Shown here piece after piece: positions 1 to 64,000 of a stretch of DNA of 64,000 nucleotides (position 1 is the first letter of the stretch; each line of letters opens with the position of its first letter). The stretch lies in the NCBI RefSeq assembly GCF_008107645.1, contig NZ_SDGY01000001.1, positions 591,630 to 655,629 on the forward strand, read 5' to 3'. This DNA is from Leuconostoc litchii (GTDB lineage: Bacteria; Bacillota; Bacilli; Lactobacillales; Lactobacillaceae). The position numbers and the translations under genes were made by a program. The notes below the pieces were generated by a model. That model ran no database searches. It saw only the letters and a list, made by a program, of their open reading frames with translations, and had not been told where the DNA came from.

Positions 1-240
1 GTCTGTTGTGCTATCAGCATTCACTACTTTATCTGTTGTAGCCACTGTGTCTGCTAGCGAATCTACTGTGGTGATTTTTATCGTCGCATCCCCAGATTTT
101 TGTGTGCCATTCAGCGTATCCGCTCTTACGGTTAGGGCCGAACCGCTAAACATAGCAATTGAAAAAATTCCTGCTGTTACTAACATTTTGCCAGCCTTAT
201 AGAGTTTCTTTCGATCGCATACCATTCTCTTGTCTCTCAT
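1..240 (-). CDS. Secreted GH70 glucansucrase, N-terminal fragment
   Basis: Only the first 80 codons lie in the window; the gene runs off the left edge. ATG at 240 is preceded by GAGG ten bases away. The translation starts MRDKRMVCDRKKLYKAGK, a KxYKxGKxW-type signal peptide with Met in place of the Trp. A hydrophobic core follows at about residues 19-36, with a likely cleavage site after Ala40 (VRA/D). The rest is Thr/Ser/Asp-rich low-complexity sequence, as in the variable region of glucansucrases. The start closely resembles DsrE-type dextransucrases of Leuconostoc as I remember them. Such enzymes split sucrose outside the cell and polymerise the glucose into dextran. The catalytic domain is not visible, so another KxYKxGKxW surface protein remains possible. 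Confidence 0.75.
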   Translation of the reverse strand, partial: MRDKRMVCDRKKLYKAGKMLVTAGIFSIAMFSGSALTVRADTLNGTQKSGDATIKITTVDSLADTVATTDKVVNADSTTD

Positions 241-447
241 GAAATAATATCCTCTATTCTCATTTTTCCTGAAAAATAATTATAAAGATGTTAAACCTTT
301 ACCATTTCATTCTATAAGTCTTATGCATGCCATCTCCGTTTTATGCATAATAGTATATTCAATATTGAATAATTTAAAAATCCATCGCATGTCATGCTAT
401 TTTTTAATTTAATAAACTGAAAATCAAAGGAAACGAGATGTTACAAA
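241..447. promoter_or_regulatory. Divergent control region, glucansucrase / Rgg
   Basis: On the minus strand a perfect -10 box (TATAAT, 279-284) lies about 39 bases upstream of the glucansucrase ATG, but no recognisable -35 sits 17 bases further up, which suggests an activator-dependent promoter. Upstream of it is an inverted repeat TTATGCAT (321-328) / ATGCATAA (343-350), and next to that a 16-bp perfect palindrome TATTCAATATTGAATA (356-371). Both are candidate binding sites for the adjacent Rgg protein. On the plus strand an SD-like AAAGG (427-430) precedes ATG 438, which opens a 7-codon ORF (438-461) overlapping the rgg start. Confidence 0.55.
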
Positions 448-1302
448 ATGAGAGATACTGACAGCAGCATAATTAAAGAACAGAGAAAGCTAAGACACAT
501 ATCACAAGTGCAATTAGGAAATGCTATTGGATCCCAAGCTATGGTTTCAAGAATAGAAAATGGACAAATATTACCCAATGCGCAAACGATTTTCACACTA
601 TGTCGAGAGTTAGAACTTACATTCGACGAATATTTTTCAAATTCTTTTGGTACGTTTGAAAATATTACTGCATATAAATGCAAACTCGATTTTTTATATA
701 AAACGGAAAATACTGCTGAAATCCATATGCTTTATAATCAAATTACAAATCAGTCACCTTTGAATCTCAAGACGAAACATCGTTTACTAATGATTAAATC
801 TACGCTCTATCACAATTCGTTTAAAATAGCTAATAGTATCGATCAGCATACGTTATTTTCATATTTTGATGAAATTGTTAATTGGCACACATATGATGTT
901 TATTTATTCGAATCCATTATTAACATGCTGCCCGCTAAAAAAATAAAATCATATTTTTTAGATATTTTGGAGCAATATAACGTTGATAAAAATACAACAA
1001 TATATCCAGATATTGTTAATAGTATTGTTATCAAATACTTGGAAACTAGTATTATTCAGCAGCAGGATAATATTTCATCCTTTCTTCTACAGAAAATAGA
1101 GGATGATAATTTTTGTTTTGATGCTAATCAACAACTTTTTAAATTATTTTTAACTGGAATTTATCTAAATGATGACAAAAAAATAAACAACGCTTACAAT
1201 GTTGCAGAATGGTTAAATGATGCTTATTCACCTAAAATATTTAATCGTATCAGTGCACATTTTTTAAAGAAGAATATTAAAAAAAGCTCCCTTCAAAGAT
1301 AA
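448..1302 (+). CDS. Rgg/GadR/MutR-family transcriptional regulator
   Basis: 284 aa, the usual length for Rgg proteins. The N-terminal helix-turn-helix (about residues 8-62) carries the typical pattern IIKEQRKLRHISQVQLG followed by SRIENG. The rest is an all-helical region like the TPR-like peptide-binding domain of Rgg/RopB. It is transcribed away from the glucansucrase gene. In Streptococcus gordonii an Rgg protein activates the neighbouring glucosyltransferase gene gtfG, so a similar role here is a reasonable inference. The spacing from the GAG at 435-437 to ATG 448 is about ten bases. A stronger SD-like AAAGG points at an out-of-frame ATG at 438, which could lower or couple translation. 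Whether it binds a peptide pheromone cannot be read from the sequence. Confidence 0.8.
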   Translation: MRDTDSSIIKEQRKLRHISQVQLGNAIGSQAMVSRIENGQILPNAQTIFTLCRELELTFDEYFSNSFGTFENITAYKCKLDFLYKTENTAEIHMLYNQITNQSPLNLKTKHRLLMIKSTLYHNSFKIANSIDQHTLFSYFDEIVNWHTYDVYLFESIINMLPAKKIKSYFLDILEQYNVDKNTTIYPDIVNSIVIKYLETSIIQQQDNISSFLLQKIEDDNFCFDANQQLFKLFLTGIYLNDDKKINNAYNVAEWLNDAYSPKIFNRISAHFLKKNIKKSSLQR

Positions 1303-1315
1303 GAGCTTTTTTTTA
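1281..1315 (+). terminator. Rho-independent terminator of rgg
   Basis: Stem AAAAAGCTC (1281-1289) pairs with GAGCTTTTT (1303-1311), followed by a T run. The 5' arm overlaps the last rgg codons. Confidence 0.75.
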
Positions 1316-1406
1316 ATGTGTTTTTTAGCCATAATATGGCATTGACGTCATATCTTCTGAAATAACGTCGGTCTGACAGATGTTGTAGTGTATAAATATC
1401 TTATGA

Positions 1407-1481
1407 TTAGTTGATATTCATTGTATGATAGTCAATTTCTACCAACACATTTAGTGTAATTGCATTATGAATTATGTCCAT
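1407..1481 (-). CDS. Candidate 24-aa small ORF
   Basis: The ATG at 1481 is preceded on the minus strand by GGAGGAAAG with ideal spacing, one of the strongest SD sequences in the window. The ORF encodes 24 residues beginning MDIIHNAITL and ends in TAA. It lies in the 331-bp gap between rgg and azlD and converges on rgg. It is not a classic short hydrophobic Rgg pheromone: it has no basic N-terminus and no long hydrophobic stretch. A leader peptide or a chance ORF is equally possible. The rest of the gap (1316-1406, 1500-1633) is AT-rich and shows nothing else I can name. Confidence 0.35.
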   Translation of the reverse strand: MDIIHNAITLNVLVEIDYHTMNIN

Positions 1482-1633
1482 AGTATCTTTCCTCCATGTA
1501 AATAATCCATTACTATTGGTCAAAACTATTGATTCAATATCTTACCTAATTAAATACATCGATAATAGGTTTGTGCTGTACCAAAAAAATACGTACTGGA
1601 ACACCAAACTCATATATGTATATAAAATATAAT

Positions 1634-1963
1634 TTATATGTTGAAGTAGCGAATTACTGCCATTACCACAACACTTGACAGCACCACGAGCATCAATGAC
1701 CGCCTAAAGTAACCTATCATCAATCCTGGAACTAAAGCCATTAAAGAGACGAAATCTATCGTCACTAAATACGTATTTTCATTCCTCACAAATATATTTT
1801 GAAACATCAGTGTTGTCATCATTGTTAATGGTAAATACCTTAAAAAAGTTGTCATCCATTCTGGAAAAATAATATACTTCGCTATCAAAAATGGTAGAAT
1901 TCTGGGTAAAAATGTTACTATAACACATCCCACAAGAACGATATAAAAATAGTTATCATTCAT
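1634..1963 (-). CDS. azlD: AzlD family, small subunit of branched-chain amino acid exporter
   Basis: 109 aa with about three or four hydrophobic segments. The pattern TFLPRILPFLIAK near the N-terminus and the RYLPLTMMTTL segment are typical of AzlD. Its start overlaps the end of azlC by four bases (ATGA), so the two are translationally coupled. AzlC and AzlD together form a membrane exporter of branched-chain amino acids or their analogues (in Bacillus subtilis, 4-azaleucine resistance). Substrate specificity here is inferred from family only. Confidence 0.85.
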   Translation of the reverse strand: MNDNYFYIVLVGCVIVTFLPRILPFLIAKYIIFPEWMTTFLRYLPLTMMTTLMFQNIFVRNENTYLVTIDFVSLMALVPGLMIGYFRRSLMLVVLSSVVVMAVIRYFNI

Positions 1964-2694
1964 CTTAGTTTCTTACTCCTCTGATGGATCAATACACCGT
2001 ACAAACTAGCTGTAATGGAAGCGACTAATACTGCTACTGCCCCACTGAAAAAACACATTAACAAGTACAATAAAATAATAGAAACAATAATAATCGACCA
2101 TATTTTAAGCTTGTCTTCTTTTGGATTTTGAAACATTGAGATACTAGTCAATAACCATAATCCAGCAAACATAGCTGGTAATGCAAAATCCAATCCATAG
2201 GCAGCTGGATTAGTAATCCCTTTCCCTACTACTGAAAAAATAACACATGAAAGCCACCAAGTTAGCCAAGAAGAAATGTTTAACCCATGCATCCACATAA
2301 CAGATCTTTGCTTGTCGGCAGCAATATTAACAGACAAAATACCAAATGATTCATCAGTCACTAAGCTTCCCATTAACAAACTCGACAATGTTGACTGATT
2401 TGGGAAAACTCGGGTAACTGTTAGTGACTGCAAAAACATCCTAAAATTAACCAAGAATACCATCAAAATAATGTTACTAATTGAGGATTGAGTAACTAAC
2501 ATACTAACAACAATAAACTGCGCCGAACCAGCATAAAGGACACCACCCAACAAGAAAACTTGCCAAGCGGTAAAGTGCTGTGCACCAGCAATCGTTCCAA
2601 ATGCCGCACCGATACTAATGTATCCTAACATTGTCGGCAAAGAAGATTTAACACCATCCCAAAAATCAGTTAATTGTTGATTGGATAAAAACAT
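1960..2694 (-). CDS. azlC: AzlC family branched-chain amino acid permease
   Basis: 244 aa integral membrane protein. The early segment GYISIGAAFGTIAGAQ, then GSAQFIVVSML and TDESFGILS, are the conserved AzlC signatures. The start at 2694 has AGAGG about nine bases upstream. It forms a two-gene operon with azlD. No Lrp-type regulator is adjacent, unlike azlB-azlCD in Bacillus, so control is not evident from the window. Confidence 0.85.
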   Translation of the reverse strand: MFLSNQQLTDFWDGVKSSLPTMLGYISIGAAFGTIAGAQHFTAWQVFLLGGVLYAGSAQFIVVSMLVTQSSISNIILMVFLVNFRMFLQSLTVTRVFPNQSTLSSLLMGSLVTDESFGILSVNIAADKQRSVMWMHGLNISSWLTWWLSCVIFSVVGKGITNPAAYGLDFALPAMFAGLWLLTSISMFQNPKEDKLKIWSIIIVSIILLYLLMCFFSGAVAVLVASITASLYGVLIHQRSKKLR

Positions 2695-3040
2695 AATGGG
2701 CCTCTAATTCTCTAAATAAATTACAAAAACAATTACATAATATTAACATACTAGCATAATTATTATTAAAAGTTAATATTTTAAATAATCAACTTTAAAT
2801 TTACAAATAAAAGTCATTTAAAATCTTATTTTTCAATAAATAAAATTATTTTTTTATAAATCAGATGATAAAAACTCTCTATATTCGTTGCTCTTTAACT
2901 ACTCAATTACTTTTGTAACCTGTGCTTTTAATTGCTATCCGAAAATAACAAATATCAAAGTTAACTAATATAAATAGACGATAAAAAAACAAGTCAGCTA
3001 AGTAACTTGTTTTTTTATAAAAATATAATGTCGCATTAAC
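2695..3040. other. AT-rich intergenic region
   Basis: 346 bases between azlC and the aldo/keto reductase gene, both on the minus strand. It holds the azlC ribosome binding site and presumably its promoter in a very AT-rich stretch (2730-2860), plus the terminator listed separately. I see no gene, RNA motif or clear operator. Confidence 0.5.
2983..3016 (-). terminator. Bidirectional terminator after aldo/keto reductase
   Basis: Stem AAAAAAACAAGT (2983-2994) and ACTTGTTTTTTT (3005-3016) around a ten-base loop. It gives a T run on both strands and lies 25 bases past the reductase stop codon. Confidence 0.8.
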
Positions 3041-3949
3041 TTAAAAATTTTCAAAAGCTGTGTCAATCTGTTGATATTCTGTATCTGATAAATCAATATC
3101 CAAACTAGAGGCGATATTAATCACTTGCTTAGCATCACGTGCACCTGGAATAACTGTACTGATATTAGGATTGGCAATATACCAAGCTAAAATAGTTTGC
3201 GTTACAGTAGCATTATGATTGTCAGCAATTTGGCCAACTAATTTCAGGGAAGAAATAATATTTTCAAACGCTGCCTTTGTGAACTGATTAAACTTTGGTG
3301 CATCTTCTATATCATATTTACCACTCAATAATCCAGAAGCTAAAGGAAAATATGGTACAAAAGCAATATCATGCTCTTTTAAATATGGCCACAATGTTCT
3401 TTCAGTTTCTCGATGAACAAGGCTATAGTGATCTTCAACATAGTCGACTTGTCCATTTTTATTAGCTTCTTTAAGTTGTTCCAAATTGAAGTTAGACACA
3501 CCTATAGCCCTAATTTTCCCTGCGTCTTTCAGTTCATTCAGTGCAGCAACAGCTTCGTCCTTTGGTGTATGTTCATCTGGGAAGTGAATATAAAAAATAT
3601 CAATATAATCTGTATGCAATCTTTCTAAAGCCTCATCAACTGCTTTTTTCAAAAATTCAGGACTATTATTAGGCTTTAAATCATGGTTAATATCCTGAGC
3701 AGCTTTGGTTGCGATTTTAAAATCAGAACGCGGGTGATCTTTAATGACTTCCCCGATAATTTCTTCTGATCGACCAAGGCCGTACATAAAAGCTGTATCT
3801 AACATTTTAATGTTAGAATCTAACGCTTGACGAATGATTTCATAACCATTCTTATCGTCCAAATTTTGAAATAGGTTGTGTCCACCAACTTTATTGGTAC
3901 CAAGTCCTAACTTTAAGGCCTTATCAACAGTTTTTTGATTATATGACAT
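3041..3949 (-). CDS. Aldo/keto reductase
   Basis: 302 aa from the ATG at 3949, chosen because AAAGGA lies ten bases upstream; the frame stays open for 34 more codons but without SD support. The AKR catalytic tetrad is visible: Asp51, Tyr56 (MLDTAFMYG), Lys82 (IATKA) and His122 (YIHFPDEH). The (beta/alpha)8 barrel ends with the NADPH-binding segment STVIPGARDAKQV. This looks like the AKR11/13 group, which reduces sugars and carbonyl compounds; the substrate cannot be deduced. It follows the GNAT gene by about 100 bases and may share its transcript. Confidence 0.85.
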   Translation of the reverse strand: MSYNQKTVDKALKLGLGTNKVGGHNLFQNLDDKNGYEIIRQALDSNIKMLDTAFMYGLGRSEEIIGEVIKDHPRSDFKIATKAAQDINHDLKPNNSPEFLKKAVDEALERLHTDYIDIFYIHFPDEHTPKDEAVAALNELKDAGKIRAIGVSNFNLEQLKEANKNGQVDYVEDHYSLVHRETERTLWPYLKEHDIAFVPYFPLASGLLSGKYDIEDAPKFNQFTKAAFENIISSLKLVGQIADNHNATVTQTILAWYIANPNISTVIPGARDAKQVINIASSLDIDLSDTEYQQIDTAFENF

Positions 3950-4047
3950 GTTTACAATATCCTTTCTATTATGAATTACTAACATCATTATATAGCAGCA
4001 ACCCTCATATTGCTGTTCTAGTGTTTCATAATAATATATTGACCACC

Positions 4048-4599
4048 TCATTTCCTAAAATGACGTTTTAACAGGCTATACTCATTCATATCACAAAATT
4101 GTTCTCCATGAAAATAATATTCTTTGTGTATCGTCACAAATGAAAATTCCGCATGTTTTGCAACTAAATTACTACCGATATTTTTCACATCAGCAAATAT
4201 TGATAATTTGTTTAATCCAAGATTGTCAAAAGCATATTCGCAAACTTTACGAACAGCTTTTGTCATAATACCTTGATGCTGATATTTTGAATGTAACCAA
4301 TAGCCAATTTCAGCCTTCTTGTTTTTCATATCAATAAAGTGTAAGTCAATGACACCTACAATTTGCTCATTTTTAACAATAGAAAATAAACTATCGGTTT
4401 CTTGCGCAACGCCATGTATTTTTTTCTTGATGTAGTTTAATTCGTCACCCTCAATCTTTGTAGCAGGTACAAAATCAAGAAACTGTCCAATATTTTCTCG
4501 GTCAGTATCTAATAATTCAAAAATGTCTTTAGCATGATTTAATTCTGTCAAAGCTAAACTAAGATTGGGCTCAATATCAACTCTAAAATAAATAGTCAT
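4048..4599 (-). CDS. GNAT acetyltransferase, RimJ/RimL type
   Basis: 183 aa. The central part has the GNAT core: GVIDLHFID, then AEIGYWL and the acetyl-CoA loop YQHQGIMTKAV, followed by LNKLSIFADVKNIGSN, all typical of RimL-like ribosomal or spermidine N-acetyltransferases. The ATG at 4599 has GAGGGG six bases upstream. The acceptor is not identifiable. It heads the transcript leading into the aldo/keto reductase. Confidence 0.85.
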   Translation of the reverse strand: MTIYFRVDIEPNLSLALTELNHAKDIFELLDTDRENIGQFLDFVPATKIEGDELNYIKKKIHGVAQETDSLFSIVKNEQIVGVIDLHFIDMKNKKAEIGYWLHSKYQHQGIMTKAVRKVCEYAFDNLGLNKLSIFADVKNIGSNLVAKHAEFSFVTIHKEYYFHGEQFCDMNEYSLLKRHFRK

Positions 4600-4697
4600 A
4601 AAATCCCCTCTTGAACTGATAGAATATTTTAAATTCTATCATAATTATCACAATGTTTCATGAATTTATTTATCAAATTGAAGCCAAACTATATTCA

Positions 4698-6662
4698 TTA
4701 AGATATTTTTCTGGACACTTGCAGATAATAGGTTTTCGATGTTCTGAGATATATTAGATAGTAAATAACAATCATCGAGATAATTGTTATGAATGTTGTG
4801 ATATAAACCATCGGACCAATAATAATACCAAACAATTGTAAAATCTTATGAATCATTGGCATAGCAAAGCACAGATGCATTACAGCAATAATAATTGGTA
4901 GACCAAATATCCAAATAATTTGAGAATTAACCGTTCGTTTCACTTCATCATTTGACATTCCCACCTTTTGTAAAATGTCAAATTGCTGCTGATCTGCTCG
5001 TCCTTCAGAAATTTGCTTATAATAAATGATCAATCCAGTAGCCATGACAAAACTAATAGAGAATATGATACCAATAAAGAAGAACCCACCATAAAACTCT
5101 TTCAATGCATTCATTGTTGAAAATTTATCCGTAACTGTCGTATTTGGTAGTTGAGACAAATCTTTTAGAAAAGCTTTTCTATTTTTTGAATTTCCAAAAA
5201 CATTAAATAATAATTGATTTTGATATGTAATTGCTTGTTTCCTATCACCTAAATCATTAAAAATATCACCCATTGCATTGGTAACATTTTTTGAAGGTAC
5301 CACAATTACCATAGAATGTGTCATATTTGGTTGTTCACTCGGAATGCCATTAATTCTTTTTAAAATCTTTTTCACATGATACGTCTTATTCAAAAAGGTA
5401 ATCATAGGCTCTTTAAAAGTACCTTGGCGATCATAGATGTATACTTCATTGGTTTTTAATTTTTGATAGCTCGGTGTCAATTTTGCGAACTGTTTGCTTG
5501 TCATAAATTGAATCTCTGATAGGCCGTCTGCACTAGTTGCTGAACTATCTGTTAATGGCTGAATTTTATGATTTTCTGTCAAGTAACCAGCAATTTCTGA
5601 ACTTATTTCTAGCGAATAGCTATTTTTAATTTTGATATGGTGCTTGTCCGCTAACTGATGAACTGTTTGCACTGAATTTTTTTGATGATTTGTTTTTTTC
5701 AAAATCACAGCACGTGGAAACTGTTGATTTACGTAATCTTCTTGACCAATAAACATAGAAACTGTTGTCACAACAACCACTAGAGCCATTGTTGTTAGTA
5801 AGGAAACACTAGCTAAACCGGTGGCATTCTGTTTCATTCTAAAAAGCATATTTGAAACAGTTATAAAATGATTTGTTTGGTAATAGTATGCTTTGTTTTG
5901 TTTCATTAACTTTAAAACAATCGTTGATGCTACGATAAAGAGTAAATAAGTTGCACAGACAACTAGCAATACTGCTATAAAGAACTGTGTAATCGCTTTT
6001 AATGGTGAAGTAACAGTCAACGATATGTAATAGCCCCCAGCTAATAACCCGATTCCTAGTATAAATAAAAACCAATGATTTTTAGGCTCTGAATCACCTT
6101 TCTTAGTTGCATGTAAAAGTGAAATAGTTTTCATTCTAATAATTGAAAATACATCTTTTACAAGCAAACATAAAAAGCAAACAGAAAAAAATATAGTAAC
6201 AAATAGTATTGGTAATCCTGATATATTTAAACCAAAATTGTTTCCACCAACTAACTTCATGAATAGTAAAATTAATACTTTACTAAATACTAATCCGCTA
6301 ATGATACCTAAAACAGTAATCAGCACAAATGAAATCAACTGCTGTCGCCAGCTAATTTTAATTAAATCCATTTTTTGCATGCCCAAAACGTTAAACAACC
6401 CAAATTCAGTCTGTTTTCTTTTACTAAGAAAACTATAAGTATATATCAAAAAGATTATTGATAAAATGCAAATGACTACTTGGCCAAAACTAAGCATTTC
6501 AATGACTGAAACACTAGCTATTAAATCTTTCACTCCTTTAGAATAAATTAATAACTGAATAATTAGATTTAAGGCCACTGCCGCACTACCAGCTAGAATA
6601 AAAGGTAAATACTCTAGTTTATTTTTGACAATTGATTGCCAAGCCAACTTCCAATACAACAT
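4698..6662 (-). CDS. BceB-type ABC transporter permease (antimicrobial peptide resistance)
   Basis: 654 aa from ATG 6662, which follows the upstream stop as TAA-T-ATG; a TTG at 6671 sits only two bases behind the SD and is unlikely. The layout is that of BceB: one N-terminal helix, three FtsX-like helices, further helices around residues 190-300, a large extracellular domain at about 310-520, then three final helices. Usual family length is about 650 aa. BceB permeases work with the ATPase to free lipid II-cycle targets from peptide antibiotics such as bacitracin, and also signal to the partner kinase. The whole module reads in one direction from the response regulator. Confidence 0.85.
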   Translation of the reverse strand: MLYWKLAWQSIVKNKLEYLPFILAGSAAVALNLIIQLLIYSKGVKDLIASVSVIEMLSFGQVVICILSIIFLIYTYSFLSKRKQTEFGLFNVLGMQKMDLIKISWRQQLISFVLITVLGIISGLVFSKVLILLFMKLVGGNNFGLNISGLPILFVTIFFSVCFLCLLVKDVFSIIRMKTISLLHATKKGDSEPKNHWFLFILGIGLLAGGYYISLTVTSPLKAITQFFIAVLLVVCATYLLFIVASTIVLKLMKQNKAYYYQTNHFITVSNMLFRMKQNATGLASVSLLTTMALVVVVTTVSMFIGQEDYVNQQFPRAVILKKTNHQKNSVQTVHQLADKHHIKIKNSYSLEISSEIAGYLTENHKIQPLTDSSATSADGLSEIQFMTSKQFAKLTPSYQKLKTNEVYIYDRQGTFKEPMITFLNKTYHVKKILKRINGIPSEQPNMTHSMVIVVPSKNVTNAMGDIFNDLGDRKQAITYQNQLLFNVFGNSKNRKAFLKDLSQLPNTTVTDKFSTMNALKEFYGGFFFIGIIFSISFVMATGLIIYYKQISEGRADQQQFDILQKVGMSNDEVKRTVNSQIIWIFGLPIIIAVMHLCFAMPMIHKILQLFGIIIGPMVYITTFITIISMIVIYYLIYLRTSKTYYLQVSRKIS

Positions 6663-6663
6663 A

Positions 6664-7419
6664 TTAGGCAATTCCTCCTAATAAATTAGTCATGGCATCG
6701 TTAATAGTTAATAACATTTCTTGCTCAGTCTTATTTCCTCGATAAACCTGATGAAATACCTTCCCATCTTTAATGAAAAGCACACGCTGCGCATGACTAG
6801 CTGCTAATGATGAATGTGTTACCATCAGTATCGTTTGCCTTTGTTCATTATATTGGCTAAAAATTGACAAAATTTCAGATGAATTTTTAGAATCTAGTGC
6901 ACCTGTGGGTTCATCTGCTAATAGAATATCTGGATTAGTAATCAATGCTCGTGCAATGGCAACCCTTTGTTTTTGACCACCAGATAGTTCATAGGGATAC
7001 TTATTCAATAAACTTTCTATACCTAACTGCTTAGACAGATGATTCAATTTATTCTCCTTCCCTATAGTATTTTTAGCTAGTATCAAAGGTAAATAAATAT
7101 TATCTGTAATAGACATCGTATCTAATAAATTAAAATCTTGAAAGACAAACCCAAGATGATCACGACGATATCGGGCTAATAATTTATCCGAAAGCTTCGT
7201 TAAATCTTGATCGTTTAACGAAATCATACCAGCAGTAGGATTATCTAACGTGGCAATGCAATTTAACAAAGTAGATTTTCCAGATCCTGATTCTCCCATG
7301 ATTGCAATAAACTCTCCCTCTTCTACTTCAAAATTTACGTCGCTCAATGCAGTTACAGTATTATTTTTTATCCTACTGCGATACTCTTTTCTTAAATGTT
7401 CAACTTTAAGTAGTGTCAT
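6664..7419 (-). CDS. BceA-type ABC transporter ATPase
   Basis: 251 aa. Walker A GESGSGKST at residues 42-50, signature LSGGQKQRVAIARAL, Walker B ILLADEPTGALD and the switch His in MVTHS are all intact. GGAG lies upstream of ATG 7419. It ends one base before the permease start, so the two are tightly coupled. It energises the BceB-type permease. About 100 bases with two hairpins separate it from the kinase gene, so expression may be uncoupled from the regulatory genes. Confidence 0.9.
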   Translation of the reverse strand: MTLLKVEHLRKEYRSRIKNNTVTALSDVNFEVEEGEFIAIMGESGSGKSTLLNCIATLDNPTAGMISLNDQDLTKLSDKLLARYRRDHLGFVFQDFNLLDTMSITDNIYLPLILAKNTIGKENKLNHLSKQLGIESLLNKYPYELSGGQKQRVAIARALITNPDILLADEPTGALDSKNSSEILSIFSQYNEQRQTILMVTHSSLAASHAQRVLFIKDGKVFHQVYRGNKTEQEMLLTINDAMTNLLGGIA

Positions 7420-7469
7420 AAAGTTTTATCTCCTGTGTCATATAATATAATTCTATTTTAAATTAAAAA

Positions 7470-7522
7470 AGAGACGATGAACCTTACACATCGCCTCTCT
7501 AACCTTACAAATTAGTAAGGTT
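7470..7522 (-). terminator. Tandem hairpins between kinase and ABC genes, with terminator
   Basis: Read on the minus strand: the first hairpin, AACCTTAC-TAATTT-GTAAGGTT (7522-7501), follows the kinase stop. A second stem AGAGGCGATG / CATCGTCTCT (7498-7470) has loop TGTAAGGTT and is followed by TTTTTT. The loop repeats the 3' arm of the first hairpin, so AACCTTAC could pair with either copy. This is a terminator that the BceAB genes must be read through, or whose genes need their own promoter. Confidence 0.7.
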
Positions 7523-8517
7523 TATTTAATTTCTGTTTGTTCAAAGTCAATGATTACCTTTGTACCAACGTTTATTTGTGAACTAATTTGTATGTCGTGT
7601 CCTAAACTATTTAAAATGGTTTTCACCATATACAAACCTAGTCCACTAGAATTGCTATTAATTCTGCCATTAAACCCTGTATAACCTTGGTTAAATATTA
7701 AAGGAAGATCACTAGAAGCAATGCCAATTCCTGTGTCTTGGATAATCACTCGTCCGTTTTCTTCACAAATAATATTTATTTTTCCATTCGGTGTATACTT
7801 AATCGCGTTAAAAATAATTTGTTCAAATACAAAGTGAAGCCATTTTGGATCACTAACCACTATAAAATCATTTTCATTCAAACAAATAGACAAATTTTTA
7901 TGGATAAACCAATATTTATAATCTTTAATCACTGACCTTAGTGTTGCTTGGATGCTTATTTTTTGATAAGTCAAGTCTTGATTGAAGTTTTTTAAACGAA
8001 TAAATTGTAACATCATATCTAAATATTGATTAATGACTAACAGTTGATTTCCTGTTTCATACTTATCTACAGTGCCCGTTTGATTCATTAAATCTAAAAC
8101 TGACAACGGTACTTTGATTTGATGTGCCCACATTGCATAATAATCCTGCATATCTTGGATATTTTCATTTAGTTTGTATTGGAGCACTTCTTGCGCTGAC
8201 TGTTGCTTTTTTATCAATGTTTGATACTTTTTTCCATGGCTAGTCATTGCTTTAATTTCAGGCATAGATACCATATTTTTTTCAATCAGTAATACACTAA
8301 GCTTTTTATCTTCTCGATACCATTTCCAAAATAATATGCTCGTGATAATAGACAGTATGTAACAGCTACCAAAAAAAGTATCAATAACTATGCTCAAATT
8401 TAACGAACGCATTGTCGCGCTCCAAAACAATAAAGCAAAAATTGATAGATACATAAGATATATATACCAAAAATCAGCTAAGAACTGCCACACTAAAATA
8501 GCTATTTTTTTAACCAT
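7522..8517 (-). CDS. BceS-type intramembrane-sensing histidine kinase
   Basis: 331 aa. Two N-terminal helices (about residues 14-34 and 42-64) are joined by a very short outside loop, with no sensor domain, as in intramembrane-sensing kinases. The phosphoacceptor is His132 in YYAMWAHQIKVPLS. The ATPase domain shows FEQIIFNAIKYTP (N box), QDTGIGI and SGLGLYMVK (G boxes). In this family the kinase senses transport flux through BceAB. Its start overlaps the regulator stop by eight bases (ATGGTTAA). Confidence 0.88.
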   Translation of the reverse strand: MVKKIAILVWQFLADFWYIYLMYLSIFALLFWSATMRSLNLSIVIDTFFGSCYILSIITSILFWKWYREDKKLSVLLIEKNMVSMPEIKAMTSHGKKYQTLIKKQQSAQEVLQYKLNENIQDMQDYYAMWAHQIKVPLSVLDLMNQTGTVDKYETGNQLLVINQYLDMMLQFIRLKNFNQDLTYQKISIQATLRSVIKDYKYWFIHKNLSICLNENDFIVVSDPKWLHFVFEQIIFNAIKYTPNGKINIICEENGRVIIQDTGIGIASSDLPLIFNQGYTGFNGRINSNSSGLGLYMVKTILNSLGHDIQISSQINVGTKVIIDFEQTEIK

Positions 8518-9190
8518 TAAGCATAATGCCTTTCCCTTTTACAGTTTGTAAATATTGCGCAAAGCCTATATCAGTTAATTTATTTCTTAACCGAGCTAGC
8601 GTAACAGAAAGCGTATTCCTATCAACAAATATTTCATCATCCCATAGTGCAGCCATAATATCCTCCTTATTAACGACTTGCCCTGGATGCTGAAATAACA
8701 GATATAAAAGTTTCATCTCATTTTTTGAAAGAATAATTTGCTGATTTTCATATAGTATTAAGTCATCAACAACACTAAGTTTGTAGTTTTGAAACGATAA
8801 CACAGTTTTTTCAGATCCAAAACTATATTCACGACGTAAAAGTGCATTAATTTTGACGATTAGCAAATCAATATTAAATGGTTTAGTAATATAATCATCC
8901 GCACCAAAATTCATCGCCATAATCATATCAGTTTCTTCATTACGACTAGATAAGAAAATAATTGGCACTGAGCTTTTTTGCCGAATTTTTTGTGTCCAAT
9001 AAAAACCATTATAGTATGGCAAATTAATATCCATAATTATTAGATGCGGTGAGTAGTTTTCTATCTCTTGGTTAACACAATTAAGTTTGTTACATTTATC
9101 TGCTATTAACCCCCAACCTGTAAGTCCTTTCATAAGCAAATTAACAATCTCTTGGTTATCTTCTACAATAAAAATCTTATACTTCATCAT
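8510..9190 (-). CDS. BceR-type response regulator (OmpR family)
   Basis: 226 aa. The receiver domain has the acidic pair Glu10-Asp11, phosphoacceptor Asp54 (IIMDINLP), and Lys103 (DDYITKPF). The C-terminal winged helix has the OmpR pattern KNEMKLLYLLFQHPGQVV and ending DRNTLSVTLARLRNKL. AAAGGA precedes the double ATG start. It heads the four-gene module regulator-kinase-ATPase-permease and would activate the transporter genes in response to cell-wall-active peptides. Confidence 0.9.
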   Translation of the reverse strand: MMKYKIFIVEDNQEIVNLLMKGLTGWGLIADKCNKLNCVNQEIENYSPHLIIMDINLPYYNGFYWTQKIRQKSSVPIIFLSSRNEETDMIMAMNFGADDYITKPFNIDLLIVKINALLRREYSFGSEKTVLSFQNYKLSVVDDLILYENQQIILSKNEMKLLYLLFQHPGQVVNKEDIMAALWDDEIFVDRNTLSVTLARLRNKLTDIGFAQYLQTVKGKGIMLNG

Positions 9191-9666
9191 CTTTATCCTT
9201 TACATGCTTATTTGAGTCTAAGCAATATAATTAGTATTTGCCATTCATGTTACTACTGAAAAAATCACGTACTTTTATATTATTCTAACTTAAAAGACAC
9301 ATCAACATTTAATTTTTGAGCCGGATTAAGGATACCTATAACAAACATATACCTTCAACTCTTTGACAAACAATGAAAATGTTGATTCCTAGATTAGGCA
9401 ACCCTATATTTTAGTACACCTACTATTTTACAAACATTATTAATACTTGCTGTCATGGTAACCCCATTGATTAATTGATTAACTTTACTTAATTATATCG
9501 TAAAGGCTTATAATCACAAAAATTGAATAAATTCTTATATTTTTAATAATTACTGCTGTTTCAAGTTGTAATTTGCGTAAACGTTTACCTAGTTTATTTA
9601 AAGGCATTGTAAACGTTTACGCAAAATGGTATTCTATATTCATAAATATAAAAGGAGAATTTTTTA
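9191..9666. other. Intergenic region between BceR and glucosidase
   Basis: 476 bases between divergent genes. The part up to about 9510 is AT-rich with nothing I can identify beyond a presumed regulator promoter. A possible -35 (TTGAAT, 9523-9528) lies upstream of an AT-rich segment. The last 90 bases hold two palindromic operators and a promoter, listed separately. Confidence 0.5.
9577..9635 (+). promoter_or_regulatory. Twin palindromic operators and promoter of the glucosidase gene
   Basis: GTAAACGTTTAC occurs twice, at 9577-9588 and 9609-9620. The flanks mirror each other (TTGC before the first, GCAA after the second), so the pair is itself a larger inverted repeat. Centres are 32 bp apart, three helical turns. 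TTGTAA (9607-9612), a 17-base spacer and TATTCT (9630-9635) make a promoter that overlaps the second operator. The sequence fits LacI-family operators, including the CcpA cre consensus. Confidence 0.7.
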
Positions 9667-11337
9667 ATGGCTAAGCAATGGTTTAAAGACTCAGTAGTTT
9701 ATCAAGTATATCCTATGAGTTTTCAAGATAGTAATGATGATGGTATCGGTGATTTAAATGGTATTAAACAACGCCTATCTTATATTCATCATTTAGGTGT
9801 AGATGTCATTTGGCTTAATCCAATATACGCTTCACCTAACAAGGATAATGGCTATGATATTTCAGACTACAAAAATATCAACCCTATCTATGGCACAATG
9901 AAAGATTTTGATAATTTGTTACAACAAGCGCACCAGCTAGATCTTAAAATTATGATGGATTTGGTTGTCAATCACACATCTAATCAACATGAATGGTTCA
10001 AAGAAAGCCGTACAAGTAGAGACAACCAATATGCTGATTATTATATTTGGAGAGATCCAGTTGACGGTCATGAACCAAATAATTGGCTAGCAGCATTCGG
10101 TGGTTCAGCTTGGACATATGTTCCTGAACGCAAACAATATTACTTGCATATGTTTGCTGAAGCACAACCAGATTTGAACTGGGAAAACCCAAGTGTTCGT
10201 GAGGCAGTCTTTGACATTGAGCATTTTTGGTTAGATAAAGGTGTTGATGGATTCCGAATGGATGTTATTAATTTAATATCAAAACCTGAAGGGTTGCCAG
10301 ATGTACCCTCTCCTGTAACGTCCGGTACAACGATGGATTTTGTGGCTGATGGTCATCGGCTAAATGAATTTTTAAGACAAATGAATGATGACGTATTATC
10401 CAAATATGATACTATCACCGTTGGTGAGATGCCTGGTACAACACCTGAGGATGCTATTAAATATACCGGTTTAGACAGTCACGAACTAAATATGGTTTTT
10501 CAATTTGAACATGTTTCTCTAAGTTCAAATCCTGACGTAAGATTTGGTAAGTGGAATGATGCTCCTGTCAAATTAAACGATCTGAAAGTATCATTAAATC
10601 GTTGGCAATCTGAATTAGATGGCAAAGGTTGGAATAGCCTTTATTGGAACAATCATGATCAACCAAGAGCCGTATCAAGATTTGGAAATGACTCTTCAGA
10701 ATTTCGTGAAGTATCAGCCAAAATGCTAGCTACAGTACTTCACTTGTTACAAGGAACTCCTTATATATACCAAGGCGAAGAGCTTGGTATGACTAATGGG
10801 CATTTTGAAGAAATCAGCCAATATGAAGATATTGAGTCTATTAATTTCTATCAAGAATTTGTTAATGAAAAGAATATTATTGATAGTCATACCATGTTGA
10901 GATATCTAGACACTATGTCACGAGATAATGCTAGAACCCCTATGCAATGGGCTGATAAACCCAACGCTGGATTTTCAGAAGTATCTCCTTGGTACGCACC
11001 AAATGTAAACTACCCTGAAATTAATGCTGAAAACGCATTAGCCGATAATAAATCTGTATTTCACTATTATCAAAAGTTAATCCAATTGCGTCATGATTTT
11101 GAAATCATTCGCTACGGAAGTTTTGAATCCGTAGATACTGATGATGAGCAAGTTTATACTTATCGCCGCCACTATAATGGGCAAGCATTACTTGTTATCA
11201 ATAATTTCACGGATCAAACAGTTATCCGTAACTACAATCAAAATACTAATAAGCAGTTACTTATTAGTAATTACGCAGAAGATCAAGGCACAATATTACG
11301 TCCCTACGAAAGTAAAGTTTATTTATTAACAAAATAA
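9667..11337 (+). CDS. Oligo-1,6-glucosidase / alpha-glucosidase (GH13)
   Basis: 556 aa, intracellular (no signal peptide). The GH13 barrel shows nucleophile Asp199 (GFRMDVINL), acid/base Glu254 (TVGEMPG) and Asp331 (NNHDQPR). The Val directly after the nucleophile is the residue that goes with alpha-1,6 specificity in the GH13_31 subfamily. Isomaltose, isomalto-oligosaccharides or panose are the likely substrates, matching the glucansucrase products nearby. AAAGGAG lies upstream of the ATG. It is probably catabolite-controlled through the twin operators. An MFS transporter gene follows 31 bases later. Confidence 0.85.
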   Translation: MAKQWFKDSVVYQVYPMSFQDSNDDGIGDLNGIKQRLSYIHHLGVDVIWLNPIYASPNKDNGYDISDYKNINPIYGTMKDFDNLLQQAHQLDLKIMMDLVVNHTSNQHEWFKESRTSRDNQYADYYIWRDPVDGHEPNNWLAAFGGSAWTYVPERKQYYLHMFAEAQPDLNWENPSVREAVFDIEHFWLDKGVDGFRMDVINLISKPEGLPDVPSPVTSGTTMDFVADGHRLNEFLRQMNDDVLSKYDTITVGEMPGTTPEDAIKYTGLDSHELNMVFQFEHVSLSSNPDVRFGKWNDAPVKLNDLKVSLNRWQSELDGKGWNSLYWNNHDQPRAVSRFGNDSSEFREVSAKMLATVLHLLQGTPYIYQGEELGMTNGHFEEISQYEDIESINFYQEFVNEKNIIDSHTMLRYLDTMSRDNARTPMQWADKPNAGFSEVSPWYAPNVNYPEINAENALADNKSVFHYYQKLIQLRHDFEIIRYGSFESVDTDDEQVYTYRRHYNGQALLVINNFTDQTVIRNYNQNTNKQLLISNYAEDQGTILRPYESKVYLLTK

Positions 11338-11368
11338 TTAAACTCCGAACAAAAAAGAAGGTGTTATT

Positions 11369-12544
11369 TTGAGTCAGAAAGATTCTCATTCGAAGATTTT
11401 TATTTTGGCCGTTCTATCAGTTTCTGTTATGATAACGACGGGAACAGCTATTTCTTCGGCACTGCCTGAAATAGCTAAAAGTTTTCCAAATATATCGGTT
11501 GCTCAAATCGATATGATTGCTACCATACAACAGTTTTCGGTTATGATTACACTACTTTTTTCGGGTATTATTTCGAAAAAATTAGGTATCAAAAAAACGA
11601 TTACTATTGGTTTAATGCTAACCGGCGTTGCTGGGGTATTCCCTTTTTTCTCACACAGTTTTATCCTCATCCTTATTTCTAGGTTGATTGTAGGAGCTGG
11701 TATCGGATTATTTAATTCATTAGCAATCACAATTATAGATCTATTCTATGAAGATCCTATGCGTTCTCAGATGTTAGGTTTTCGTTCTGCTACCGAACAG
11801 ATTGGTGTGTCCATTCTTAACATACTAGTTGGTTTCCTAGTTTTAATTAATTGGCATGTGTCGTTTTTAATTTATCTTTTAGCTTTTCCATTATTAGTAT
11901 TTTTCTTAAAAGTGGTTCCTGAACCACAAATGATACATAGTGACAGCGATAATAAACAGCGTATTAACTTACCTGTCATTATCATGACGATACTCCTTAC
12001 TTTTATAGTTGCTTCCAGCACTGCTGTAATCATTCAGGTACCCAATATTATTGTGACTGATTTATCAAAGTCAAGTGCAATTTCCAGTTTAATTATCTCA
12101 GCCAATACTTTGATGGGCATGATTACGGGAATATTATTTGGGAAAATATTTAGTTTTATTAAACAATTTGTTTTACCACTTGGTATTTTATTTATGGCTA
12201 TTGGCTCACTAATTATAGTTTACATTCATAGTGTCTTCGGTGTAACAATTGGTGCTATTATTTGCGGTATGTCGTATCCGCTCGTTGGCTCATATATCTT
12301 TTCGTTGGTCAGCACTATTGCCCCAAAAGGGTCAGAAACTTTAGCCAATTCTACCCTATTGATAGGGGCAAACTTAGGGTCGTTCTCCACTCCATTTTTT
12401 TTAAAAGGCCTTGGAAATATGAATTCTCTAACAACACACGTTGGCCCATTTTTGACACTCTTTTGGCTTTTAATTATATTAACGGTGGTTGTACTTATCT
12501 ATCAAACTATGTTTCAAAAAGAGCACGTTAAAAAAATTGTGTAA
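11369..12544 (+). CDS. MFS transporter
   Basis: 391 aa with about twelve membrane segments. The conserved loop 2-3 motif appears as SGIISKKLGIKKT, and SRLIVGAGIGLFNSLA follows in helices 4-5. I chose the TTG at 11369 because AGAAGG lies seven bases upstream; there is no in-frame ATG nearby. It probably shares the glucosidase transcript. The pattern looks more like the drug/metabolite-efflux type (DHA1) than a sugar porter, but import of an oligosaccharide cannot be excluded. The substrate is unknown. Confidence 0.75.
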   Translation: MSQKDSHSKIFILAVLSVSVMITTGTAISSALPEIAKSFPNISVAQIDMIATIQQFSVMITLLFSGIISKKLGIKKTITIGLMLTGVAGVFPFFSHSFILILISRLIVGAGIGLFNSLAITIIDLFYEDPMRSQMLGFRSATEQIGVSILNILVGFLVLINWHVSFLIYLLAFPLLVFFLKVVPEPQMIHSDSDNKQRINLPVIIMTILLTFIVASSTAVIIQVPNIIVTDLSKSSAISSLIISANTLMGMITGILFGKIFSFIKQFVLPLGILFMAIGSLIIVYIHSVFGVTIGAIICGMSYPLVGSYIFSLVSTIAPKGSETLANSTLLIGANLGSFSTPFFLKGLGNMNSLTTHVGPFLTLFWLLIILTVVVLIYQTMFQKEHVKKIV

Positions 12545-12558
12545 ATCTTATCAACAGT

Positions 12559-12592
12559 AAAAAAACTTTGTCATTAGCGACAAAGTTTTTTA
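12559..12592. terminator. Bidirectional terminator
   Basis: AAAAAACTTTGTC (12560-12572) and GACAAAGTTTTTT (12579-12591) with a six-base loop. It sits between the convergent MFS and P-type ATPase genes and has T runs in both directions. Confidence 0.88.
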
Positions 12593-15229
12593 TTATACTT
12601 TAAATAAAGTTGGTCGAATCTGTTTTAAAATTTCAATAACAATTGTTGGTGCTAACGATAATACAATAATAATCATCCAATGACTAAATGACAATGCTGT
12701 TAAACCAAACATTGATTGCGTGAACGGCACCAAAGCAATTACTAGCGTAATAATGGTTGCTAACACTGCCATATTTACTAGCGATGGGTTAGCACGATAA
12801 CTGACAGAAAAGAGAGTTTTCTCTGATCGAATATTGAATACATGGAAAATAGAAGTCAAAGATAATAGCGTGAATGCCATTGTTTGACCGATTTGCTCAC
12901 TAGTTTGTAACCCACCAAAACTAATATTTTGTCCAATCCAGATTGCTACTAAAGTAACGATAGCAAACAAAGCAGCATTTAATCCAATTTGTCGATCAAG
13001 CCCTTGTGCAAACAATCTCGTTTTTTTAGGCATGGGTGTTTTTTTCATTACATCTGCTAACATTGGTTCGCGACTTAAAGCAAATCCTGGCAAACCGTCG
13101 GCTACTAAGTTAATGAACAATAAGTGCACCGGTAACAATGGTGATCCCCAGCCCAGTATCATTGCAATTAAAATAACTAGTAACTCCGATATATTCGCAC
13201 TTAATAAGAAGTTAATTGTTTTTCTAACTTTGACATAGACACCTCGTCCTTCAGAGATAGCATTAATAATTGTCGCAAAATTGTCATCCGTTAAAATAAT
13301 ATCTGACGCCTCACGCGCCACGTCAGTTCCAGTCTCACCCATCGAAATACCGACATCAGCTGCTTTCAAAGCTGGTGCATCATTAACACCGTCCCCAGTC
13401 ATGGCAATAGTTGCTTCTTGACGTTGCCATGACTTGATAATTCTAATTTTGTCAGTAGGTGTTACGCGCGCATAAACACTATAATTTTGTACATTTTCAT
13501 CTAACTCCTGATCTGATAATTTTGCTAATTCAGAACCCGTAATTGTTTGATCTTTTGGCCTTAGGATACCAATTTCACGAGCTATCGCACTAGCTGTTTC
13601 GACATGATCTCCAGTAATCATGATTGTTCGAACACCTGCAATTTTTGCCTGCTCAACAGCTGATGCTGATTCAGGACGTGGTGGATCAATGATTCCAACT
13701 AAACCAACTAACATTAAATCTCGCTCATAAAATTCTTGTGTTGGGTTTTCAGGCATCACATCAAAAAGTCTTTTAGTTATCGTCAAGACACGCAACGCTT
13801 GTTCTCCAAAATATTTATTAATCTTCTCTGCTTTTTCTTTGTTTCCATGCCTAACCATGGGTAACAAGACATCAAATGCCCCTTTTGTAATTGCTATATA
13901 ACCACCTTCTGGTCGTCGATGAACAGTTGTCATCCGTTTTTTAGTTGAATTAAAAGGAATTTGTTCGACTAATGGATACTTTTTTAATAATGACTCACGT
14001 GATGTATCTTGTTCAATGGCTTGTACTAATGCGATTTCTGTTGGCAATCCATCATACACCCGATATCCGTCGACATCTTTGCCAGATACGTTAGTTGAAA
14101 TAGCAGCTAAAGAAAGAACTTCTTTTGCCACACCATCTAATCCGTCTGTAGTAGTGGTTAAACGGTCTTGCTCATTATGCCATACTTGGCGAACAGTCAT
14201 TTTGTTTTGTGTTAATGTACCCGTTTTATCAGATGCAATAACGTTAGTTGTACCAAGTGTTTCAACCGCTGGTAATCGTCGAATAATGGCATGCTTTTGT
14301 GCTATTTTTTGCACACCTAATGCTAAAGTCATGGTTACAATGACCGCCAATGTTTCTGGAACAACAGCTACGGCTAAAGAAATAGCAGTCAAAAAAATAT
14401 GTTTCAAATCCATACCTTGTGCAATCCCTAAACCAAGAACGATAATTGCTGAACCGATGGCTACCCAAGAGATATTTTTTCCTAATTGAACTAAGCGCCG
14501 TTGTAAAGGGGTCAAAGGGACTTTAGACTCACTATTCAATAAACTAGCAATTTTACCCATTTCCGTTTGCATTCCAACAGCTGAGACAATAGCTCGACCA
14601 TGTCCATTAACAATGTTTGTCCCACGATAAACCATTGTGATCCGTTCCCCAAGGCCAACCTCATCAGAGCCAAAAGTTGCATTAGCATTTTTTTCAACTG
14701 GTAAGCTTTCACCAGTCAACGCGGATTCTTCAGCTTGCAATTCTACTGCCTCAATCAATCGAGCATCAGCAGCAATGGCACTACCGTTTTCCACAATCAA
14801 TAAATCCCCAAGTACCACATCATCTGCATCAATTTGTTCTATTTGTCCATCGCGTAATACCTTTACTTGCGTGCGATTCAGATTCTGCAAAGCCGCCAAT
14901 GAATCTTCGGCCTTGCCCTCTTGAACAATTGATAAAACAGAATTAATAATAACAATACCAATAATCAACAGACTTTCAAAATAATTACCTGTATTTTCTA
15001 AATACGTCGCCACAAATGAGATAACCACTGCAATTAACAATATAATAGTAGCAACGTCATTTAAACTAATTAAAATCTTTTTCAACAATGATGCTTTTTT
15101 TTCAGCTGTGAAAATGTTCGAACCATTTTGCTCGCGACTTTTACTTACTTGTTCAGTGGTTAACCCTTGATTAATATCAACCTGACTTGATGAAATTGTT
15201 TTCTTGATACTCTCTCGAAATGCCTCCAT
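12593..15229 (-). CDS. P-type cation ATPase, Ca2+ type
   Basis: 878 aa, typical for P2A calcium pumps. Phosphorylated Asp334 is in ASDKTGTLTQNKMT; TGES (actuator loop) is at 172-175 and GDGVNDAPAL marks the hinge. In helix M4 the motif is PETLA (from Pro291) instead of the usual PEGLP, but the metal-binding Glu is kept. M5 has NISELL and M6 NLVADGLPG, which supply the Asn/Glu and Asn/Asp ligands of calcium sites. Efflux of Ca2+ is therefore likely. AGGAGG precedes ATG 15229. It is a single-gene unit; no regulator is adjacent. The 289-base gap upstream shows nothing recognisable. Confidence 0.85.
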   Translation of the reverse strand: MEAFRESIKKTISSSQVDINQGLTTEQVSKSREQNGSNIFTAEKKASLLKKILISLNDVATIILLIAVVISFVATYLENTGNYFESLLIIGIVIINSVLSIVQEGKAEDSLAALQNLNRTQVKVLRDGQIEQIDADDVVLGDLLIVENGSAIAADARLIEAVELQAEESALTGESLPVEKNANATFGSDEVGLGERITMVYRGTNIVNGHGRAIVSAVGMQTEMGKIASLLNSESKVPLTPLQRRLVQLGKNISWVAIGSAIIVLGLGIAQGMDLKHIFLTAISLAVAVVPETLAVIVTMTLALGVQKIAQKHAIIRRLPAVETLGTTNVIASDKTGTLTQNKMTVRQVWHNEQDRLTTTTDGLDGVAKEVLSLAAISTNVSGKDVDGYRVYDGLPTEIALVQAIEQDTSRESLLKKYPLVEQIPFNSTKKRMTTVHRRPEGGYIAITKGAFDVLLPMVRHGNKEKAEKINKYFGEQALRVLTITKRLFDVMPENPTQEFYERDLMLVGLVGIIDPPRPESASAVEQAKIAGVRTIMITGDHVETASAIAREIGILRPKDQTITGSELAKLSDQELDENVQNYSVYARVTPTDKIRIIKSWQRQEATIAMTGDGVNDAPALKAADVGISMGETGTDVAREASDIILTDDNFATIINAISEGRGVYVKVRKTINFLLSANISELLVILIAMILGWGSPLLPVHLLFINLVADGLPGFALSREPMLADVMKKTPMPKKTRLFAQGLDRQIGLNAALFAIVTLVAIWIGQNISFGGLQTSEQIGQTMAFTLLSLTSIFHVFNIRSEKTLFSVSYRANPSLVNMAVLATIITLVIALVPFTQSMFGLTALSFSHWMIIIVLSLAPTIVIEILKQIRPTLFKV

Positions 15230-15518
15230 GCAACATCCTCCTTTTTAGTCGTTTGTTTGGAAAAATTTACTAACCCCATACCTGTTTTTATAGATAAAAA
15301 TACATCATTGTATGACTAGATGTAACTTTAGACAGCACGTCGTTGGCCATCAAGCTATTTTTCTAAAAACAAAATCAATTATAAAGATATGATAAAAAGA
15401 GATTAAAAAATTATTATTATCTAATTTAGTATGTTAATTACATTGTAACATAACTATTATAAACGAATTTTAGTAAGAGTTTGAAAATCATGGTCTTTGG
15501 CTAATACACGAGAAAAAT

Positions 15519-15992
15519 TTATCTTATCATTTCAATCTGACCAATAATGTCAATTAATTCCAATAAGCTGGCAGCAACTTCAGCCCCTTTATTTCCCGAT
15601 TTCCCCCCAGATCTTTGTTGCGCTTGTTCCAATGTATCAGTTGTTAGCACACCAAAAACAATTGGTACATTAGTGCTAAGACTCACTTGTGATATACCAT
15701 TAGCAACACCATTAATAACAAGATCGTAGTGGTCAGTGGCACCTTTGATTACAGTGCCTAATGTTATAATGCCATCATATTTTTTTGCATCTGCTATTTT
15801 TTGAGTCACTATTGGAATTTCTAATGCGCCTGGTACCCAGAATATATCCATATTTTCTTTACTTATACCATGCATCTCTAAATTTTCTTGTGCACCACTT
15901 ACTAAATGATTCACCACTAAATCGTTAAATTTACTGGCAATAATAGCAATCTTTTTAGTCGATTGATTCGTTAACTTAGCTTTATAAATCAT
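15519..15992 (-). CDS. ribH: 6,7-dimethyl-8-ribityllumazine synthase
   Basis: 157 aa from ATG 15992, which has GAGG six bases upstream; a TTG at 16004 lies inside the SD region and is less likely. Conserved pieces are [45 protein letters not shown] and GNKGAEVA. The enzyme condenses 3,4-dihydroxy-2-butanone 4-phosphate with the ribitylamino-pyrimidine, the penultimate step to riboflavin. It is the last gene of the rib operon, 22 bases after ribBA. Confidence 0.95.
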
Positions 15993-16014
15993 TTTCCACC
16001 TCAATTATTCTTAA

Positions 16015-17205
16015 TCACAACAGATGATTAAACTTATTCTTTTTTGTTTGCATATACTGCTTATTTGTATCAGTAATACCAGTAATCAATGGCACTCGAT
16101 CCACTACCTCAATGCCCTCATCTAATAAAGACTGGACTTTATCGGGATTATTGGTTAATAAACGTACTTTTGTCAGACCTACCGCTTTTAATACGGTAGC
16201 AGCTTGTGCATAATTACGTTCATCTGGCAGATGTCCCAAATGAATATTTGCATCATATGTATCAAAATTATTTTCTTGTAGCACGTAACTTTTTAACTTT
16301 TCGTGCAACCCAATACCTCGCCCTTCTTGTGGTAAATAAATCAAAGCACCACCTTGTTTTGCAATAGTTTCGAGCGCTGTTTTCAGTTGCGACCCACATT
16401 CACAACGCTTTGAACCAAATAAATCACCAGTGGCGCATGCTGAATGAACTCTAAGCAAAGGCAAATCATCAGATAATTGATCACTTTTCATCAGTAAAAT
16501 GGTTTCTTTTTCATCTGTTTGAAATTCTGTTAAATAAAAATCGCCATATTTTGTCGGCAAATGCACGGTAGGCCCTTCATCAATACCAGATTCTAGTTGA
16601 GCGTTTCGATAATTAATTAAATCTTGCATGGTCAACTGAAAAAAATGATATTTTTTCGACAGATCCACTAATTCTTTTCCTCGCGCCATGTTACCATCTT
16701 CTGATAAAATTTCAATGATGTAAGCCACAGGCGGGACACCAGCTATTTTAGCCAATTCAACGGCACCCTCAGTATGCCCTTGTCGAACTAGTAGACCATC
16801 ATCTTCAGCAACTAACGGAAAAATATGACCAGGCGACTCAAAATCAACAGCTGTTGTACTTAAATTGGCCAGATTTTTAATGGTTGTGGCTCTCTCGTAA
16901 GCTGAAACACCTGTTGTGCTACTAACATAATCAACACTAATGGTAAATTTTGTACCAAATTTTTCTGAATTATTTTCTGTCATCTGTTTCAATCCGAGTT
17001 CCGTTGCCCGAGATTTTGTGATTGGCACAGCAAGTACACCTCTGCCTATTGACAAAGCTTTATTGATAGTTTCAGCTGTAACAAACGAACCTAATCCGAC
17101 TAAATCTCCTTCATGCTCACGATTCTGATCATCACTTAAAATAATAAGCTGACCTTTTTTTAATTGTTCAACTGCTTTTTTTACTTTTTCGACACTGTTT
17201 GTCAT
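16015..17205 (-). CDS. ribBA: Bifunctional DHBP synthase / GTP cyclohydrolase II
   Basis: 396 aa, the usual size for the fusion. The N-terminal half (about 1-200) is DHBP synthase, with DDQNREHEGDL, and HIFPLVAEDDG and RQGHTEGAVELA. The C-terminal half is GTP cyclohydrolase II: RVHSACATGDLFGSKRCECG holds the zinc cysteines and YLPQEGRGIGL the nucleotide loop. It supplies both starting compounds of the riboflavin pathway. AAAGGA lies eight bases before the ATG, and the ribE stop is two bases away. Confidence 0.95.
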   Translation of the reverse strand: MTNSVEKVKKAVEQLKKGQLIILSDDQNREHEGDLVGLGSFVTAETINKALSIGRGVLAVPITKSRATELGLKQMTENNSEKFGTKFTISVDYVSSTTGVSAYERATTIKNLANLSTTAVDFESPGHIFPLVAEDDGLLVRQGHTEGAVELAKIAGVPPVAYIIEILSEDGNMARGKELVDLSKKYHFFQLTMQDLINYRNAQLESGIDEGPTVHLPTKYGDFYLTEFQTDEKETILLMKSDQLSDDLPLLRVHSACATGDLFGSKRCECGSQLKTALETIAKQGGALIYLPQEGRGIGLHEKLKSYVLQENNFDTYDANIHLGHLPDERNYAQAATVLKAVGLTKVRLLTNNPDKVQSLLDEGIEVVDRVPLITGITDTNKQYMQTKKNKFNHLL

Positions 17206-17207
17206 CT

Positions 17208-17798
17208 TTACTGTCCTTTCATCAAGTACTTCGCTAAAATATCTGTTTCTATATTAACTAAATGGTGTTCTTCCAGTAATCCCAAAGTTGTTTTCATTAA
17301 AGTATGCGGTATTAACCCCACTTGAAATGTATTGTCTTGTGTTTGAATAACTGTCAAACTAACGCCTGAGACTGTAACTGAACCCTTATCAACTATTTGG
17401 GGCATCAGTTGATTATTTTTTAGTTTAAAAGTTAATAAAGTAGTTTCTTCAATGTGGTCTTTTTGAATGATCTTGGCAGTTTGGTCCACATGTCCTAAAA
17501 CAAAATGGCCATCAAAGTGATTGGTCACTAAGAGCGCTTTTTCCAAATTAACTTTCTGACCGACCTGGTAGTATTTAACAATAGTTGTTTCAAAAGTTGG
17601 TACCATAATGTCAAAATCAGCATAGTTTGAGTGTATATATTTAATTGTCAAGCAAATACCATCTACCATGACACTGTCACCGATGTGGCTATTCAAAAAA
17701 TAATCTTTTGAGGCGATAATTCTTAAATTAATTTCTTTAGCGTTACGTTTATTTATCGAAACAATTTGTCCTATTTCTTGCGTAATACCAGTAAACAT
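17208..17798 (-). CDS. ribE: Riboflavin synthase, alpha chain
   Basis: 196 aa made of two similar beta-barrel repeats. The first starts MFTGITQEIG and has DGICLTI, and the second has GHFVLGHVD and SVTVSGVSLTV. It dismutates two lumazine molecules into riboflavin and the pyrimidine. The last residues (KYLMKGQ) match the family end. AAGGAG precedes the ATG. It lies between ribD and ribBA in a four-gene operon. Confidence 0.95.
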   Translation of the reverse strand: MFTGITQEIGQIVSINKRNAKEINLRIIASKDYFLNSHIGDSVMVDGICLTIKYIHSNYADFDIMVPTFETTIVKYYQVGQKVNLEKALLVTNHFDGHFVLGHVDQTAKIIQKDHIEETTLLTFKLKNNQLMPQIVDKGSVTVSGVSLTVIQTQDNTFQVGLIPHTLMKTTLGLLEEHHLVNIETDILAKYLMKGQ

Positions 17799-17812
17799 TT
17801 TTACATACTCCT

Positions 17813-18832
17813 TTACTTATTTGCATAGATTTTTTTAATTGCATTGCCGACACGAATCTCTTTTTTTGGTTGTTGTACCATTGAAATACCCTTTAATCCG
17901 CCAAAAGATAACGTTTTGTCAGTCATATAAATTAATGTTTCTTGCCACAAATTTTGTTCTAAAAATGAATTCATCAAAGTTGGCCCCCCTTCTACCATCA
18001 CAGATTGAATATTTTGTTTTCCTAAATCAGCTAGTATACCTGTTAGTCCGTCAATCATTAATTTGACGTATGAATGTTTTTTTGCAAAATATTCATTTTC
18101 GGTATATATTATCCAATTCGTTGAAAAACAAAAGTCCTTATTTTGTAGTCGACCACGACGATCAATTATAATTTTCAAAGGTTGTTGATGTCTAATATTA
18201 ATATGTCGAACTGTCAACATCGGCTTGTCTGTCAAGAAAGTTTCACTACCAATCATAATTGCACTTCTAGCGCCACGTTCTTTGTGTATATCAATATCTG
18301 CTTGTAAATCAGTTAACTTTGAACGTTTTTTTAGCTTTCCCGTTACAAGACCATTTTTAGACAGCGCTAATTTCAATTGAATATAGGGCATATGTCTTGT
18401 GAAAAAATAAAAAAATGCAGGATTAAGTGCTTGACTTTCTATGCTATTTAAAACATCCACTACAATACCGGCAGATTTCAAAATTTGAATTCCTTTACCA
18501 TTTGTTGAGGGGTTGGGATCAATATTACCAACAACCACACGTTTTAATCCCCAATTTTTAATATATTCTGCACAAGAACCCACTTTTCCTTTAACAGAAC
18601 ATGGTTCCAACGTGACATACAATGTAGCGCCTAAAAGATCTGATTTATTCTTTACTTGCTTAAACGCATTGATTTCAGCATGATCCTTTCCGAACTCCTC
18701 ATGATATCCTTTCGCAATAATTTCATCATTTTTGACAATCACCGCACCAACTCTCGGATTTTCAAAAGTCCTATACGGCATTGCTCTAGCTGCTTCACGC
18801 ACAGCTAGACGCATCCATGTTAAATCATTCAT
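17813..18832 (-). CDS. ribD: Bifunctional riboflavin deaminase / reductase
   Basis: 339 aa. The N-terminal deaminase has the zinc motif HAEINAF and PCSVKGKVGSCAEYI; the C-terminal reductase (from about 150) has PYIQLKLALSKNG, IMIGSETFLTD and VMVEGGPTLMNSF. It is the first gene of the operon, read under the FMN riboswitch. Its SD AGGAGG overlaps a short hairpin, CCTGAA / TTCAGG, just upstream, which might add translational control. The length is slightly short but both domains look complete. Confidence 0.93.
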   Translation of the reverse strand: MNDLTWMRLAVREAARAMPYRTFENPRVGAVIVKNDEIIAKGYHEEFGKDHAEINAFKQVKNKSDLLGATLYVTLEPCSVKGKVGSCAEYIKNWGLKRVVVGNIDPNPSTNGKGIQILKSAGIVVDVLNSIESQALNPAFFYFFTRHMPYIQLKLALSKNGLVTGKLKKRSKLTDLQADIDIHKERGARSAIMIGSETFLTDKPMLTVRHINIRHQQPLKIIIDRRGRLQNKDFCFSTNWIIYTENEYFAKKHSYVKLMIDGLTGILADLGKQNIQSVMVEGGPTLMNSFLEQNLWQETLIYMTDKTLSFGGLKGISMVQQPKKEIRVGNAIKKIYANK

Positions 18833-18837
18833 ACTAA

Positions 18838-18891
18838 CCTCCTGAATTTTTCAGGACAAAAAACCCGATGCGCTAAAAATACACATCGGGC
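18838..18891 (-). terminator. Riboswitch-controlled terminator and SD hairpin of ribD
   Basis: On the minus strand GCCCGATGTG (18891-18882) pairs with CGCATCGGG (18872-18864), followed by TTTTTT: a terminator about 70 bases past the FMN aptamer. Directly after it CCTGAAAAATTCAGG (18855-18841) forms a six-bp hairpin whose 3' arm runs into the AGGAGG ribosome binding site (18843-18838). Confidence 0.85.
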
Positions 18892-18957
18892 CTATAGTAA
18901 TTCAGATTAATTCAAAAAAACTTAGACAAAAACAAAAAAATGTCTAAACTATTTTAA

Positions 18958-19089
18958 ATCTTCTCCCATCCAGACTTTAACTGTCGGTCACAGAATTACA
19001 CTGTGTCAGCTACGAAAAACATCGTAGGTCACGGACTAAGGTTTTTACACCATCACCGTCGGTCGGGAATCACACCCTGCCCCGAAGAT
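18958..19089 (-). ncRNA. FMN riboswitch (RFN element)
   Basis: Read on the minus strand, this stretch starts ATCTTCGGGGCAGGGTG and ends GGATGGGAGAAGAT, so the ends pair as helix P1. In between are the hallmark pieces of the RFN aptamer: ATTCCCGACCGACGGTG, CCGTGACCTACGATG, and TGACCGACAGTTAAAGTCTGG. It lies about 125 bases upstream of ribD with a terminator between, so FMN should switch the operon off by early termination. Confidence 0.97.
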
Positions 19090-19108
19090 TAAATTATTTA
19101 ACACTGTT

Positions 19109-19137
19109 AATTTATCATTAGCAACCACTAAAGTCAA
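19109..19137 (-). promoter_or_regulatory. Promoter of the rib operon
   Basis: On the minus strand: TTGACT (19137-19132), 17-base spacer, TAAATT (19114-19109). The start of transcription would fall about 12-15 bases before the FMN aptamer. Confidence 0.8.
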
Positions 19138-19257
19138 TCAAAAAAATTGCATCATTAAGATAGATTAAATAAAAAATACTGCTGTTACTGAATTATTAAT
19201 AACAATTATTTTTTAAAATACATAAATTATTTCACATACAAATTTTTTGCATTTCAG

Positions 19258-19506
19258 TTGTGGATTGGTAAAATAAAGGTATTCATTGTACACTTAATAA
19301 AAGTTGTTCACACACACTGTTATTTAGTAAAAGAAGCGAAAAATAGGTTTATTAGACGGATTGTTAGGTATAATGCTTCAACTGTTCCTATTGCAACTAT
19401 CCAACAAAAAATATCACCTCTATTAATTGACTCAGAACAAATAGAATTTCGAAAAGGTCAATCTCTGCCAGAAATTCAGAAATTATTAGCTCGAAAAGTA
19501 TTATAG
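19258..19506 (+). CDS. Uncertain 82-codon ORF
   Basis: An open frame of 82 codons from TTG with no SD sequence and no internal ATG. The first part is basic and hydrophobic; the second part (STVPIATIQQKISP, then FRKGQSLPEIQKLLA) reads like ordinary soluble protein. I do not recognise the family. It could be the remnant of a larger gene or a chance frame between the rib promoter and the small membrane peptide gene. Confidence 0.2.
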   Translation: MWIGKIKVFIVHLIKVVHTHCYLVKEAKNRFIRRIVRYNASTVPIATIQQKISPLLIDSEQIEFRKGQSLPEIQKLLARKVL

Positions 19507-19545
19507 TATGCTAAAGTAGTAGTCATTAAAATTCAAGGAAAAAAT

Positions 19546-19671
19546 ATGATTCATTTGTTAAATTATATATTGTTACATATAAAGTATGTTTATCTCATAA
19601 TTTACATTGTACTTTCTGCACTATTAGTTATTGTAGGCATTTACCTATTTTGGATGCATCATCATAAATAA
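19546..19671 (+). CDS. 41-aa single-helix membrane peptide
   Basis: ATG 19546 is preceded by CAAGGAA at good spacing. The peptide starts MIHLLNYILL, has one long hydrophobic stretch from about residue 15 to 36, and ends in the tail WMHHHK. A strong terminator follows immediately, so this looks like a complete small gene. Hydrophobic peptides of this size include type I toxins and small membrane regulators; nothing in the sequence decides between them. The upstream 82-codon frame may share its transcript. Confidence 0.5.
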   Translation: MIHLLNYILLHIKYVYLIIYIVLSALLVIVGIYLFWMHHHK

Positions 19672-19673
19672 TA

Positions 19674-19710
19674 AAAAACAACTAACTATATTGGCTAGTT
19701 GCTTTTTATT
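19674..19710 (+). terminator. Terminator after small membrane peptide
   Basis: CAACTA (19679-19684) pairs with TAGTTG (19696-19701), followed by CTTTTTATTTTT. It lies eight bases past the stop codon and may also serve the opposing stress protein gene. Confidence 0.7.
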
Positions 19711-19737
19711 TTTAGGTCACCTTTATGATACTTAGTA

Positions 19738-20169
19738 TTATTTGACAAGCAAAACATTTGCATCTGCTCTTTCAGATACATACCTTGCTGTAGAGCCAAT
19801 AAACATGCGTGTCAAAACTGTTGTCCCCGTTTTTCCCATGACAATTAAATCTGGACTAAAGTTCTTAACAACTTCATTTGACAAAACAAACCGCGCATCT
19901 CCCTTGAACATATGTGTATTAAATTGAATACCTTCGTCGGCTAATATTTCCGCTGCTTTTGAAAGATTATCCCTTGCCAGTTCAGTTAAACTATCTGTCA
20001 TTGACGCATAGAACACCTGACTACCATCATGGTAAGCAACTGTTGAATATTGAATAATACTAACAATTTCAATTTTTGCATCATATTTTTTGGCCAAATC
20101 TGCAGCGTATTGTACTGCTCTCATCGCGGCCTCACTACCATCTGTAGCAACAACAATTGTTTTAATCAT
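19738..20169 (-). CDS. Universal stress protein (UspA family)
   Basis: 143 aa from ATG 20169, which has AAAGGAAG upstream; the longer frame to 20259 lacks SD support and its N-terminus is unlike the family. It starts MIKTIVVATDGSEAAMRAVQYA and ends with the ATP-binding loop GKTGTTVLTRMFIGSTARYV, both typical for UspA. The G-x2-G-x9-G(S/T) motif suggests the ATP-binding type. It is probably a single-gene unit with a long 5' leader. Confidence 0.9.
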   Translation of the reverse strand: MIKTIVVATDGSEAAMRAVQYAADLAKKYDAKIEIVSIIQYSTVAYHDGSQVFYASMTDSLTELARDNLSKAAEILADEGIQFNTHMFKGDARFVLSNEVVKNFSPDLIVMGKTGTTVLTRMFIGSTARYVSERADANVLLVK

Positions 20170-20535
20170 AAACACTACTTCCTTTCTGCTTTTTGGTAAA
20201 AGATACCTTTCAACAACAAAAAACAACCTACTCTTCAGTAACCTACCCCAAAAACACACTTGGTGAAAATCAAGTCACTATTCCTTTTAAATTAATCAAC
20301 CACCAGTATGCACCCAGCACAACCTTAACATCATAATATAAACAGCAAGTACGTTGTTCCTAGGACTAGTAAAAGCCCATTGACGTCACTCACGTTCACT
20401 AATTATAGCAACAATAACTTGCTACTCTTTCTTTGGACTTTTTCTAATCTACTCCTCAATTGTACAACACTCATGACCGCAATGCAAACGCTTACATTAT
20501 TCGTATTTGAACTCCTTGACAAAGTAAGAAGAATT
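20170..20535. promoter_or_regulatory. Upstream region of the stress protein gene, with cre site
   Basis: 366 bases without a gene. On the minus strand an extended -10 box TGCTATAAT has its TATAAT at 20407-20402, giving a leader of roughly 220 bases before the stress protein ATG. ATGCAAACGCTTACA (20482-20496) matches every fixed position of the cre consensus WTGNAANCGNWNNCW and lies about 75 bases upstream of the -10. No gene or known RNA motif is seen in the leader. The 3' end of the ABC ATPase gene closes the region. Confidence 0.55.
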
Positions 20536-21252
20536 TTATTTTGAATAAAAGTCAAGATTTTTTTTAGCACTTTTATCTATGTTTAAAACTTCTGACATTT
20601 TCCCGTCAATAATTTGATAAACTTTATCAGCCTGATCTTGTAGGCGTAAATCATGGGTAACAACAATGATTGTTTTATTATTTTGGTGAGCTAATTCATG
20701 TAATAAAGACATAACCTCTTTCGAACGATGAGTATCTAACGAAGCTGTGGGCTCATCGGCCAAAATATATTCCGGGTCAGCATAAAGCGCCCGAGCAATT
20801 GCTACTCGTTGCTTCTGTCCACCAGATAACTCATTAGGGTACTTTTTGCCAAGATTTTCAATACCTAGTTTTTTTAATATACTTAGAAATTTTTCTTGAG
20901 ATATATGCTGCCTCTTCACTTTATCAACCAATAAAAACTGTTCATCGACCGTTAAATACGGTACTAAATTGTATGACTGCAGGATAAAGCCAACTGTATT
21001 TAAACGAAGAGTAGACTGCTGATTTTTTGATAAGTTACCAATAATCTCACTGTTAATTTTTACAGTTCCAGTTGTAGGTGATTGTAAACCGCCAGCGATT
21101 GTTAAAAAAGTTGTTTTTCCAGAACCTGAAGGACCGACCACTAATATCAATTGATCTGATTCAGCTGAAAAATTTATATGATCTAACGCTAAGAACTCAC
21201 TCATACCTTTGCCATACTTTTTACTCACATTTTCAAATTCTAAACGTGACAT
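20536..21252 (-). CDS. ABC transporter ATPase, HrtA/MacB type
   Basis: 238 aa from ATG 21252; GGAGG, which codes for the last residues of the permease, sits at correct distance. Walker A is GPSGSGKTT, signature LSGGQKQRVAIARAL, Walker B YILADEPTASLD and switch VVTHD. It pairs with the FtsX-type permease just upstream, overlapping it by the SD. By size and arrangement the pair resembles HrtBA heme exporters; this is inference. Confidence 0.85.
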   Translation of the reverse strand: MSRLEFENVSKKYGKGMSEFLALDHINFSAESDQLILVVGPSGSGKTTFLTIAGGLQSPTTGTVKINSEIIGNLSKNQQSTLRLNTVGFILQSYNLVPYLTVDEQFLLVDKVKRQHISQEKFLSILKKLGIENLGKKYPNELSGGQKQRVAIARALYADPEYILADEPTASLDTHRSKEVMSLLHELAHQNNKTIIVVTHDLRLQDQADKVYQIIDGKMSEVLNIDKSAKKNLDFYSK

Positions 21253-21253
21253 A

Positions 21254-22300
21254 CTACCCTCCAATCATTTCAAATGGATCTACTTTAATAATTTGCCTGA
21301 TTGGCAATAACGCGCCTAATAAAGACATTATTAATATACCAAAACTTGTTGTAAGCACTTGCTTGATATTAATGGCAATCGGTACTTCACTTGGTAAAAC
21401 ATACGCTGTGATAACTGTCAGCATCATGGCCAGACTAACACCAATAACAGCCACGATAAAAGTTTGTGTCAATGTATTCAAAATCAGATAGCGCGTTGAT
21501 ATTCCTTGTGCTTTCATAACACCAAAATTAGGTAGTTTTTGAATTGTTAAAATGTACAAAAAAATGGAAATAACAATAAATACAATGATATAAAGAAAAC
21601 CTATCATAAATTTAAATGTTAATTGCTGTGCTTGGTATCCTGGTAATTTACTAATAAAACTGGTTATAGTATATAATTTACTGTGCTTGAACTGCGGATT
21701 GCCTTTCAACGTTTTATTAAAAACAATACCATTTACTGGTGCCTGATTTATCTTAGCCATAGACTTAAAAGATGTATAAATAACAGGCGCAACGTTAAAA
21801 GAAGCTTTTGGGGTAAAGCCGACAATTTGCAATTGAATATCATTGTTGGCTATATTTATTTTATCTCCAATTTTAAAGCCATTTTCTTTTAGTTGTTCTG
21901 AAACAACGGCGGTATTATCCTTTTTAAAATTCATACCACTAGAAATTTTTAGATTTTTATAAATAAAACCTTTTGCCTCGATCGCTAATATTTGTGCATT
22001 CGTTTTGCCAGTCTGATTGTTTTTTACCAAGGCACTGTACTGACTTAATGGTGTACCTTGCCCATTAATTTTTTGTTGATCAGAACGCTCTAGGAAGGAT
22101 TGCGACAAACGCCCCTCAGCATCCTTATCTAATAATATTGTTGAGGCATGCCATTGCGTGATAGCTGACTTATTTAAGTCAGATAATCCTGTTGCTAGAC
22201 CATTTAAAACAAAAACCAAATAACTAATAAACAAAATTAATGTAATAATCAAACTATAACGTATTTTTTCAAACTTGATTTCTCTTAATGCTAAGAACAT
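21254..22300 (-). CDS. ABC transporter permease, FtsX/HrtB-like
   Basis: 348 aa. One N-terminal helix (about 15-38), an extracellular domain (about 40-220), then three helices (about 230-335) and the end PIRQIIKVDPFEMIGG. This four-helix MacB-like layout, length and start (FLALREIKFEKIRYSLII) are like HrtB, which extracts heme from the membrane, and like other small efflux permeases. AAAGGAAG precedes the ATG. It follows the photolyase gene by 35 bases on the same strand, so a phr-permease-ATPase transcript is likely. The substrate is uncertain. Confidence 0.75.
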   Translation of the reverse strand: MFLALREIKFEKIRYSLIITLILFISYLVFVLNGLATGLSDLNKSAITQWHASTILLDKDAEGRLSQSFLERSDQQKINGQGTPLSQYSALVKNNQTGKTNAQILAIEAKGFIYKNLKISSGMNFKKDNTAVVSEQLKENGFKIGDKINIANNDIQLQIVGFTPKASFNVAPVIYTSFKSMAKINQAPVNGIVFNKTLKGNPQFKHSKLYTITSFISKLPGYQAQQLTFKFMIGFLYIIVFIVISIFLYILTIQKLPNFGVMKAQGISTRYLILNTLTQTFIVAVIGVSLAMMLTVITAYVLPSEVPIAINIKQVLTTSFGILIMSLLGALLPIRQIIKVDPFEMIGG

Positions 22301-22335
22301 TTCCTACTTCCTTTCCGTTTTATCTGTTACTACAA

Positions 22336-23745
22336 CTAAACGTCTTTGCTGGCCTCATAAAAACTAATGGCTCGTTTTCTCGCCTGAGCATGGTCAACAA
22401 TTGGTAGTGGATACATTCTTCCTAAAGTAACGCCAAATTTTTTTTGGTCAGCTACTGATAATTTATTTGGTTCATGAATCATTTTTGTATCAATATTTTT
22501 CAATTCTGGTACATACTGTTTAATAAATAGTCCATCTGGGTCAAATTTCTGTGACTGAATTTTCGGATTAAAAATCCTAAAATAAGGAACACTATCTGTT
22601 CCTGTAGAGGCTGCCCACTGCCAACCACCAATGTTACTAGCTGCATCATAATCTAGCAATTTTTCATGAAAATAAGCTTCTCCCCAGCGCCAATCGATTA
22701 ACAAATCTTTTGTTAAAAATGAAGCCACAATCATTCTTAAGCGATTATGCATCCACCCCTGCTTATTCAGTTGACGCATGCCTGCATCCACAATTGGAAA
22801 GCCCGTCTGACCACTTTTCCATAATTCAAACTGTTCTTGATCGTTTATCCAATCAACTTGTTCAAATTCTTGCTTTATAGATACCTGTTGTTGATTGGGA
22901 TACATAACATAAATCATATTATAAAAATCACGCCAACATAGCTCCTTGATGAAACTAGATTTCCCATTACTATCTGGTGCTTGTACTACGGCTTGCCAAA
23001 TTGTTCGAATAGAAATTTCCCCAGTACGTAAATAACGTGACAAATGGCTTGTTTTATCTAATGCTGGAATATCACGATTTTGATCATATTGTGCCAAATT
23101 ATTTGTTATAAAGTAGTGCAATGCCTTCTCAGCATTTTTTGTACCCAAGTGGTTTGTGATGAATTTACGTTGATTTTGAACTAACTTCGACAATCTAAAA
23201 TCATTTTCTGAAAATAGTGGTGATTTACTTTTTTGAAGCAAAGTATAATCATATACTTTTGGTACTGGTTTTACTTGATTAATCCACTTTTTAAAGTATG
23301 GCGTGAAAACTTTATACCCTTCACCTGAATCTTTTTTAATTTCCGTTGCACCATGCAAATTATAATCAACAAAAGGATGTGCCTTAATGTGTAAAGTGTT
23401 TTCAAAAAATGTGACCATTTTTTGATCCCTCTGACGTCCAAATCCTTTTTCATCAAAATTAAAAAATATATCTTGCCAATCCGGTACTTTATCCTTTAAA
23501 TATTGAAAACTTTCTTGTAAGTCGCCGTACAAAATATTTAACTGAATATCCTGCGCCTTTAATTCATCTTTAAAATATTTTACACTGGCAAAAAAAGCAC
23601 TTTGATTTACTGTATCTGGTTTTGTCAATTGTTCTGGATTAATATGAAAAACACAAAATACTTTGTTCCCTTTTTTTATTGCATTCAATAGCGCAATATT
23701 ATCTTTGAGCCTAAGATCGCGGCGAAACCACATCACTGAAGTCAT
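22336..23745 (-). CDS. phr: Deoxyribodipyrimidine photolyase (class I)
   Basis: 469 aa from ATG 23745 with AAGGAG six bases upstream; the frame extends to 23823 without a better start. It begins MTSVMWFRRDLRLKDN (antenna domain, Rossmann type). The FAD domain has GFPIVDAGMRQL, HNRLRMIVASFLTKD, and WRWGEAYF, then YDAASNIGGWQWAASTGTD, the signature of class I CPD photolyases. It repairs cyclobutane pyrimidine dimers in light. It appears to be first gene of a transcript with the HrtBA-like transporter. Confidence 0.93.
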   Translation of the reverse strand: MTSVMWFRRDLRLKDNIALLNAIKKGNKVFCVFHINPEQLTKPDTVNQSAFFASVKYFKDELKAQDIQLNILYGDLQESFQYLKDKVPDWQDIFFNFDEKGFGRQRDQKMVTFFENTLHIKAHPFVDYNLHGATEIKKDSGEGYKVFTPYFKKWINQVKPVPKVYDYTLLQKSKSPLFSENDFRLSKLVQNQRKFITNHLGTKNAEKALHYFITNNLAQYDQNRDIPALDKTSHLSRYLRTGEISIRTIWQAVVQAPDSNGKSSFIKELCWRDFYNMIYVMYPNQQQVSIKQEFEQVDWINDQEQFELWKSGQTGFPIVDAGMRQLNKQGWMHNRLRMIVASFLTKDLLIDWRWGEAYFHEKLLDYDAASNIGGWQWAASTGTDSVPYFRIFNPKIQSQKFDPDGLFIKQYVPELKNIDTKMIHEPNKLSVADQKKFGVTLGRMYPLPIVDHAQARKRAISFYEASKDV

Positions 23746-23876
23746 TAATTTCTCCTTATTCATTCTTGAAACTATAATGAACGTTCTCTTAAAAATAAGC
23801 AAATGAAAAGAATTATTTTTCACTAATTTAATATATCAAATCAGATCAGTTCATATGTTGCCAATTTTTGAAAATA

Positions 23877-23905
23877 AAAAAGCACAGCTCTTAAGAGGTG
23901 CTTTT
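23877..23905 (-). terminator. Terminator after 6-PTPS-related membrane protein
   Basis: AAAAGCAC and GTGCTTTT enclose an inner CTCTTAAGAG palindrome (23886-23895). It lies 18 bases past the stop of the 562-aa membrane protein gene. Confidence 0.75.
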
Positions 23906-23922
23906 CTATACTTTTATTCAAT

Positions 23923-25611
23923 TCATTTGAATTTATAATTCGTATAAACAACAGTTACCCAACTCAAGCAATTGACTAGTAGAATAACGGTCAGCAAACA
24001 ATCCCTACGATAATAAACGACTAATTGATTCCATCCTTTTTGTTGTTTCACAATGGGTGTACCAATCTTGCCATGTTTTACATCCCCATGTAGCTGCTTA
24101 TGATTCAAAACTAAAACTGTGTTTGCATATTTTATAATAGGCACTTGAATATTTTTAACATATCTCCCTTGCCATTGTACAACCAGTTTATTATTTTGAA
24201 CAGATTTTTTAAAATATTTTTGTTTATCAATAACTAAGTGATAATACAATTCATATTTATTTTTACAAGTTGTATTTTCTATCGGCAAATAATCTGGAGT
24301 AGATTTCACAACATACTTTAATGATTGTTCCTTATCAGAAATAAAAAATGAATTCTTAATTTTACGAGTATTAGTTGATGTAAGGTAGGTATGTACCGTA
24401 GAGTTTAAAAAAGAATCGGTCTGGTGCCAAATACGCAAGGCATTACTAGTTGACATACTAGTTTGTATTAAAGAAAAAACCAATAAAATATAACACACTA
24501 TACCAAAAACTGTAGATTTAATATGCCATTTTTGTAATATTAGTCCCAAAGCTAATAACAATAAAACTGTAAATGGCACAAAAAATCGAAATGGAAATTG
24601 AATGGTTTCAATTAATTGGTTATGTGAATTATTCAAAATTTTCCAAGGAAATAAATCAGTACATAAAATAAAGAAAAGCATGCTACTAATTGTTGTCACT
24701 TTTAATAATTGCGATGCCTTTTTCCAGTGCCGACAAGCTTGCCACAGTACAAACAACATAACAACCATCAAAATTGGTGGATAAAATAACCAATAACTAC
24801 TTCCTCTAAAAATAGTGGTTTCAGCCATCCATTTATTAATAAATGGCTGTGCAATATTATTTGTACTGTATATCGCAATAAAGCTGTACAAGATATTTAA
24901 AACAAGAAAACTAAAAATAAGTATAGCTAGACCGAGCTGCTTTAATAATTTAATTTTGATTTCTATATTATTTGTAAAAAAGGTTGCGCAATAAAAACAT
25001 GCGTATACCAAAACCAACAACATTGCAGACAGCATATGTATTTGACACATGATACCAATACATATTGCCGTTTGAATAGCAGAAAGCGTCTTTTTTTCAA
25101 TTAAGTTGATCAAGGGTATTAAACATACTGGGAATAACGCTGCTCCCCAACTCGAAAACCCTTGCCTAAGTGTCCAATATTGTACTGAATAAGTCGTCAT
25201 GTATAAAATAGACAAAGGTATCCGATAGGAAACTCTCACACCAGCTTTTTTTAACAAGACGTATAATGAACAAGCAGAAATAAAATATAATATGCCATTT
25301 GACAATACTTGGTAGTCAAACCAGGATGGACTAATTAACACGAGCATTCCCTGCAGATAGGCCATAGATGGCCCATAAAGCGCATTAACAATTCGCCCAG
25401 AGGATTGAAAACCATACATAGAAATAAAGTATTGAAAATTGCCATGTTTCATCTGCATGGCTGTATCATATAAACGGTTAAAATGAAAAATGGTATCAGA
25501 ACCAATAATCATTGCGTGATCCAAAAAAAATGGTGTTAAGAGCAATATTGACGACAGAAAAAGAACGGTGATTGGCCAGCTTTTTTTTACCTGTTGTGAA
25601 ATTATTGACAT
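23923..25611 (-). CDS. Large membrane protein, 6-PTPS-related / GT-C-like, copy 1
   Basis: 562 aa with about 11-12 hydrophobic helices up to residue 395 and a C-terminal soluble part with one last helix at about 538-556. Early acidic SDTIFHFNRLYD after helix 1 resembles the first-loop acidic motif of GT-C glycosyltransferases. The segment VKSTPDYLPIENTT has the DYLP motif seen also in the divergent neighbour. Proteins like this in lactobacilli are annotated as 6-pyruvoyl-tetrahydropterin synthase-related or YfhO-like; their function is unknown, though lipid-linked sugar transfer to cell-envelope polymers is a sensible guess. TTG or ATG start choice is not in doubt: MSIISQQVKKSW. Confidence 0.65.
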   Translation of the reverse strand: MSIISQQVKKSWPITVLFLSSILLLTPFFLDHAMIIGSDTIFHFNRLYDTAMQMKHGNFQYFISMYGFQSSGRIVNALYGPSMAYLQGMLVLISPSWFDYQVLSNGILYFISACSLYVLLKKAGVRVSYRIPLSILYMTTYSVQYWTLRQGFSSWGAALFPVCLIPLINLIEKKTLSAIQTAICIGIMCQIHMLSAMLLVLVYACFYCATFFTNNIEIKIKLLKQLGLAILIFSFLVLNILYSFIAIYSTNNIAQPFINKWMAETTIFRGSSYWLFYPPILMVVMLFVLWQACRHWKKASQLLKVTTISSMLFFILCTDLFPWKILNNSHNQLIETIQFPFRFFVPFTVLLLLALGLILQKWHIKSTVFGIVCYILLVFSLIQTSMSTSNALRIWHQTDSFLNSTVHTYLTSTNTRKIKNSFFISDKEQSLKYVVKSTPDYLPIENTTCKNKYELYYHLVIDKQKYFKKSVQNNKLVVQWQGRYVKNIQVPIIKYANTVLVLNHKQLHGDVKHGKIGTPIVKQQKGWNQLVVYYRRDCLLTVILLVNCLSWVTVVYTNYKFK

Positions 25612-25805
25612 GACTTCCCCTCAATTTGTATTACTAGGACAGAGCAAATTAGATGCCAGAAAAATACTAACTTTTCAACATAAAACGAAGATTAATTTTA
25701 AACATATATTTACCTTATTGATTGATTATTACCATATATGTTGCTATTTAGCATCGTTTTTATTATGGTAGTTATAGGTTATTTTTAAAATATAAAGGAT
25801 TTATA
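25612..25805. promoter_or_regulatory. Divergent promoter region of the two membrane protein genes
   Basis: 194 AT-rich bases between divergent starts. It must carry both promoters. AAAGGA (six bases before ATG 25806) serves the plus-strand gene. I cannot single out a convincing operator. Confidence 0.45.
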
Positions 25806-27449
25806 ATGTTAAAACGTCATTTTTCAACCCACCTCCATCATTACATCATTTTGATGATTATGTTAGGAACATCACTTCTAACAACTTTACCCGCATTTAC
25901 CAACAACGTATTCAAATTGAGTTACGATGGTAACATACATTTGGCACGCTTTGATGCCATAGCACAAGCCCTTCATAATAGTTCATTACCCCCACTTGTG
26001 AATTTTATAGGATTGCACCATACAGGTCTTGCCATGAATGGTATGTACCCATGGCTAACTAGTATTATTTTTATCATCCCACGGCTATTGTTTAGTAATC
26101 CTATAGTTGCCTTAGCAATTGGCTTTGTTTTACTAAATTTGTTAACCATTTTTAATACATTCTTACTTGCTAAGTTTATAACAAATAACAGATGGATTCA
26201 AATAATTGGTATTTCTATATACCAATTCAGCTCTTATCATATGACTGTTCTTTATTCTAGAAATGCATTAGGTGAAGCATTGGCATATGCATTCATACCT
26301 TTAGTATTTTTAGGTTGTTTCAAAATTTGGCACAATAAAAAAAATGGGTGGCTTTATTTAGGCATAGGCATGGGTGCCATCGCAAATAGCCACATTTTGT
26401 CCCTAATAATTATTACCGTCATGATTATTATTTGTTTTTTTATACGCTTATTACATCGTCAAATTACAATTAAAGAACTTCAAAATTACATTAAGGCAAC
26501 TGTTTTAGCTATTTTATCTGCACTTTACACATTAACCAACATGGGTTCATTGTTATTGTCAAATCTATTGGTGAGTCCTGGACCAAATTTAATACCGCTA
26601 AATACTACAAAATACTGGCAAGCGCTTCTTGATAACAGTATTATTGAACGTGCTGATAGTTTTAATATTGGTGTAATCAACACAGGGTTAATTATTTTCT
26701 TGGCGTTCATGCTTTTTACAAATAAAAATGGTGTTTGGCGTTATTGGTCAGTAGCTACCATCATACTATTTTTTAGTACATTTGATTGGTTACCCTGGCA
26801 AAATTTTGTCAATACACCAATAAACGTTATTCAATTCTTAGGTCGTTTGCTATTTCTGGTATCGATGCTTCTATCTATTAGTGTTATGTACTACTTTAAT
26901 GCATACCCTTTAAAGCATAATGATATCAATGTGCTTGTTATTTTCGGTTTAATAACACTTAGCTTAAGTGCTGTTCATTCATATCATAATACAGTAACTC
27001 AAGATGGTTATCGGTTTTGGTTAACAAAAGAAAACTATTATAAAACCATCAAAAATAGCGCTATTGGTCTAGATTATTTACCAGCAAACAACAAAAAACA
27101 ACTTCAAGCAAGAATACCTGCTTTTCAAAGTAACAATACCCTTGATTTAAAAATTAATAGCCAAACTTATAATGCTATCGACTATACAGTTAATGCAACA
27201 AAATCAAGTTATTACACATTACCTGTCGCTATTTATTCAGGTGTAACTTACAAGGTGACACTAAATCATCAGAATATAAAACATTTATCTCAACATGCTT
27301 TGAAGTTAAAACTTCGCAAAGGTTCTAATCACTTAAAAGTTGCTGCATCAGTTAATAAAACTAACTATTTCACCATGCTCGTTAGTTTATTAGCCATAGT
27401 TTACAGTATTGGCCAATTATTTATCAGTCGCACACATATTTTCAAATAA
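25806..27449 (+). CDS. Large membrane protein, 6-PTPS-related / GT-C-like, copy 2
   Basis: 547 aa, about 12 helices to residue 400, then a soluble stretch and a final helix at about 518-540. The same design as its divergent partner: acidic loop after helix 1 (LSYDGNIHLARFDAIA), RNALGEALAYAFIPLV in the fourth region, and GLDYLPANNK after the last helix block. Sequence identity to the partner is low, so this is an old duplication or two related families. The YSRNALGEA block is characteristic of the 6-PTPS-related group. Probably a cell-envelope glycosyl transfer enzyme; not proven. Confidence 0.65.
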   Translation: MLKRHFSTHLHHYIILMIMLGTSLLTTLPAFTNNVFKLSYDGNIHLARFDAIAQALHNSSLPPLVNFIGLHHTGLAMNGMYPWLTSIIFIIPRLLFSNPIVALAIGFVLLNLLTIFNTFLLAKFITNNRWIQIIGISIYQFSSYHMTVLYSRNALGEALAYAFIPLVFLGCFKIWHNKKNGWLYLGIGMGAIANSHILSLIIITVMIIICFFIRLLHRQITIKELQNYIKATVLAILSALYTLTNMGSLLLSNLLVSPGPNLIPLNTTKYWQALLDNSIIERADSFNIGVINTGLIIFLAFMLFTNKNGVWRYWSVATIILFFSTFDWLPWQNFVNTPINVIQFLGRLLFLVSMLLSISVMYYFNAYPLKHNDINVLVIFGLITLSLSAVHSYHNTVTQDGYRFWLTKENYYKTIKNSAIGLDYLPANNKKQLQARIPAFQSNNTLDLKINSQTYNAIDYTVNATKSSYYTLPVAIYSGVTYKVTLNHQNIKHLSQHALKLKLRKGSNHLKVAASVNKTNYFTMLVSLLAIVYSIGQLFISRTHIFK

Positions 27450-27456
27450 ATTAATA

Positions 27457-27497
27457 AAAAAGTGATACAAAACTTAATCGTCTTGCATCACTTTTTA
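27457..27497. terminator. Bidirectional terminator
   Basis: AAAAAAGTGAT (27457-27467) pairs with ATCACTTTTT (27488-27497) between convergent genes, with T runs both ways. Confidence 0.8.
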
Positions 27498-27509
27498 TTT
27501 ATGATTCAA

Positions 27510-28841
27510 TCACAATAGTCCCCAAGTTGAGGCGCTAATTGAAGGAAATAGATGAATTACTCGTGAAACATCTTCTTTACTGAATTTAAATTCAATTGCC
27601 GGTAACAATGTATCAATAGCATTATCTGCTTGTTCACTCACCTCTGTAGCACCAATTAAACGATGATCATCATCAAAAATCAATGTATTTTCACTAATTC
27701 TTTCATGATTAACTTGGCGATACCAGTCATCAACTAATTGGTTTTGTTGAATGTGATCATTATTTTTTTTAGCATCTTCGACAGATATACCTACTTTAGC
27801 AATTCTAGGCGAAGTAAAGACTACTGATGGAATGACAGGATATTTAATCGGTTCATTACTTTGGCCAGCAAACTGTTTTGATAAGTATAAAGATTCAAAT
27901 ATAGCAGTAGGTGTCAATTTAGGCTGCTTTTTATCAATGACATCACCCGAAGCATATATATTATCAATATTTGTTTGCAAATATTCATTTACAACAATCC
28001 CTTTATCATTATAGTCAATCCCTATTTCCGGCAAACCAATATGCTCAACATTTGGAACACGTCCAGTTGCATCTAAAATCCAATCAGCTATTAATTGCTT
28101 GTTCTCACCATAATGCACAACCGTTTGACCGTTCAATGTTTCAAAACTAGTAATGTTAGCATTCTTAATAAATTTAACACCACGGCCTTTTAAATCATCA
28201 ATGATCTTACTAACATATGGCTGATAGAAGTCTTTCAAGGTACTATCGCCATGCATTAACACAGTCACATCCGCACCAGCAGCATTGGCCATGGTTACAA
28301 ATTCCATACTGATATAACCAGAACCTACGACAACAATCTTTTCAGGTAAATTCTCTAAATTCATAAATTCACGACTATCATGTGCTAACTCACTGCCAGG
28401 AATATCTAACCTATGCGGGCGAAGTCCAGTTGAAATAACAATATTTTCAGCTGTTTTTTGTTGCCCATTTACTAGAATAGTGTGCCTATCTTGAAAAACA
28501 CCTGTCCCATGAATGATATCAATGCCGGCACCTTCAATAAGGCCGGTAATCATATCTGGTAAATCTTCGATAACATGTTGTTTGTATGCTATATTTTCTT
28601 TCCAATTTAATGCTAAACTGCCTGCAACAACATTGTCAAATCTTTCAGCCTTACGCAATAAAGTTACAGGTGCATCCAATGCAATTTTGGCATTGCAGCC
28701 AAAATTTGGACATGTGCCACCTATCATATCTTTTTCAATGACACCAACTTTAGAACCAGTTTGTGCCAGTGGAACTGCACCGTCAAATGTGCCATGTCCA
28801 CTACCTAAATATAAAACATCGTAGTCATATTGCCTTGTCAT
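27510..28841 (-). CDS. FAD-dependent pyridine nucleotide-disulfide oxidoreductase (glutathione reductase-like)
   Basis: 443 aa from ATG 28841, seven bases after GGAGG. FAD motif YLGSGHGTFDGA near the N-terminus, redox-active pair in GGTCPNFGCNAK, NAD(P) motif VVVGSGYISMEF, and second FAD motif NIYASGDVID. The dimerisation domain begins at IPSVVFTSPRIAKVG. The pattern is of the glutathione reductase / mercuric reductase class I family; the usual active-site His-Glu pair of the C-terminus (HxHPTxxE) is not seen, the end being HLFPSISASTWGLL. The substrate is therefore uncertain (a thiol or a coenzyme). Confidence 0.82.
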   Translation of the reverse strand: MTRQYDYDVLYLGSGHGTFDGAVPLAQTGSKVGVIEKDMIGGTCPNFGCNAKIALDAPVTLLRKAERFDNVVAGSLALNWKENIAYKQHVIEDLPDMITGLIEGAGIDIIHGTGVFQDRHTILVNGQQKTAENIVISTGLRPHRLDIPGSELAHDSREFMNLENLPEKIVVVGSGYISMEFVTMANAAGADVTVLMHGDSTLKDFYQPYVSKIIDDLKGRGVKFIKNANITSFETLNGQTVVHYGENKQLIADWILDATGRVPNVEHIGLPEIGIDYNDKGIVVNEYLQTNIDNIYASGDVIDKKQPKLTPTAIFESLYLSKQFAGQSNEPIKYPVIPSVVFTSPRIAKVGISVEDAKKNNDHIQQNQLVDDWYRQVNHERISENTLIFDDDHRLIGATEVSEQADNAIDTLLPAIEFKFSKEDVSRVIHLFPSISASTWGLL

Positions 28842-28933
28842 AAAATTACCTCCAATTTTAATCGGCCAGTCACTAACATTTACGGTCATTATAATTCAGG
28901 TGAATTTTTATAGCAAACAATCTACTCGCTCAA

Positions 28934-29737
28934 TTATGCACGATATGTTGTTGATAATTTATGATACAGTAAAGAAAAGCAATAAAATACTCCTTCAATT
29001 ATGGTGATAAAGAAACTAACTGGCCAGTTACTAATATAGCTCAAATATAAACCCATCCACGTCCCAAATAAGGAAAAAATAAATGAAATTAACATCATTT
29101 GATGAACTGATGTTGCTAAATATTTTGCAGAAGAAGCGGGCACGGTTAACAAAGAAAAAATAAGTAATGAACCAACAATTTGTGCAGTAACACTAACTGT
29201 ACATGCAACTAATATCAAGAATAACAATCCTATCCATAACGTTCCTTTGGCATTAAATTCAGCACCGATTGTATCAAACGAAATATATTTCAGTCGTCGA
29301 AACATGAACACCGTGATGAGCAAGATAAAAGCGATTAAGAGCAAGAGTTCATATAAGTTTTCTTTACTAATACCAACAATACTGCCAAATAAAATATTCG
29401 TTGCATAGCTCGATTGTTTGTTTGATAAAGATAAAAACAATACACCAAGACCAATAAATACAGCCGAAAAAACACTTACTGACGCTTCTCTTTGACTCAA
29501 TTTTCTACCTGCCAGAGAGACAAATATGGAACTCAAAATCGTAAACATTAACATGCCACCAATGGGAGAAATACCAGCAAAAATTGCAAAGCTTGCACCG
29601 GAAAAACTAATTTCAGATAACGTGTGTACATAGAATGAAGTTTTACGTGCTACAACAAAGACACCAATAATTGCACAAATGATTGAAATAAAAAAACTAG
29701 CTATAAACGCATACTGCATAAACGGATAACTAAGCAT
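28934..29737 (-). CDS. Metal (Zn/Mn) ABC transporter permease
   Basis: 267 aa, about seven to eight helices; start MLSYPFMQYAFIASFFISI, then VARKTSFYVHTLSEISFSGASFA, the conserved ABC-3 family loop, and later GSLLIFSLLTVPASSAKYLA. Its start overlaps the ATPase stop by eight bases. It forms the channel of a ZnuABC/AdcABC-like importer. Confidence 0.9.
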   Translation of the reverse strand: MLSYPFMQYAFIASFFISIICAIIGVFVVARKTSFYVHTLSEISFSGASFAIFAGISPIGGMLMFTILSSIFVSLAGRKLSQREASVSVFSAVFIGLGVLFLSLSNKQSSYATNILFGSIVGISKENLYELLLLIAFILLITVFMFRRLKYISFDTIGAEFNAKGTLWIGLLFLILVACTVSVTAQIVGSLLIFSLLTVPASSAKYLATSVHQMMLISFIFSLFGTWMGLYLSYISNWPVSFFITIIEGVFYCFSLLYHKLSTTYRA

Positions 29738-30419
29738 GCTTTCCCCCTTTAGTAGTTAAGCGTAAATTGCTTAATTCACCATGTCCGTTATTAATGTTTA
29801 ACTCAAAGTCACCAAACATTTGGACCAACTCTGGATCATGAGTAATAAAAATAACAGTTAATTGTTCTTGTGCAATGATTTTTTTAACTAGTTTCAACAA
29901 ATCAATGCGTGATTCATAATCCAAATTAGAGGTACTTTCATCCAAAATCAATAATTTTGGATGTGTCATCAACGCTTGTGCCAAATAGACTCGTTGCTTT
30001 TCTCCACCCGAGGCACGTCCTAAAGCGCGATTTTTAATATCATTCAAGTTAGTAAGATTAATAATTTTTTGTAATTGCTCATTTTCTGATTTTATTAGCC
30101 AAGGCAACCACTGTCGGGTTAAATTCAGTACGATAAAATCCTTTACGCTCAATGGAAATTCATCGTCAATATCTCGAAATTGTGGTACTAATTGAATATC
30201 ATCAAAATTAATATTGAAACGAATTTCTTTTTGGAAACTAATAGTATCTTTTGCGGCCTGTAAAAGATACTTAATTAAGGTTGTCTTTCCAACACCATTA
30301 TCACCAGTTAAACACAATAAGGTTCCTGAATAGACATCAAAAGATAATTGATGAATCAATACCTTTCCTGGAATAGTCACATTTAATTGTTCAACTTGTA
30401 ATATTTTTTTAGACATCAT
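29730..30419 (-). CDS. Metal (Zn/Mn) ABC transporter ATPase
   Basis: 229 aa. Walker A GDNGVGKTT, Walker B LLILDESTSNLD, switch FITHD. The signature is ASGGEKQRV in place of LSGGQ, a mild variant. It lies five bases after the binding-protein gene and overlaps the permease gene, so all three form a tight operon. Confidence 0.9.
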   Translation of the reverse strand: MMSKKILQVEQLNVTIPGKVLIHQLSFDVYSGTLLCLTGDNGVGKTTLIKYLLQAAKDTISFQKEIRFNINFDDIQLVPQFRDIDDEFPLSVKDFIVLNLTRQWLPWLIKSENEQLQKIINLTNLNDIKNRALGRASGGEKQRVYLAQALMTHPKLLILDESTSNLDYESRIDLLKLVKKIIAQEQLTVIFITHDPELVQMFGDFELNINNGHGELSNLRLTTKGGKHA

Positions 30420-30424
30420 ATAAA

Positions 30425-31327
30425 CTATTGTTCAACTTTTTGAATCTTTTCTAACTGGTTATATTGATCTAACATCCATTGCTTATAATTTTTATTCTTG
30501 GGCATCGTTTCCGTAACATTTAATACAGGAACTGAATGCTTTTTTGCCAATTTCACCAATTGACTAACAGTCTTATCAGTGGCTTGTGTATTTTGAACGA
30601 AGAATGAAATTTTCTTGTTCTTAATATCATCTTGCATAGACTTAATATCTTTTGGTGATGGATCTGTACCATCTTCAACTGACTTAGAAAAATGAGTGTT
30701 ATTTTCTGTATAACCAAGCTCTTCTAACGCATAATCAAACACGGGTTCACTTACATCAACCAATTTATTATCAGAATTCTTCTTTAACGTGTTTATTTTT
30801 GTTTGAATAGGTTCTAAACTTGCAATATATTTTTTAGCATTAGCCTTAAAAGTATCTTTATGCGTTGGATCTATTTTTGAAAATTTATCAGCTAAATAAT
30901 TAACTAGATTAGGCATTGTTTGGCTTTGATACCACAAATGAGGATTATCACCATCTTTTTTACCAAGCACATCTTCACCCACACGTACTGCTTTCACATC
31001 GGAATTCTTTGCCAACTTAGTCATCCACGAATCGTATCCAATACCATTGTAAATGACTAAATCAGCCTTAGAAACTTCTGTTGCAACTTTAGCACTAGGT
31101 TCATAATCATGTGGATCAACGCTTGGATCAGTAATAACTGACTTAACAGAACCGTACTTGCCTAGTACTTTTTCAGCTGCTTCACCATAAAAATCAACCG
31201 AAGATACAACTTTAATTTCTTTTTGATTAGCGCTTACGGTAGTATTACTTTCATGCACAAAAACAAACATAATGACCGATAAAATGGCAATAATGACGAC
31301 ACCACCAAAAGTATACTTTCGTTTCAT
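30425..31327 (-). CDS. Metal ABC transporter substrate-binding protein (ZnuA/AdcA-like)
   Basis: 300 aa. An N-terminal hydrophobic segment (about 9-26) is followed by VSANQKE; there is no lipobox cysteine. Metal ligands by family position: His in DPHDYEPS, His in NPHLWY, Glu in VDVSEPVFDYALEELG, and Asp near the end. Third ligand Glu rather than His is seen in manganese-type proteins but also in some zinc proteins, so the metal is open. The upstream Fur-family gene and the palindrome in front of this gene suggest metal-dependent repression. Confidence 0.85.
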   Translation of the reverse strand: MKRKYTFGGVVIIAILSVIMFVFVHESNTTVSANQKEIKVVSSVDFYGEAAEKVLGKYGSVKSVITDPSVDPHDYEPSAKVATEVSKADLVIYNGIGYDSWMTKLAKNSDVKAVRVGEDVLGKKDGDNPHLWYQSQTMPNLVNYLADKFSKIDPTHKDTFKANAKKYIASLEPIQTKINTLKKNSDNKLVDVSEPVFDYALEELGYTENNTHFSKSVEDGTDPSPKDIKSMQDDIKNKKISFFVQNTQATDKTVSQLVKLAKKHSVPVLNVTETMPKNKNYKQWMLDQYNQLEKIQKVEQ

Positions 31328-31446
31328 AATTTATATCCCTTACTTTCTCCACTTATTTATTCAATAGCTGTTTCAAATCAGTGGGAACTCTATGTCTTAG
31401 GCATAATAACTACCTCTCTTCATTTATTTACTAAAACAATTCTTTT

Positions 31447-31480
31447 TTATTATAGTAATCATTAATGATTACTATAATAA
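31447..31480. promoter_or_regulatory. 34-bp perfect palindrome upstream of the metal importer
   Basis: Left half TTATTATAGTAATCATT, right half its exact reverse complement, with no spacer (centre between 31463 and 31464). It is 120 bases upstream of the binding-protein start and just after the fur terminator. TAATCATT-like cores are typical of Fur/Zur/PerR boxes, so this is a likely operator. Confidence 0.65.
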
Positions 31481-31507
31481 AAAATAAGCCACTTTCATGG
31501 CTTATTT
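31481..31507 (-). terminator. Terminator of fur-family gene
   Basis: On the minus strand AAATAAGCCA (31507-31498) pairs with TGGCTTATTT (31491-31482), followed by a T-rich tail that runs into the palindrome. Confidence 0.7.
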
Positions 31508-31529
31508 CTAAAAGTAAAGATGTTTAATT

Positions 31530-31979
31530 TTATGCTAGATTATTAATTTTCTGACATTGATCACATAATCCAAACAACTCTAACTTAACATTTAATACCA
31601 AAAAATCTTTTAAAGACTCTTTCAGCTTTGGTGACATACTAGAGTCAATCTTGATTACACGATGACAATTTTGGCAAAAAAAATGTCCGTGATCTGGAGA
31701 AACAAAATCACATTGAAACTTAACATTTAATTGGCCGTTTTCAGAGCGTTGTTCAACAATACCCAAATCTGCAAATTCTTTAATATTTCGATATGTCGTT
31801 GTATGACTGACATTAGGATATAGTTGTTGCATATGGTTATCGACATCCGTAACAGAAACATACTTTGCTTCATAATCAGATAAATATTTTAATAAATCTT
31901 TACGCTGTTTTGTAACTCGAAAAGCACTATTTTGTAAAATAGATAATCCTTTATTGTATTGTCTTTCTGCCTCTATCAT
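31530..31979 (-). CDS. Fur-family metalloregulator (Zur/PerR-like)
   Basis: 149 aa. Winged helix in the N-terminal half, with VTDVDNHMQQLYPNVSHTTTYRNIKEFADLGIVEQ. The hinge has DHGHFFCQNCHRVIKID and the end CDQCQKI, two CxxC pairs that hold a structural zinc. Which metal or signal it senses is not fixed by sequence; its position directly upstream of a Zn/Mn importer favours Zur or a manganese sensor. A Fur-like box overlaps its upstream region. Confidence 0.85.
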   Translation of the reverse strand: MIEAERQYNKGLSILQNSAFRVTKQRKDLLKYLSDYEAKYVSVTDVDNHMQQLYPNVSHTTTYRNIKEFADLGIVEQRSENGQLNVKFQCDFVSPDHGHFFCQNCHRVIKIDSSMSPKLKESLKDFLVLNVKLELFGLCDQCQKINNLA

Positions 31980-32012
31980 AGTATATTACACTTCCATTAT
32001 TCATCAAATTCG

Positions 32013-32027
32013 TTCAGTAATCATTAT
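32013..32027 (-). promoter_or_regulatory. Fur-like box upstream of the fur-family gene
   Basis: On the minus strand AGATAATGATTACTG agrees with the Fur consensus TGATAATNATTATCA at 10 of 14 defined positions. It shares the AGTAATCATTA core with the long palindrome at 31447-31480. It lies about 35-50 bases upstream of the fur start, so autoregulation is plausible. Confidence 0.45.
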
Positions 32028-32125
32028 CTCGCAAAATTGTTAGTTAGTCTACTGGTTTCTTTCCTCTACTTTCGAATCCATAAAATAGCAAAGTCTTTTT
32101 TTACTACTTCTAAAATAATTAATGC

Positions 32126-32225
32126 TACAATAACCTTACTAACGCATCTTCACTCAAAACTTGGGTTTGTAGCACATAGGATGTCGTTATGTGTATTGTT
32201 TGTATCTGTGATAAGGAGATATATT
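32126..32225 (+). promoter_or_regulatory. Presumed promoter and leader of kdsA
   Basis: TGCTACAAT is an extended -10 (TACAAT at 32126-32131) with no clear -35. The leader contains a small inverted repeat CACATA (32173-32178) / TATGTG (32188-32193). AAGGAG follows shortly before the ATG. Confidence 0.35.
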
Positions 32226-33077
32226 ATGACAAAAATTAGTGAAGTTTTTCAAGAATACGGATTTTCAGATGATAAGCTAACATTATTGGCAGGTCCATGT
32301 GCCATTGAATCTTATGACACCTGTGCTGAGGTTGCTGAAAACCTAAAACAAATCACCGAAGATTTGGGTATTAATTATGTTTTCAAATCTTCATTTGACA
32401 AAGCTAATCGTAGTTCTCTTGACTCAGAGCGTGGTGCGGGAATGGAAAATGGTCTCGCAGTATTAAAAAAAATCAAGGAAACATACAAGGTCCCTATTGT
32501 AACAGATGTTCACGAATCTTATCAATGTTCCCCTGTGGCTGAAATTGCTGATGTATTACAAATTCCTGCTTACTTGAGTCGACAAACTGACTTATTAATT
32601 GCTGCAGCTAATACTGGTCGTGTTGTAAATATTAAAAAGGCACAATTTATGGCGCCGGAAGATATTCAAAGCGCAGTTCATAAAGTTGAACAAACTAATA
32701 ACCATATTCTAGTGACAGAACGAGGTAGTATGTTTGGCTATCACCAATTGGTCGTCGATATGACAAGTCTCATTCAAATGCGTGAAACTAAATTTCCCAT
32801 CATTTACGATGCCACTCACTCTGTTCAAATTCCCAGTGGATATGGTAACCATTCTGGTGGAAATCGAGATTATGTTTTCCCATTAATGCGTGCAGCTTTA
32901 ACAATTGGCATAGATGGGATTTTTGCAGAAGTACATCCTAATCCTCCAAAAGCCATTTCTGATCAAGACAGTCAACTATACCTTTCAAAAATACGTCCTA
33001 TTTTAGAGGTTGCCAATGACCTCTTCCATCAAAATCTGAAGATGAAGGCGGTGTACAATCATGAAGGTCTATTATGA
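32226..33077 (+). CDS. kdsA: 3-deoxy-8-phosphooctulonate (Kdo-8-P) synthase
   Basis: 283 aa from ATG 32226, with AAGGAG upstream; the frame is open for a further 89 codons on the 5' side, but that stretch overlaps the fur start and lacks an SD. The KdsA signature FKSSFDKANRSS is present, along with ITDVHE-like VTDVHES, RQTDLL, KKAQFMAP and TERGSMFGY. LAGPCAIES with Cys25 marks the metal-dependent class known from Aquifex, not the Asn type of E. coli. The enzyme joins PEP and arabinose 5-phosphate. Its partner isomerase overlaps its 3' end by 17 bases. Kdo is classically a Gram-negative sugar; kdsB, kdsC and a Kdo transferase are not in the window. Confidence 0.88.
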   Translation: MTKISEVFQEYGFSDDKLTLLAGPCAIESYDTCAEVAENLKQITEDLGINYVFKSSFDKANRSSLDSERGAGMENGLAVLKKIKETYKVPIVTDVHESYQCSPVAEIADVLQIPAYLSRQTDLLIAAANTGRVVNIKKAQFMAPEDIQSAVHKVEQTNNHILVTERGSMFGYHQLVVDMTSLIQMRETKFPIIYDATHSVQIPSGYGNHSGGNRDYVFPLMRAALTIGIDGIFAEVHPNPPKAISDQDSQLYLSKIRPILEVANDLFHQNLKMKAVYNHEGLL

Positions 33078-34017
33078 GGATGCTAAACAAACTTTTGAAA
33101 CGGAAATAGAAGCATTAGATCGTGTAAAACAGTCACTAGGAACGTCATTTGATGAAACAATTGATAAAATATTAGAGACAAAGGGTCGTATTATTTTTCT
33201 AGGAATTGGTAAATCTGGTATTATAGCAGATAAAATCGCTGCATCATTTTCATCAGTCGGATTAGCGAGTTTTTATATTGATGCTGGCACAGCTTATCAT
33301 GGTGATCTAGGTCGTGTCTCATCAGATGATTTAGTTATTTTGATTTCTAATAGTGGTGAAACACAGGAAGTCTTACAATCCTTATCAGCGTTACAAAATA
33401 TACATAAGGACAAATTATTCACTGTAGCTATGACAGGGTCAGAAGATTCTACTCTTGCTAAAAATGCAAATATTGTATTAACCATTGATGTGGCAGAAGA
33501 AGCTGATATTACCAAATTAGCACCAACTAGTTCAACCACAGCAACACTGGTCATGGGTGATGCATTATTGGTTGCGATTGAAAAAGCCAAAGAATTCGAT
33601 CGTGAACATTTTGCATTATATCACCCTGGCGGATCTATTGGAAAAATTTTACTGCAAAATGTCAAGAACTCTATGCATACTAAAATTCCCTATGTTCATA
33701 TAGATACTTCAATCAACGATGTTATCTACCGCATCAGTGACTTTGGTATTGGTATTACATTGGTAAAAGATTCAGAAGAGAATGTCATTGGTATTATTAC
33801 TGATGGTGATATTCGAAAGAAGTTTTTAAATATTAGCAAAGTTAAGGGGTCAACTGCAAAAGACTATATGACCGAAGGCTTTATCAGTATTAATGAAAAT
33901 AAACGTAATCGCGAAGCCTGGAAAAAAATGGCCAATTATAATATTTCAAATCTTGTGGTTTTAGATAACAATCAAAAAGTAGTTGGTGTGGTAACGATTC
34001 ATGATGTCTTAGAGTAA
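33061..34017 (+). CDS. kdsD: Arabinose-5-phosphate isomerase (KpsF/KdsD/GutQ family)
   Basis: 318 aa. N-terminal SIS domain with GIGKSGIIADKIAASF (Lys51-Gly53), GTAYHGDLG (His80), SNSGET, APTSSTTATLVMGDAL and YHPGGSIGK (His188). Two CBS domains fill residues 210-318. This is the full-length A5P isomerase design. It turns ribulose 5-phosphate into arabinose 5-phosphate, the substrate of KdsA, and overlaps kdsA by 17 bases. The pair forms a two-gene operon ended by a strong terminator. Confidence 0.88.
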   Translation: MKVYYEDAKQTFETEIEALDRVKQSLGTSFDETIDKILETKGRIIFLGIGKSGIIADKIAASFSSVGLASFYIDAGTAYHGDLGRVSSDDLVILISNSGETQEVLQSLSALQNIHKDKLFTVAMTGSEDSTLAKNANIVLTIDVAEEADITKLAPTSSTTATLVMGDALLVAIEKAKEFDREHFALYHPGGSIGKILLQNVKNSMHTKIPYVHIDTSINDVIYRISDFGIGITLVKDSEENVIGIITDGDIRKKFLNISKVKGSTAKDYMTEGFISINENKRNREAWKKMANYNISNLVVLDNNQKVVGVVTIHDVLE

Positions 34018-34041
34018 TTTCTCATTAATAATAAATCAACA

Positions 34042-34072
34042 ACAGGCTAGAGAATATCCTCTAGCCTGTTTT
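34042..34072 (+). terminator. Terminator of kdsA-kdsD
   Basis: ACAGGCTAGAG (34042-34052) and CTCTAGCCTGT (34059-34069) form a perfect 11-bp stem followed by TTT. Confidence 0.88.
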
Positions 34073-34098
34073 ATTGTATAAAATTGTCAGTCATGTGC

Positions 34099-34215
34099 TA
34101 TAATAAATGACTAATTATCTCACAAGTCAGATGACCGTGTGAAGTCATTAAACTATAAACTCCAAAGAGCGTTATCCTCACGGCTCTTATACAAACAAAA
34201 CAAAGGAACTTTATC
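34099..34215 (+). promoter_or_regulatory. Promoter and structured leader of nadV
   Basis: Extended -10 TGCTATAAT (TATAAT at 34099-34104). An inverted repeat AATGACT (34106-34112) / AGTCATT (34143-34149) encloses a second one, TCACA (34120-34124) / TGTGA (34138-34142). A separate hairpin AAGAGC (34165-34170) / GCTCTT (34183-34188) follows. CCGTG (34135-34139) in the first element can pair with CACGG (34179-34183) in the second. There is no T run. AAAGGAAC leads to the start codon. It may be an operator, an RNA switch, or both. Confidence 0.5.
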
Positions 34216-35646
34216 ATGACAGTCCAAAATCCGATTCTAAACACAGATGCCTATAAATTAACACATTGGAAAGAATATCCAGAAGGATTACAAAAATTAT
34301 ATTCCTATGCTGAGCCGCGTAAAGGTGGTCGTTTTGATCACATTAATTTTTTTGGTCTGCAGATGATCATTCATGATCATTTTTTGACCCCCATCACTAC
34401 AGAAATGATTGACGAGGCAGAAAGAATCGCAGAATTAACTTTTGGTACTAAAGATTACTTTCATCGAGCCGTTTGGGAAAAAGTACGCAATTTAGGTTAT
34501 TGGCCAATTAAAATAAAATCATTACCTGAAGGTATAATTATTCCAACTGGTAATGTAGTTTTTACTATTGAATCAACACAACCTTGGTTTGCGACAACAT
34601 TGAATGCTCTGGAAACTGTTCTCATGCATGTTTGGTATCCAACCACTATCGCAACAAATGACTATTATATCAAAAAATCTCTAATAAATTTTTATCAAAA
34701 AACCGGTACAATTAATAACTTATCATGGGCTGTTAATGACTTTGGAGCACGTGGTGTCACCTCATTAGAGGCAGCTGAACGTGGTGGTGCAGCACACCTA
34801 CTGCATTTCCGTGGTTCAGATAATATGCCAGCAACACTTGCAATCGAACAAATTTATGGAAAATCAGGATTAGCCATGTCAGTTTGGGCAACAGAACATT
34901 CTGTTGCTACTGCTTATGGATCTGGCCTCGGCGAATTTTCGTATATAAGTGAACAAATTCGTAAATCAGACGAAAACACAACTCTTTCAATTGTAATAGA
35001 TAGCTACGATTCATACAATTTCATTGATTATGTCGTTGGGTCCAAAGAAATTAAGCAATTAATCATAGCTAGACCAGGTCGCACTGTCTTTCGCCCTGAT
35101 TCAGGCGACCCAATTCAAATGCCTTTATCGATCATTGAACATTTAGATATCATTTTTGGGCACACAATGAATGATAAGGGCTACAAGTTATTAAATCATA
35201 ATGTTGGTATTTTACAGGGTGATGGTATGAATCGAGAAACCATTATATCATTTTACCAAACAATTACCGAACAAGGCTGGTCAGCCGATAATGTTGCTGT
35301 TGGATCAGGAGGCGGCTTATTACAAGAAGGATTCACTCGTGACACTGAGCGTTTTGCTATTAAAGCTGCTTTTGGTATTGATAGAAACGGACAACCTTTT
35401 AATATTCAAAAACATCCCAAAACAGACATTACAAAAGCTTCAAAAGCTGGATTATTAAAAGTAGTTGATCATGATGGGGTCCTAGAAACCGTCCCTTCTA
35501 TTTCTGATGGTCACGATAGTGATGATATGTTGCGCGTTATTTACGAAGATGGCCGTTACTATCCAGAAACTTTTGATATTATTCGTAAACGTGCAAAATT
35601 AGCGATACAAAAAGCTACAGATATAAATCTTGATAGCACACCATAA
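34216..35646 (+). CDS. nadV: Nicotinamide phosphoribosyltransferase (NAMPT/NadV)
   Basis: 476 aa, the length of NAMPT rather than of nicotinate PRTase. NTDAYKLTHWKEYPEG and FFGLQMIIHDHF at the N-terminus, VNDFGARGVTSLEAA with the Asp that selects nicotinamide over nicotinate, then RPDSGDP, QGDGMN and GSGGGLLQ around the active site. It makes NMN from nicotinamide and PRPP, so the cell can recycle nicotinamide directly. It is a single-gene unit with its own promoter and a structured leader. Confidence 0.92.
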   Translation: MTVQNPILNTDAYKLTHWKEYPEGLQKLYSYAEPRKGGRFDHINFFGLQMIIHDHFLTPITTEMIDEAERIAELTFGTKDYFHRAVWEKVRNLGYWPIKIKSLPEGIIIPTGNVVFTIESTQPWFATTLNALETVLMHVWYPTTIATNDYYIKKSLINFYQKTGTINNLSWAVNDFGARGVTSLEAAERGGAAHLLHFRGSDNMPATLAIEQIYGKSGLAMSVWATEHSVATAYGSGLGEFSYISEQIRKSDENTTLSIVIDSYDSYNFIDYVVGSKEIKQLIIARPGRTVFRPDSGDPIQMPLSIIEHLDIIFGHTMNDKGYKLLNHNVGILQGDGMNRETIISFYQTITEQGWSADNVAVGSGGGLLQEGFTRDTERFAIKAAFGIDRNGQPFNIQKHPKTDITKASKAGLLKVVDHDGVLETVPSISDGHDSDDMLRVIYEDGRYYPETFDIIRKRAKLAIQKATDINLDSTP

Positions 35647-35686
35647 ATGAAAAAGCATCTGTGTTGAAACAGATGCTTTTTCATTT
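35645..35686. terminator. Strong bidirectional terminator
   Basis: An 18-bp perfect stem: AAATGAAAAAGCATCTGT (35645-35662) with its reverse complement at 35669-35686, six-base loop. It overlaps the stop codons of both convergent genes. Confidence 0.92.
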
Positions 35687-36968
35687 ATTTAGTCAATATT
35701 CTTTTGGACACAATAGTAGATATCAAAACACCAAAACTCAGTGGTAAAAGCATGGCATAATCTAAATGGCAAATTTCAAATATCATAAACAACGCCATCA
35801 ACGGTGCCTGCTGCGATGCAGCAAGTAACGTACATGCTCCTAATATCGCTGCTTCCCAAATTGAAATGCTAGGTACAAATAAAAATAAAATCATACCCAA
35901 GAAAGCACCTAACACTGAACCAATCGCAATGGCTGGTGTTAAGGTACCACCTGATGCGCCTGACCGAATCGTTAGTACAGTAACAACTATTTTTAACAAG
36001 GCGCCAATAATTAACAAACTAATGGTCCAAATCCCAGTGCTGTTAATAACCAGTTGTGCCAAAGAACGTCCATTTCCCATGATTTGCGGGAAAAATGTAG
36101 CAACTAGACCTGTCATCAACCCCATAATAGGTAATTGCCATAAAATATTATTGCCACGTTCTTGTCCCTTTTCAGCCCACTGACACAACTTCCTAAACCA
36201 TGCACCAGCAACTCCACAAAATGGTGCAATAACAACTACCATCACCATCGAAAGTATTGAAAACTTTGCATCCCCCACTAAATAATATGGGTTAAACCCT
36301 TTTGTAATTGCGCCGATAAACATCGCAATAGTAGACATGGTTAAACTAACAGTTATAGTACGTAATGTCATTTTCTTTAATAGTATTTCAACAGAAAAAA
36401 ACATCCCAGTGATTGGTGCGATATAAATGCCTGCAAATCCAGCACCTGCTGCCGCAGCAATCAGCAATTTTCGATCATCTGCTGATAACTGTGGAATATG
36501 CATCGCATTAGATAAACTTTCTACTTTTTGTGCCAGCATAGCTCCGGCTTCTCTGGGTGCAAGTTCTCGTCCTACAGATCCACCAGTTCCAACATAAAAT
36601 ATTTGTGTCATAACGTGAATAGCCGTTTGCCACAAAGGCATTTTTTTACCTATTAATGCCTTTTTAACGCTAACTGTCGCTGTTGCTTTGGTTCTTAAAA
36701 GCCACCAAATTATTGCTGCAAGGATACTACCTATAAAAACGGATAATAATCTACGAAATGATGATGAACCTATTGGTGCTGGTTGACTAGCGGTTTCTCG
36801 GTAATCTAAAAATAAATGTTCAACATACTCTAGAAAAATTCCTAGAAATAAAGAACTTAATCCAACAATAATACCAATTATAATTGTTGATCCCATTAAA
36901 ACAACGAGTTGCTGATTTTTCGTAACATTTTGAACAGTCTTACTTTTCGGCTTAAAAGTGTTATTCAT
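35685..36968 (-). CDS. ClC-family chloride channel/antiporter
   Basis: 427 aa with about 10-12 helices. Region 2 reads GGSVGRELAPREAGAML rather than GREGP; the gating Glu is kept. AAAGAGFAGIYIAPITGMFFSVE and SGASGGTLTPAIAIGSVLG are the other signature loops. This GRE-(V/L)-APRE variety is a known bacterial subgroup. It probably exchanges Cl- for H+, helpful in acid stress, but transport mode cannot be seen. It is a single-gene unit. Confidence 0.88.
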   Translation of the reverse strand: MNNTFKPKSKTVQNVTKNQQLVVLMGSTIIIGIIVGLSSLFLGIFLEYVEHLFLDYRETASQPAPIGSSSFRRLLSVFIGSILAAIIWWLLRTKATATVSVKKALIGKKMPLWQTAIHVMTQIFYVGTGGSVGRELAPREAGAMLAQKVESLSNAMHIPQLSADDRKLLIAAAAGAGFAGIYIAPITGMFFSVEILLKKMTLRTITVSLTMSTIAMFIGAITKGFNPYYLVGDAKFSILSMVMVVVIAPFCGVAGAWFRKLCQWAEKGQERGNNILWQLPIMGLMTGLVATFFPQIMGNGRSLAQLVINSTGIWTISLLIIGALLKIVVTVLTIRSGASGGTLTPAIAIGSVLGAFLGMILFLFVPSISIWEAAILGACTLLAASQQAPLMALFMIFEICHLDYAMLLPLSFGVLISTIVSKRILTK

Positions 36969-37032
36969 AAAAATAACTTACCTATCTCTCTCAGAAATAT
37001 TGAATCACCTAACTATTATATAATAATTTAAT

Positions 37033-37070
37033 CAAAAAATTACTGTTATCTTCGTAACAGTAATCTTTTT
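37033..37070 (-). terminator. Terminator of the nupC-nucleoside hydrolase operon
   Basis: ATTACTGTTA (37039-37048) pairs with TAACAGTAAT (37055-37064), with A and T runs on both sides. It follows the nucleoside hydrolase stop. Confidence 0.85.
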
Positions 37071-37094
37071 TAATTATATAATTCAGCTGCATCA

Positions 37095-38006
37095 TTAATT
37101 CATTTTTTGTATTTGGTCAATAAGCCATTTTTCAAACGCCGATACATTAATGTCTATCGCTACTTTTGCATTTAACTTACCATCAGACCATCGATTTTGT
37201 GTATCCGCAACCGTAGCACCAATAGCGGGTCCAGACACAATCACATCAATCCAATAATCTTTTAATGTATAAAATTCTGGCTTTAAAAGATAACAAATGG
37301 TATTGACATCATGCATTGGTTTACCACCTATTGCACTGTCGCCATAAGCCTTCATAAGCTTTTGAAGCATGTCACCTGTTCGGCCCATATGGCCAATCTT
37401 TTCAATGATTTCCAATGATAATAAAGCTTTTAAAGTAACATCAAGTCCGATCAAGACAATCGGCACTTCACTTTTAAAGACAATGTCTGCAGCATCAGGA
37501 TCGGTAAACACATTAAATTCTGCAACTGAAGAAACATTTCCACCTGTTAATGTCCCACCCATCAAAACAAATTTTTTAATTTTTCCGAGTAGATTCGGGT
37601 GATTTTGTATCAATTGTGCAATATTCGTATATGCTCCCGTAGCAACAATGGTAATTGGTTCAGTAGCGTTAACTAATACATGCGCCATTGCGGTAACCGC
37701 ATCAGTAGTTATAACTTCACTGGTAATCCTTGGAAAATCATAACCTGGCATACCGGATTCACCATGAATATAGGAAGCATCCGAAAGCGTTTTTTTCAAA
37801 GGAGCAGCTGCGCCTTTTGCAATTGGTAACGTGTCTTGATGAAAAAAGGTTGTTAATTTTAATAAGTTCTTTGTTGTTTTTTCGACACTAACATTTCCAG
37901 CAACACTCGTTAATAGTTTTATGTCAATCTCAGGATTAGTCAAAGCAATCGACAAGGCGACAGCATCGTCAATACCTGGATCCATATCCAAAATTATTGG
38001 AGTCAT
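37095..38006 (-). CDS. Ribonucleoside hydrolase (inosine/uridine-preferring type)
   Basis: 303 aa. The N-terminal calcium-binding motif is ILDMDPGIDDAVAL; ATGAYTNIAQL and KFVLMGGTL follow, and GKPMHDVNTICYLLKPE near 245 carries the usual late His-Asp pair. It splits ribonucleosides into base and ribose. It lies 28 bases after nupC on the same transcript and so works on imported nucleosides. The liberated ribose is phosphorylated by RbsK. Confidence 0.92.
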   Translation of the reverse strand: MTPIILDMDPGIDDAVALSIALTNPEIDIKLLTSVAGNVSVEKTTKNLLKLTTFFHQDTLPIAKGAAAPLKKTLSDASYIHGESGMPGYDFPRITSEVITTDAVTAMAHVLVNATEPITIVATGAYTNIAQLIQNHPNLLGKIKKFVLMGGTLTGGNVSSVAEFNVFTDPDAADIVFKSEVPIVLIGLDVTLKALLSLEIIEKIGHMGRTGDMLQKLMKAYGDSAIGGKPMHDVNTICYLLKPEFYTLKDYWIDVIVSGPAIGATVADTQNRWSDGKLNAKVAIDINVSAFEKWLIDQIQKMN

Positions 38007-38034
38007 GATTTATCCTCTCTATGTTACTTTTCCT

Positions 38035-39258
38035 TTACCACACGAATAAGCCAGCCGTCGCAGCAGATAATAACGAAACTAAAATACCAGATAGCAGCAT
38101 GTACGGTACACGTGCACTAATATAATCATTCTTTTCTTTACTTACAAGACCTTTAAAACAACCAATAATCATGCCAAGCGTACCAAAGTTTGCAAAACTG
38201 GTCAAAAATACTGTCAACACAATGCGTGCATGTTCATTCGCAAAAAGGCCCTTTCCTGCCATAATTGATTTTGAAATTTCTCCCATAACAACAAATTCAT
38301 TTGTGACTAATTTTGTACCCATATATTGTGCAATTTGAAAAGCTTCATGTACATTAAAACCAAGTAGCCAAGCAAATGGAAACATAATAACACCAAAGAT
38401 ATTTTCTAAAGTTAACCAGTGTAGGCCTGTTAAACTAAACAGTTGATTAATTAGAGCTGCCAAAGATACAAATGCGATAACTGTAGCGGTAATAATCAAT
38501 ATTAACTTACCTGCACCAAGAATCGAGTCACCTAAAAACGAAAAGAATGGTTCTTTTTTACCATTATCAGATGATACACTGACAATAACATCTTCTTCAG
38601 GTGTCACTCTAGTCGGATTCAAAATAGTTGCAATGATAATGGCACCTAATATATTCAGCGGAATAGCAGTTAAGACGTATCTGCCAGGAACCATTTGTGT
38701 ATAAGAACCAATAATTGCTGAAGTAACACAACTCATTGACATCATAGCCAACGTAAAGTTCCGACGAGCAGACATACTATCTAACTGGGCTTTCGACACA
38801 GCTAGCACCTCAGTATTTCCCAAAAACATCATCTCAATAGAAAAAAATGCTTCAAATTTTGGCTGTCCTGTTATAAATGCTAAACCCTTACCTATCCACT
38901 TAATGAACCATGGTAGGACACCAACATACGTCAGGATATCAAATAAAGGCACCACCAATAAAATTGGTAGTAAGGCAGAAGTTACAAAGTTAGGACCACC
39001 ATTATTAGCAGTTAACCAATCAGGTAAAGCAAATGCTATACCTTTAGATGCCACCGAAACAAGCCAATTAAAGCCGTCGGCTGCTCCTTGTACTGCCAAT
39101 TGGCCAGCTTTAAACTGAGTAAAGAACCAAGCCAATATTAATTCTAAGATCAGAATAATACCAACTGACTTCCATTGGATATTTCTTCTGTCATTAGAAA
39201 ATAAAGCCGCAATGGCAATAAAAACAAAAATACCAAGAATATTAGCAAATAGAAACAT
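38035..39258 (-). CDS. nupC: Concentrative nucleoside transporter NupC
   Basis: 407 aa. Characteristic CNT segments: the segment FFSIEMMFLGNTEVLAVSKAQL, then SMSCVTSAIIGSYTQM, AFQIAQYMGTKLVTNEFV and FANFGTLGMIIGCF. It takes up nucleosides with H+ or Na+. The first gene of the operon with the nucleoside hydrolase. Its start faces rbsR across a 153-base control region with an RbsR-type operator and a cre site. Confidence 0.92.
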   Translation of the reverse strand: MFLFANILGIFVFIAIAALFSNDRRNIQWKSVGIILILELILAWFFTQFKAGQLAVQGAADGFNWLVSVASKGIAFALPDWLTANNGGPNFVTSALLPILLVVPLFDILTYVGVLPWFIKWIGKGLAFITGQPKFEAFFSIEMMFLGNTEVLAVSKAQLDSMSARRNFTLAMMSMSCVTSAIIGSYTQMVPGRYVLTAIPLNILGAIIIATILNPTRVTPEEDVIVSVSSDNGKKEPFFSFLGDSILGAGKLILIITATVIAFVSLAALINQLFSLTGLHWLTLENIFGVIMFPFAWLLGFNVHEAFQIAQYMGTKLVTNEFVVMGEISKSIMAGKGLFANEHARIVLTVFLTSFANFGTLGMIIGCFKGLVSKEKNDYISARVPYMLLSGILVSLLSAATAGLFVW

Positions 39259-39411
39259 GAGTTTTTCCTCTCTTGAACAAAATGCAAGTTAGTAAAACGT
39301 TTAACCAAAGTCATTATAACATCAATTTTATATAAATGGAAGCGTTTTCAATTATTTTTTACTGGTACAATAGTGTAAGAACAAAGTTTTTACACTAAGG
39401 AGGTTGATGTG
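39259..39411. promoter_or_regulatory. nupC-rbsR divergent control region: RbsR operator and cre
   Basis: AGTAAAACGTTTAACC (39291-39306) is identical over 16 bases to a site in front of rbsK (40488-40503). ATGGAAGCGTTTTCA (39336-39350) meets every fixed position of the cre consensus. So a local LacI-type repressor and CcpA both probably act here. AAGGAGG (39397-39403) serves rbsR. Confidence 0.75.
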
Positions 39412-40422
39412 ATGCGCAAAATCTCAATCAAAGATGTTGCCAAACAAGCAGGCGTTTCTATTGCTGCCGTGTCTCAAATCCTAAATCATAAAGGACAACG
39501 TTTCTCTGAGGCTACTATTGAAAAAGTATTACAGGCGCAAAATGAACTTGGCTACATTCCTAACAGCGCTGCAAGAAATCTAAAGGGCAGACACAAACGC
39601 TTAATTGGCGTTATCATTCCCTCTTTTCGAATGCCTTTTTTTGCCGATATTATTCAAAGCATGCAAAATAGCGCTCCAGAAGATGTTAATTTAGTATTTC
39701 TAGGATCGACGGATGAAAATCTGCAAGACGCCATTTTTTCTCTGGTCGAGCGTGGTGTTGAAGCACTAGTTTTTGGGCGACTTATCCCGAATAGCAATGA
39801 AGTCAACATCTTTTTAAAGAAGTTCCATATACCCTACTTAGTGCTCGATCAAAATGCTGATATTAATGCTCAGGATATGGTTCAAATAAATGAATTCACA
39901 GGCGGTAGTATGGCTGCTAATCATTTGTTGGCTCTTGGACATAGAAATATCGCATTAATCTTACCAAATAATTTGACCGATAACATGCTACAACGCCGTG
40001 CTGGCTTTTTGGACACACTGTCCACAGCTAATTTGAGACCTAAAAAAGTTATTGAAACTACACTTTCAAAGCATGGTGGCTTAGCAGCTGTCAAACAATT
40101 GATTCAAAGTAATTCCACAGCAGCATTTATTTTAAATGATGAAATGGCAATTGGTATTTTACGTGGTCTTGCTTACCAGCATATCAAAGTACCTAATGAT
40201 ATTTCCATTATTGGTTACGATGATACAGATTATGCGGAATTCATGATCCCCACACTAACTACAATAGCACAACCTGTTGCAAAAATTGGGGAAACTGCTT
40301 TAAAAATGATTTTACAAAGGTTAGATCACCCTAATCTACCTTTTCAAACTGAATTTTTTGATGTCAAATTAGTTATTCGAGAATCAACAGGGCCAGTTAA
40401 ACATTACCAAGATAATACTTAG
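39412..40422 (+). CDS. rbsR: LacI-family regulator of ribose/nucleoside use
   Basis: 336 aa from ATG 39412, eight bases after AAGGAGG; GTG 39409 is possible. The helix-turn-helix is ISIKDVAKQAGVSIAAVSQ followed by hinge YIPNSAARNLKG. The periplasmic-binding-like effector domain ends in TIAQPVAKIGETAL. It stands between two arms of a nucleoside pathway that share one operator, so a ribose- or ribose-5-phosphate-responsive repressor is likely. A terminator overlaps its stop. Confidence 0.85.
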   Translation: MRKISIKDVAKQAGVSIAAVSQILNHKGQRFSEATIEKVLQAQNELGYIPNSAARNLKGRHKRLIGVIIPSFRMPFFADIIQSMQNSAPEDVNLVFLGSTDENLQDAIFSLVERGVEALVFGRLIPNSNEVNIFLKKFHIPYLVLDQNADINAQDMVQINEFTGGSMAANHLLALGHRNIALILPNNLTDNMLQRRAGFLDTLSTANLRPKKVIETTLSKHGGLAAVKQLIQSNSTAAFILNDEMAIGILRGLAYQHIKVPNDISIIGYDDTDYAEFMIPTLTTIAQPVAKIGETALKMILQRLDHPNLPFQTEFFDVKLVIRESTGPVKHYQDNT

Positions 40423-40439
40423 CGGGTATTATCTTTTTT
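40411..40439 (+). terminator. Terminator of rbsR
   Basis: GATAATAC (40411-40418) and GTATTATC (40426-40433) with a seven-base loop and TTTTTT. The stem contains the stop codon. Confidence 0.78.
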
Positions 40440-40440
40440 C

Positions 40441-40503
40441 TTGACATTATTAAAAAAAAAACATAAAATATTATCAAACCTTAATTAAGTAAAACGTTTA
40501 ACC
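40441..40503 (+). promoter_or_regulatory. Promoter and operator of rbsK-rpiA
   Basis: TTGACA (40441-40446), 17-base spacer, TAAAAT (40464-40469): a near-consensus promoter. The operator AGTAAAACGTTTAACC (40488-40503) lies just past the expected start site, a place suited to block transcription. Confidence 0.82.
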
Positions 40504-40529
40504 GACATTACTTTTGAGGAGATAATATC

Positions 40530-41474
40530 ATGAAAAATAGAGTTGTTGTTATCGGTAGTCTTAATATTGACACCATTCAAATGATTGATAGATTACCTAA
40601 CCAAGGCGAGACAATCACTATTAATAATCAAGCAAGTACATTTGGTGGAAAAGGCGCTAATCAAGCGATCGCTGCTGCTCGACAAGGGGCTGAGGTTACA
40701 TTGATTGGCGCCGTAGGCAATGATGACCGAGGTCGAGCGTTTAAGCAACTATTAGCCGACGAAGGTATTTCGACTGATTATATTTTTACAAAAAAAATTT
40801 TTACCGGTTCAGCCACGATCATGTTAGAAAACGATGGCCATAATACTATTATGGTTTATGGTGGTGCAAATATGCATTTAACTAGTGCTGATATTGAACA
40901 AGCACACGATGTGATAGCGAATGCTGATATAGTAGTAGCACAACTGGAAGTACCAGAAGAGGCTATTGCAACAAGTTTTAGGATTGCTCAGCAACATAAT
41001 TCTTTAACAATATTGAACCCCGCCCCCATCACCTCCAAATTAGATGCCAATATTATTTCTAACACTGATTTAATCATACCAAATGAAACAGAAGCTGCTG
41101 CATTAGCTCATGTTAAGCCAACTACAAAAACAGAAGAACTTGCACAATTAGCAGAAAAATTAAATAACATAGGATTGCCAAACGTTATTGTCACATTAGG
41201 TGATGCCGGTATATATTACCATGTTAAGGGCTCAGTAGACACCATCCCTATTTTCCAAGTAAACACTGTAGACACTACTGCTGCAGGTGATACATTCATT
41301 GGAACTTTTGCCGCTAATGTTCAGAGAGACATGTCTGATTTACCACGTATTATCAAACGGAGCTGTTTTGCTAGTTCACTTACGGTTAGTCGATCCGGTG
41401 CACTTGTTTCCATTCCAACTAAACAAGAAGTTGATGACGGTTTACTCACTAGCGCCGTTGGTTCGGAGTCTTAG
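40530..41474 (+). CDS. rbsK: Ribokinase
   Basis: 314 aa, PfkB family. GSLNIDTIQMIDRLPNQGET and GGKGANQAIAAARQGA at the N-terminus; the second PfkB signature DTTAAGDTFIGTF carries the catalytic Asp. It phosphorylates ribose to ribose 5-phosphate. GAGGAG precedes the ATG. rpiA starts one base after its stop, and GGAG within its last codons is the SD for rpiA. Confidence 0.93.
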   Translation: MKNRVVVIGSLNIDTIQMIDRLPNQGETITINNQASTFGGKGANQAIAAARQGAEVTLIGAVGNDDRGRAFKQLLADEGISTDYIFTKKIFTGSATIMLENDGHNTIMVYGGANMHLTSADIEQAHDVIANADIVVAQLEVPEEAIATSFRIAQQHNSLTILNPAPITSKLDANIISNTDLIIPNETEAAALAHVKPTTKTEELAQLAEKLNNIGLPNVIVTLGDAGIYYHVKGSVDTIPIFQVNTVDTTAAGDTFIGTFAANVQRDMSDLPRIIKRSCFASSLTVSRSGALVSIPTKQEVDDGLLTSAVGSES

Positions 41475-41475
41475 C

Positions 41476-42174
41476 ATGGAAAAAAAGGACCTGCAAAAAA
41501 AGCAAGCTGGAACTGCTGCACTTACCTATATCAAAAATGATATGGTTGTTGGATTAGGCACTGGATCAACTGTTGCATACTTCCTTGAAGCTTTGGCTAA
41601 CTCAAATCTAAACATTATTGGTGTCACAACTTCAACAATCACTAGCAAACGATGTTCAGAACTAGATATTCCAATTGTTGATATCGACGCTGTAGACCAT
41701 ATTGACATCACAGTCGATGGTGCAGATGAAATAGATATTGATTTGAATGGCATAAAAGGTGGGGGTGATGCACTACTGATGGAAAAAATAGTTGCAAAAA
41801 ATTCAAAAGAAAATATTTGGATTGTTGACAGCAGCAAAGTCCACAAAACGCTAGGATTATTCCCCTTACCTGTTGAAGTTATTCCTTATGGCAGCGGCCA
41901 ATTGCTTCGACAATTTACTGCAAAAGGCTTTTCGCCACAACTACGCTGCCATCCTAATACAACCAAACCAATTATCACTGATGCCGGACATTATATCATT
42001 GATTGTTATATGAACACAATCGATGATCCGTACTCATTAGCTGACTATTTTGAAAGACAAGTTGGTGTTGTTGAACATGGTTTATTCTTAAACATATGCA
42101 ATAAAATGATTATTGGTGGTGACACTGTCAAAATTAAAAAATCTCAACCGAAACAACCTATTGAGATTAACTGA
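41476..42174 (+). CDS. rpiA: Ribose-5-phosphate isomerase A
   Basis: 232 aa from ATG 41476, seven bases after GGAG; the frame continues 5' inside rbsK without SD. Key motifs GLGTGSTV, TVDGADEID and KGGGDALLMEKIV are present, and FPLPVEVIPYG follows. It turns ribose 5-phosphate into ribulose 5-phosphate, the entry to the phosphoketolase route. Coupled to rbsK, it completes ribose use. Ribulose 5-phosphate is also the substrate of the arabinose-5-phosphate isomerase 8 kb away. Confidence 0.93.
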   Translation: MEKKDLQKKQAGTAALTYIKNDMVVGLGTGSTVAYFLEALANSNLNIIGVTTSTITSKRCSELDIPIVDIDAVDHIDITVDGADEIDIDLNGIKGGGDALLMEKIVAKNSKENIWIVDSSKVHKTLGLFPLPVEVIPYGSGQLLRQFTAKGFSPQLRCHPNTTKPIITDAGHYIIDCYMNTIDDPYSLADYFERQVGVVEHGLFLNICNKMIIGGDTVKIKKSQPKQPIEIN

Positions 42175-42250
42175 TGTACAATTACACTTCCGATTATAGA
42201 ATTTAATTTTAACAACTTAAAATACCACTAATACACATATGCTAGTCATT

Positions 42251-42281
42251 AAGATATTACTTTAAATGTGATATCTTTTTT
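42251..42281 (+). terminator. Terminator of rbsK-rpiA
   Basis: AAGATATTAC (42251-42260) and GTGATATCTT (42268-42277) with one G-U pair, then T run. Confidence 0.78.
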
Positions 42282-42371
42282 GTTTGATGTTGAACAAACT
42301 ATTCTCTTGCATCTTCGAAGACTTTAAACTACCATAAAAGTCATAATGATTAAGAAAGTAGGTCTACACTT

Positions 42372-43205
42372 ATGGCATTTCATGAACTAAACGATGGCCA
42401 AAAACTACCAGAAATTGGCTTTGGCACATACAAACTAAATGGTTTTTCGGGAACACAATCAATCTTATCAGCAATTGATGCTGGATATCGCTTGTTCGAT
42501 ACTGCTTTTAATTATCAAAACGAAGGAACCGTTGGGCAAGCAATTCATCAATCTCATGTTAATCGTGATGAGTTAATCATTGCATCTAAGCTTCCCGGAA
42601 AATATTATAGTAACTATCAAGACTCAATTAACCTCTTACAAGAATCTCTATACCGTAGTAAATTAGACTATTTTGACTTGTACCTATTGCATTGGCCCAA
42701 CCCTATTGATGATCATTATTTAGAGGCATGGCATACATTAATTCAAGCACAAAAATTTGGTTTAGTTAAATCAATTGGTGTCTGCAACTTCCTCCCTGAA
42801 CATATTGATCGCCTTCAAAAGGAAACTAACAAATTACCAGCAGTTAACCAAATTGAGCTTCATCCATATTTTAATCAACAAACACAACGCGATTATAATC
42901 AATCTCAAAATATCTTAACACAGGCATGGAGTCCACTTGGCCGTGCCAGTGCAATATTAAATGACACAGTACTTGTAGAATTAGCAAAAAAATACAAAAA
43001 GAATGTTGGTCAACTTGTATTAAAATGGGAAATTTCTTTGGGCGTGTTACCTATACCAAAAGCTAGCAGCTATACTCGACAAAAAGGGAATCTAGACTTG
43101 TTTGATTTTGAAATTAGTTCATCTGACATAGAACGTATTAATAGTTTAACTAAGCCTAACGGTAGAAATAATCATCAGGATCCTGCTGTATATCAAGAAT
43201 TTTAA
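42372..43205 (+). CDS. Aldo/keto reductase, 2,5-diketogluconate reductase type
   Basis: 277 aa. Tetrad Asp43, Tyr48 (LFDTAFNYQNE), Lys73 (ASKLPG) and His107 (LLHWPN). NQIELHPYF and QAWSPLGR are typical of AKR5-like enzymes, as is LPIPKASS for cofactor binding. NADPH-dependent reduction of aldehydes or keto sugars is expected; the natural substrate is unknown. AGG lies nine bases before the ATG. A single-gene unit. Confidence 0.88.
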   Translation: MAFHELNDGQKLPEIGFGTYKLNGFSGTQSILSAIDAGYRLFDTAFNYQNEGTVGQAIHQSHVNRDELIIASKLPGKYYSNYQDSINLLQESLYRSKLDYFDLYLLHWPNPIDDHYLEAWHTLIQAQKFGLVKSIGVCNFLPEHIDRLQKETNKLPAVNQIELHPYFNQQTQRDYNQSQNILTQAWSPLGRASAILNDTVLVELAKKYKKNVGQLVLKWEISLGVLPIPKASSYTRQKGNLDLFDFEISSSDIERINSLTKPNGRNNHQDPAVYQEF

Positions 43206-43207
43206 AT

Positions 43208-43239
43208 AAAAAAGCTAACTATTTACAGTTAGCTTTTTT
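43208..43239. terminator. Bidirectional terminator
   Basis: AAAAAAGCTAACT (43208-43220) and AGTTAGCTTTTTT (43227-43239), six-base loop, between convergent genes. Confidence 0.88.
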
Positions 43240-43245
43240 AACATT

Positions 43246-44442
43246 TTATTTAACCCCACTTGCTACATCAGCATGATAGATGTAAGAACGTGTCATTGGT
43301 AAGTTTGTGGCAGATGGTCCTTTTGTTAGCAAATACTGAACAACATCAATATTTCCTGACTCAAATGATCCTGCACAGGCTTGCAAATACAAATCCCACA
43401 TTCGATAAAAGCGTTCACCATACTTTGAAATAACTTCCTCCTCAACTTTATGGAAGTTTTCTGTCCAGATTTCCAGAGTCTTCTGATAATGACGACGCAA
43501 TGGTTCAATATCATCGATTTGAAGAGCAGCATCAATAATGTGTTCAACGTTTTCTGCAATATTTGGAATATATCCTCCAGGGAAAATATATTTGTTAATC
43601 CATGCATCCACACCGGCACCTTTATGTTGACCAGTGATACCATGAATTAATGCTGTACCATTTTCTGTCAAAAGATTGTCTACTTGTTTAAAGTATTCAC
43701 CTAGATTTTCTTTACCAACATGTTCAAACATGCCAACAGAAGTTACATGGTCATAGGTATCTTTCAGTTCACGGTAGTCTTCCAAATAAACATGTACTTT
43801 GTTTTCCAAGCCCTCTTCTTTAATTTTGTTAGATACAAAATCATATTGTTGTTGGCTAAGTGTAACACCAGTTGCTTCTAGATTATATTCTTTAGCAGCT
43901 GTAAACAACAATGTTCCCCAGCCACAACCAATATCCAGTAATGTTTCGCCAGGCTGTGCATGAAGCTTATTTAAAATATGACGAACCTTATTCCACTGCG
44001 CATCCTCAAGTGTATCATTCTCACTCGCAAAATATGCACAAGAGTATGTCATTGTGGGGTCTAGCCACATTTTATAAAAGTCATTACCAATATCGTAGTG
44101 ACTTTGCACATCAGCTTTGCTTTTATTTTCTGAATGAGAATGTTTTGGAATTAGTTTCGAAAACTTTGAACCATTCAAAAAACTTTGTTTAGAATCGTAC
44201 GCAATTTTGACTAAGTGTTGTAAATTACCTTTGATTTCAATTTTACCATCCATATAAGCTTCACCAAAAGTGAGCGAAGCATGGGCCATGATATCTTTAA
44301 TTGGTATGACATCGTGAAGGATGATTGTGGCAATTCGATCACCTTGACCGTAACTTACCTTCTCTCCATCCCAAAATTCAACGTCGATTGGGGCGTCGAA
44401 ACTAGATTTAAAAATCTGTTTATAAATCGTCTTGTCAAGCAT
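43246..44442 (-). CDS. cfa: Cyclopropane-fatty-acid synthase
   Basis: 398 aa from ATG 44442, with AGGGG seven or so bases upstream; the longer frame to 44484 runs through the SD. N-terminal lipid-binding domain, then the SAM motif [23 protein letters not shown], and [13 protein letters not shown], with YSCAYF before it. It adds a methylene bridge to unsaturated acyl chains of membrane lipids, a change known to help acid and cold tolerance. A single-gene unit. Confidence 0.94.
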
Positions 44443-44564
44443 AATTTCCCCTTTACCTACTATATTGGTATTGTAAGAAATCATTTGTTAAAAGTCAAAT
44501 ATTATTGAAATTTCTACGCATAATAATTGTATGTATCGCTAAAACATATTGAAGCGTAATTATA

Positions 44565-45095
44565 TTACACATATAAAACCTGCTGAACGATTTCATCGTG
44601 CAATTCAGTTGGCAGATCATCAAACAATTGATCAGCAAGTGCTAAACTAACCGTATGCCCAACATATTGCTTTAGAAATCGATCATAGTAGCCGGCACCA
44701 AAGCCCAAACGTTTGCCATCTTTGGTGAAAGCCAATCCAGGAACAATTACTAAATCAATATCTTCACTAGCTTGATCAGATGAGATTGGCTCCTTAATGC
44801 TCATCGAACCGCTTGTATACAGTGTGTTCGAATCGATTGTAACAAAAATCATTTTTTTATTAACAATTTTTGGTACCATTACTCGCTTATTTTCTTGCCA
44901 TGCTGCTATGATAATAGGATGCGTATTTAATTCAAAATCCATACTCAAGGTGATAGCTATACTTCGAGCTGTTTGCCAATCAGGTGTCTGAAAAAGTTGT
45001 TCGTACAACGCTTGTTCTTCGAGCTGTCGACTTTTAATATTTTCAATCTTAAGGACTTCTTTTTGACGTTGTCTTAGTTTTTCTTTTAGGTACAT
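44565..45095 (-). CDS. 5-formyltetrahydrofolate cyclo-ligase
   Basis: 176 aa from ATG 45095; a longer frame starting inside glyA at 45140 would span the glyA terminator. VMVPKIVNKKMIFV, DLVIVPGLAFTKDGKRLGFGAGYYDRFL hold the family signature (5-FTHF cyclo-ligase / YgfA). It turns 5-formyl-THF into methenyl-THF, using ATP. The SD is weak (GGTG). It follows glyA, whose side reaction makes 5-formyl-THF, so the pairing makes sense. Confidence 0.9.
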   Translation of the reverse strand: MYLKEKLRQRQKEVLKIENIKSRQLEEQALYEQLFQTPDWQTARSIAITLSMDFELNTHPIIIAAWQENKRVMVPKIVNKKMIFVTIDSNTLYTSGSMSIKEPISSDQASEDIDLVIVPGLAFTKDGKRLGFGAGYYDRFLKQYVGHTVSLALADQLFDDLPTELHDEIVQQVLYV

Positions 45096-45105
45096 GTTTT
45101 CACCA

Positions 45106-45130
45106 AAAAAGCCGGCAATGCCAGCTTTCA
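45106..45130 (-). terminator. Terminator-like hairpin between glyA and the cyclo-ligase
   Basis: On the minus strand AAAGCTGGC-ATT-GCCGGCTTTTTT (45129-45106), starting four bases after the glyA stop and ending about ten bases before the cyclo-ligase start. It may reduce read-through into the downstream gene. Confidence 0.6.
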
Positions 45131-45132
45131 CA

Positions 45133-46365
45133 CTATTCAAATAAATGTTTCATTGCCAATTCTTCGGCATCACGCTTCACTTGTTTAAGTATTTTTTCGT
45201 CATCATAATGATGAATTGCTGTCACGATTAACTCTGCGACGCGGCCTGCATCAACTTCATCAAAACCACGAGTTGTGATTGCTGCTGTACCAATACGGAT
45301 ACCAGAAGTCACAAATGGGCTTAATTGCTCATTAGGTAAAGCTTCTTTGTTTGTTGTAATTGAGACTGTATCTAGCAATTCTTGTGTTTGCTTACCATTC
45401 AAAGCAGTTTTAGTTAAGTCTAAATTAAACAAATGATTATCTGTTCCACCAGCTACAACTCGAATATCATCGGCACTATTAAATACATTCGCCATTGCTT
45501 TTGCATTTTTAATGACTTGTTGCGCATAATCTTTAAATTCAGGTTGCAAAGCTTCACCAAAAGCAATAGCTTTACCTGCAATAACATGTTCTAACGGACC
45601 ACCCTGCGAACCTGGGAAAATTGCTGAATTAAGTTGTTTAGCATACTTTTCTTGTGACAAAATAACACCACCACGTGGGCCACGTAATGTTTTGTGAGTT
45701 GTTGATGTCACCACATCTGCAATGCCGACTGGATTTGGATGTAATCCAGCAGCAACAAGTCCAGCAATATGTGCCATATCAACCATTAAATAGGCACCTA
45801 CTTCATCTGCAATAGCACGGAATTTATTAAAATCAATAATTCGTGAGTATGCTGAAGCACCCGCTACTATCATCTGCGGTTTCACTTCACGTGCTTGCTC
45901 AGCTATGGCTTCATAATCTAATGTTTCTGTTTCGGAATCTAGTCCATACGTGTGTGATTCATAAACTTTACCAGAAAAACTCACTTTAGCACCGTGCGTC
46001 AAATGACCACCAGCGTCAAGACTCATACCCAATATCTTATCACCCGGTTTCAAGAAAGCCATATAAGCAGCAGCGTTTGCTTGAGAGCCAGAATGCGGTT
46101 GTACATTTGCATATTCTGCACCAAAAAGTGACTTTAAGCGGTCAATCGCAACTTGTTCAATGACATCAACATATTCAGTACCACCATAGTAACGCTTATA
46201 TGGATAACCTTCAGCATATTTGTTAGTTAAAACCGAGCCTTGTGCAGCACGCACTGCTTTTGATGTAAAGTTTTCAGAGGCAATCAACTCGATTGTGCGG
46301 TTTTGACGCGCACCTTCTTGTTGAATAGCACTCCAGACAATAGGATCTAATTCTTTATATGACAT
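45133..46365 (-). CDS. glyA: Serine hydroxymethyltransferase
   Basis: 410 aa. PLP-binding Lys in [31 protein letters not shown], and [13 protein letters not shown] also match. It makes glycine and methylene-THF from serine. Located after thrC on the same strand with about 95 bases between; possibly its own promoter. It ends at a hairpin leading to the 5-formyl-THF cyclo-ligase. Confidence 0.96.
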
Positions 46366-46460
46366 TTGATTCTCCTTGGTTGATATAGCTTAATTATACA
46401 TTAAAAAAAGCATCATTTGAATCTAAAAACATCACAATATACTAAACAATACACTGATAA

Positions 46461-47918
46461 TTACAACGAAAGTTCGTCTTTAAGAGATTGCGTAATCATT
46501 GCCGGATCAATAACCTTAGTATGGATAACTGGCTTATCAAATAACGTTGCAACCTGATTTGGAATTAACGTATTAGTTCGAGTAGCTAGTTTATGTAAAT
46601 CATTTACTCCACCAACTACTGACTCATTTAAGGCTGACAAAACTGTTTGTGGAAATTTGTATGGGCTCGCAGTGGCTGCGAGTAATGTTTGAACATCATT
46701 TGTTTCATAAACAAATCGACCAACCGCTGTATGCGGATCAATTAGATAATTTGTATCTCTAAATATATGTTTAATCGTAGCAACAACTTGTTCTTGTGTT
46801 GCAAATTTAGCGGTAAATTTTTTCAAATTATTGCGTGTTGCTTCGGTTAAAGTATACTTACCATTTGCAGCTAATGCTGCCATATACTTGCGAACCTCTG
46901 CCCCATTACGATTACTAGCAAAGTATAACAGGCGCTCCAAATTACTTGACACTAAAATATCCATAGCTGGCGAATTGGTGACTTTAAAATCACGTTGACG
47001 ATTGTACTCACCGGTATTAAAAAAATCTGTTAGCACATTATTTTCGTCAGAAGCAACAATAAATTGACGAACTGGTAGTCCAAGTTGGCTGGCGTAGTAC
47101 GAAGCTAGCACATTACCAAAGTTTCCAGTTGGCACAACTATGTCCACTTCTTCTCCAGCTACTATTTCTTCACTTTTTACTAATTGTGCATAAGAATAGA
47201 TATAATAAACAATTTGTGGCACCAAACGACCAATATTAATCGAATTGGCCGATGAGAAGCGCATGCCATTTTCAGCGAGTTCTTGAATTAGGGCATCATC
47301 ACTCAAAATTGATTTTACAGCTTTTTGAGCGTCATCAAAATTGCCAGTAATTGATGTGACATGCGCATTACGACCTTCTTCAGTCTGCATTTGTTGTCGT
47401 TGAATATCACTAACGCCGACTTCTGGATAAAAAACAACAATCTCAGTATTTTCAACATTTGCAAAGCCACTCATTGCAGCAGTTCCAGTGTCTCCAGAAG
47501 TTGCTGTCAAAATAACAATTTTATCTTGTAATGACTGTTTCTTGGCAGCTGTTGTCAATAGATGTGGTAACGCTTGTAAGGCAACATCTTTAAAAGCCAA
47601 TGTTGGTCCGTGAAATAGTTCGATATAATGCAGATTACCTTCACCGTGAAGCGATACAATGCTATCATTTTCCCATTGCTTTCCATATGACTTAGAAATA
47701 ATATGATCAATTTCTTCTGCTGTAAAATCATCAAAAAAACCATCGAATATTTGTGTAGCAATTTCTTGATAACTTTGCTGACTTATATTTTTCCAATCTA
47801 ATTTTAATTTTGGCCATTCTTCTGGAACATAAAGGCCACCATCTGGAGCAATACCATCTATGATTGCTTCGCTTGATGTAACTGCAGGCGCCTGCCCACG
47901 TGTTGATACATATTTCAT
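46461..47918 (-). CDS. thrC: Threonine synthase
   Basis: 485 aa from ATG 47918 (MKYVSTRGQAPAVTSSEAI); AAAGGA lies 12 bases upstream, a little far. The PLP Lys is in HGPTLAFKDVALQ, and LTATSGDTGTAAMSGF and VVPTGNFGNVLASYYA are the cofactor and phosphate loops. This is the longer fungal/E. coli-type enzyme. It makes threonine from phosphohomoserine, the product of ThrB, and is divergent from hom-thrB. Confidence 0.95.
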   Translation of the reverse strand: MKYVSTRGQAPAVTSSEAIIDGIAPDGGLYVPEEWPKLKLDWKNISQQSYQEIATQIFDGFFDDFTAEEIDHIISKSYGKQWENDSIVSLHGEGNLHYIELFHGPTLAFKDVALQALPHLLTTAAKKQSLQDKIVILTATSGDTGTAAMSGFANVENTEIVVFYPEVGVSDIQRQQMQTEEGRNAHVTSITGNFDDAQKAVKSILSDDALIQELAENGMRFSSANSINIGRLVPQIVYYIYSYAQLVKSEEIVAGEEVDIVVPTGNFGNVLASYYASQLGLPVRQFIVASDENNVLTDFFNTGEYNRQRDFKVTNSPAMDILVSSNLERLLYFASNRNGAEVRKYMAALAANGKYTLTEATRNNLKKFTAKFATQEQVVATIKHIFRDTNYLIDPHTAVGRFVYETNDVQTLLAATASPYKFPQTVLSALNESVVGGVNDLHKLATRTNTLIPNQVATLFDKPVIHTKVIDPAMITQSLKDELSL

Positions 47919-48041
47919 AATGATTGTATTCCTTTTTTTATAATTTATCCAATTATAACAAATTTGTTTATTTTTAGATATTATAATGATAAAATCATAA
48001 GAAGAAGATATATAATACACTCAAAATAAAGGGCATATCAC
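47919..48041. promoter_or_regulatory. thrC / hom divergent promoter region
   Basis: 123 AT-rich bases that must carry both promoters of the threonine genes. I see no T-box, riboswitch or attenuator motif. Transcription of the two arms may be jointly controlled. Confidence 0.5.
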
Positions 48042-49319
48042 ATGGAAATAGGCATTGGACTTTTTGGTCTCGGCACAGTTGGTAGTGGTGTCGTAAAAAT
48101 TTTACAACAAAACGCTCACCAAATTACACAACGTACAGGATCTCATTTGGTTGTACGTCAAGCAGTTGTACACAATCTTGATAAACCACGCACTGGTTTT
48201 AAACAAGACTTTCCCATTACTGATGACCCTGATAATATTTTAACCAATGAGGCTATCCAGATTGTCGTGGAAGTCATGGGTGGTATTGATTACGCATATG
48301 ACATCATTAAACGTGCGCTCATGGCAAAAAAACACGTTGTCACTGCAAATAAAGATTTAATCGCTGTTCGCGGACAAGAATTAGCAGCATTAGCTAATCA
48401 AAATGGCGTTGACTTGTACTATGAAGCTGCTGTTGCCGGTGGTATTCCAATTTTACGTACTCTTTCAACTAGTTTCACTGCAGATGCAATTTCACGAGTA
48501 GCCGGAATTATTAATGGTACGAGTAACTTTATTTTGACTCAAATGGCAACAAATGGTTTAACATATGTCAATGCACTTAAATTAGCACAAGACAAAGGTT
48601 TCGCTGAATCTAACCCAACAAATGATGTTGAAGGCTTTGATGCTGCATATAAATTAATTATTCTCTCTAATTTTTCATTTGGTGTTCAACCAATCATGAA
48701 TGATGTCATGGTTACCGGCATCTCTAACTTGACCGATTCTGATATTAATGATGCACACAGTTTTGGTTATGCTATCAAATTACTAGGTGTTGCACAACGT
48801 GTCGGTGACGCACTTAGTATTGAAGTTGCTCCTCATCTTGTTTCTTTCAATCATCCATTGGCAACAGTTAATAATGAAAATAATGCTGTTCTTGTGAATG
48901 GTGAATCTGTTGGTGAAGTAATGCTATACGGGCCAGGAGCCGGTGAAATGCCAACTGCTAATTCCGTGCTAAGCGATTTAACCAATGTAGCCACAAATTT
49001 GGCTTTAAATACACCTGGACGTCCATTCAATACGTTCAATCAAAACTTGGACTTAGCAAAGCCATCTCAGCGAATTGCACGCCGTTTTATTGTTGTGGAA
49101 GTCGCTGATACCCCTGGAGCAATGTATTCTGTAACAGGTATTTTTGCATCTGCAAAAATAAGTTTTACAAACTTAAAACAAACACCGGCCAAGGATGGTT
49201 ACGCTAGACTAGTGGCTCTAACACATGAAGCATCAGATGCACAACTCAATGTCATTCGTACAACAATTAGAAATGCAGATGGTATTAACTTAGCAGCGGA
49301 GTATAAAATTTTCTCATGA
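48042..49319 (+). CDS. hom: Homoserine dehydrogenase
   Basis: 425 aa. NAD(P) motif GLFGLGTVGSGVVKIL; catalytic region NKDLIAVRGQELA, and YYEAAVAGGIPILRTL and GIINGTSNFILTQM. The C-terminal ACT domain (from about 345) begins FIVVEVADTPGAMYSVTGIFA, so threonine feedback is likely. It reduces aspartate semialdehyde to homoserine. thrB starts four bases before its stop. Confidence 0.95.
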   Translation: MEIGIGLFGLGTVGSGVVKILQQNAHQITQRTGSHLVVRQAVVHNLDKPRTGFKQDFPITDDPDNILTNEAIQIVVEVMGGIDYAYDIIKRALMAKKHVVTANKDLIAVRGQELAALANQNGVDLYYEAAVAGGIPILRTLSTSFTADAISRVAGIINGTSNFILTQMATNGLTYVNALKLAQDKGFAESNPTNDVEGFDAAYKLIILSNFSFGVQPIMNDVMVTGISNLTDSDINDAHSFGYAIKLLGVAQRVGDALSIEVAPHLVSFNHPLATVNNENNAVLVNGESVGEVMLYGPGAGEMPTANSVLSDLTNVATNLALNTPGRPFNTFNQNLDLAKPSQRIARRFIVVEVADTPGAMYSVTGIFASAKISFTNLKQTPAKDGYARLVALTHEASDAQLNVIRTTIRNADGINLAAEYKIFS

Positions 49320-50194
49320 TTAAAATAACTGTACCAGCAACTAGTGCTAATATTGGCCCTGGTTTTGATTCATTAGGTGTTGCATTGAATTTATATTTAA
49401 CACTAGAAATATTTGAAGAAACGGTTCAATGGCACGTTATTCATGATTACGGCACTGACATGCCGGATGACGAAAATAACTTTATTGTTAAAACTGCTTT
49501 ATCATTAGCACCAAATCTTACGCCTCATCGTATCATTGTAAAATCTGATATTCCACTCGCACGTGGACTCGGCTCTTCCTCGTCAGCTTTGCTGGCTGGA
49601 TTAGCAATGGCAAACACGCTGGGAAAATTAAATTTAACAAATGAACGCTTACTAGAAAAAGCCACTGTTTTAGAAGGGCACCCAGACAATGTTGCTCCAG
49701 CTTTATTTGGGGGTGGTGTTGCTGCCTTTTATAATGGAATTCAAGTGTTTCATGCACCTTTAAAGCTACCGCAAGATATTAATTTTGTAACATTTATCCC
49801 AAAATACGAATTACTCACAGCCGAGGCACGCCAAGCACTACCAGCTCACATGTCTTTTAAAGATAGTGTTGCTGCAAGTGCCATTAGTAACACGTTAACT
49901 GCAGCTCTCAGTGTCGGTGATTTCAATACAGCTCGTAAACTCATCGAAATGGATCAGTTTCACGAACAAGCTCGTTCACATCTTGCTCCTCATTTAGAAA
50001 TTATTCGTGAAGTTGCACATCAATTACAAATAATTGGTACTTATTTATCGGGAGCTGGCCCTACAATTATTACGTTAGTTCCAAAAAAAGATACTCAAAA
50101 ATTATTAGAAACACTTTCTAAAATGAACTTACCCGGAAAGTTATTATTACTGAAATCAGATTTCAATGGTTTACAAATAACAAAAAACGATTAG
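49316..50194 (+). CDS. thrB: Homoserine kinase
   Basis: 292 aa, GHMP kinase family. N-terminal VPATSANIGPGFDSLGVAL, ATP loop PLARGLGSSSSALLAGL and C-terminal GTYLSGAGPTIITL. It phosphorylates homoserine for ThrC. Overlap ATGA with hom; aspartate kinase follows 34 bases later. Confidence 0.95.
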   Translation: MIKITVPATSANIGPGFDSLGVALNLYLTLEIFEETVQWHVIHDYGTDMPDDENNFIVKTALSLAPNLTPHRIIVKSDIPLARGLGSSSSALLAGLAMANTLGKLNLTNERLLEKATVLEGHPDNVAPALFGGGVAAFYNGIQVFHAPLKLPQDINFVTFIPKYELLTAEARQALPAHMSFKDSVAASAISNTLTAALSVGDFNTARKLIEMDQFHEQARSHLAPHLEIIREVAHQLQIIGTYLSGAGPTIITLVPKKDTQKLLETLSKMNLPGKLLLLKSDFNGLQITKND

Positions 50195-50228
50195 GAGACT
50201 ATGTGCTACCAAGCACTAATAATATATT

Positions 50229-51584
50229 ATGAAAGTTACAAAATTTGGCGGATCATCACTCGCAAATGGACAGCAATTACAGCGTGTATTTGACATTATT
50301 CAATCTGATCAAGATCGAAAAGTCGTCGTTGTGTCGGCCCCTGGTAAGAGATTTAAAGATGATAAAAAGGTAACCGATCTTTTGCTATCTTATGCGCAAG
50401 CGACATTGGCAGATGAAGATACCAGTGAAATCATTGAAGCGATTAAACATCGCTATCATGCTATCGGCGAATATTTTGACTTACCAGATTATGAATTGGC
50501 TGATTTAGATGAACAAATTGAACACCTGACTAGAAAGCACTATCGCTCGTTTGATTATTTATATGCCGCATTTGCTGCTCATGGTGAATATTTAAATGCG
50601 CAATTAGTTGCTAAAATATTTACACATTTAGGTATGCCGGCTCGTTTTGTAGATCCTAAAGAATTAGGACTATTAGTTGACGATAATGCTAGATCTGCAA
50701 CCTTTGATACGACGTCATATAAGTCAATTGCAAGATTAGATTTATCTACTTCTGAACGGTTAATTATACCTGGATTTTTTGGATATACTAAAAACGGTGA
50801 TATGGCAACATTTTCACGTGGTGGCTCTGATATTACTGGTGCTATTATGGCTCGTGGTTTGAGTGCTGATTTGTATGAAAACTTTACTGATGTCAGTGCC
50901 ATTTATGCTGTTAATCCTTCGATTATTGAAAAACCTGCAGCTATTGAACAAATGACATACGATGAGATGAGAGAATTATCTTATGCCGGCTTTGCCGTGT
51001 TCCACGATGAAGCCATTATTCCAGCTATTCAAGGGGGTATTCGTATTAACATTAAAAATACCAATGATCCTGATGCACCTGGCACGTTCATCGTGCCACC
51101 CACTGAATTGCAACAGACACGTCCAGTAACTGGTATTGCTAATTCTAATCGCTTTGCAGCACTTTATTTACATCGATATTTGCTTAATAAACAAGTTGGT
51201 TTTACTTTACGTATTCTTGATATTTTGAAGCGACATAACATCTCTTATGAGCACATGCCCTCTGGTATTGATGATTTAACCATTATCTTTGATAAAACAA
51301 TGTTAACACAAGAACAAGTTGATAATATGTTAAGTGATATTTCCTCAGAAATTAAACCTGATACTTTAAAATGGATCCCCAGTTATGGCATCATTATGGT
51401 TGTTGGCGAAGGCATGCGCAACCGAGTAGGTGCTTTAACTGAAATTGTTGCACCACTTAAAGAACAAAATATTAGTTTACAAATGGTGAACCAAGGTGCT
51501 AGTGAAATTTCTATTATGTTGGGTATTCAACCTGATCTATCAGATAGTGCGGTCAAAGCTATCTATAAAAATATCTTTAAATAA
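50229..51584 (+). CDS. Aspartate kinase
   Basis: 451 aa, monofunctional. KFGGSSLANG at the N-terminus, FSRGGSDITGAIMARGL and FTDVSAIYAVNP in the kinase domain. Two ACT domains in the last 140 residues, with GMRNRVGALTEI and INMVNQGASEISIMLG-like end. It starts the aspartate pathway and supplies hom. It has its own start after the thrB stop in an intergenic of 34 bases with no obvious SD nearer than about 10 bases, so it may be weakly translated. A terminator follows directly. Confidence 0.93.
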   Translation: MKVTKFGGSSLANGQQLQRVFDIIQSDQDRKVVVVSAPGKRFKDDKKVTDLLLSYAQATLADEDTSEIIEAIKHRYHAIGEYFDLPDYELADLDEQIEHLTRKHYRSFDYLYAAFAAHGEYLNAQLVAKIFTHLGMPARFVDPKELGLLVDDNARSATFDTTSYKSIARLDLSTSERLIIPGFFGYTKNGDMATFSRGGSDITGAIMARGLSADLYENFTDVSAIYAVNPSIIEKPAAIEQMTYDEMRELSYAGFAVFHDEAIIPAIQGGIRINIKNTNDPDAPGTFIVPPTELQQTRPVTGIANSNRFAALYLHRYLLNKQVGFTLRILDILKRHNISYEHMPSGIDDLTIIFDKTMLTQEQVDNMLSDISSEIKPDTLKWIPSYGIIMVVGEGMRNRVGALTEIVAPLKEQNISLQMVNQGASEISIMLGIQPDLSDSAVKAIYKNIFK

Positions 51585-51614
51585 AAAATACTCACTAAAT
51601 AGTGAGTATTTTTT
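51583..51614 (+). terminator. Terminator of hom-thrB-aspartate kinase
   Basis: AAAAAATACTCACT (51583-51596), loop AAAT, AGTGAGTATTTTTT (51601-51614). Confidence 0.88.
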
Positions 51615-51649
51615 ATTTGTATACGTTGATTAACTCATTGAAAATTAAA

Positions 51650-52612
51650 CTAAATACCATGTAAATAACTCTTCAAATGATTATTTGGCAAGTGATTAGA
51701 TAATCCGATTAGCAACTTCAATCTTGCTTTAGGACCATTAATACTGGAAGCAAAGATTGCTCCAGCTTTTTCTAACTGAACACCACCACCTAGATAATCA
51801 TATACTGGTGCTGCAACACCATTAAAGCTACGAGAAACAATCACTACAGGGATATCACATGATAAAACATATTCGACACCACGAGCTGCTTCACGAGATA
51901 AGTTACCTGCCCCAAGTGCTTCAATAATAATACCATCCACTTTTTCATCAGCTAACAACTTTAGCAGTTGCCCATCCATGCCAGCATACGCTTTTAAAAC
52001 AGGAATGTTTTTATTAACATCTGTAATTGGTAAAACTTCTCTTTTTGGTAAATCATAAAAATAGGTAATTTGTCGCTTAGTCAATAAGCCCATAGTGCCA
52101 CTAAGTGGTGAAGCAAATGTTGCTACGTTTGTTGTATGTGTTTTTGTTACAAAACGTGCCGAATGAATTTCATCATTCATTACAACTAAAACACCGCGAT
52201 TTTTAGACGCATCGTCAACAGCGACACGTAAAGCAGAATGATAATTGTATAGGCCATCCGAACCAAGTTCATTAGACGAGCGCATCGCCCCTGTCATTAC
52301 GATTGGAAAAGAAATATTTAAGGTACTGTCCAAAAAGAATGAAGTTTCTTCTAATGTGTCTGTTCCATGGGTGATAACAATACCATCAAATTGATTTCCT
52401 GCTTCTAATATACGATTTTGCAATTGAAGCATGTGCACTGGGCCAATGTGTTCACTAGGCAAATTAAAAATATTTTCAACATGCAATTCAGCATTTGGTA
52501 GATTGATGGCTGACTTTACTAAGGGATTTTCTGCCCCTGTCTCTATATCCCCATCTACGTCCTCATGCATTGAAATTGTACCACCTGTATGCAAAACTAA
52601 AATTTTCTTCAT
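51650..52612 (-). CDS. ansA: L-asparaginase, type I
   Basis: 320 aa, cytoplasmic. The first catalytic Thr lies in LHTGGTISM, the second in VITHGTDTLEETSFFL. No signal peptide. Its ATG overlaps the recO stop as TAATG, so it is translated from the same transcript as the era-recO cluster. It turns asparagine into aspartate, which can enter the aspartate kinase pathway next door. Confidence 0.92.
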   Translation of the reverse strand: MKKILVLHTGGTISMHEDVDGDIETGAENPLVKSAINLPNAELHVENIFNLPSEHIGPVHMLQLQNRILEAGNQFDGIVITHGTDTLEETSFFLDSTLNISFPIVMTGAMRSSNELGSDGLYNYHSALRVAVDDASKNRGVLVVMNDEIHSARFVTKTHTTNVATFASPLSGTMGLLTKRQITYFYDLPKREVLPITDVNKNIPVLKAYAGMDGQLLKLLADEKVDGIIIEALGAGNLSREAARGVEYVLSCDIPVVIVSRSFNGVAAPVYDYLGGGVQLEKAGAIFASSINGPKARLKLLIGLSNHLPNNHLKSYLHGI

Positions 52613-53394
52613 TATTTTGTTTTCCTTCTAAAATTAGTTAAAGTATTTTGCCACGAATGCATCTGCTCGATGAACGTTTTAGCTCGTGGTTTCAAACCAA
52701 CCTGTTTTTCATAAATATAGTCAATAACACGCTGTAGACCTCGCTTAGTTTTGACTGACATTTTAATATTTTGAATTTGACGAAGATCAATGACACTTAA
52801 CTGTCGCAAATAAAAGACTGTTTTCTGATCTAACATTAATCGCTGCTCATCTAAATCAAAATGGTTTTCGGCTATGATACCATTGTATTTTTCTGAATAA
52901 TCAAACTTTCCATCAATTTGGCCTGTTATAGGATCAGCCTTTAAATTTGGTGCAACACCAAGCGGAACAAGTAACTGTATTTCAAAAATATTGGCAATAA
53001 TTTGAGGATCTAACCCTGCATCCAGTTTTTGTAGAGCCATTTCTAGCTGATTGTACCACCTCGTTAACTGTTCCCCCTCTTCAAAAGAAGAATCAATTAG
53101 GGTTACAATTAGAGCAGAATAAGCATTTACTTCAATATCCTCAACAACTCGTTGATAAGTCTTTATCTCTTGAATATTGTTGATGTAACCTAAACCTTTT
53201 TTTTGCTTTGGTAATGCACCATCAAATGTCACAAGTGTATAAGGCTGCGTTCCAGCTACAAGTTTTGAATTAGACTTTTTTGCGCCTCGTGCCAAAAAAG
53301 TTCGCATGCCGTACGTTTCCGTTAGTATGCGAACTAATAAATCATTATCTTTATATTGTCGTGTATATAATACAATACCACAAATAATTGCCAT
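52612..53394 (-). CDS. recO: DNA repair protein RecO
   Basis: 260 aa. OB-fold N-terminal part with YTRQYKDNDLLVRILTETYG, and middle helical part. Typical zinc cysteines of some RecO proteins are missing, as in many lactobacilli. It loads RecA with RecR. GGTGG precedes the ATG; era ends 39 bases upstream. Confidence 0.9.
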   Translation of the reverse strand: MAIICGIVLYTRQYKDNDLLVRILTETYGMRTFLARGAKKSNSKLVAGTQPYTLVTFDGALPKQKKGLGYINNIQEIKTYQRVVEDIEVNAYSALIVTLIDSSFEEGEQLTRWYNQLEMALQKLDAGLDPQIIANIFEIQLLVPLGVAPNLKADPITGQIDGKFDYSEKYNGIIAENHFDLDEQRLMLDQKTVFYLRQLSVIDLRQIQNIKMSVKTKRGLQRVIDYIYEKQVGLKPRAKTFIEQMHSWQNTLTNFRRKTK

Positions 53395-53433
53395 AATGAT
53401 ACCACCAAATTTAATTTTGATTAACTTCTACTG

Positions 53434-54363
53434 TTAGTAGTCTTCTTGGCGATATCCCAATGTCTGCAAAGCCTGTGGACGATCACGCCATCGAGGCTCA
53501 ACTTTAACCCATGTCTCCAAAAAAACTTTGTCTCCTAACAAATGTTCAATATCTTTACGTGCTCTGGTACCAATATCTTTAATCATTGCACCTTGCTTAC
53601 CAATGATGATGTTTTTTTGTGTTGGCCGTTCAACAATAATAGATGCTTGGATATGAATTTTTTCTTCATTTTCACGAGCAATTTTATCTATGACAACCGC
53701 AACTGAGTGTGGTACCTCTTGACGAGTTAGTTGCAATACTTTCTCACGAATTAATTCTCCAATGACAAAACGTTCTGGATGATCAGTTAATTGATCCGCA
53801 TCAAAATACTGTGGTCCTTCTTCTAGATGTGAAACAACGTTTTCCAATAATTCTGATACATTGTCGCCTTCAGTAGCTGAGATTGGAAATACTTCTGACC
53901 ATTCTGGTGCATTTTCCTGATAACTAGCAATGACACTAAGCAAATCATTGGGCGCCAATAAGTCTACCTTATTAACCAATAAATAAATAGGGGTATTTTT
54001 TACTTCCTTTAAACGCTCGATAATAAAATCATCGCCACGTCCGCGTTCCATTGATGCATCAACAACAAACCAAATTGCATCTGCTTCATGCAGCGCCGAA
54101 AAAGCTGATTTCACCATAAAATCACCAAGTGAATTTTGTGGTTTATGAACACCAGGTGTATCAATAAATACGACTTGTGCTTCATCAGTGGTATAAATAC
54201 CTTGTATTTTGTTACGTGTTGTCTGTGCTTTGTCAGACATGATAGCAATTTTTTCACCAACAATTCGATTTAACAATGTTGATTTACCAACATTTGGACG
54301 ACCTATTATCGCCACAAATCCTGATTTAAAAATAGATTCTGTCATAATATATACGGTTTTCAC
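53434..54363 (-). CDS. era: GTPase Era
   Basis: 309 aa from GTG 54363, chosen as AGGAG lies five bases before it; an ATG at 54345 ([10 protein letters not shown]) is possible but has no SD. G1 [10 protein letters not shown]3 [11 protein letters not shown]4 NKVD and G5 SAT are present, with C-terminal KH domain ([17 protein letters not shown]). It binds 16S rRNA and aids 30S assembly. Placed between dgkA and recO. Confidence 0.94.
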
Positions 54364-54379
54364 CGATTCTCCTATATCT

Positions 54380-54847
54380 TTACTTACTAAAACTGTGAAT
54401 AATTTCTGAAAAATTAGTCACAATACCAAAATGTCGCCATATATAAGGTTGAAATACAATGATTAAAAGAATAATCTCAAAAGAAACAGCCACTAACACA
54501 CCACCAGCAGCCACATCTTTTGCTAAGCCAGCAAGTGGGTGATATCTTTTTTCAACAACCAAATCAACAACAGCTTCAATAATTGTGTTCAAAAATTCAC
54601 TTGATATCACTGTAAATACCGCAACCGCAACCCACAACCAATCAGCACGATTTAAGCCTAAATGTAACCCTACGACCAAAATAAAAAATCCCAACATGAT
54701 ATGTATACGCATGTTACGTTCTCTGACTAATATTAACCAAATGCCATGCAAGGAATTTTTCATTGCTCGGAAAAAAGTACTGTTTCGTTGTACTTTTTTA
54801 TTGTAGTCTTTAGGCGCACCCTCGAGTTTTTTATCTTTTGAGGCCAT
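54380..54847 (-). CDS. dgkA: Diacylglycerol/undecaprenol kinase family
   Basis: 155 aa. Three helices and the signature [16 protein letters not shown]-like block. In Gram-positives this family phosphorylates undecaprenol for cell-wall carrier recycling. An unusual hydrophilic N-terminal start ([18 protein letters not shown]) precedes the core. It overlaps ybeY by 17 bases. Confidence 0.9.
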
Positions 54848-55313
54848 AATTATCTAAAATCTCTCGCTGTAGGTCAAACATTTCTTTTTCTTCTGCATCA
54901 CCAAGCATATGATCGTAACCATTCAAATGAAGAAATCCATGTACAACCAGAAAACCAAGTTCGCGCTCATAGCTATGCCCTAAATATTCAGCTTGAGAAC
55001 TGATAATGTCTACTGAAACTAAAATATCACCGATATTTTTAGCCAATTCATTATCCATCAATTCATCTGGTAAAACAGGTAAGTCGTCGCCATCTTCTTC
55101 AATTGCAAAACTAATAACATCTGTAGGCTTATCAACACCACGGTATTCTTTGTTATAGCGATGAATTTCATCATTATTCATAAACGTAACGGACATTTCT
55201 GTGTTATTCGGTAATTTTAAATATTCACCTGCATAATCTAATACACAGCGTACCAAGTCACAATGATATGGCGTAACACCTGTTTCTGTTTGGTCTATAA
55301 TTGCCAAATCCAT
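54831..55313 (-). CDS. ybeY: Endoribonuclease YbeY
   Basis: 160 aa. The metal-binding HGFLHLNGYDH motif is intact, with TDVISFAIEED before it. It matures rRNA and checks ribosomes. Its ATG overlaps the phoH stop (TAATG), so translation is coupled. Confidence 0.94.
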   Translation of the reverse strand: MDLAIIDQTETGVTPYHCDLVRCVLDYAGEYLKLPNNTEMSVTFMNNDEIHRYNKEYRGVDKPTDVISFAIEEDGDDLPVLPDELMDNELAKNIGDILVSVDIISSQAEYLGHSYERELGFLVVHGFLHLNGYDHMLGDAEEKEMFDLQREILDNYGLKR

Positions 55314-56305
55314 TATTTAATTTGCTCCTTTTTCAACTCGGTCAACTTTTTTTCTGCATCATCGTATGCACCAACAATTAAACCAACAACTGGATGACGG
55401 ACAACGTCTGCACTACCAAAATGAATAAACGACACATGATCAATATTTTTCAAAATACGTTGTACAGAAATCAAACCTGATTTAGCACCATATGGTAAAT
55501 CTATCTGTGATATATCCCCATTAATAATCATCTTAGAGCCAAATCCTAAACGAGTAAGAAACATTTTCATTTGCTGATTAGTTGTATTTTGCGCTTCATC
55601 GAGAATGATAAAGGCATCATCTAACGTTCGACCACGCATATAAGCTAACGGCGCAATTTCCACTACGCCACGTTCCATAAGACGTTGTGTTTGTTCCGAT
55701 CCAATTAGTGCATTCATTGCATCATAAATGGGTCTCATATACGGATCAACCTTTTCTTTAAGGTCGCCAGGCAAAAATCCTAAAGATTCTCCGGCTTCAA
55801 CTGCAGGACGCGTAATAATAATTCTTTCAACATCACCACGCTTCAATGCTGCAATCGCCATAACAACAGCCAAAAATGTTTTACCTGTACCCGCTGGTCC
55901 AATACCAAATGTCACATCATTTTTTCGAATAGCATGCACATATTGTCGCTGTCCAAAATTTTTAACGTGGACTGAACGTCCTTTATTATCTCGAATAAGT
56001 ACTTCAGAATATAAATCACTAAAATATTCTAACGTACCCCGTTGTGCCATTGTAATTGCACTCACAACATCGGTATCAGATATATTGATTTGATGCTTAA
56101 TCAAACTTGTTAGCTCACGTAATACAGCTTTAGCTAGCGGCACTTTATCTTCATCTCCAGAAATCGTCATCTGGTCACCGCGCGCATGAAGCTGAACAAC
56201 TAATCCCTCTTCAATTAACTTCAAAAAAGTATCGTTAACGCCGAGTAATTTTGTTTGCTGCTCGGCATTTTCAAATGTAAAAATTTGCTGAATTTGTGCT
56301 GTCAA
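55313..56305 (-). CDS. PhoH-like ATPase
   Basis: 330 aa from TTG 56305, with AAGGGG about nine bases upstream; there is no nearer ATG that keeps the family N-terminus. Walker A GPAGTGKTFLAVV and Walker B DDAFIILDEAQN with TTNQQMKMFLTRLGFGSK and NGDISQIDLP. It is the first gene of the phoH-ybeY-dgkA-era-recO-ansA string. PhoH pairs with YbeY in most bacteria and is thought to work on RNA. Confidence 0.92.
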   Translation of the reverse strand: MTAQIQQIFTFENAEQQTKLLGVNDTFLKLIEEGLVVQLHARGDQMTISGDEDKVPLAKAVLRELTSLIKHQINISDTDVVSAITMAQRGTLEYFSDLYSEVLIRDNKGRSVHVKNFGQRQYVHAIRKNDVTFGIGPAGTGKTFLAVVMAIAALKRGDVERIIITRPAVEAGESLGFLPGDLKEKVDPYMRPIYDAMNALIGSEQTQRLMERGVVEIAPLAYMRGRTLDDAFIILDEAQNTTNQQMKMFLTRLGFGSKMIINGDISQIDLPYGAKSGLISVQRILKNIDHVSFIHFGSADVVRHPVVGLIVGAYDDAEKKLTELKKEQIK

Positions 56306-56392
56306 AAAGCAAATCCCCTTTGTATGTTTCCTTTATTTTACCATATTGCCGAACATGATGGTAGTTTATGAATTAAATATAATCAACAAAAT

Positions 56393-56413
56393 AAAAAGGA
56401 CTTTCGTCCCTTA
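56393..56413 (-). terminator. Weak terminator after amt
   Basis: Minus strand AAGGGAC-GAA-AGTCCTTTTTATTTT overlaps the amt stop; the stem is short with a mismatch. Confidence 0.4.
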
Positions 56414-57607
56414 TTCAATCGTCAAATCGTGCATAATCGCATCATAACCTTCAGCTTCTTCATCAGCTGTTAGGCGTAATGGGGCAGCTATTATTTCCGT
56501 TATTTTAGCTAACACAAACGTACCAATAGCTGCAAAAATAACTGTAAATATAATTGCAATGAATTGTTTACCAACTAACGATACGTCACCATTAACTAAC
56601 CCCGCAACACCACCGACATTTTTATCAGCAAAAACACCTGTTAAAATTGCGCCTACTGCACCACCAATACCATGAATACCAAATGCATCTAGTGTATCAT
56701 CATAGCCAAAACTATTTTTAACAAATGTAATGCCCGCAAAGCCAATCACACCAGCTAATAAGCCCATTACTACGGCTGCCCATGGGGCAACAAATCCTGC
56801 AGCAGGTGTAATAGCAACTAAGCCCGCAACACCACCACTAGTGATACCCGATAAAGTAGCACGTCCATGGTACTTATACTCTACGCCACCCCAAGTCAAT
56901 ACAGACGCTGCCGAAGCAAGCCATGTATTAACCAATGCTAGCACCGCTGTACCATTTGCTGCAAGAGCTGATCCAGAGTTAAAACCAAACCAGCCAACCC
57001 AAAGCAATGCGCCACCAATTAAAACATATGAAGGTCTGACTGGTATATGTTTATCTATATGACGGTGCCCAATCATTAATGCTAATACAAGACCCGTCAC
57101 ACCACTAGAAATATGAACAACAGTGCCGCCAGCAAAATCAATTGCACCTAATTGAGCTAAGAAACCGCCGCCCCAAACCATATGCGCTAATGGCGAATAA
57201 ATAAATATTAACCAAAGTGCGATAAAAACTAGCAAAGCTTTAATTCTCACACGACCAATGACTGAACCTGTGATAATTGCAGCTGTAATTATCGGAAACA
57301 TCCCTTGGAACAGCGCAAAGGCACCATCTGGAATTGATAAATTCTTGGTGGAATGCGTAAATGAAACATCTGTTAACAATAGATGTTTAAAATTACCAAT
57401 CACATCACCACTACCACCGAAAGACAACGTATAGCCCACAGCAAACCATATGATGGAAGCAATACCAATAATCATAATTGGAATAAACATTGTATGTAAA
57501 AGATTGCGTCTTTCACCTAAGCCACCATAAAACAATGCTAATCCTGGCGTCATAATCCAAACTAACACTGCTGAAATTAATACCCATGCTAAATCGCCAC
57601 TATTCAT
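56411..57607 (-). CDS. amtB: Ammonium transporter (Amt/MEP/Rh family)
   Basis: 398 aa from ATG 57607, with GGAG seven bases upstream; the longer frame (TTG 57670) has no SD. Eleven helices as in Amt. MTPGLALFYGGL in helix 1, SPLAHMVWGGGFL with the first pore His, DFAGGTVVHISSG, and FGIHGIGGAVGAILTG with the second pore His. No glnK gene is next to it, unlike in many bacteria, so PII control is not visible. Confidence 0.94.
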   Translation of the reverse strand: MNSGDLAWVLISAVLVWIMTPGLALFYGGLGERRNLLHTMFIPIMIIGIASIIWFAVGYTLSFGGSGDVIGNFKHLLLTDVSFTHSTKNLSIPDGAFALFQGMFPIITAAIITGSVIGRVRIKALLVFIALWLIFIYSPLAHMVWGGGFLAQLGAIDFAGGTVVHISSGVTGLVLALMIGHRHIDKHIPVRPSYVLIGGALLWVGWFGFNSGSALAANGTAVLALVNTWLASAASVLTWGGVEYKYHGRATLSGITSGGVAGLVAITPAAGFVAPWAAVVMGLLAGVIGFAGITFVKNSFGYDDTLDAFGIHGIGGAVGAILTGVFADKNVGGVAGLVNGDVSLVGKQFIAIIFTVIFAAIGTFVLAKITEIIAAPLRLTADEEAEGYDAIMHDLTIE

Positions 57608-57691
57608 TAAGTTACTCCTGCTCTTCTTATTTAATCTAATATTAGCAGTTCGTAAAATTTTAGTATTCAAATATGATAGGTTTGCTTACAT

Positions 57692-57736
57692 AAAAAAACT
57701 ATGGCTTATTGATTTCTCAATTAACCACAGTCTTTT
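57692..57736 (-). terminator. Terminator of pyk
   Basis: Minus strand: ACTGTGGTTAATTGA, loop GAAA, TCAATAAGCCATAGT, then T run. A long 15-bp stem with a few G-U pairs; about 25 bases past the pyk stop. Confidence 0.85.
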
Positions 57737-57757
57737 TATAAAGCACGAAATAAAAGA

Positions 57758-59179
57758 TTATACTGTTTGTACAGTCAACATGTTAGTTGTACCAGATTGT
57801 GACATTGGCACACCTGCTGCAATAACAATTGTATCTCCTGAGTTAGCTAGTCCTTGTTCTTTAACAGCCTTCTTAGCCAAATCAACCATTTCGTCAATTG
57901 TTTGCGGTGCATCATAGACAACTGGAACAACACCATAGTTCAATGTCAAACCACGTTGTACACGTTCAGAATAAGTAACGGCCAAAATATTAACATCAGG
58001 ACGATGCTTTGAAACCATGCGTGCTGTATAGCCAGAGTTTGTTGATACGACAACAGCTTTAGCATTCACGTTACGTGCAATACGTGCTACAGAGGCAGCA
58101 ACAGCTTCTGTTGAATCAGACTCGTCAAATAAGATATCTTCATGACGACCGTTTTCACGTAATGAAGTTTCAGCCTTTTCATTAATTGCTGCCATTGTTG
58201 CGACAGCTTCAACAGGATAATCACCATTAGCTGATTCACCTGATAACATCGTTGCATCAGTACCATCAAACACAGCATTGGCAACGTCAGAAGCTTCGGC
58301 ACGTGTTGGACGTGGGTTTTCTTCCATTGAGTCAAGCATTTGTGTAGCAGTAATAACTGGCAATCCAGCTTTATTCATCTTGCGAATCATGTCCTTTTGA
58401 ACCAAAGGCACGTTTTCAGCAGGAATTTCAACACCCATGTCACCACGTGGTACCATCAAGGCATCTGAAACTTCCAAAATTGCATCAAGGTTGTCGATAC
58501 CTTCTTGTGATTCAATCTTAGGAATGATTTGCACATGTTCCATGTTCTTTTCCTTCAACAATGCGCGAATTTCGAGCACATCTTCAGGCTTACGAACGAA
58601 TGAAGCTGCAATATAGTTGATTTCATGATCCAAACCAAAACGGATGTCATCAGCATCTTTTTCAGTAATACCAGGCAAGTTAATTGAAACCCCAGGTGCG
58701 TTAACACCTTTACGTGACCCCAAAATACCATCATTATCAACACGAACAACTAATTCACGATTAGCTGAATCTTTTTCAACAACAGTTGTACCAAGCAACC
58801 CATCATCAAACAAGACTTGTCCGCCTTCTTTAACATCGTCAAACAAACCGGCGTATGTAACAGCAATCTTTTCTTTCGTTCCTTCAAGGTTTTCATCCAT
58901 TGCGATACGCAATGTGTCACCAGTATGGAATTCAATCTTGCCGTCAGCTTGCTTTGTTGTACGGATTTCAGCACCCTTAGTATCCAACAAAATACCAACT
59001 GTCTTACCAGTAATCTTTTCGGCTTCATGAACTGCGTTCATGCGACCCAAGTGTTCTTCGTGATCACCGTGTGAAAAGTTAAAACGGAATACATTGGCAC
59101 CTGCTTGGATTAACTTTACGATTGTTTCGACATCAGATGATGACGGACCAAGTGTTGAGACGATTTTCGTCTTTTTCAT
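57758..59179 (-). CDS. pyk: Pyruvate kinase
   Basis: 473 aa, without the extra C-terminal PEP-like domain found in bacilli. KIVSTLGPSS at the N-terminus; NFSHGDHEEH, DTKGAEIRT, the active-site block IIPKIESQEGI and MVPRGDMGVEIP; the allosteric C-domain from about 350. It makes pyruvate and ATP from PEP. TAAGGAG precedes the ATG; it has its own strong promoter downstream of dnaE. Confidence 0.96.
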   Translation of the reverse strand: MKKTKIVSTLGPSSSDVETIVKLIQAGANVFRFNFSHGDHEEHLGRMNAVHEAEKITGKTVGILLDTKGAEIRTTKQADGKIEFHTGDTLRIAMDENLEGTKEKIAVTYAGLFDDVKEGGQVLFDDGLLGTTVVEKDSANRELVVRVDNDGILGSRKGVNAPGVSINLPGITEKDADDIRFGLDHEINYIAASFVRKPEDVLEIRALLKEKNMEHVQIIPKIESQEGIDNLDAILEVSDALMVPRGDMGVEIPAENVPLVQKDMIRKMNKAGLPVITATQMLDSMEENPRPTRAEASDVANAVFDGTDATMLSGESANGDYPVEAVATMAAINEKAETSLRENGRHEDILFDESDSTEAVAASVARIARNVNAKAVVVSTNSGYTARMVSKHRPDVNILAVTYSERVQRGLTLNYGVVPVVYDAPQTIDEMVDLAKKAVKEQGLANSGDTIVIAAGVPMSQSGTTNMLTVQTV

Positions 59180-59236
59180 GGTTAAATAGCTCCTTAGTTA
59201 TCTTGGTTGTTGCTTGTGCAACTCTACCCAATCTCT

Positions 59237-59265
59237 ATTTTATACATTATGCCCCATTTGTACAA
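59237..59265 (-). promoter_or_regulatory. Promoter of pyk
   Basis: Minus strand TTGTAC (59265-59260), 17-base spacer, TAAAAT (59242-59237), just past the dnaE stop region. The leader holds a small hairpin GTTGC / GCAAC. Confidence 0.8.
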
Positions 59266-59274
59266 GTCATATTA

Positions 59275-62200
59275 TTAGTAACTTTGCTTAAAAATAATAT
59301 TATCACTGCCTAGTAAAGTTGCTAGATCACGCATGATAACGGTTTCACCACGCATCCAAAATTCTTGATTAAGTTTTTGTGTTTTACCTTCGTTTTGCCA
59401 ATGGATTACGACAGGATTATTCCCATGATGTGCTTTGATAAACTGACTGATTTTTTCTCGGTTCTGCGGTGTATCATGCTGTTCGTCAAATTGAATAAAC
59501 CATGTACCTTGATTTTGATCAATTTTTTTTGGTTCGGGTGCAGATTGGATATGGTTAGCTACAATAGCAATTTCGCTACGCATATCTCTTTCTGATTTAC
59601 CAATGATGCTGATTATTGTACCAGGATTCAAAAGATTATTAACTTTTTTGAATAATTGGGGAAATACCGTAATACTAATTTCACCTGTCATATCAGAAAC
59701 TTTGACAAAGGCCATATCATCCCCTTTTTTGGTCCGAATCTGACGTACACTGTCTATAATAGCTAGCACTTTTTCTTGATGATCTGGGTCAACTATCGTA
59801 CCGATTTGAGTAAATCCCTCTGACATAATTAAATTAGTATAGGCATCTAAAGGATGCCCTGATAAATTAACCCCAATAACTTCTTTTTCTTTTTTTAGTC
59901 GGTCAGATAATGTATACTCTTCAAATTTCTTAATTTTAGTCTCTTTCAAAATCAAATTACCAAAACCAGCACCTTCTATTAAACTATCTAAATTTTCAAC
60001 TAATTCACGACGATTATAACCAAATGCATCCAATGCTCCTGCGTATACCAGTTGTTCCAAAACATCTGGTTTGCGCATTTTGTCAGGTAATCTCTTGACA
60101 AAAGATTGAATTGTTTGAAATGGCCCCGCTTTTTGACGCTCCTCCAATACACTATTGACAAAATCCGTCCGAACACCACGAATATTATTCAAACCCATCT
60201 GTAATTGTGTATCGTTAGCTGTCCATAGTTTGGATGATTTGTTAATATTTGGTGCTAATACAGAAATCCCTCTCATTTTAGCTTCAGATATATACTGTTG
60301 TGTTTTCCTTTGCTCTCCTAAATTAGCATTTAATAGTGCTGTAAAAAATGCTAACGGATAATGAGCCTTCATATAAGCTAATTCAAAAGCTAACTTACTA
60401 TATGCAACCGCATGTGAACGATTAAAGCCATAATTAGCAAATTCATCGATATAGGAAAAAATGACCTCGGCTTGATCTTTATCATGACCATTTTTTATAG
60501 CACCGTCAATAAATTGCTTGTGCAGTGTTTGCATTTTTTCAATTTTCTTTTTTGACATAGCACTTCTCAAAATATCGGCTTCGCCCAAGGTAAAACCAGC
60601 ATAAGCCTCCGCAACTAACATCACTTGTTCTTGGTAAACAATAATGCCAAAAGTTGGTGCTAGAATTGCTTTTAGTGCTGGATCTGGAATGGTCACTTGT
60701 TCTTTACCGTGACGCCGTGTAATAAACTTTTCTATATTTTGTGAAGGACCCGGTCGATACAATGCATTTACGGCAACAACATGTTCAAAAGTTGAAGGCT
60801 TTAATTTTCGTAAAACATTTTTAATACCATTAGACTCAAATTGAAACACACCATTGGTATCACCTTTCGCAAATAAACTTAAGGTTTCCCTATCATCCAA
60901 AGGTATTTGAGTAACATTGAATTCTTTTGGCAATAATCGTTGCGCATAATAAAGTGCTTGGCTTAAAATAGCTAAATTCTGTAACCCTAGAATATCAATT
61001 TTAAGAAGTCCCAGTTGTTCCACTGGATCTTTTTCAAATTGTGTTAACAATCTCCCTTCTGTGCCATTTTGCACCGGCAAAGTTTGCACTAAAGGAGTGG
61101 CACTCAACACAATTCCTGCGGCATGTGTTGAATAATTCTTTGGCAAGCCTTCAATTTTTCGAGCTGTTTGTAACAATAGTTGTCCATGATCAATATCATG
61201 AACAGTATTTTGAAGTTGTGGTAGTTTCAAGGCTTCGTCAATAGAGACTTTACGGCCATTCTTGCCCTCTGGTATGGCTGCACTTAGCTTACTTAATGTC
61301 GGTGTTGTCAGTCCAAAAACTCTACCTACATCGCGTAAAGCTTGTTTAGCAGCTAATGTTCCAAATGTAATAATTTGACCAAAATTTCTTTTACCATATT
61401 TTTGATGAAGGTATACAAAAAGGTCCTCACGCTTAGTTGGTGGCCAATCAATATCAATATCTGGCATCTGAACACGTTCGTCGTTTAAAAAACGTTCAAA
61501 CAATAAATTGAATTGTAGTGGATCAACATCAGTAATTCGTAAACTATATGCAACTAACGATCCAGCTACTGACCCACGACCTGGACCAGTTTGAATATGA
61601 TTTTTATGTGCGAAATTAACGATATCCCAAACAATTAAAAAATAGTCGCTAAACCCAAGTTTTTCAATCGTAATTAGTTCATTACGTAATCTTTTTTCGT
61701 ATATATCAGCATTGACCTGACGACCTGCTAATTTTTTCTGTAGTCCACTAATTGCTAATTTTTCCAAAAATTGAGCATTGCTTATCCCAGATGGTGTCTC
61801 AAATGGTGGTAGTGCTGTTTCTTTAAATACAATAACGACATTACTTTTTGAAACAATCAGTTCGTTATTAATATACGCGGTTTTTAACAATTCACTGGAT
61901 TGATACTCACGCTGAATCGTGGATAAATCTCTTAGAATATTTGAACCACGTTGTTGGGAAAGAAGTTTGATATCTTCCAGCTTGGTATTAGCTTCAATGG
62001 CCTTTAACACTTGGGTTGTGAATGCATCATCTTCATTTAGATAATCAACATCATCTAAAGCAATTAATCGAGCAGTATTTTGCGTACTGAACTGACCTAA
62101 ACGCTCCTGTATTTGAGGTGCCATTTGTGCATTGATACCAATGAATGTATGTTGTTTATCGATTAGTCCAGTGAGTTCTTGCCAGTATTCAGTTAGTCTC

Positions 62201-62613
62201 TCATAACTTGACGAAATGAGCTGAACTAACTCACTATCATTTGGGAATATGACGTTAATACCCGTTAGATGTTGTGCAATCTGTTGCCATTCAAAGTTTC
62301 CTTCACTGGTCATCTTTGCGGATGATAGCCACATTAAATTTTGATAACCTTGCTGGTTTTCGGCTAGCAAAACAACTGGAAACTGTGTAGCAGTATTTAC
62401 AATACCATTAATCATTAAAGTTACACCAAATAATGGCTTAAGGTCGTATTTTTGGGCTTGTTGAAACCATTCAATTGCACCATACATAACGTTGACATCA
62501 GTTAGTGCAACAGCCTCATAGCCTCGTTCTTTAGCCGTACGAACAATTTGTTTAATTGCATTTGGATTTTTAAGTAAGCTATAACTGCTTAATATTTGAA
62601 GCGGTGCGTACAT
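59275..62613 (-). CDS. dnaE: DNA polymerase III alpha subunit DnaE
   Basis: 1112 aa, the usual size for DnaE in Firmicutes. PHP domain at the N-terminus (ILSSYSLLKNPNAIKQIV), where the normal first metal-binding His residues are missing; it is thus likely inactive as a nuclease, as in related Gram-positives. The palm has GRGSVAGSLVAYSL and MPDIDIDWPP with the catalytic aspartates; the tau-binding and OB-fold parts fill the C-terminus. AAGGAG lies before the ATG. It extends primers at the fork together with PolC. Confidence 0.95.
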   Translation of the reverse strand: MYAPLQILSSYSLLKNPNAIKQIVRTAKERGYEAVALTDVNVMYGAIEWFQQAQKYDLKPLFGVTLMINGIVNTATQFPVVLLAENQQGYQNLMWLSSAKMTSEGNFEWQQIAQHLTGINVIFPNDSELVQLISSSYERLTEYWQELTGLIDKQHTFIGINAQMAPQIQERLGQFSTQNTARLIALDDVDYLNEDDAFTTQVLKAIEANTKLEDIKLLSQQRGSNILRDLSTIQREYQSSELLKTAYINNELIVSKSNVVIVFKETALPPFETPSGISNAQFLEKLAISGLQKKLAGRQVNADIYEKRLRNELITIEKLGFSDYFLIVWDIVNFAHKNHIQTGPGRGSVAGSLVAYSLRITDVDPLQFNLLFERFLNDERVQMPDIDIDWPPTKREDLFVYLHQKYGKRNFGQIITFGTLAAKQALRDVGRVFGLTTPTLSKLSAAIPEGKNGRKVSIDEALKLPQLQNTVHDIDHGQLLLQTARKIEGLPKNYSTHAAGIVLSATPLVQTLPVQNGTEGRLLTQFEKDPVEQLGLLKIDILGLQNLAILSQALYYAQRLLPKEFNVTQIPLDDRETLSLFAKGDTNGVFQFESNGIKNVLRKLKPSTFEHVVAVNALYRPGPSQNIEKFITRRHGKEQVTIPDPALKAILAPTFGIIVYQEQVMLVAEAYAGFTLGEADILRSAMSKKKIEKMQTLHKQFIDGAIKNGHDKDQAEVIFSYIDEFANYGFNRSHAVAYSKLAFELAYMKAHYPLAFFTALLNANLGEQRKTQQYISEAKMRGISVLAPNINKSSKLWTANDTQLQMGLNNIRGVRTDFVNSVLEERQKAGPFQTIQSFVKRLPDKMRKPDVLEQLVYAGALDAFGYNRRELVENLDSLIEGAGFGNLILKETKIKKFEEYTLSDRLKKEKEVIGVNLSGHPLDAYTNLIMSEGFTQIGTIVDPDHQEKVLAIIDSVRQIRTKKGDDMAFVKVSDMTGEISITVFPQLFKKVNNLLNPGTIISIIGKSERDMRSEIAIVANHIQSAPEPKKIDQNQGTWFIQFDEQHDTPQNREKISQFIKAHHGNNPVVIHWQNEGKTQKLNQEFWMRGETVIMRDLATLLGSDNIIFKQSY

Positions 62614-62797
62614 TTCAACTCCTTATACGAACATTTGTTTTCTTTTATTATACCTAAAAGTGGGTCAAAAGTCGTTGCTTTTAGGAAATATTAGTAATAG
62701 CAAAAAATATATTATTATTAATATAACGCTTTCTTTCTCAAAAACTTGCACTTTGTGAAAAAAGGTGTATTATAATGACAGTAAAGAGGTAAAAATC

Positions 62798-62995
62798 ATG
62801 AAATATATTATGGTAGCTATTTGGTCAGCAATATTTGGTGAAATTCTGGGGTATATTGTGTCTCAATTAAATTCTGGCACTTATAACTTCATTGCTGTTG
62901 CTGTAATTGCTGTGGTTGTTGGTGAAGTTGCATTGATTGCTATCCCAGCTATTTCAGGTTCCGCCGCACCAAAAGAAGTTGCAACTGAAGAATAG
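62798..62995 (+). CDS. DUF2929 small membrane protein (YjzD-like)
   Basis: 65 aa from ATG 62798, eight bases after AGAGG; an upstream ATG at 62765 lacks SD. Two hydrophobic segments: MKYIMVAIWSAIFGEILGYI and IAVAVIAVVVGEVALIAI with a short loop, then an acidic tail (KEVATEE). The pattern FIWSxxxxxxxxYVxSxxxxxxYxF fits DUF2929/YjzD. Function unknown. Promoter TTGCAC with TATTAT at about 62741-62775. It lies between dnaE and pepT, both on the other strand. Confidence 0.75.
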   Translation: MKYIMVAIWSAIFGEILGYIVSQLNSGTYNFIAVAVIAVVVGEVALIAIPAISGSAAPKEVATEE

Positions 62996-63007
62996 TTTTC
63001 AGTCATT

Positions 63008-63035
63008 AAAAAAGAGCTCGCATGAGCTCTTTTTT
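63008..63035. terminator. Bidirectional terminator
   Basis: AAAAAAGAGCTC (63008-63019), loop GCAT, GAGCTCTTTTTT (63024-63035), between the convergent DUF2929 and pepT genes. Confidence 0.9.
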
Positions 63036-63043
63036 GTTCATCG

Positions 63044-64000
63044 TTATTTTTCCTGTGCAAGTTGGATAATTTTTAATATTACATCTGTTGCTTGTTCCAT
63101 CACATTAGTAGAAACATATTCAAAACGGCCATGCATATTCTCTCCACCGGCAAAAATATTTGGTGTGGGTAATCCCAAAAATGTAATTTTTGAACCATCA
63201 GTACCACCACGAACAGGTTCTATGATTGGTTTGATATCTATACTTTTCATCGCTTTTTCAGCCAAATGAACTGAACGCATATCATCTTTTAGAATATCAC
63301 CCATATTATAGTATTGGTCATTTAAACTAACCTTGACACGCTCTTCGCCAAATTTTTTATTAAAATTGGCCGCAACATCTAATAATTTTTGCTTTCGTGT
63401 CTCAAATATCGTTCGATCATGATCACGAACGATATATCGTAGTGTGGCTTCTTCAGGATTTCCCTCAATCGACATCACATGCCAAAATCCTTCGGTCCCT
63501 TCAGTGTGCTCAGGTCGATCATACTCAGGTAATTGCGCATGAAAATCAAAAGCTAATTGAATAGCATTAATCATTGTATTCTTAGCTGTACCTGGATGAA
63601 CATTTCTACCTTGAATATTGACTGTTGCACTGGCTGCATTAAACGTTTCCCACTCTAACTCACCTAATGGTCCACCATCCATTGTATAGGCAAAATCAGC
63701 ACCAAATGCCGTAACATCAAAATGATCAGCACCTATGCCTATTTCTTCATCTGGACCAAATGCAAAGCGTAACGGCCCATGTTTGACTTCTGGATGCTCC
63801 ACCAAATATTGTGCCGCTGTGATAATTTCAGCATCACCAGCCTTATCATCTGCCCCCAATAAAGTTGTTCCATCCGTCGTAATTAGGGTGTGACCTGCAT
63901 ATTTTTTCAAGCTAGGAAATTCAGCAGTAGTTAATTGATAGCCACTTGTACCCAGTTTTATATTTGATCGTCCATCATAATTTTCAATAATTTGTGGCTT
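63044..64000 (-). CDS. pepT: Peptidase T (tripeptidase), C-terminal part
   Basis: The frame runs past the right edge; 318 residues are visible, about three quarters of the usual 410. From the edge it reads [17 protein letters not shown] and then [36 protein letters not shown]-like [14 protein letters not shown], and ends [19 protein letters not shown]. The Asp-Asp-Lys and the Glu-Glu pair are metal ligand and catalytic base of M20 peptidases. It splits tripeptides from the N-terminus in the cytoplasm. Confidence 0.93.

Follow-up and report, generated by a model that had tools for sequence, protein, structure and literature searches.

A bare kdsA-kdsD pair in Lactobacillaceae: a possible mobile, CMP-independent Kdo pathway

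The kdsA-kdsD locus of Leuconostoc litchii

The window analyzed here is a stretch of 64,000 nucleotides of the Leuconostoc litchii genome, in which kdsA is directly followed by kdsD (Table 1). A first-pass annotation of the sequence had described the two genes as overlapping by 17 bases and as forming an operon with its own terminator. The overlap is real, and the arrangement suggests a two-gene operon that ends in a likely terminator stem. A scan for terminator-like sites listed three where 0.9 were expected in shuffled sequences, and two of the three come from this one stem, which was listed once for each strand. The candidate extended -10 is kept in all four loci of the window's own clade; no consensus -35 was seen for it on reading the sequence, and it is absent from the listing of the consensus promoter scan. 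A 372-aa open reading frame with a TTG start in the program-made list corresponds to kdsA with an upstream extension. Divergently upstream of kdsA lies a gene for a Fur-family regulator, which stays under every NCBIfam cut-off, and then a znuA-like gene and ABC-transporter genes (ATPase and permease, read by eye). The position of the operon next to this metal regulator had been pointed out, but a functional link is not supported, since no more than 4 of the 28 mapped loci show the regulator as a neighbor; hence we regard its position as incidental and rejected membership in a Zur or metal regulon as a general feature of the pair.

Table 1. Features of the kdsA-kdsD locus, in positions of the window
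Feature	Position	Strand	Description
kdsA	32226..33077	+	283 aa, ATG start; predicted metal-type 3-deoxy-8-phosphooctulonate (Kdo-8-P) synthase
kdsD	33061..34017	+	318 aa; predicted SIS-CBS arabinose-5-phosphate (A5P) isomerase, KpsF/GutQ family
Overlap between kdsA and kdsD	33061..33077	+	17 bases; read in the sequence and in the compared loci
Ribosome-binding site of kdsA (AAGGAG)	32213..32218	+	read in the sequence; kept in four loci of the window's own clade
Candidate extended -10, TGCTACAAT	32123..32131	+	putative, from reading the sequence
Likely intrinsic terminator of the operon	34041..34070	+	12-pair stem, then TTATTGTATA; the stem also reads on the other strand
Fur-family regulator (Zur/PerR-like)	31530..31979	-	PF01475, 70.6 bits; divergent; not judged part of the module

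KdsA passes two equivalog models of KDO8P synthase, NF003543 with 378 bits (cut-off 242) and TIGR01362 with 360 bits (cut-off 314), and stays under the cut-off of a third (NF009109, 285 bits against 457). Its best structural matches are Aquifex KdsA structures (E 1e-83), which together with the model scores bears out the identity first assigned to it. An assignment as DAHP synthase was rejected, as the respective models reach at most 124 bits; a separate DAHP-like match elsewhere in the same genome scores 106 bits in the KdsA model. Cys25, which had been claimed as the metal-binding cysteine of an Aquifex-like enzyme, indeed corresponds in the alignment to the metal Cys of Aquifex KdsA, the other ligands being His198, Glu235 and Asp246. 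These four residues and K59-A60-N61-R62, a KANR motif that we take to be the acceptor loop, are invariant in all 28 Lactobacillaceae copies. Aquifex is a Gram-negative bacterium with downstream use of Kdo. Its metal-dependent enzyme (Aquifex aeolicus, PDB 1fwn and others) belongs to the same family and shares the Cys-His-Glu-Asp metal site and the KANRSS acceptor loop, whereas the Leuconostoc pair comes without KdsB or a tested Kdo transferase family. The non-metal class of KdsA, according to PMC3052366, carries an Asn in place of the metal-binding Cys. By its conserved sites, the Leuconostoc protein is a predicted Kdo-8-phosphate synthase of the metal-dependent class.

For KdsD, the annotation as a full-length SIS-CBS A5P isomerase likewise stands. 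The protein reaches 264 bits in the subfamily-level model TIGR00393 (263.7; cut-off 203.7), and Pfam finds a SIS domain and a CBS domain in two stretches. Presumably, the catalytic residues of E. coli KdsD are Lys 59, His 88 and 193, and Glu 111 and 152. All 28 Lactobacillaceae copies keep the counterparts H80, E103, E147 and H188 (E. coli 88, 111, 152 and 193). K51 (E. coli 59) is present in 27 of them, the remaining copy having a gap and being most likely the frameshifted one (L120). SIS and CBS domains as well as the tested catalytic residues are common to E. coli KdsD, GutQ and KpsF; in contrast to KdsD and GutQ, the Leuconostoc protein scores under both equivalog cut-offs (KdsD model, 263.7 against 505 bits; GutQ model, 238.8 against 481 bits), and its gene overlaps kdsA in the carriers. 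We therefore designate the product a predicted A5P isomerase whose match to KpsF/GutQ/KdsD is at the subfamily level only. Clostridium tetani reportedly possesses a lone A5P isomerase without a Kdo pathway. This is likewise a Gram-positive organism without known Kdo use, but the Lactobacillaceae kdsD goes together with kdsA in every carrier.

Distribution, mobility and settings of the pair

The first-pass annotation had raised the question of whether the pair is conserved in Leuconostoc and its relatives. Among 397 sampled Lactobacillaceae genomes, KdsA (E 1e-60) was found in 30; SIS-CBS KdsD (E 1e-30) was detected in exactly these genomes and not once among the 367 non-carriers (Fisher p 9e-46, not corrected for the relatedness of the genomes). 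Both genes are adjacent and on the same strand in all 30 carriers. The pair occurs in about eleven genomic settings and, in addition, on two Leuconostoc plasmids, where both copies are intact. The copy on the L. citreum plasmid differs from that of genome G235 at 28 of 1792 bases, and the immediate flanks of the two are unrelated. Carriage by phages was considered and dismissed: ten phage records matched, all with less than 60% identity, and none was named for a Lactobacillaceae host. The Lactobacillaceae pair is, as judged from these genomes, a conserved and mobile two-gene module. A search of open-access literature found no paper discussing kdsA or the kdsA-kdsD pair in Leuconostoc; new here are the apparently truncated pathway, the plasmid copies and the stress-gene settings described below.

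Both kdsA and kdsD are under purifying selection. In 22 comparisons (both genes, eleven close pairs) dN/dS lies between 0.02 and 0.16, and in 20 of these between 0.02 and 0.08. With the pair present in 30 genomes and such values in the comparisons, its occurrence is not due to chance. Selection of this kind contradicts the idea that the pair is the remnant of a former Kdo pathway, in decay and without present function, as do the invariant active sites and the intact plasmid copies. We consider a relic hardly credible, even though the downstream genes are gone, 7 of 19 listed Leuconostoc genomes are without the pair, and kdsD is broken by a frameshift in one locus (L120, genome G328) and its frame ends early in another (L121, genome G338).

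The 28 mapped Lactobacillaceae KdsA proteins form one clade with a support of 100/100, whose sister is the Bacilli genome G797 (locus L154), together with locus L012. The G797 proteins match at 56% (KdsA) and 47% (KdsD). The stem branch of the clade is long (0.47), its members share the clade-specific residues C101, H173 and D248 in KdsA and K253, D149 and L170 in KdsD, and their TIGR01362 scores are 339–369 bits compared to 402–421 bits in the other Bacilli found. This divergence might reflect a changed acceptor of KdsA, leading to a related 3-deoxy sugar phosphate, or another use of A5P. We rate such a change as distinctly unlikely, however: KdsA of every one of the 30 carriers exceeds the curated cut-off, and of the 61 KdsA columns with at least 95% conservation outside the clade, 54 show no variation among its 28 copies, the KANR motif included. 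Six of the remaining seven vary (A226 is kept in only 12 of 28), and in the seventh most copies carry a substitution (F116Y, 17 of 28). Among 45 KdsD columns chosen in the same way, 30 show no variation, 12 are variable and 3 have changed. Since the pairing with an A5P isomerase is obligate, A5P also is the acceptor to be expected.

The settings of the pair differ between genera. A GlsB-like gene lies at most 3.6 kb from the pair in 8 of 12 Leuconostoc chromosomal loci, a plasmid-type SDR gene adjoins kdsA in three, and Asp23-DUF2273-AmaP genes are present in one. Both plasmids carrying the pair encode SDR, CorA, DUF1345, Asp23, DUF2273, AmaP, GlsB and a PS_pyruv_trans protein, and in genome G095 a PS_pyruv_trans gene is located upstream and ahpC/ahpF-like genes downstream of the pair. 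Putative envelope or oxidative stress genes thus surround it on both plasmids, in G095 and at 8 of the 12 Leuconostoc chromosomal loci; the Leuconostoc settings are small in number and cannot be counted as independent cases. Such plasmid stress genes were not found in the examined stretches at the window's own locus and its three nearest relatives, nor at four Weissella loci, four of five g29 loci, G019, L. ubinensis, g21 and g30. Among the loci without plasmid stress genes, G363 is the sole exception, with a GlsB-like gene 11.6 kb away. The pyruvyl transferase was rejected as a dedicated partner, as only 2 of the 91 plasmid records with a PS_pyruv_trans gene carry kdsA of the pair.

Other neighbors belong to central metabolism. 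A CcpN-like regulator gene lies downstream in four g29 loci, three of which also have a single-frame pyruvate phosphate dikinase; pflB-pflA is near the pair in two g30 loci; and 6-phosphogluconate dehydrogenase is encoded about 2–7 kb from kdsD in five Leuconostoc loci. These genes would suit a metabolic valve in which the pair drains ribulose-5-phosphate and phosphoenolpyruvate, or the CBS domains sense nucleotides, and Kdo-8-phosphate formation regulates central metabolism instead of yielding a product with a use of its own. Such neighbors differ between genera, though, and a regulator gene common to all mapped settings was not found, so that we hold this explanation to be very doubtful. In Weissella, kdsAD is located between luxS and pyrB. 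The sequence following kdsD resembles what we take to be a PyrR attenuator, hence the pyr operon looks separate and a pyrimidine link was abandoned.

Within-genus comparisons of upstream regions by eye revealed no element common across genera. A 24-base element before kdsA is kept in five g29 genomes, where with at most one mismatch it occurs once per genome and only there, and it is absent from the window's genome and from G330; hence it points to no regulon, and a shared operator was rejected. When six loci were searched for known RNA leaders, only rRNA and tRNA matches reached the gathering score; one match each in locus L109 (the g21 leader) and in window positions 31400–34300 was far below it and was taken as chance. 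In Oenococcus oeni, OEOE_1332 was upregulated after 2 h in wine-like medium (microarray 1.05, qPCR 4.03), as given in Table 1 of PMC5044463. We identify this gene as a kdsA homologue from its primers, which fit kdsA of G121 at the printed spacing of 106 bases; this spacing occurs in only 1 of 16 copies tested. The validation genes of that study were partly picked at random.

Downstream Kdo genes in carriers and in Gram-positive relatives

The absence of kdsB, kdsC and a Kdo transferase, originally noted for the window, extends in the tested families to its whole genome and to 29 other carriers. The KdsB family PF02348 gave no match in the window's genome, while 11 of 14 controls were positive in the same search. 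Among the 30 carriers, 15 show matches of 20–26 bits only, 14 of them in GlmU-sized frames, and in 10 of 37 genomes matches were just above Pfam's low cut-off. None of 37 genomes has a protein over the cut-off of the KdsC model; weaker HAD matches occur in all 37, the best one in the window's genome reaching 41 bits (cut-off 107) in a 281-aa frame. WaaA (PF04413) was found in 0 of 39 genomes and KpsC/S (PF05159) in 0 of 37 Lactobacillaceae, against two in the sister genome G797. Homologues of E. coli KdsB, KdsC and WaaA are missing from the flanking stretches examined around all 28 Lactobacillaceae loci, but since kdsB was seen in the flanking stretch of only 26 of 73 other loci, absence from the neighborhood alone is weak evidence. 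TarI/IspD was rejected as a surrogate activating enzyme, as full-length proteins (237–243 aa) exist in 4 of 30 carriers, the window's genome not among them. PF01128 matches in all 37 genomes, and those that are not full-length score about 26–43 bits, mostly in GlmU-sized frames, the window's genome included. By the families searched, the 30 carriers appear to be without a complete CMP-Kdo pathway, as KdsB, KdsC, WaaA and KpsC/S gave no convincing match.

Full Kdo loci do exist in Gram-positive relatives. In all five Bacillus and Neobacillus loci, kdsA, kdsB, kdsC and kdsD occur together, and a Kdo island has been described for Bacillus coahuilensis m2-6 (PMC4744853). Like the Lactobacillaceae pair, these are cases of kdsA and kdsD in Gram-positive Bacilli, and they weaken the original premise that a Gram-positive with Kdo genes is remarkable per se. 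They differ in carrying kdsB and kdsC, and in the island also kpsC, whereas the Lactobacillaceae pair has neither kdsB nor kdsC. For comparison, none of the seven Gram-positive genomes in PMC3087551 had Kdo2-lipid A genes. The sister locus in G797 has the order kdsA-kdsC-kdsD-kdsB; nearby lie genes for two KpsC/S-like proteins and, by eye, other polysaccharide genes. In G1022 the Kdo genes come after apparent flagellin genes (by eye).

These relatives raise the question of whether the carriers still activate Kdo and incorporate it into a wall polymer, an exopolysaccharide or a glycoprotein, by means of a cytidylyltransferase and a transferase outside the tested families. The CBS pair kept in KdsD, a relative of which (4o9k) was presumably solved with CMP-Kdo, would fit such a fate, as would the PS_pyruv_trans neighbor on the plasmids and in G095, which belongs to a polysaccharide-modifying family. 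Opposed to this are the lack of WaaA and KpsC/S in 30 of 30 carriers, the weak and mostly GlmU-sized PF02348 matches and the rarity of full-length TarI/IspD-like proteins. No glycan gene recurs among the annotated neighbors either, most neighbors being clustered only, without annotation. We thus regard polymer-bound Kdo as unlikely. Kdo in a wall polymer, one of the uses first proposed, gained no support, because the tested activating and transferring families gave no convincing match; leaving the end product open was the right stance.

A possible role for Kdo-8-phosphate or free Kdo

Ribulose-5-phosphate is a main intermediate of the Leuconostoc phosphoketolase pathway. KdsD would convert it to A5P, which KdsA would condense with phosphoenolpyruvate to Kdo-8-phosphate. 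The Lactobacillaceae lineage may have lost the remaining Kdo genes, leaving a bare pair that turns up at varying chromosomal positions and on plasmids; if so, the pathway would end with Kdo-8-phosphate, or with free Kdo if a general HAD phosphatase of the cell removes the phosphate, and this product would be used without CMP activation. As the searched genes for Kdo use are missing, the compound is probably made for an undescribed purpose, perhaps one linked to stress. We infer that it acts as a soluble or exported sugar acid, most likely in an accessory, strain-variable tolerance of envelope, acid or oxidative stress. To a working, self-contained module of this kind, ending at Kdo-8-phosphate or free Kdo without CMP activation and most likely serving stress tolerance, we assign just short of an even chance. 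The wider proposal, that Lactobacillaceae possess a mobile CMP-independent Kdo pathway with a stress-related working end product, exchanged as a bare kdsA-kdsD pair between lactic acid bacteria, is possible but somewhat more doubtful.

The carriers are culturable food bacteria, carrier and non-carrier species exist within one genus, and the pair is plasmid-borne in two strains, which makes these proposals directly testable. The presence of Kdo is taken to mark Gram-negative envelopes and plant walls, a premise on which KdsA has been studied as an antibacterial target. Should a Gram-positive lineage of food fermenters indeed retain just the two reactions leading to Kdo-8-phosphate, keep them under selection and exchange them, this would imply a use of Kdo or Kdo-phosphate outside CMP-Kdo glycans.

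A kdsA-kdsD pair shared by thirty Lactobacillaceae genomes

The first-pass annotation had proposed that the genes for Kdo-8-phosphate synthase (kdsA) and an SIS-CBS arabinose-5-phosphate (A5P) isomerase (kdsD) overlap by 17 bases and possess their own terminator, and both the overlap and a terminator-like stem are present in the window. KdsA exceeds the cut-offs of two KDO8P-synthase equivalog models (378 vs 242 bits and 360 vs 314) and falls short of a third (285 vs 457); its top match among solved structures is Aquifex KdsA. KdsD reaches the KpsF/GutQ subfamily model (264 vs 204) and not the cut-offs of the narrower KdsD and GutQ equivalog models.

Positions of the gene pair and of related features (L, mapped locus or plasmid stretch)
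Feature	Position	Remark
kdsA	window 32226-33077	KDO8P-synthase equivalog models
kdsD	window 33061-34017	KpsF/GutQ subfamily model
Terminator-like stem	window 34041-34070	closes kdsA-kdsD
Zinc-uptake-like locus	window 27510-31979	
Plasmid kdsAD	L175:19036-20827; L176:33062-34853	
Plasmid pyruvyl transferase gene	L175:5374-6399	
g21 leader	L108:9355-9455; L109:10519-10620	
g29 rRNA-kdsA-kdsD region	L110:4348-14878	
G328 kdsD	L120:10605-11562	frameshift
G338 kdsD	L121:9387-11088	ends early
Bacteroidales-labelled contig	L012:10-1699	
Streptomyces linear plasmid	L177:6004-8179	

At E 1e-60, KdsA was found in 30 of 397 sampled Lactobacillaceae genomes (8 of 40 genera) and in 12 of the 19 listed genomes of the own genus. 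All six matches from an order-wide sample of 395 genomes belong to Lactobacillaceae, and a class-wide sample of 398 yielded five, one of them from the own genome and the other four from outside the family. Of the 397 genomes, the 30 with SIS-CBS KdsD are identical to the 30 with KdsA; for many genomes this covers only the six best-scoring candidates. Two of these matches are incomplete: in genome G328 the gene is split by a frameshift, and in G338 (an assembly of 890 contigs) the match covers positions 1-242 of 268; these defects are either real pseudogenes or sequencing errors. In all 30 carriers kdsA adjoins kdsD on one strand (28 widely mapped loci and two short ones), and this co-occurrence and adjacency argues that A5P would be produced for KdsA. 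Proteins with the SIS domain only were found in ten further genomes (G009, G030, G049, G107, G132, G186, G290, G316, G369 and G392) and as a second copy in G330, their matches ending by position 166. These KpsF-like proteins, mostly of about 200 residues and in ten of the eleven genomes found without kdsA, are possible lone A5P isomerases.

Alignment of the 28 mapped Lactobacillaceae KdsA with 77 others showed no change among the 28 copies in the metal ligands (C25, H198, E235, D246) or in the K59-R62 motif, and the metal-type Cys25 noted in the first-pass annotation extends to all of them. Of the 61 columns with at least 95% conservation outside this clade, 54 are invariant within it and six vary, among them A226, which is retained in only 12 of 28 copies; the remaining one is mostly altered, with Y in place of F116 in 17 of the 28. 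When the 28 KdsD copies were aligned with 52 others, the equivalents of E. coli H88, E111, E152 and H193 were present in all 28 and that of K59 in 27, the single gap most likely reflecting the frameshifted G328 copy. By the same rule, 30 of 45 conserved KdsD columns are invariant, 12 variable and three changed, including position 253 (R to K in 28 of 28). Across eleven close pairs, dN/dS ranged from 0.02 to 0.07 in kdsA and from 0.02 to 0.16 in kdsD. The top value stems from a pair whose dS is 0.009, and the broken G328 copy belongs to one of the kdsD pairs. The retained active-site residues and low dN/dS indicate that both genes are selected as enzymes. The observation of the pair is real and conserved. 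KdsD would convert Ru5P to A5P and KdsA would convert A5P to Kdo-8-P, a predicted route that has strong support from sequence.

Downstream Kdo genes and the end product

The absence of kdsB, kdsC and a Kdo transferase, first remarked for the window, also held genome-wide for the families searched. The KdsB family (PF02348) had no match in the own genome, whereas 11 of 14 control genomes were positive. A wider survey covered 37 genomes, i.e. the 30 carriers and seven Leuconostoc non-carriers. PF02348 matches of 19.6-25.5 bits appeared in 18 of them (15 carriers, three non-carriers), ten exceeding Pfam's low cut-off of 22.6; all except one lie in frames of 459-470 residues, which we take to be GlmU, and the exception, a 243-residue frame of genome G235, is a full-length PF01128 protein. 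Full-length TarI/IspD-like proteins of this kind occur in four of 30 carriers. The KdsC cut-off was reached in none of the 37 genomes, all of which gave weaker matches, mostly in HAD frames of 260-300 residues. No WaaA domain was found in 39 genomes, including G797 (Bacilli) and G1022, and no KpsC/S in the 37 Lactobacillaceae genomes, while G797 has two.

None of the 28 Lactobacillaceae loci carries KdsB, KdsC or WaaA homologues near the pair at the thresholds used (up to about 10 kb per side, shorter at contig ends). By comparison, kdsB, kdsC and kdsD accompany kdsA in all five Bacillus/Neobacillus loci and in two from Clostridia (L013, L030). Since kdsB lies in the stretch of only 26 of 73 other named loci, neighbourhood alone is weak evidence, and the genome-wide searches carry the argument. 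A fuller Kdo set is seen in another Gram-positive: on a Streptomyces linear plasmid, kdsA, an SIS protein gene and kdsB lie one after the other.

Release of Kdo from Kdo-8-P may fall to a general HAD phosphatase, and CMP activation by a tested family is unlikely. Continued use of Kdo in a wall polymer, which would require enzymes outside the tested families, appears improbable to us. That a mobile, bare pair instead yields Kdo-8-P or free Kdo as its working, CMP-independent end product is a tentative reading, to which we give somewhat less than an even chance.

Origin, genomic settings and mobility

The 28 KdsA form one clade (support 100/100) whose sister comprises G797 and L012 (99/82). G797 has the order kdsA-kdsC-kdsD-kdsB with KpsC/S-like genes close by. 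The simplest history has the genes entering Lactobacillaceae once, or descending from one ancestral cluster, with kdsA-kdsD alone retained afterwards. An island with kdsB, kpsC, kdsD, kdsC and kdsA has been described in Bacillus coahuilensis (PMC4744853), so more complete Kdo loci were already on record for Bacilli. L012, a contig labelled Bacteroidales MAG AS22ysBPME_181, encodes KdsA (63%) and KdsD (44%) nearest to the Lactobacillaceae/G797 branch, by either transfer or mis-binning.

About eleven settings can be told apart among the 28 loci, with representatives annotated and the others assigned by similarity: adjoining zur/znu (four, including the window); GlsB and GDPD-like genes (two); genes for PNPOx-like, SDR or aldo-keto reductase proteins (six); luxS and pyrB (four loci from the Weissella genus); a CcpN-like gene on the downstream side and, if the contig reaches far enough, an rRNA operon or lepB on the upstream side (four); pyruvyl transferase and ahpC/ahpF-like genes (one); pflB-pflA (two); genus g21 (two); and G019, L. 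ubinensis and G363 (one each). In the window, the region next to the pair, kept in the three closest relatives, looks like a zinc uptake locus, with a Fur-family regulator gene divergent from kdsA, znuA-like and dihydrolipoamide-dehydrogenase-like genes, and ABC ATPase and permease genes read by eye. In a g29 genome, the pair sits directly behind an rRNA operon, and a CcpN-like regulator gene and a gene for pyruvate phosphate dikinase come after it. Two g21 genomes share a conserved leader, some 95 bases long, just ahead of kdsA; mean column identity is 88% across 100 columns. It folds into hairpins, matches no Rfam family at threshold and could be an undescribed regulatory leader.

Two Leuconostoc plasmids, from L. 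citreum CBA3624 (38 kb) and L. mesenteroides ML2 (48 kb), carry the pair, and automatic annotation names both genes there. Their copies nest within the L. falkenbergense/G235 clade in both trees. The L. citreum copy differs from G235 at 28 of 1792 bases, and the similarity is confined to the stretch from 17 bases ahead of kdsA to the kdsD end. Near-identity between plasmid and G235 chromosomal copies is limited to both ORFs plus the ribosome site, and the sequences immediately flanking them are unrelated. This suggests recombination confined to the shared coding sequence, although other routes are possible. The pair is a truncated, mobile variant of the known Kdo pathway and not a new kind of enzyme.

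A possible link to stress

On both plasmids, the pair lies near an IS30 element and genes for an SDR, CorA, DUF1345, Asp23/Gls24, DUF2273, AmaP, GlsB and a polysaccharide pyruvyl transferase. Eight of 12 chromosomal Leuconostoc loci have a GlsB-like gene no more than 3.6 kb away; an SDR gene of the plasmid type (73-76%) adjoins kdsA in three loci, and Asp23, DUF2273 and AmaP lie 4-5 kb off in one. In G095, a pyruvyl transferase gene (58% to the plasmid one) is located just upstream of the pair, and genes slightly below the AhpC and AhpF-homologue cut-offs lie downstream. Matches to the plasmid pyruvyl transferase gene were found on 91 plasmid records, most of them from lactic acid bacteria, and one record (H48) labels it 'general stress protein'.

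In an O. oeni study, OEOE_1332 ('2-dehydro-3-deoxyphosphooctonate aldolase') gave 1.05 by microarray and 4.03 by qPCR after 2 h in wine-like medium (PMC5044463). The primers printed there match the kdsA of genome G121 with six and three mismatches at the printed 106-base spacing, which the other 15 of the 16 kdsA copies tested did not give. Of 2000 shuffles per primer, run on another kdsA copy (L104), 39 forward ones had six or fewer mismatches and no reverse one fewer than four. Counting against a stress link, some validation genes of that study were picked at random (PMC5044463), and stress neighbours are absent from the mapped stretches of the window's own clade, Weissella, four of five g29 loci and the other genera. 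A stress role would fit the best-linked copies. Overall, we give nearly even odds to a module that ends at unactivated Kdo-8-phosphate or free Kdo and probably serves as a stress trait. Our literature searches found no paper discussing the pair in Leuconostoc.
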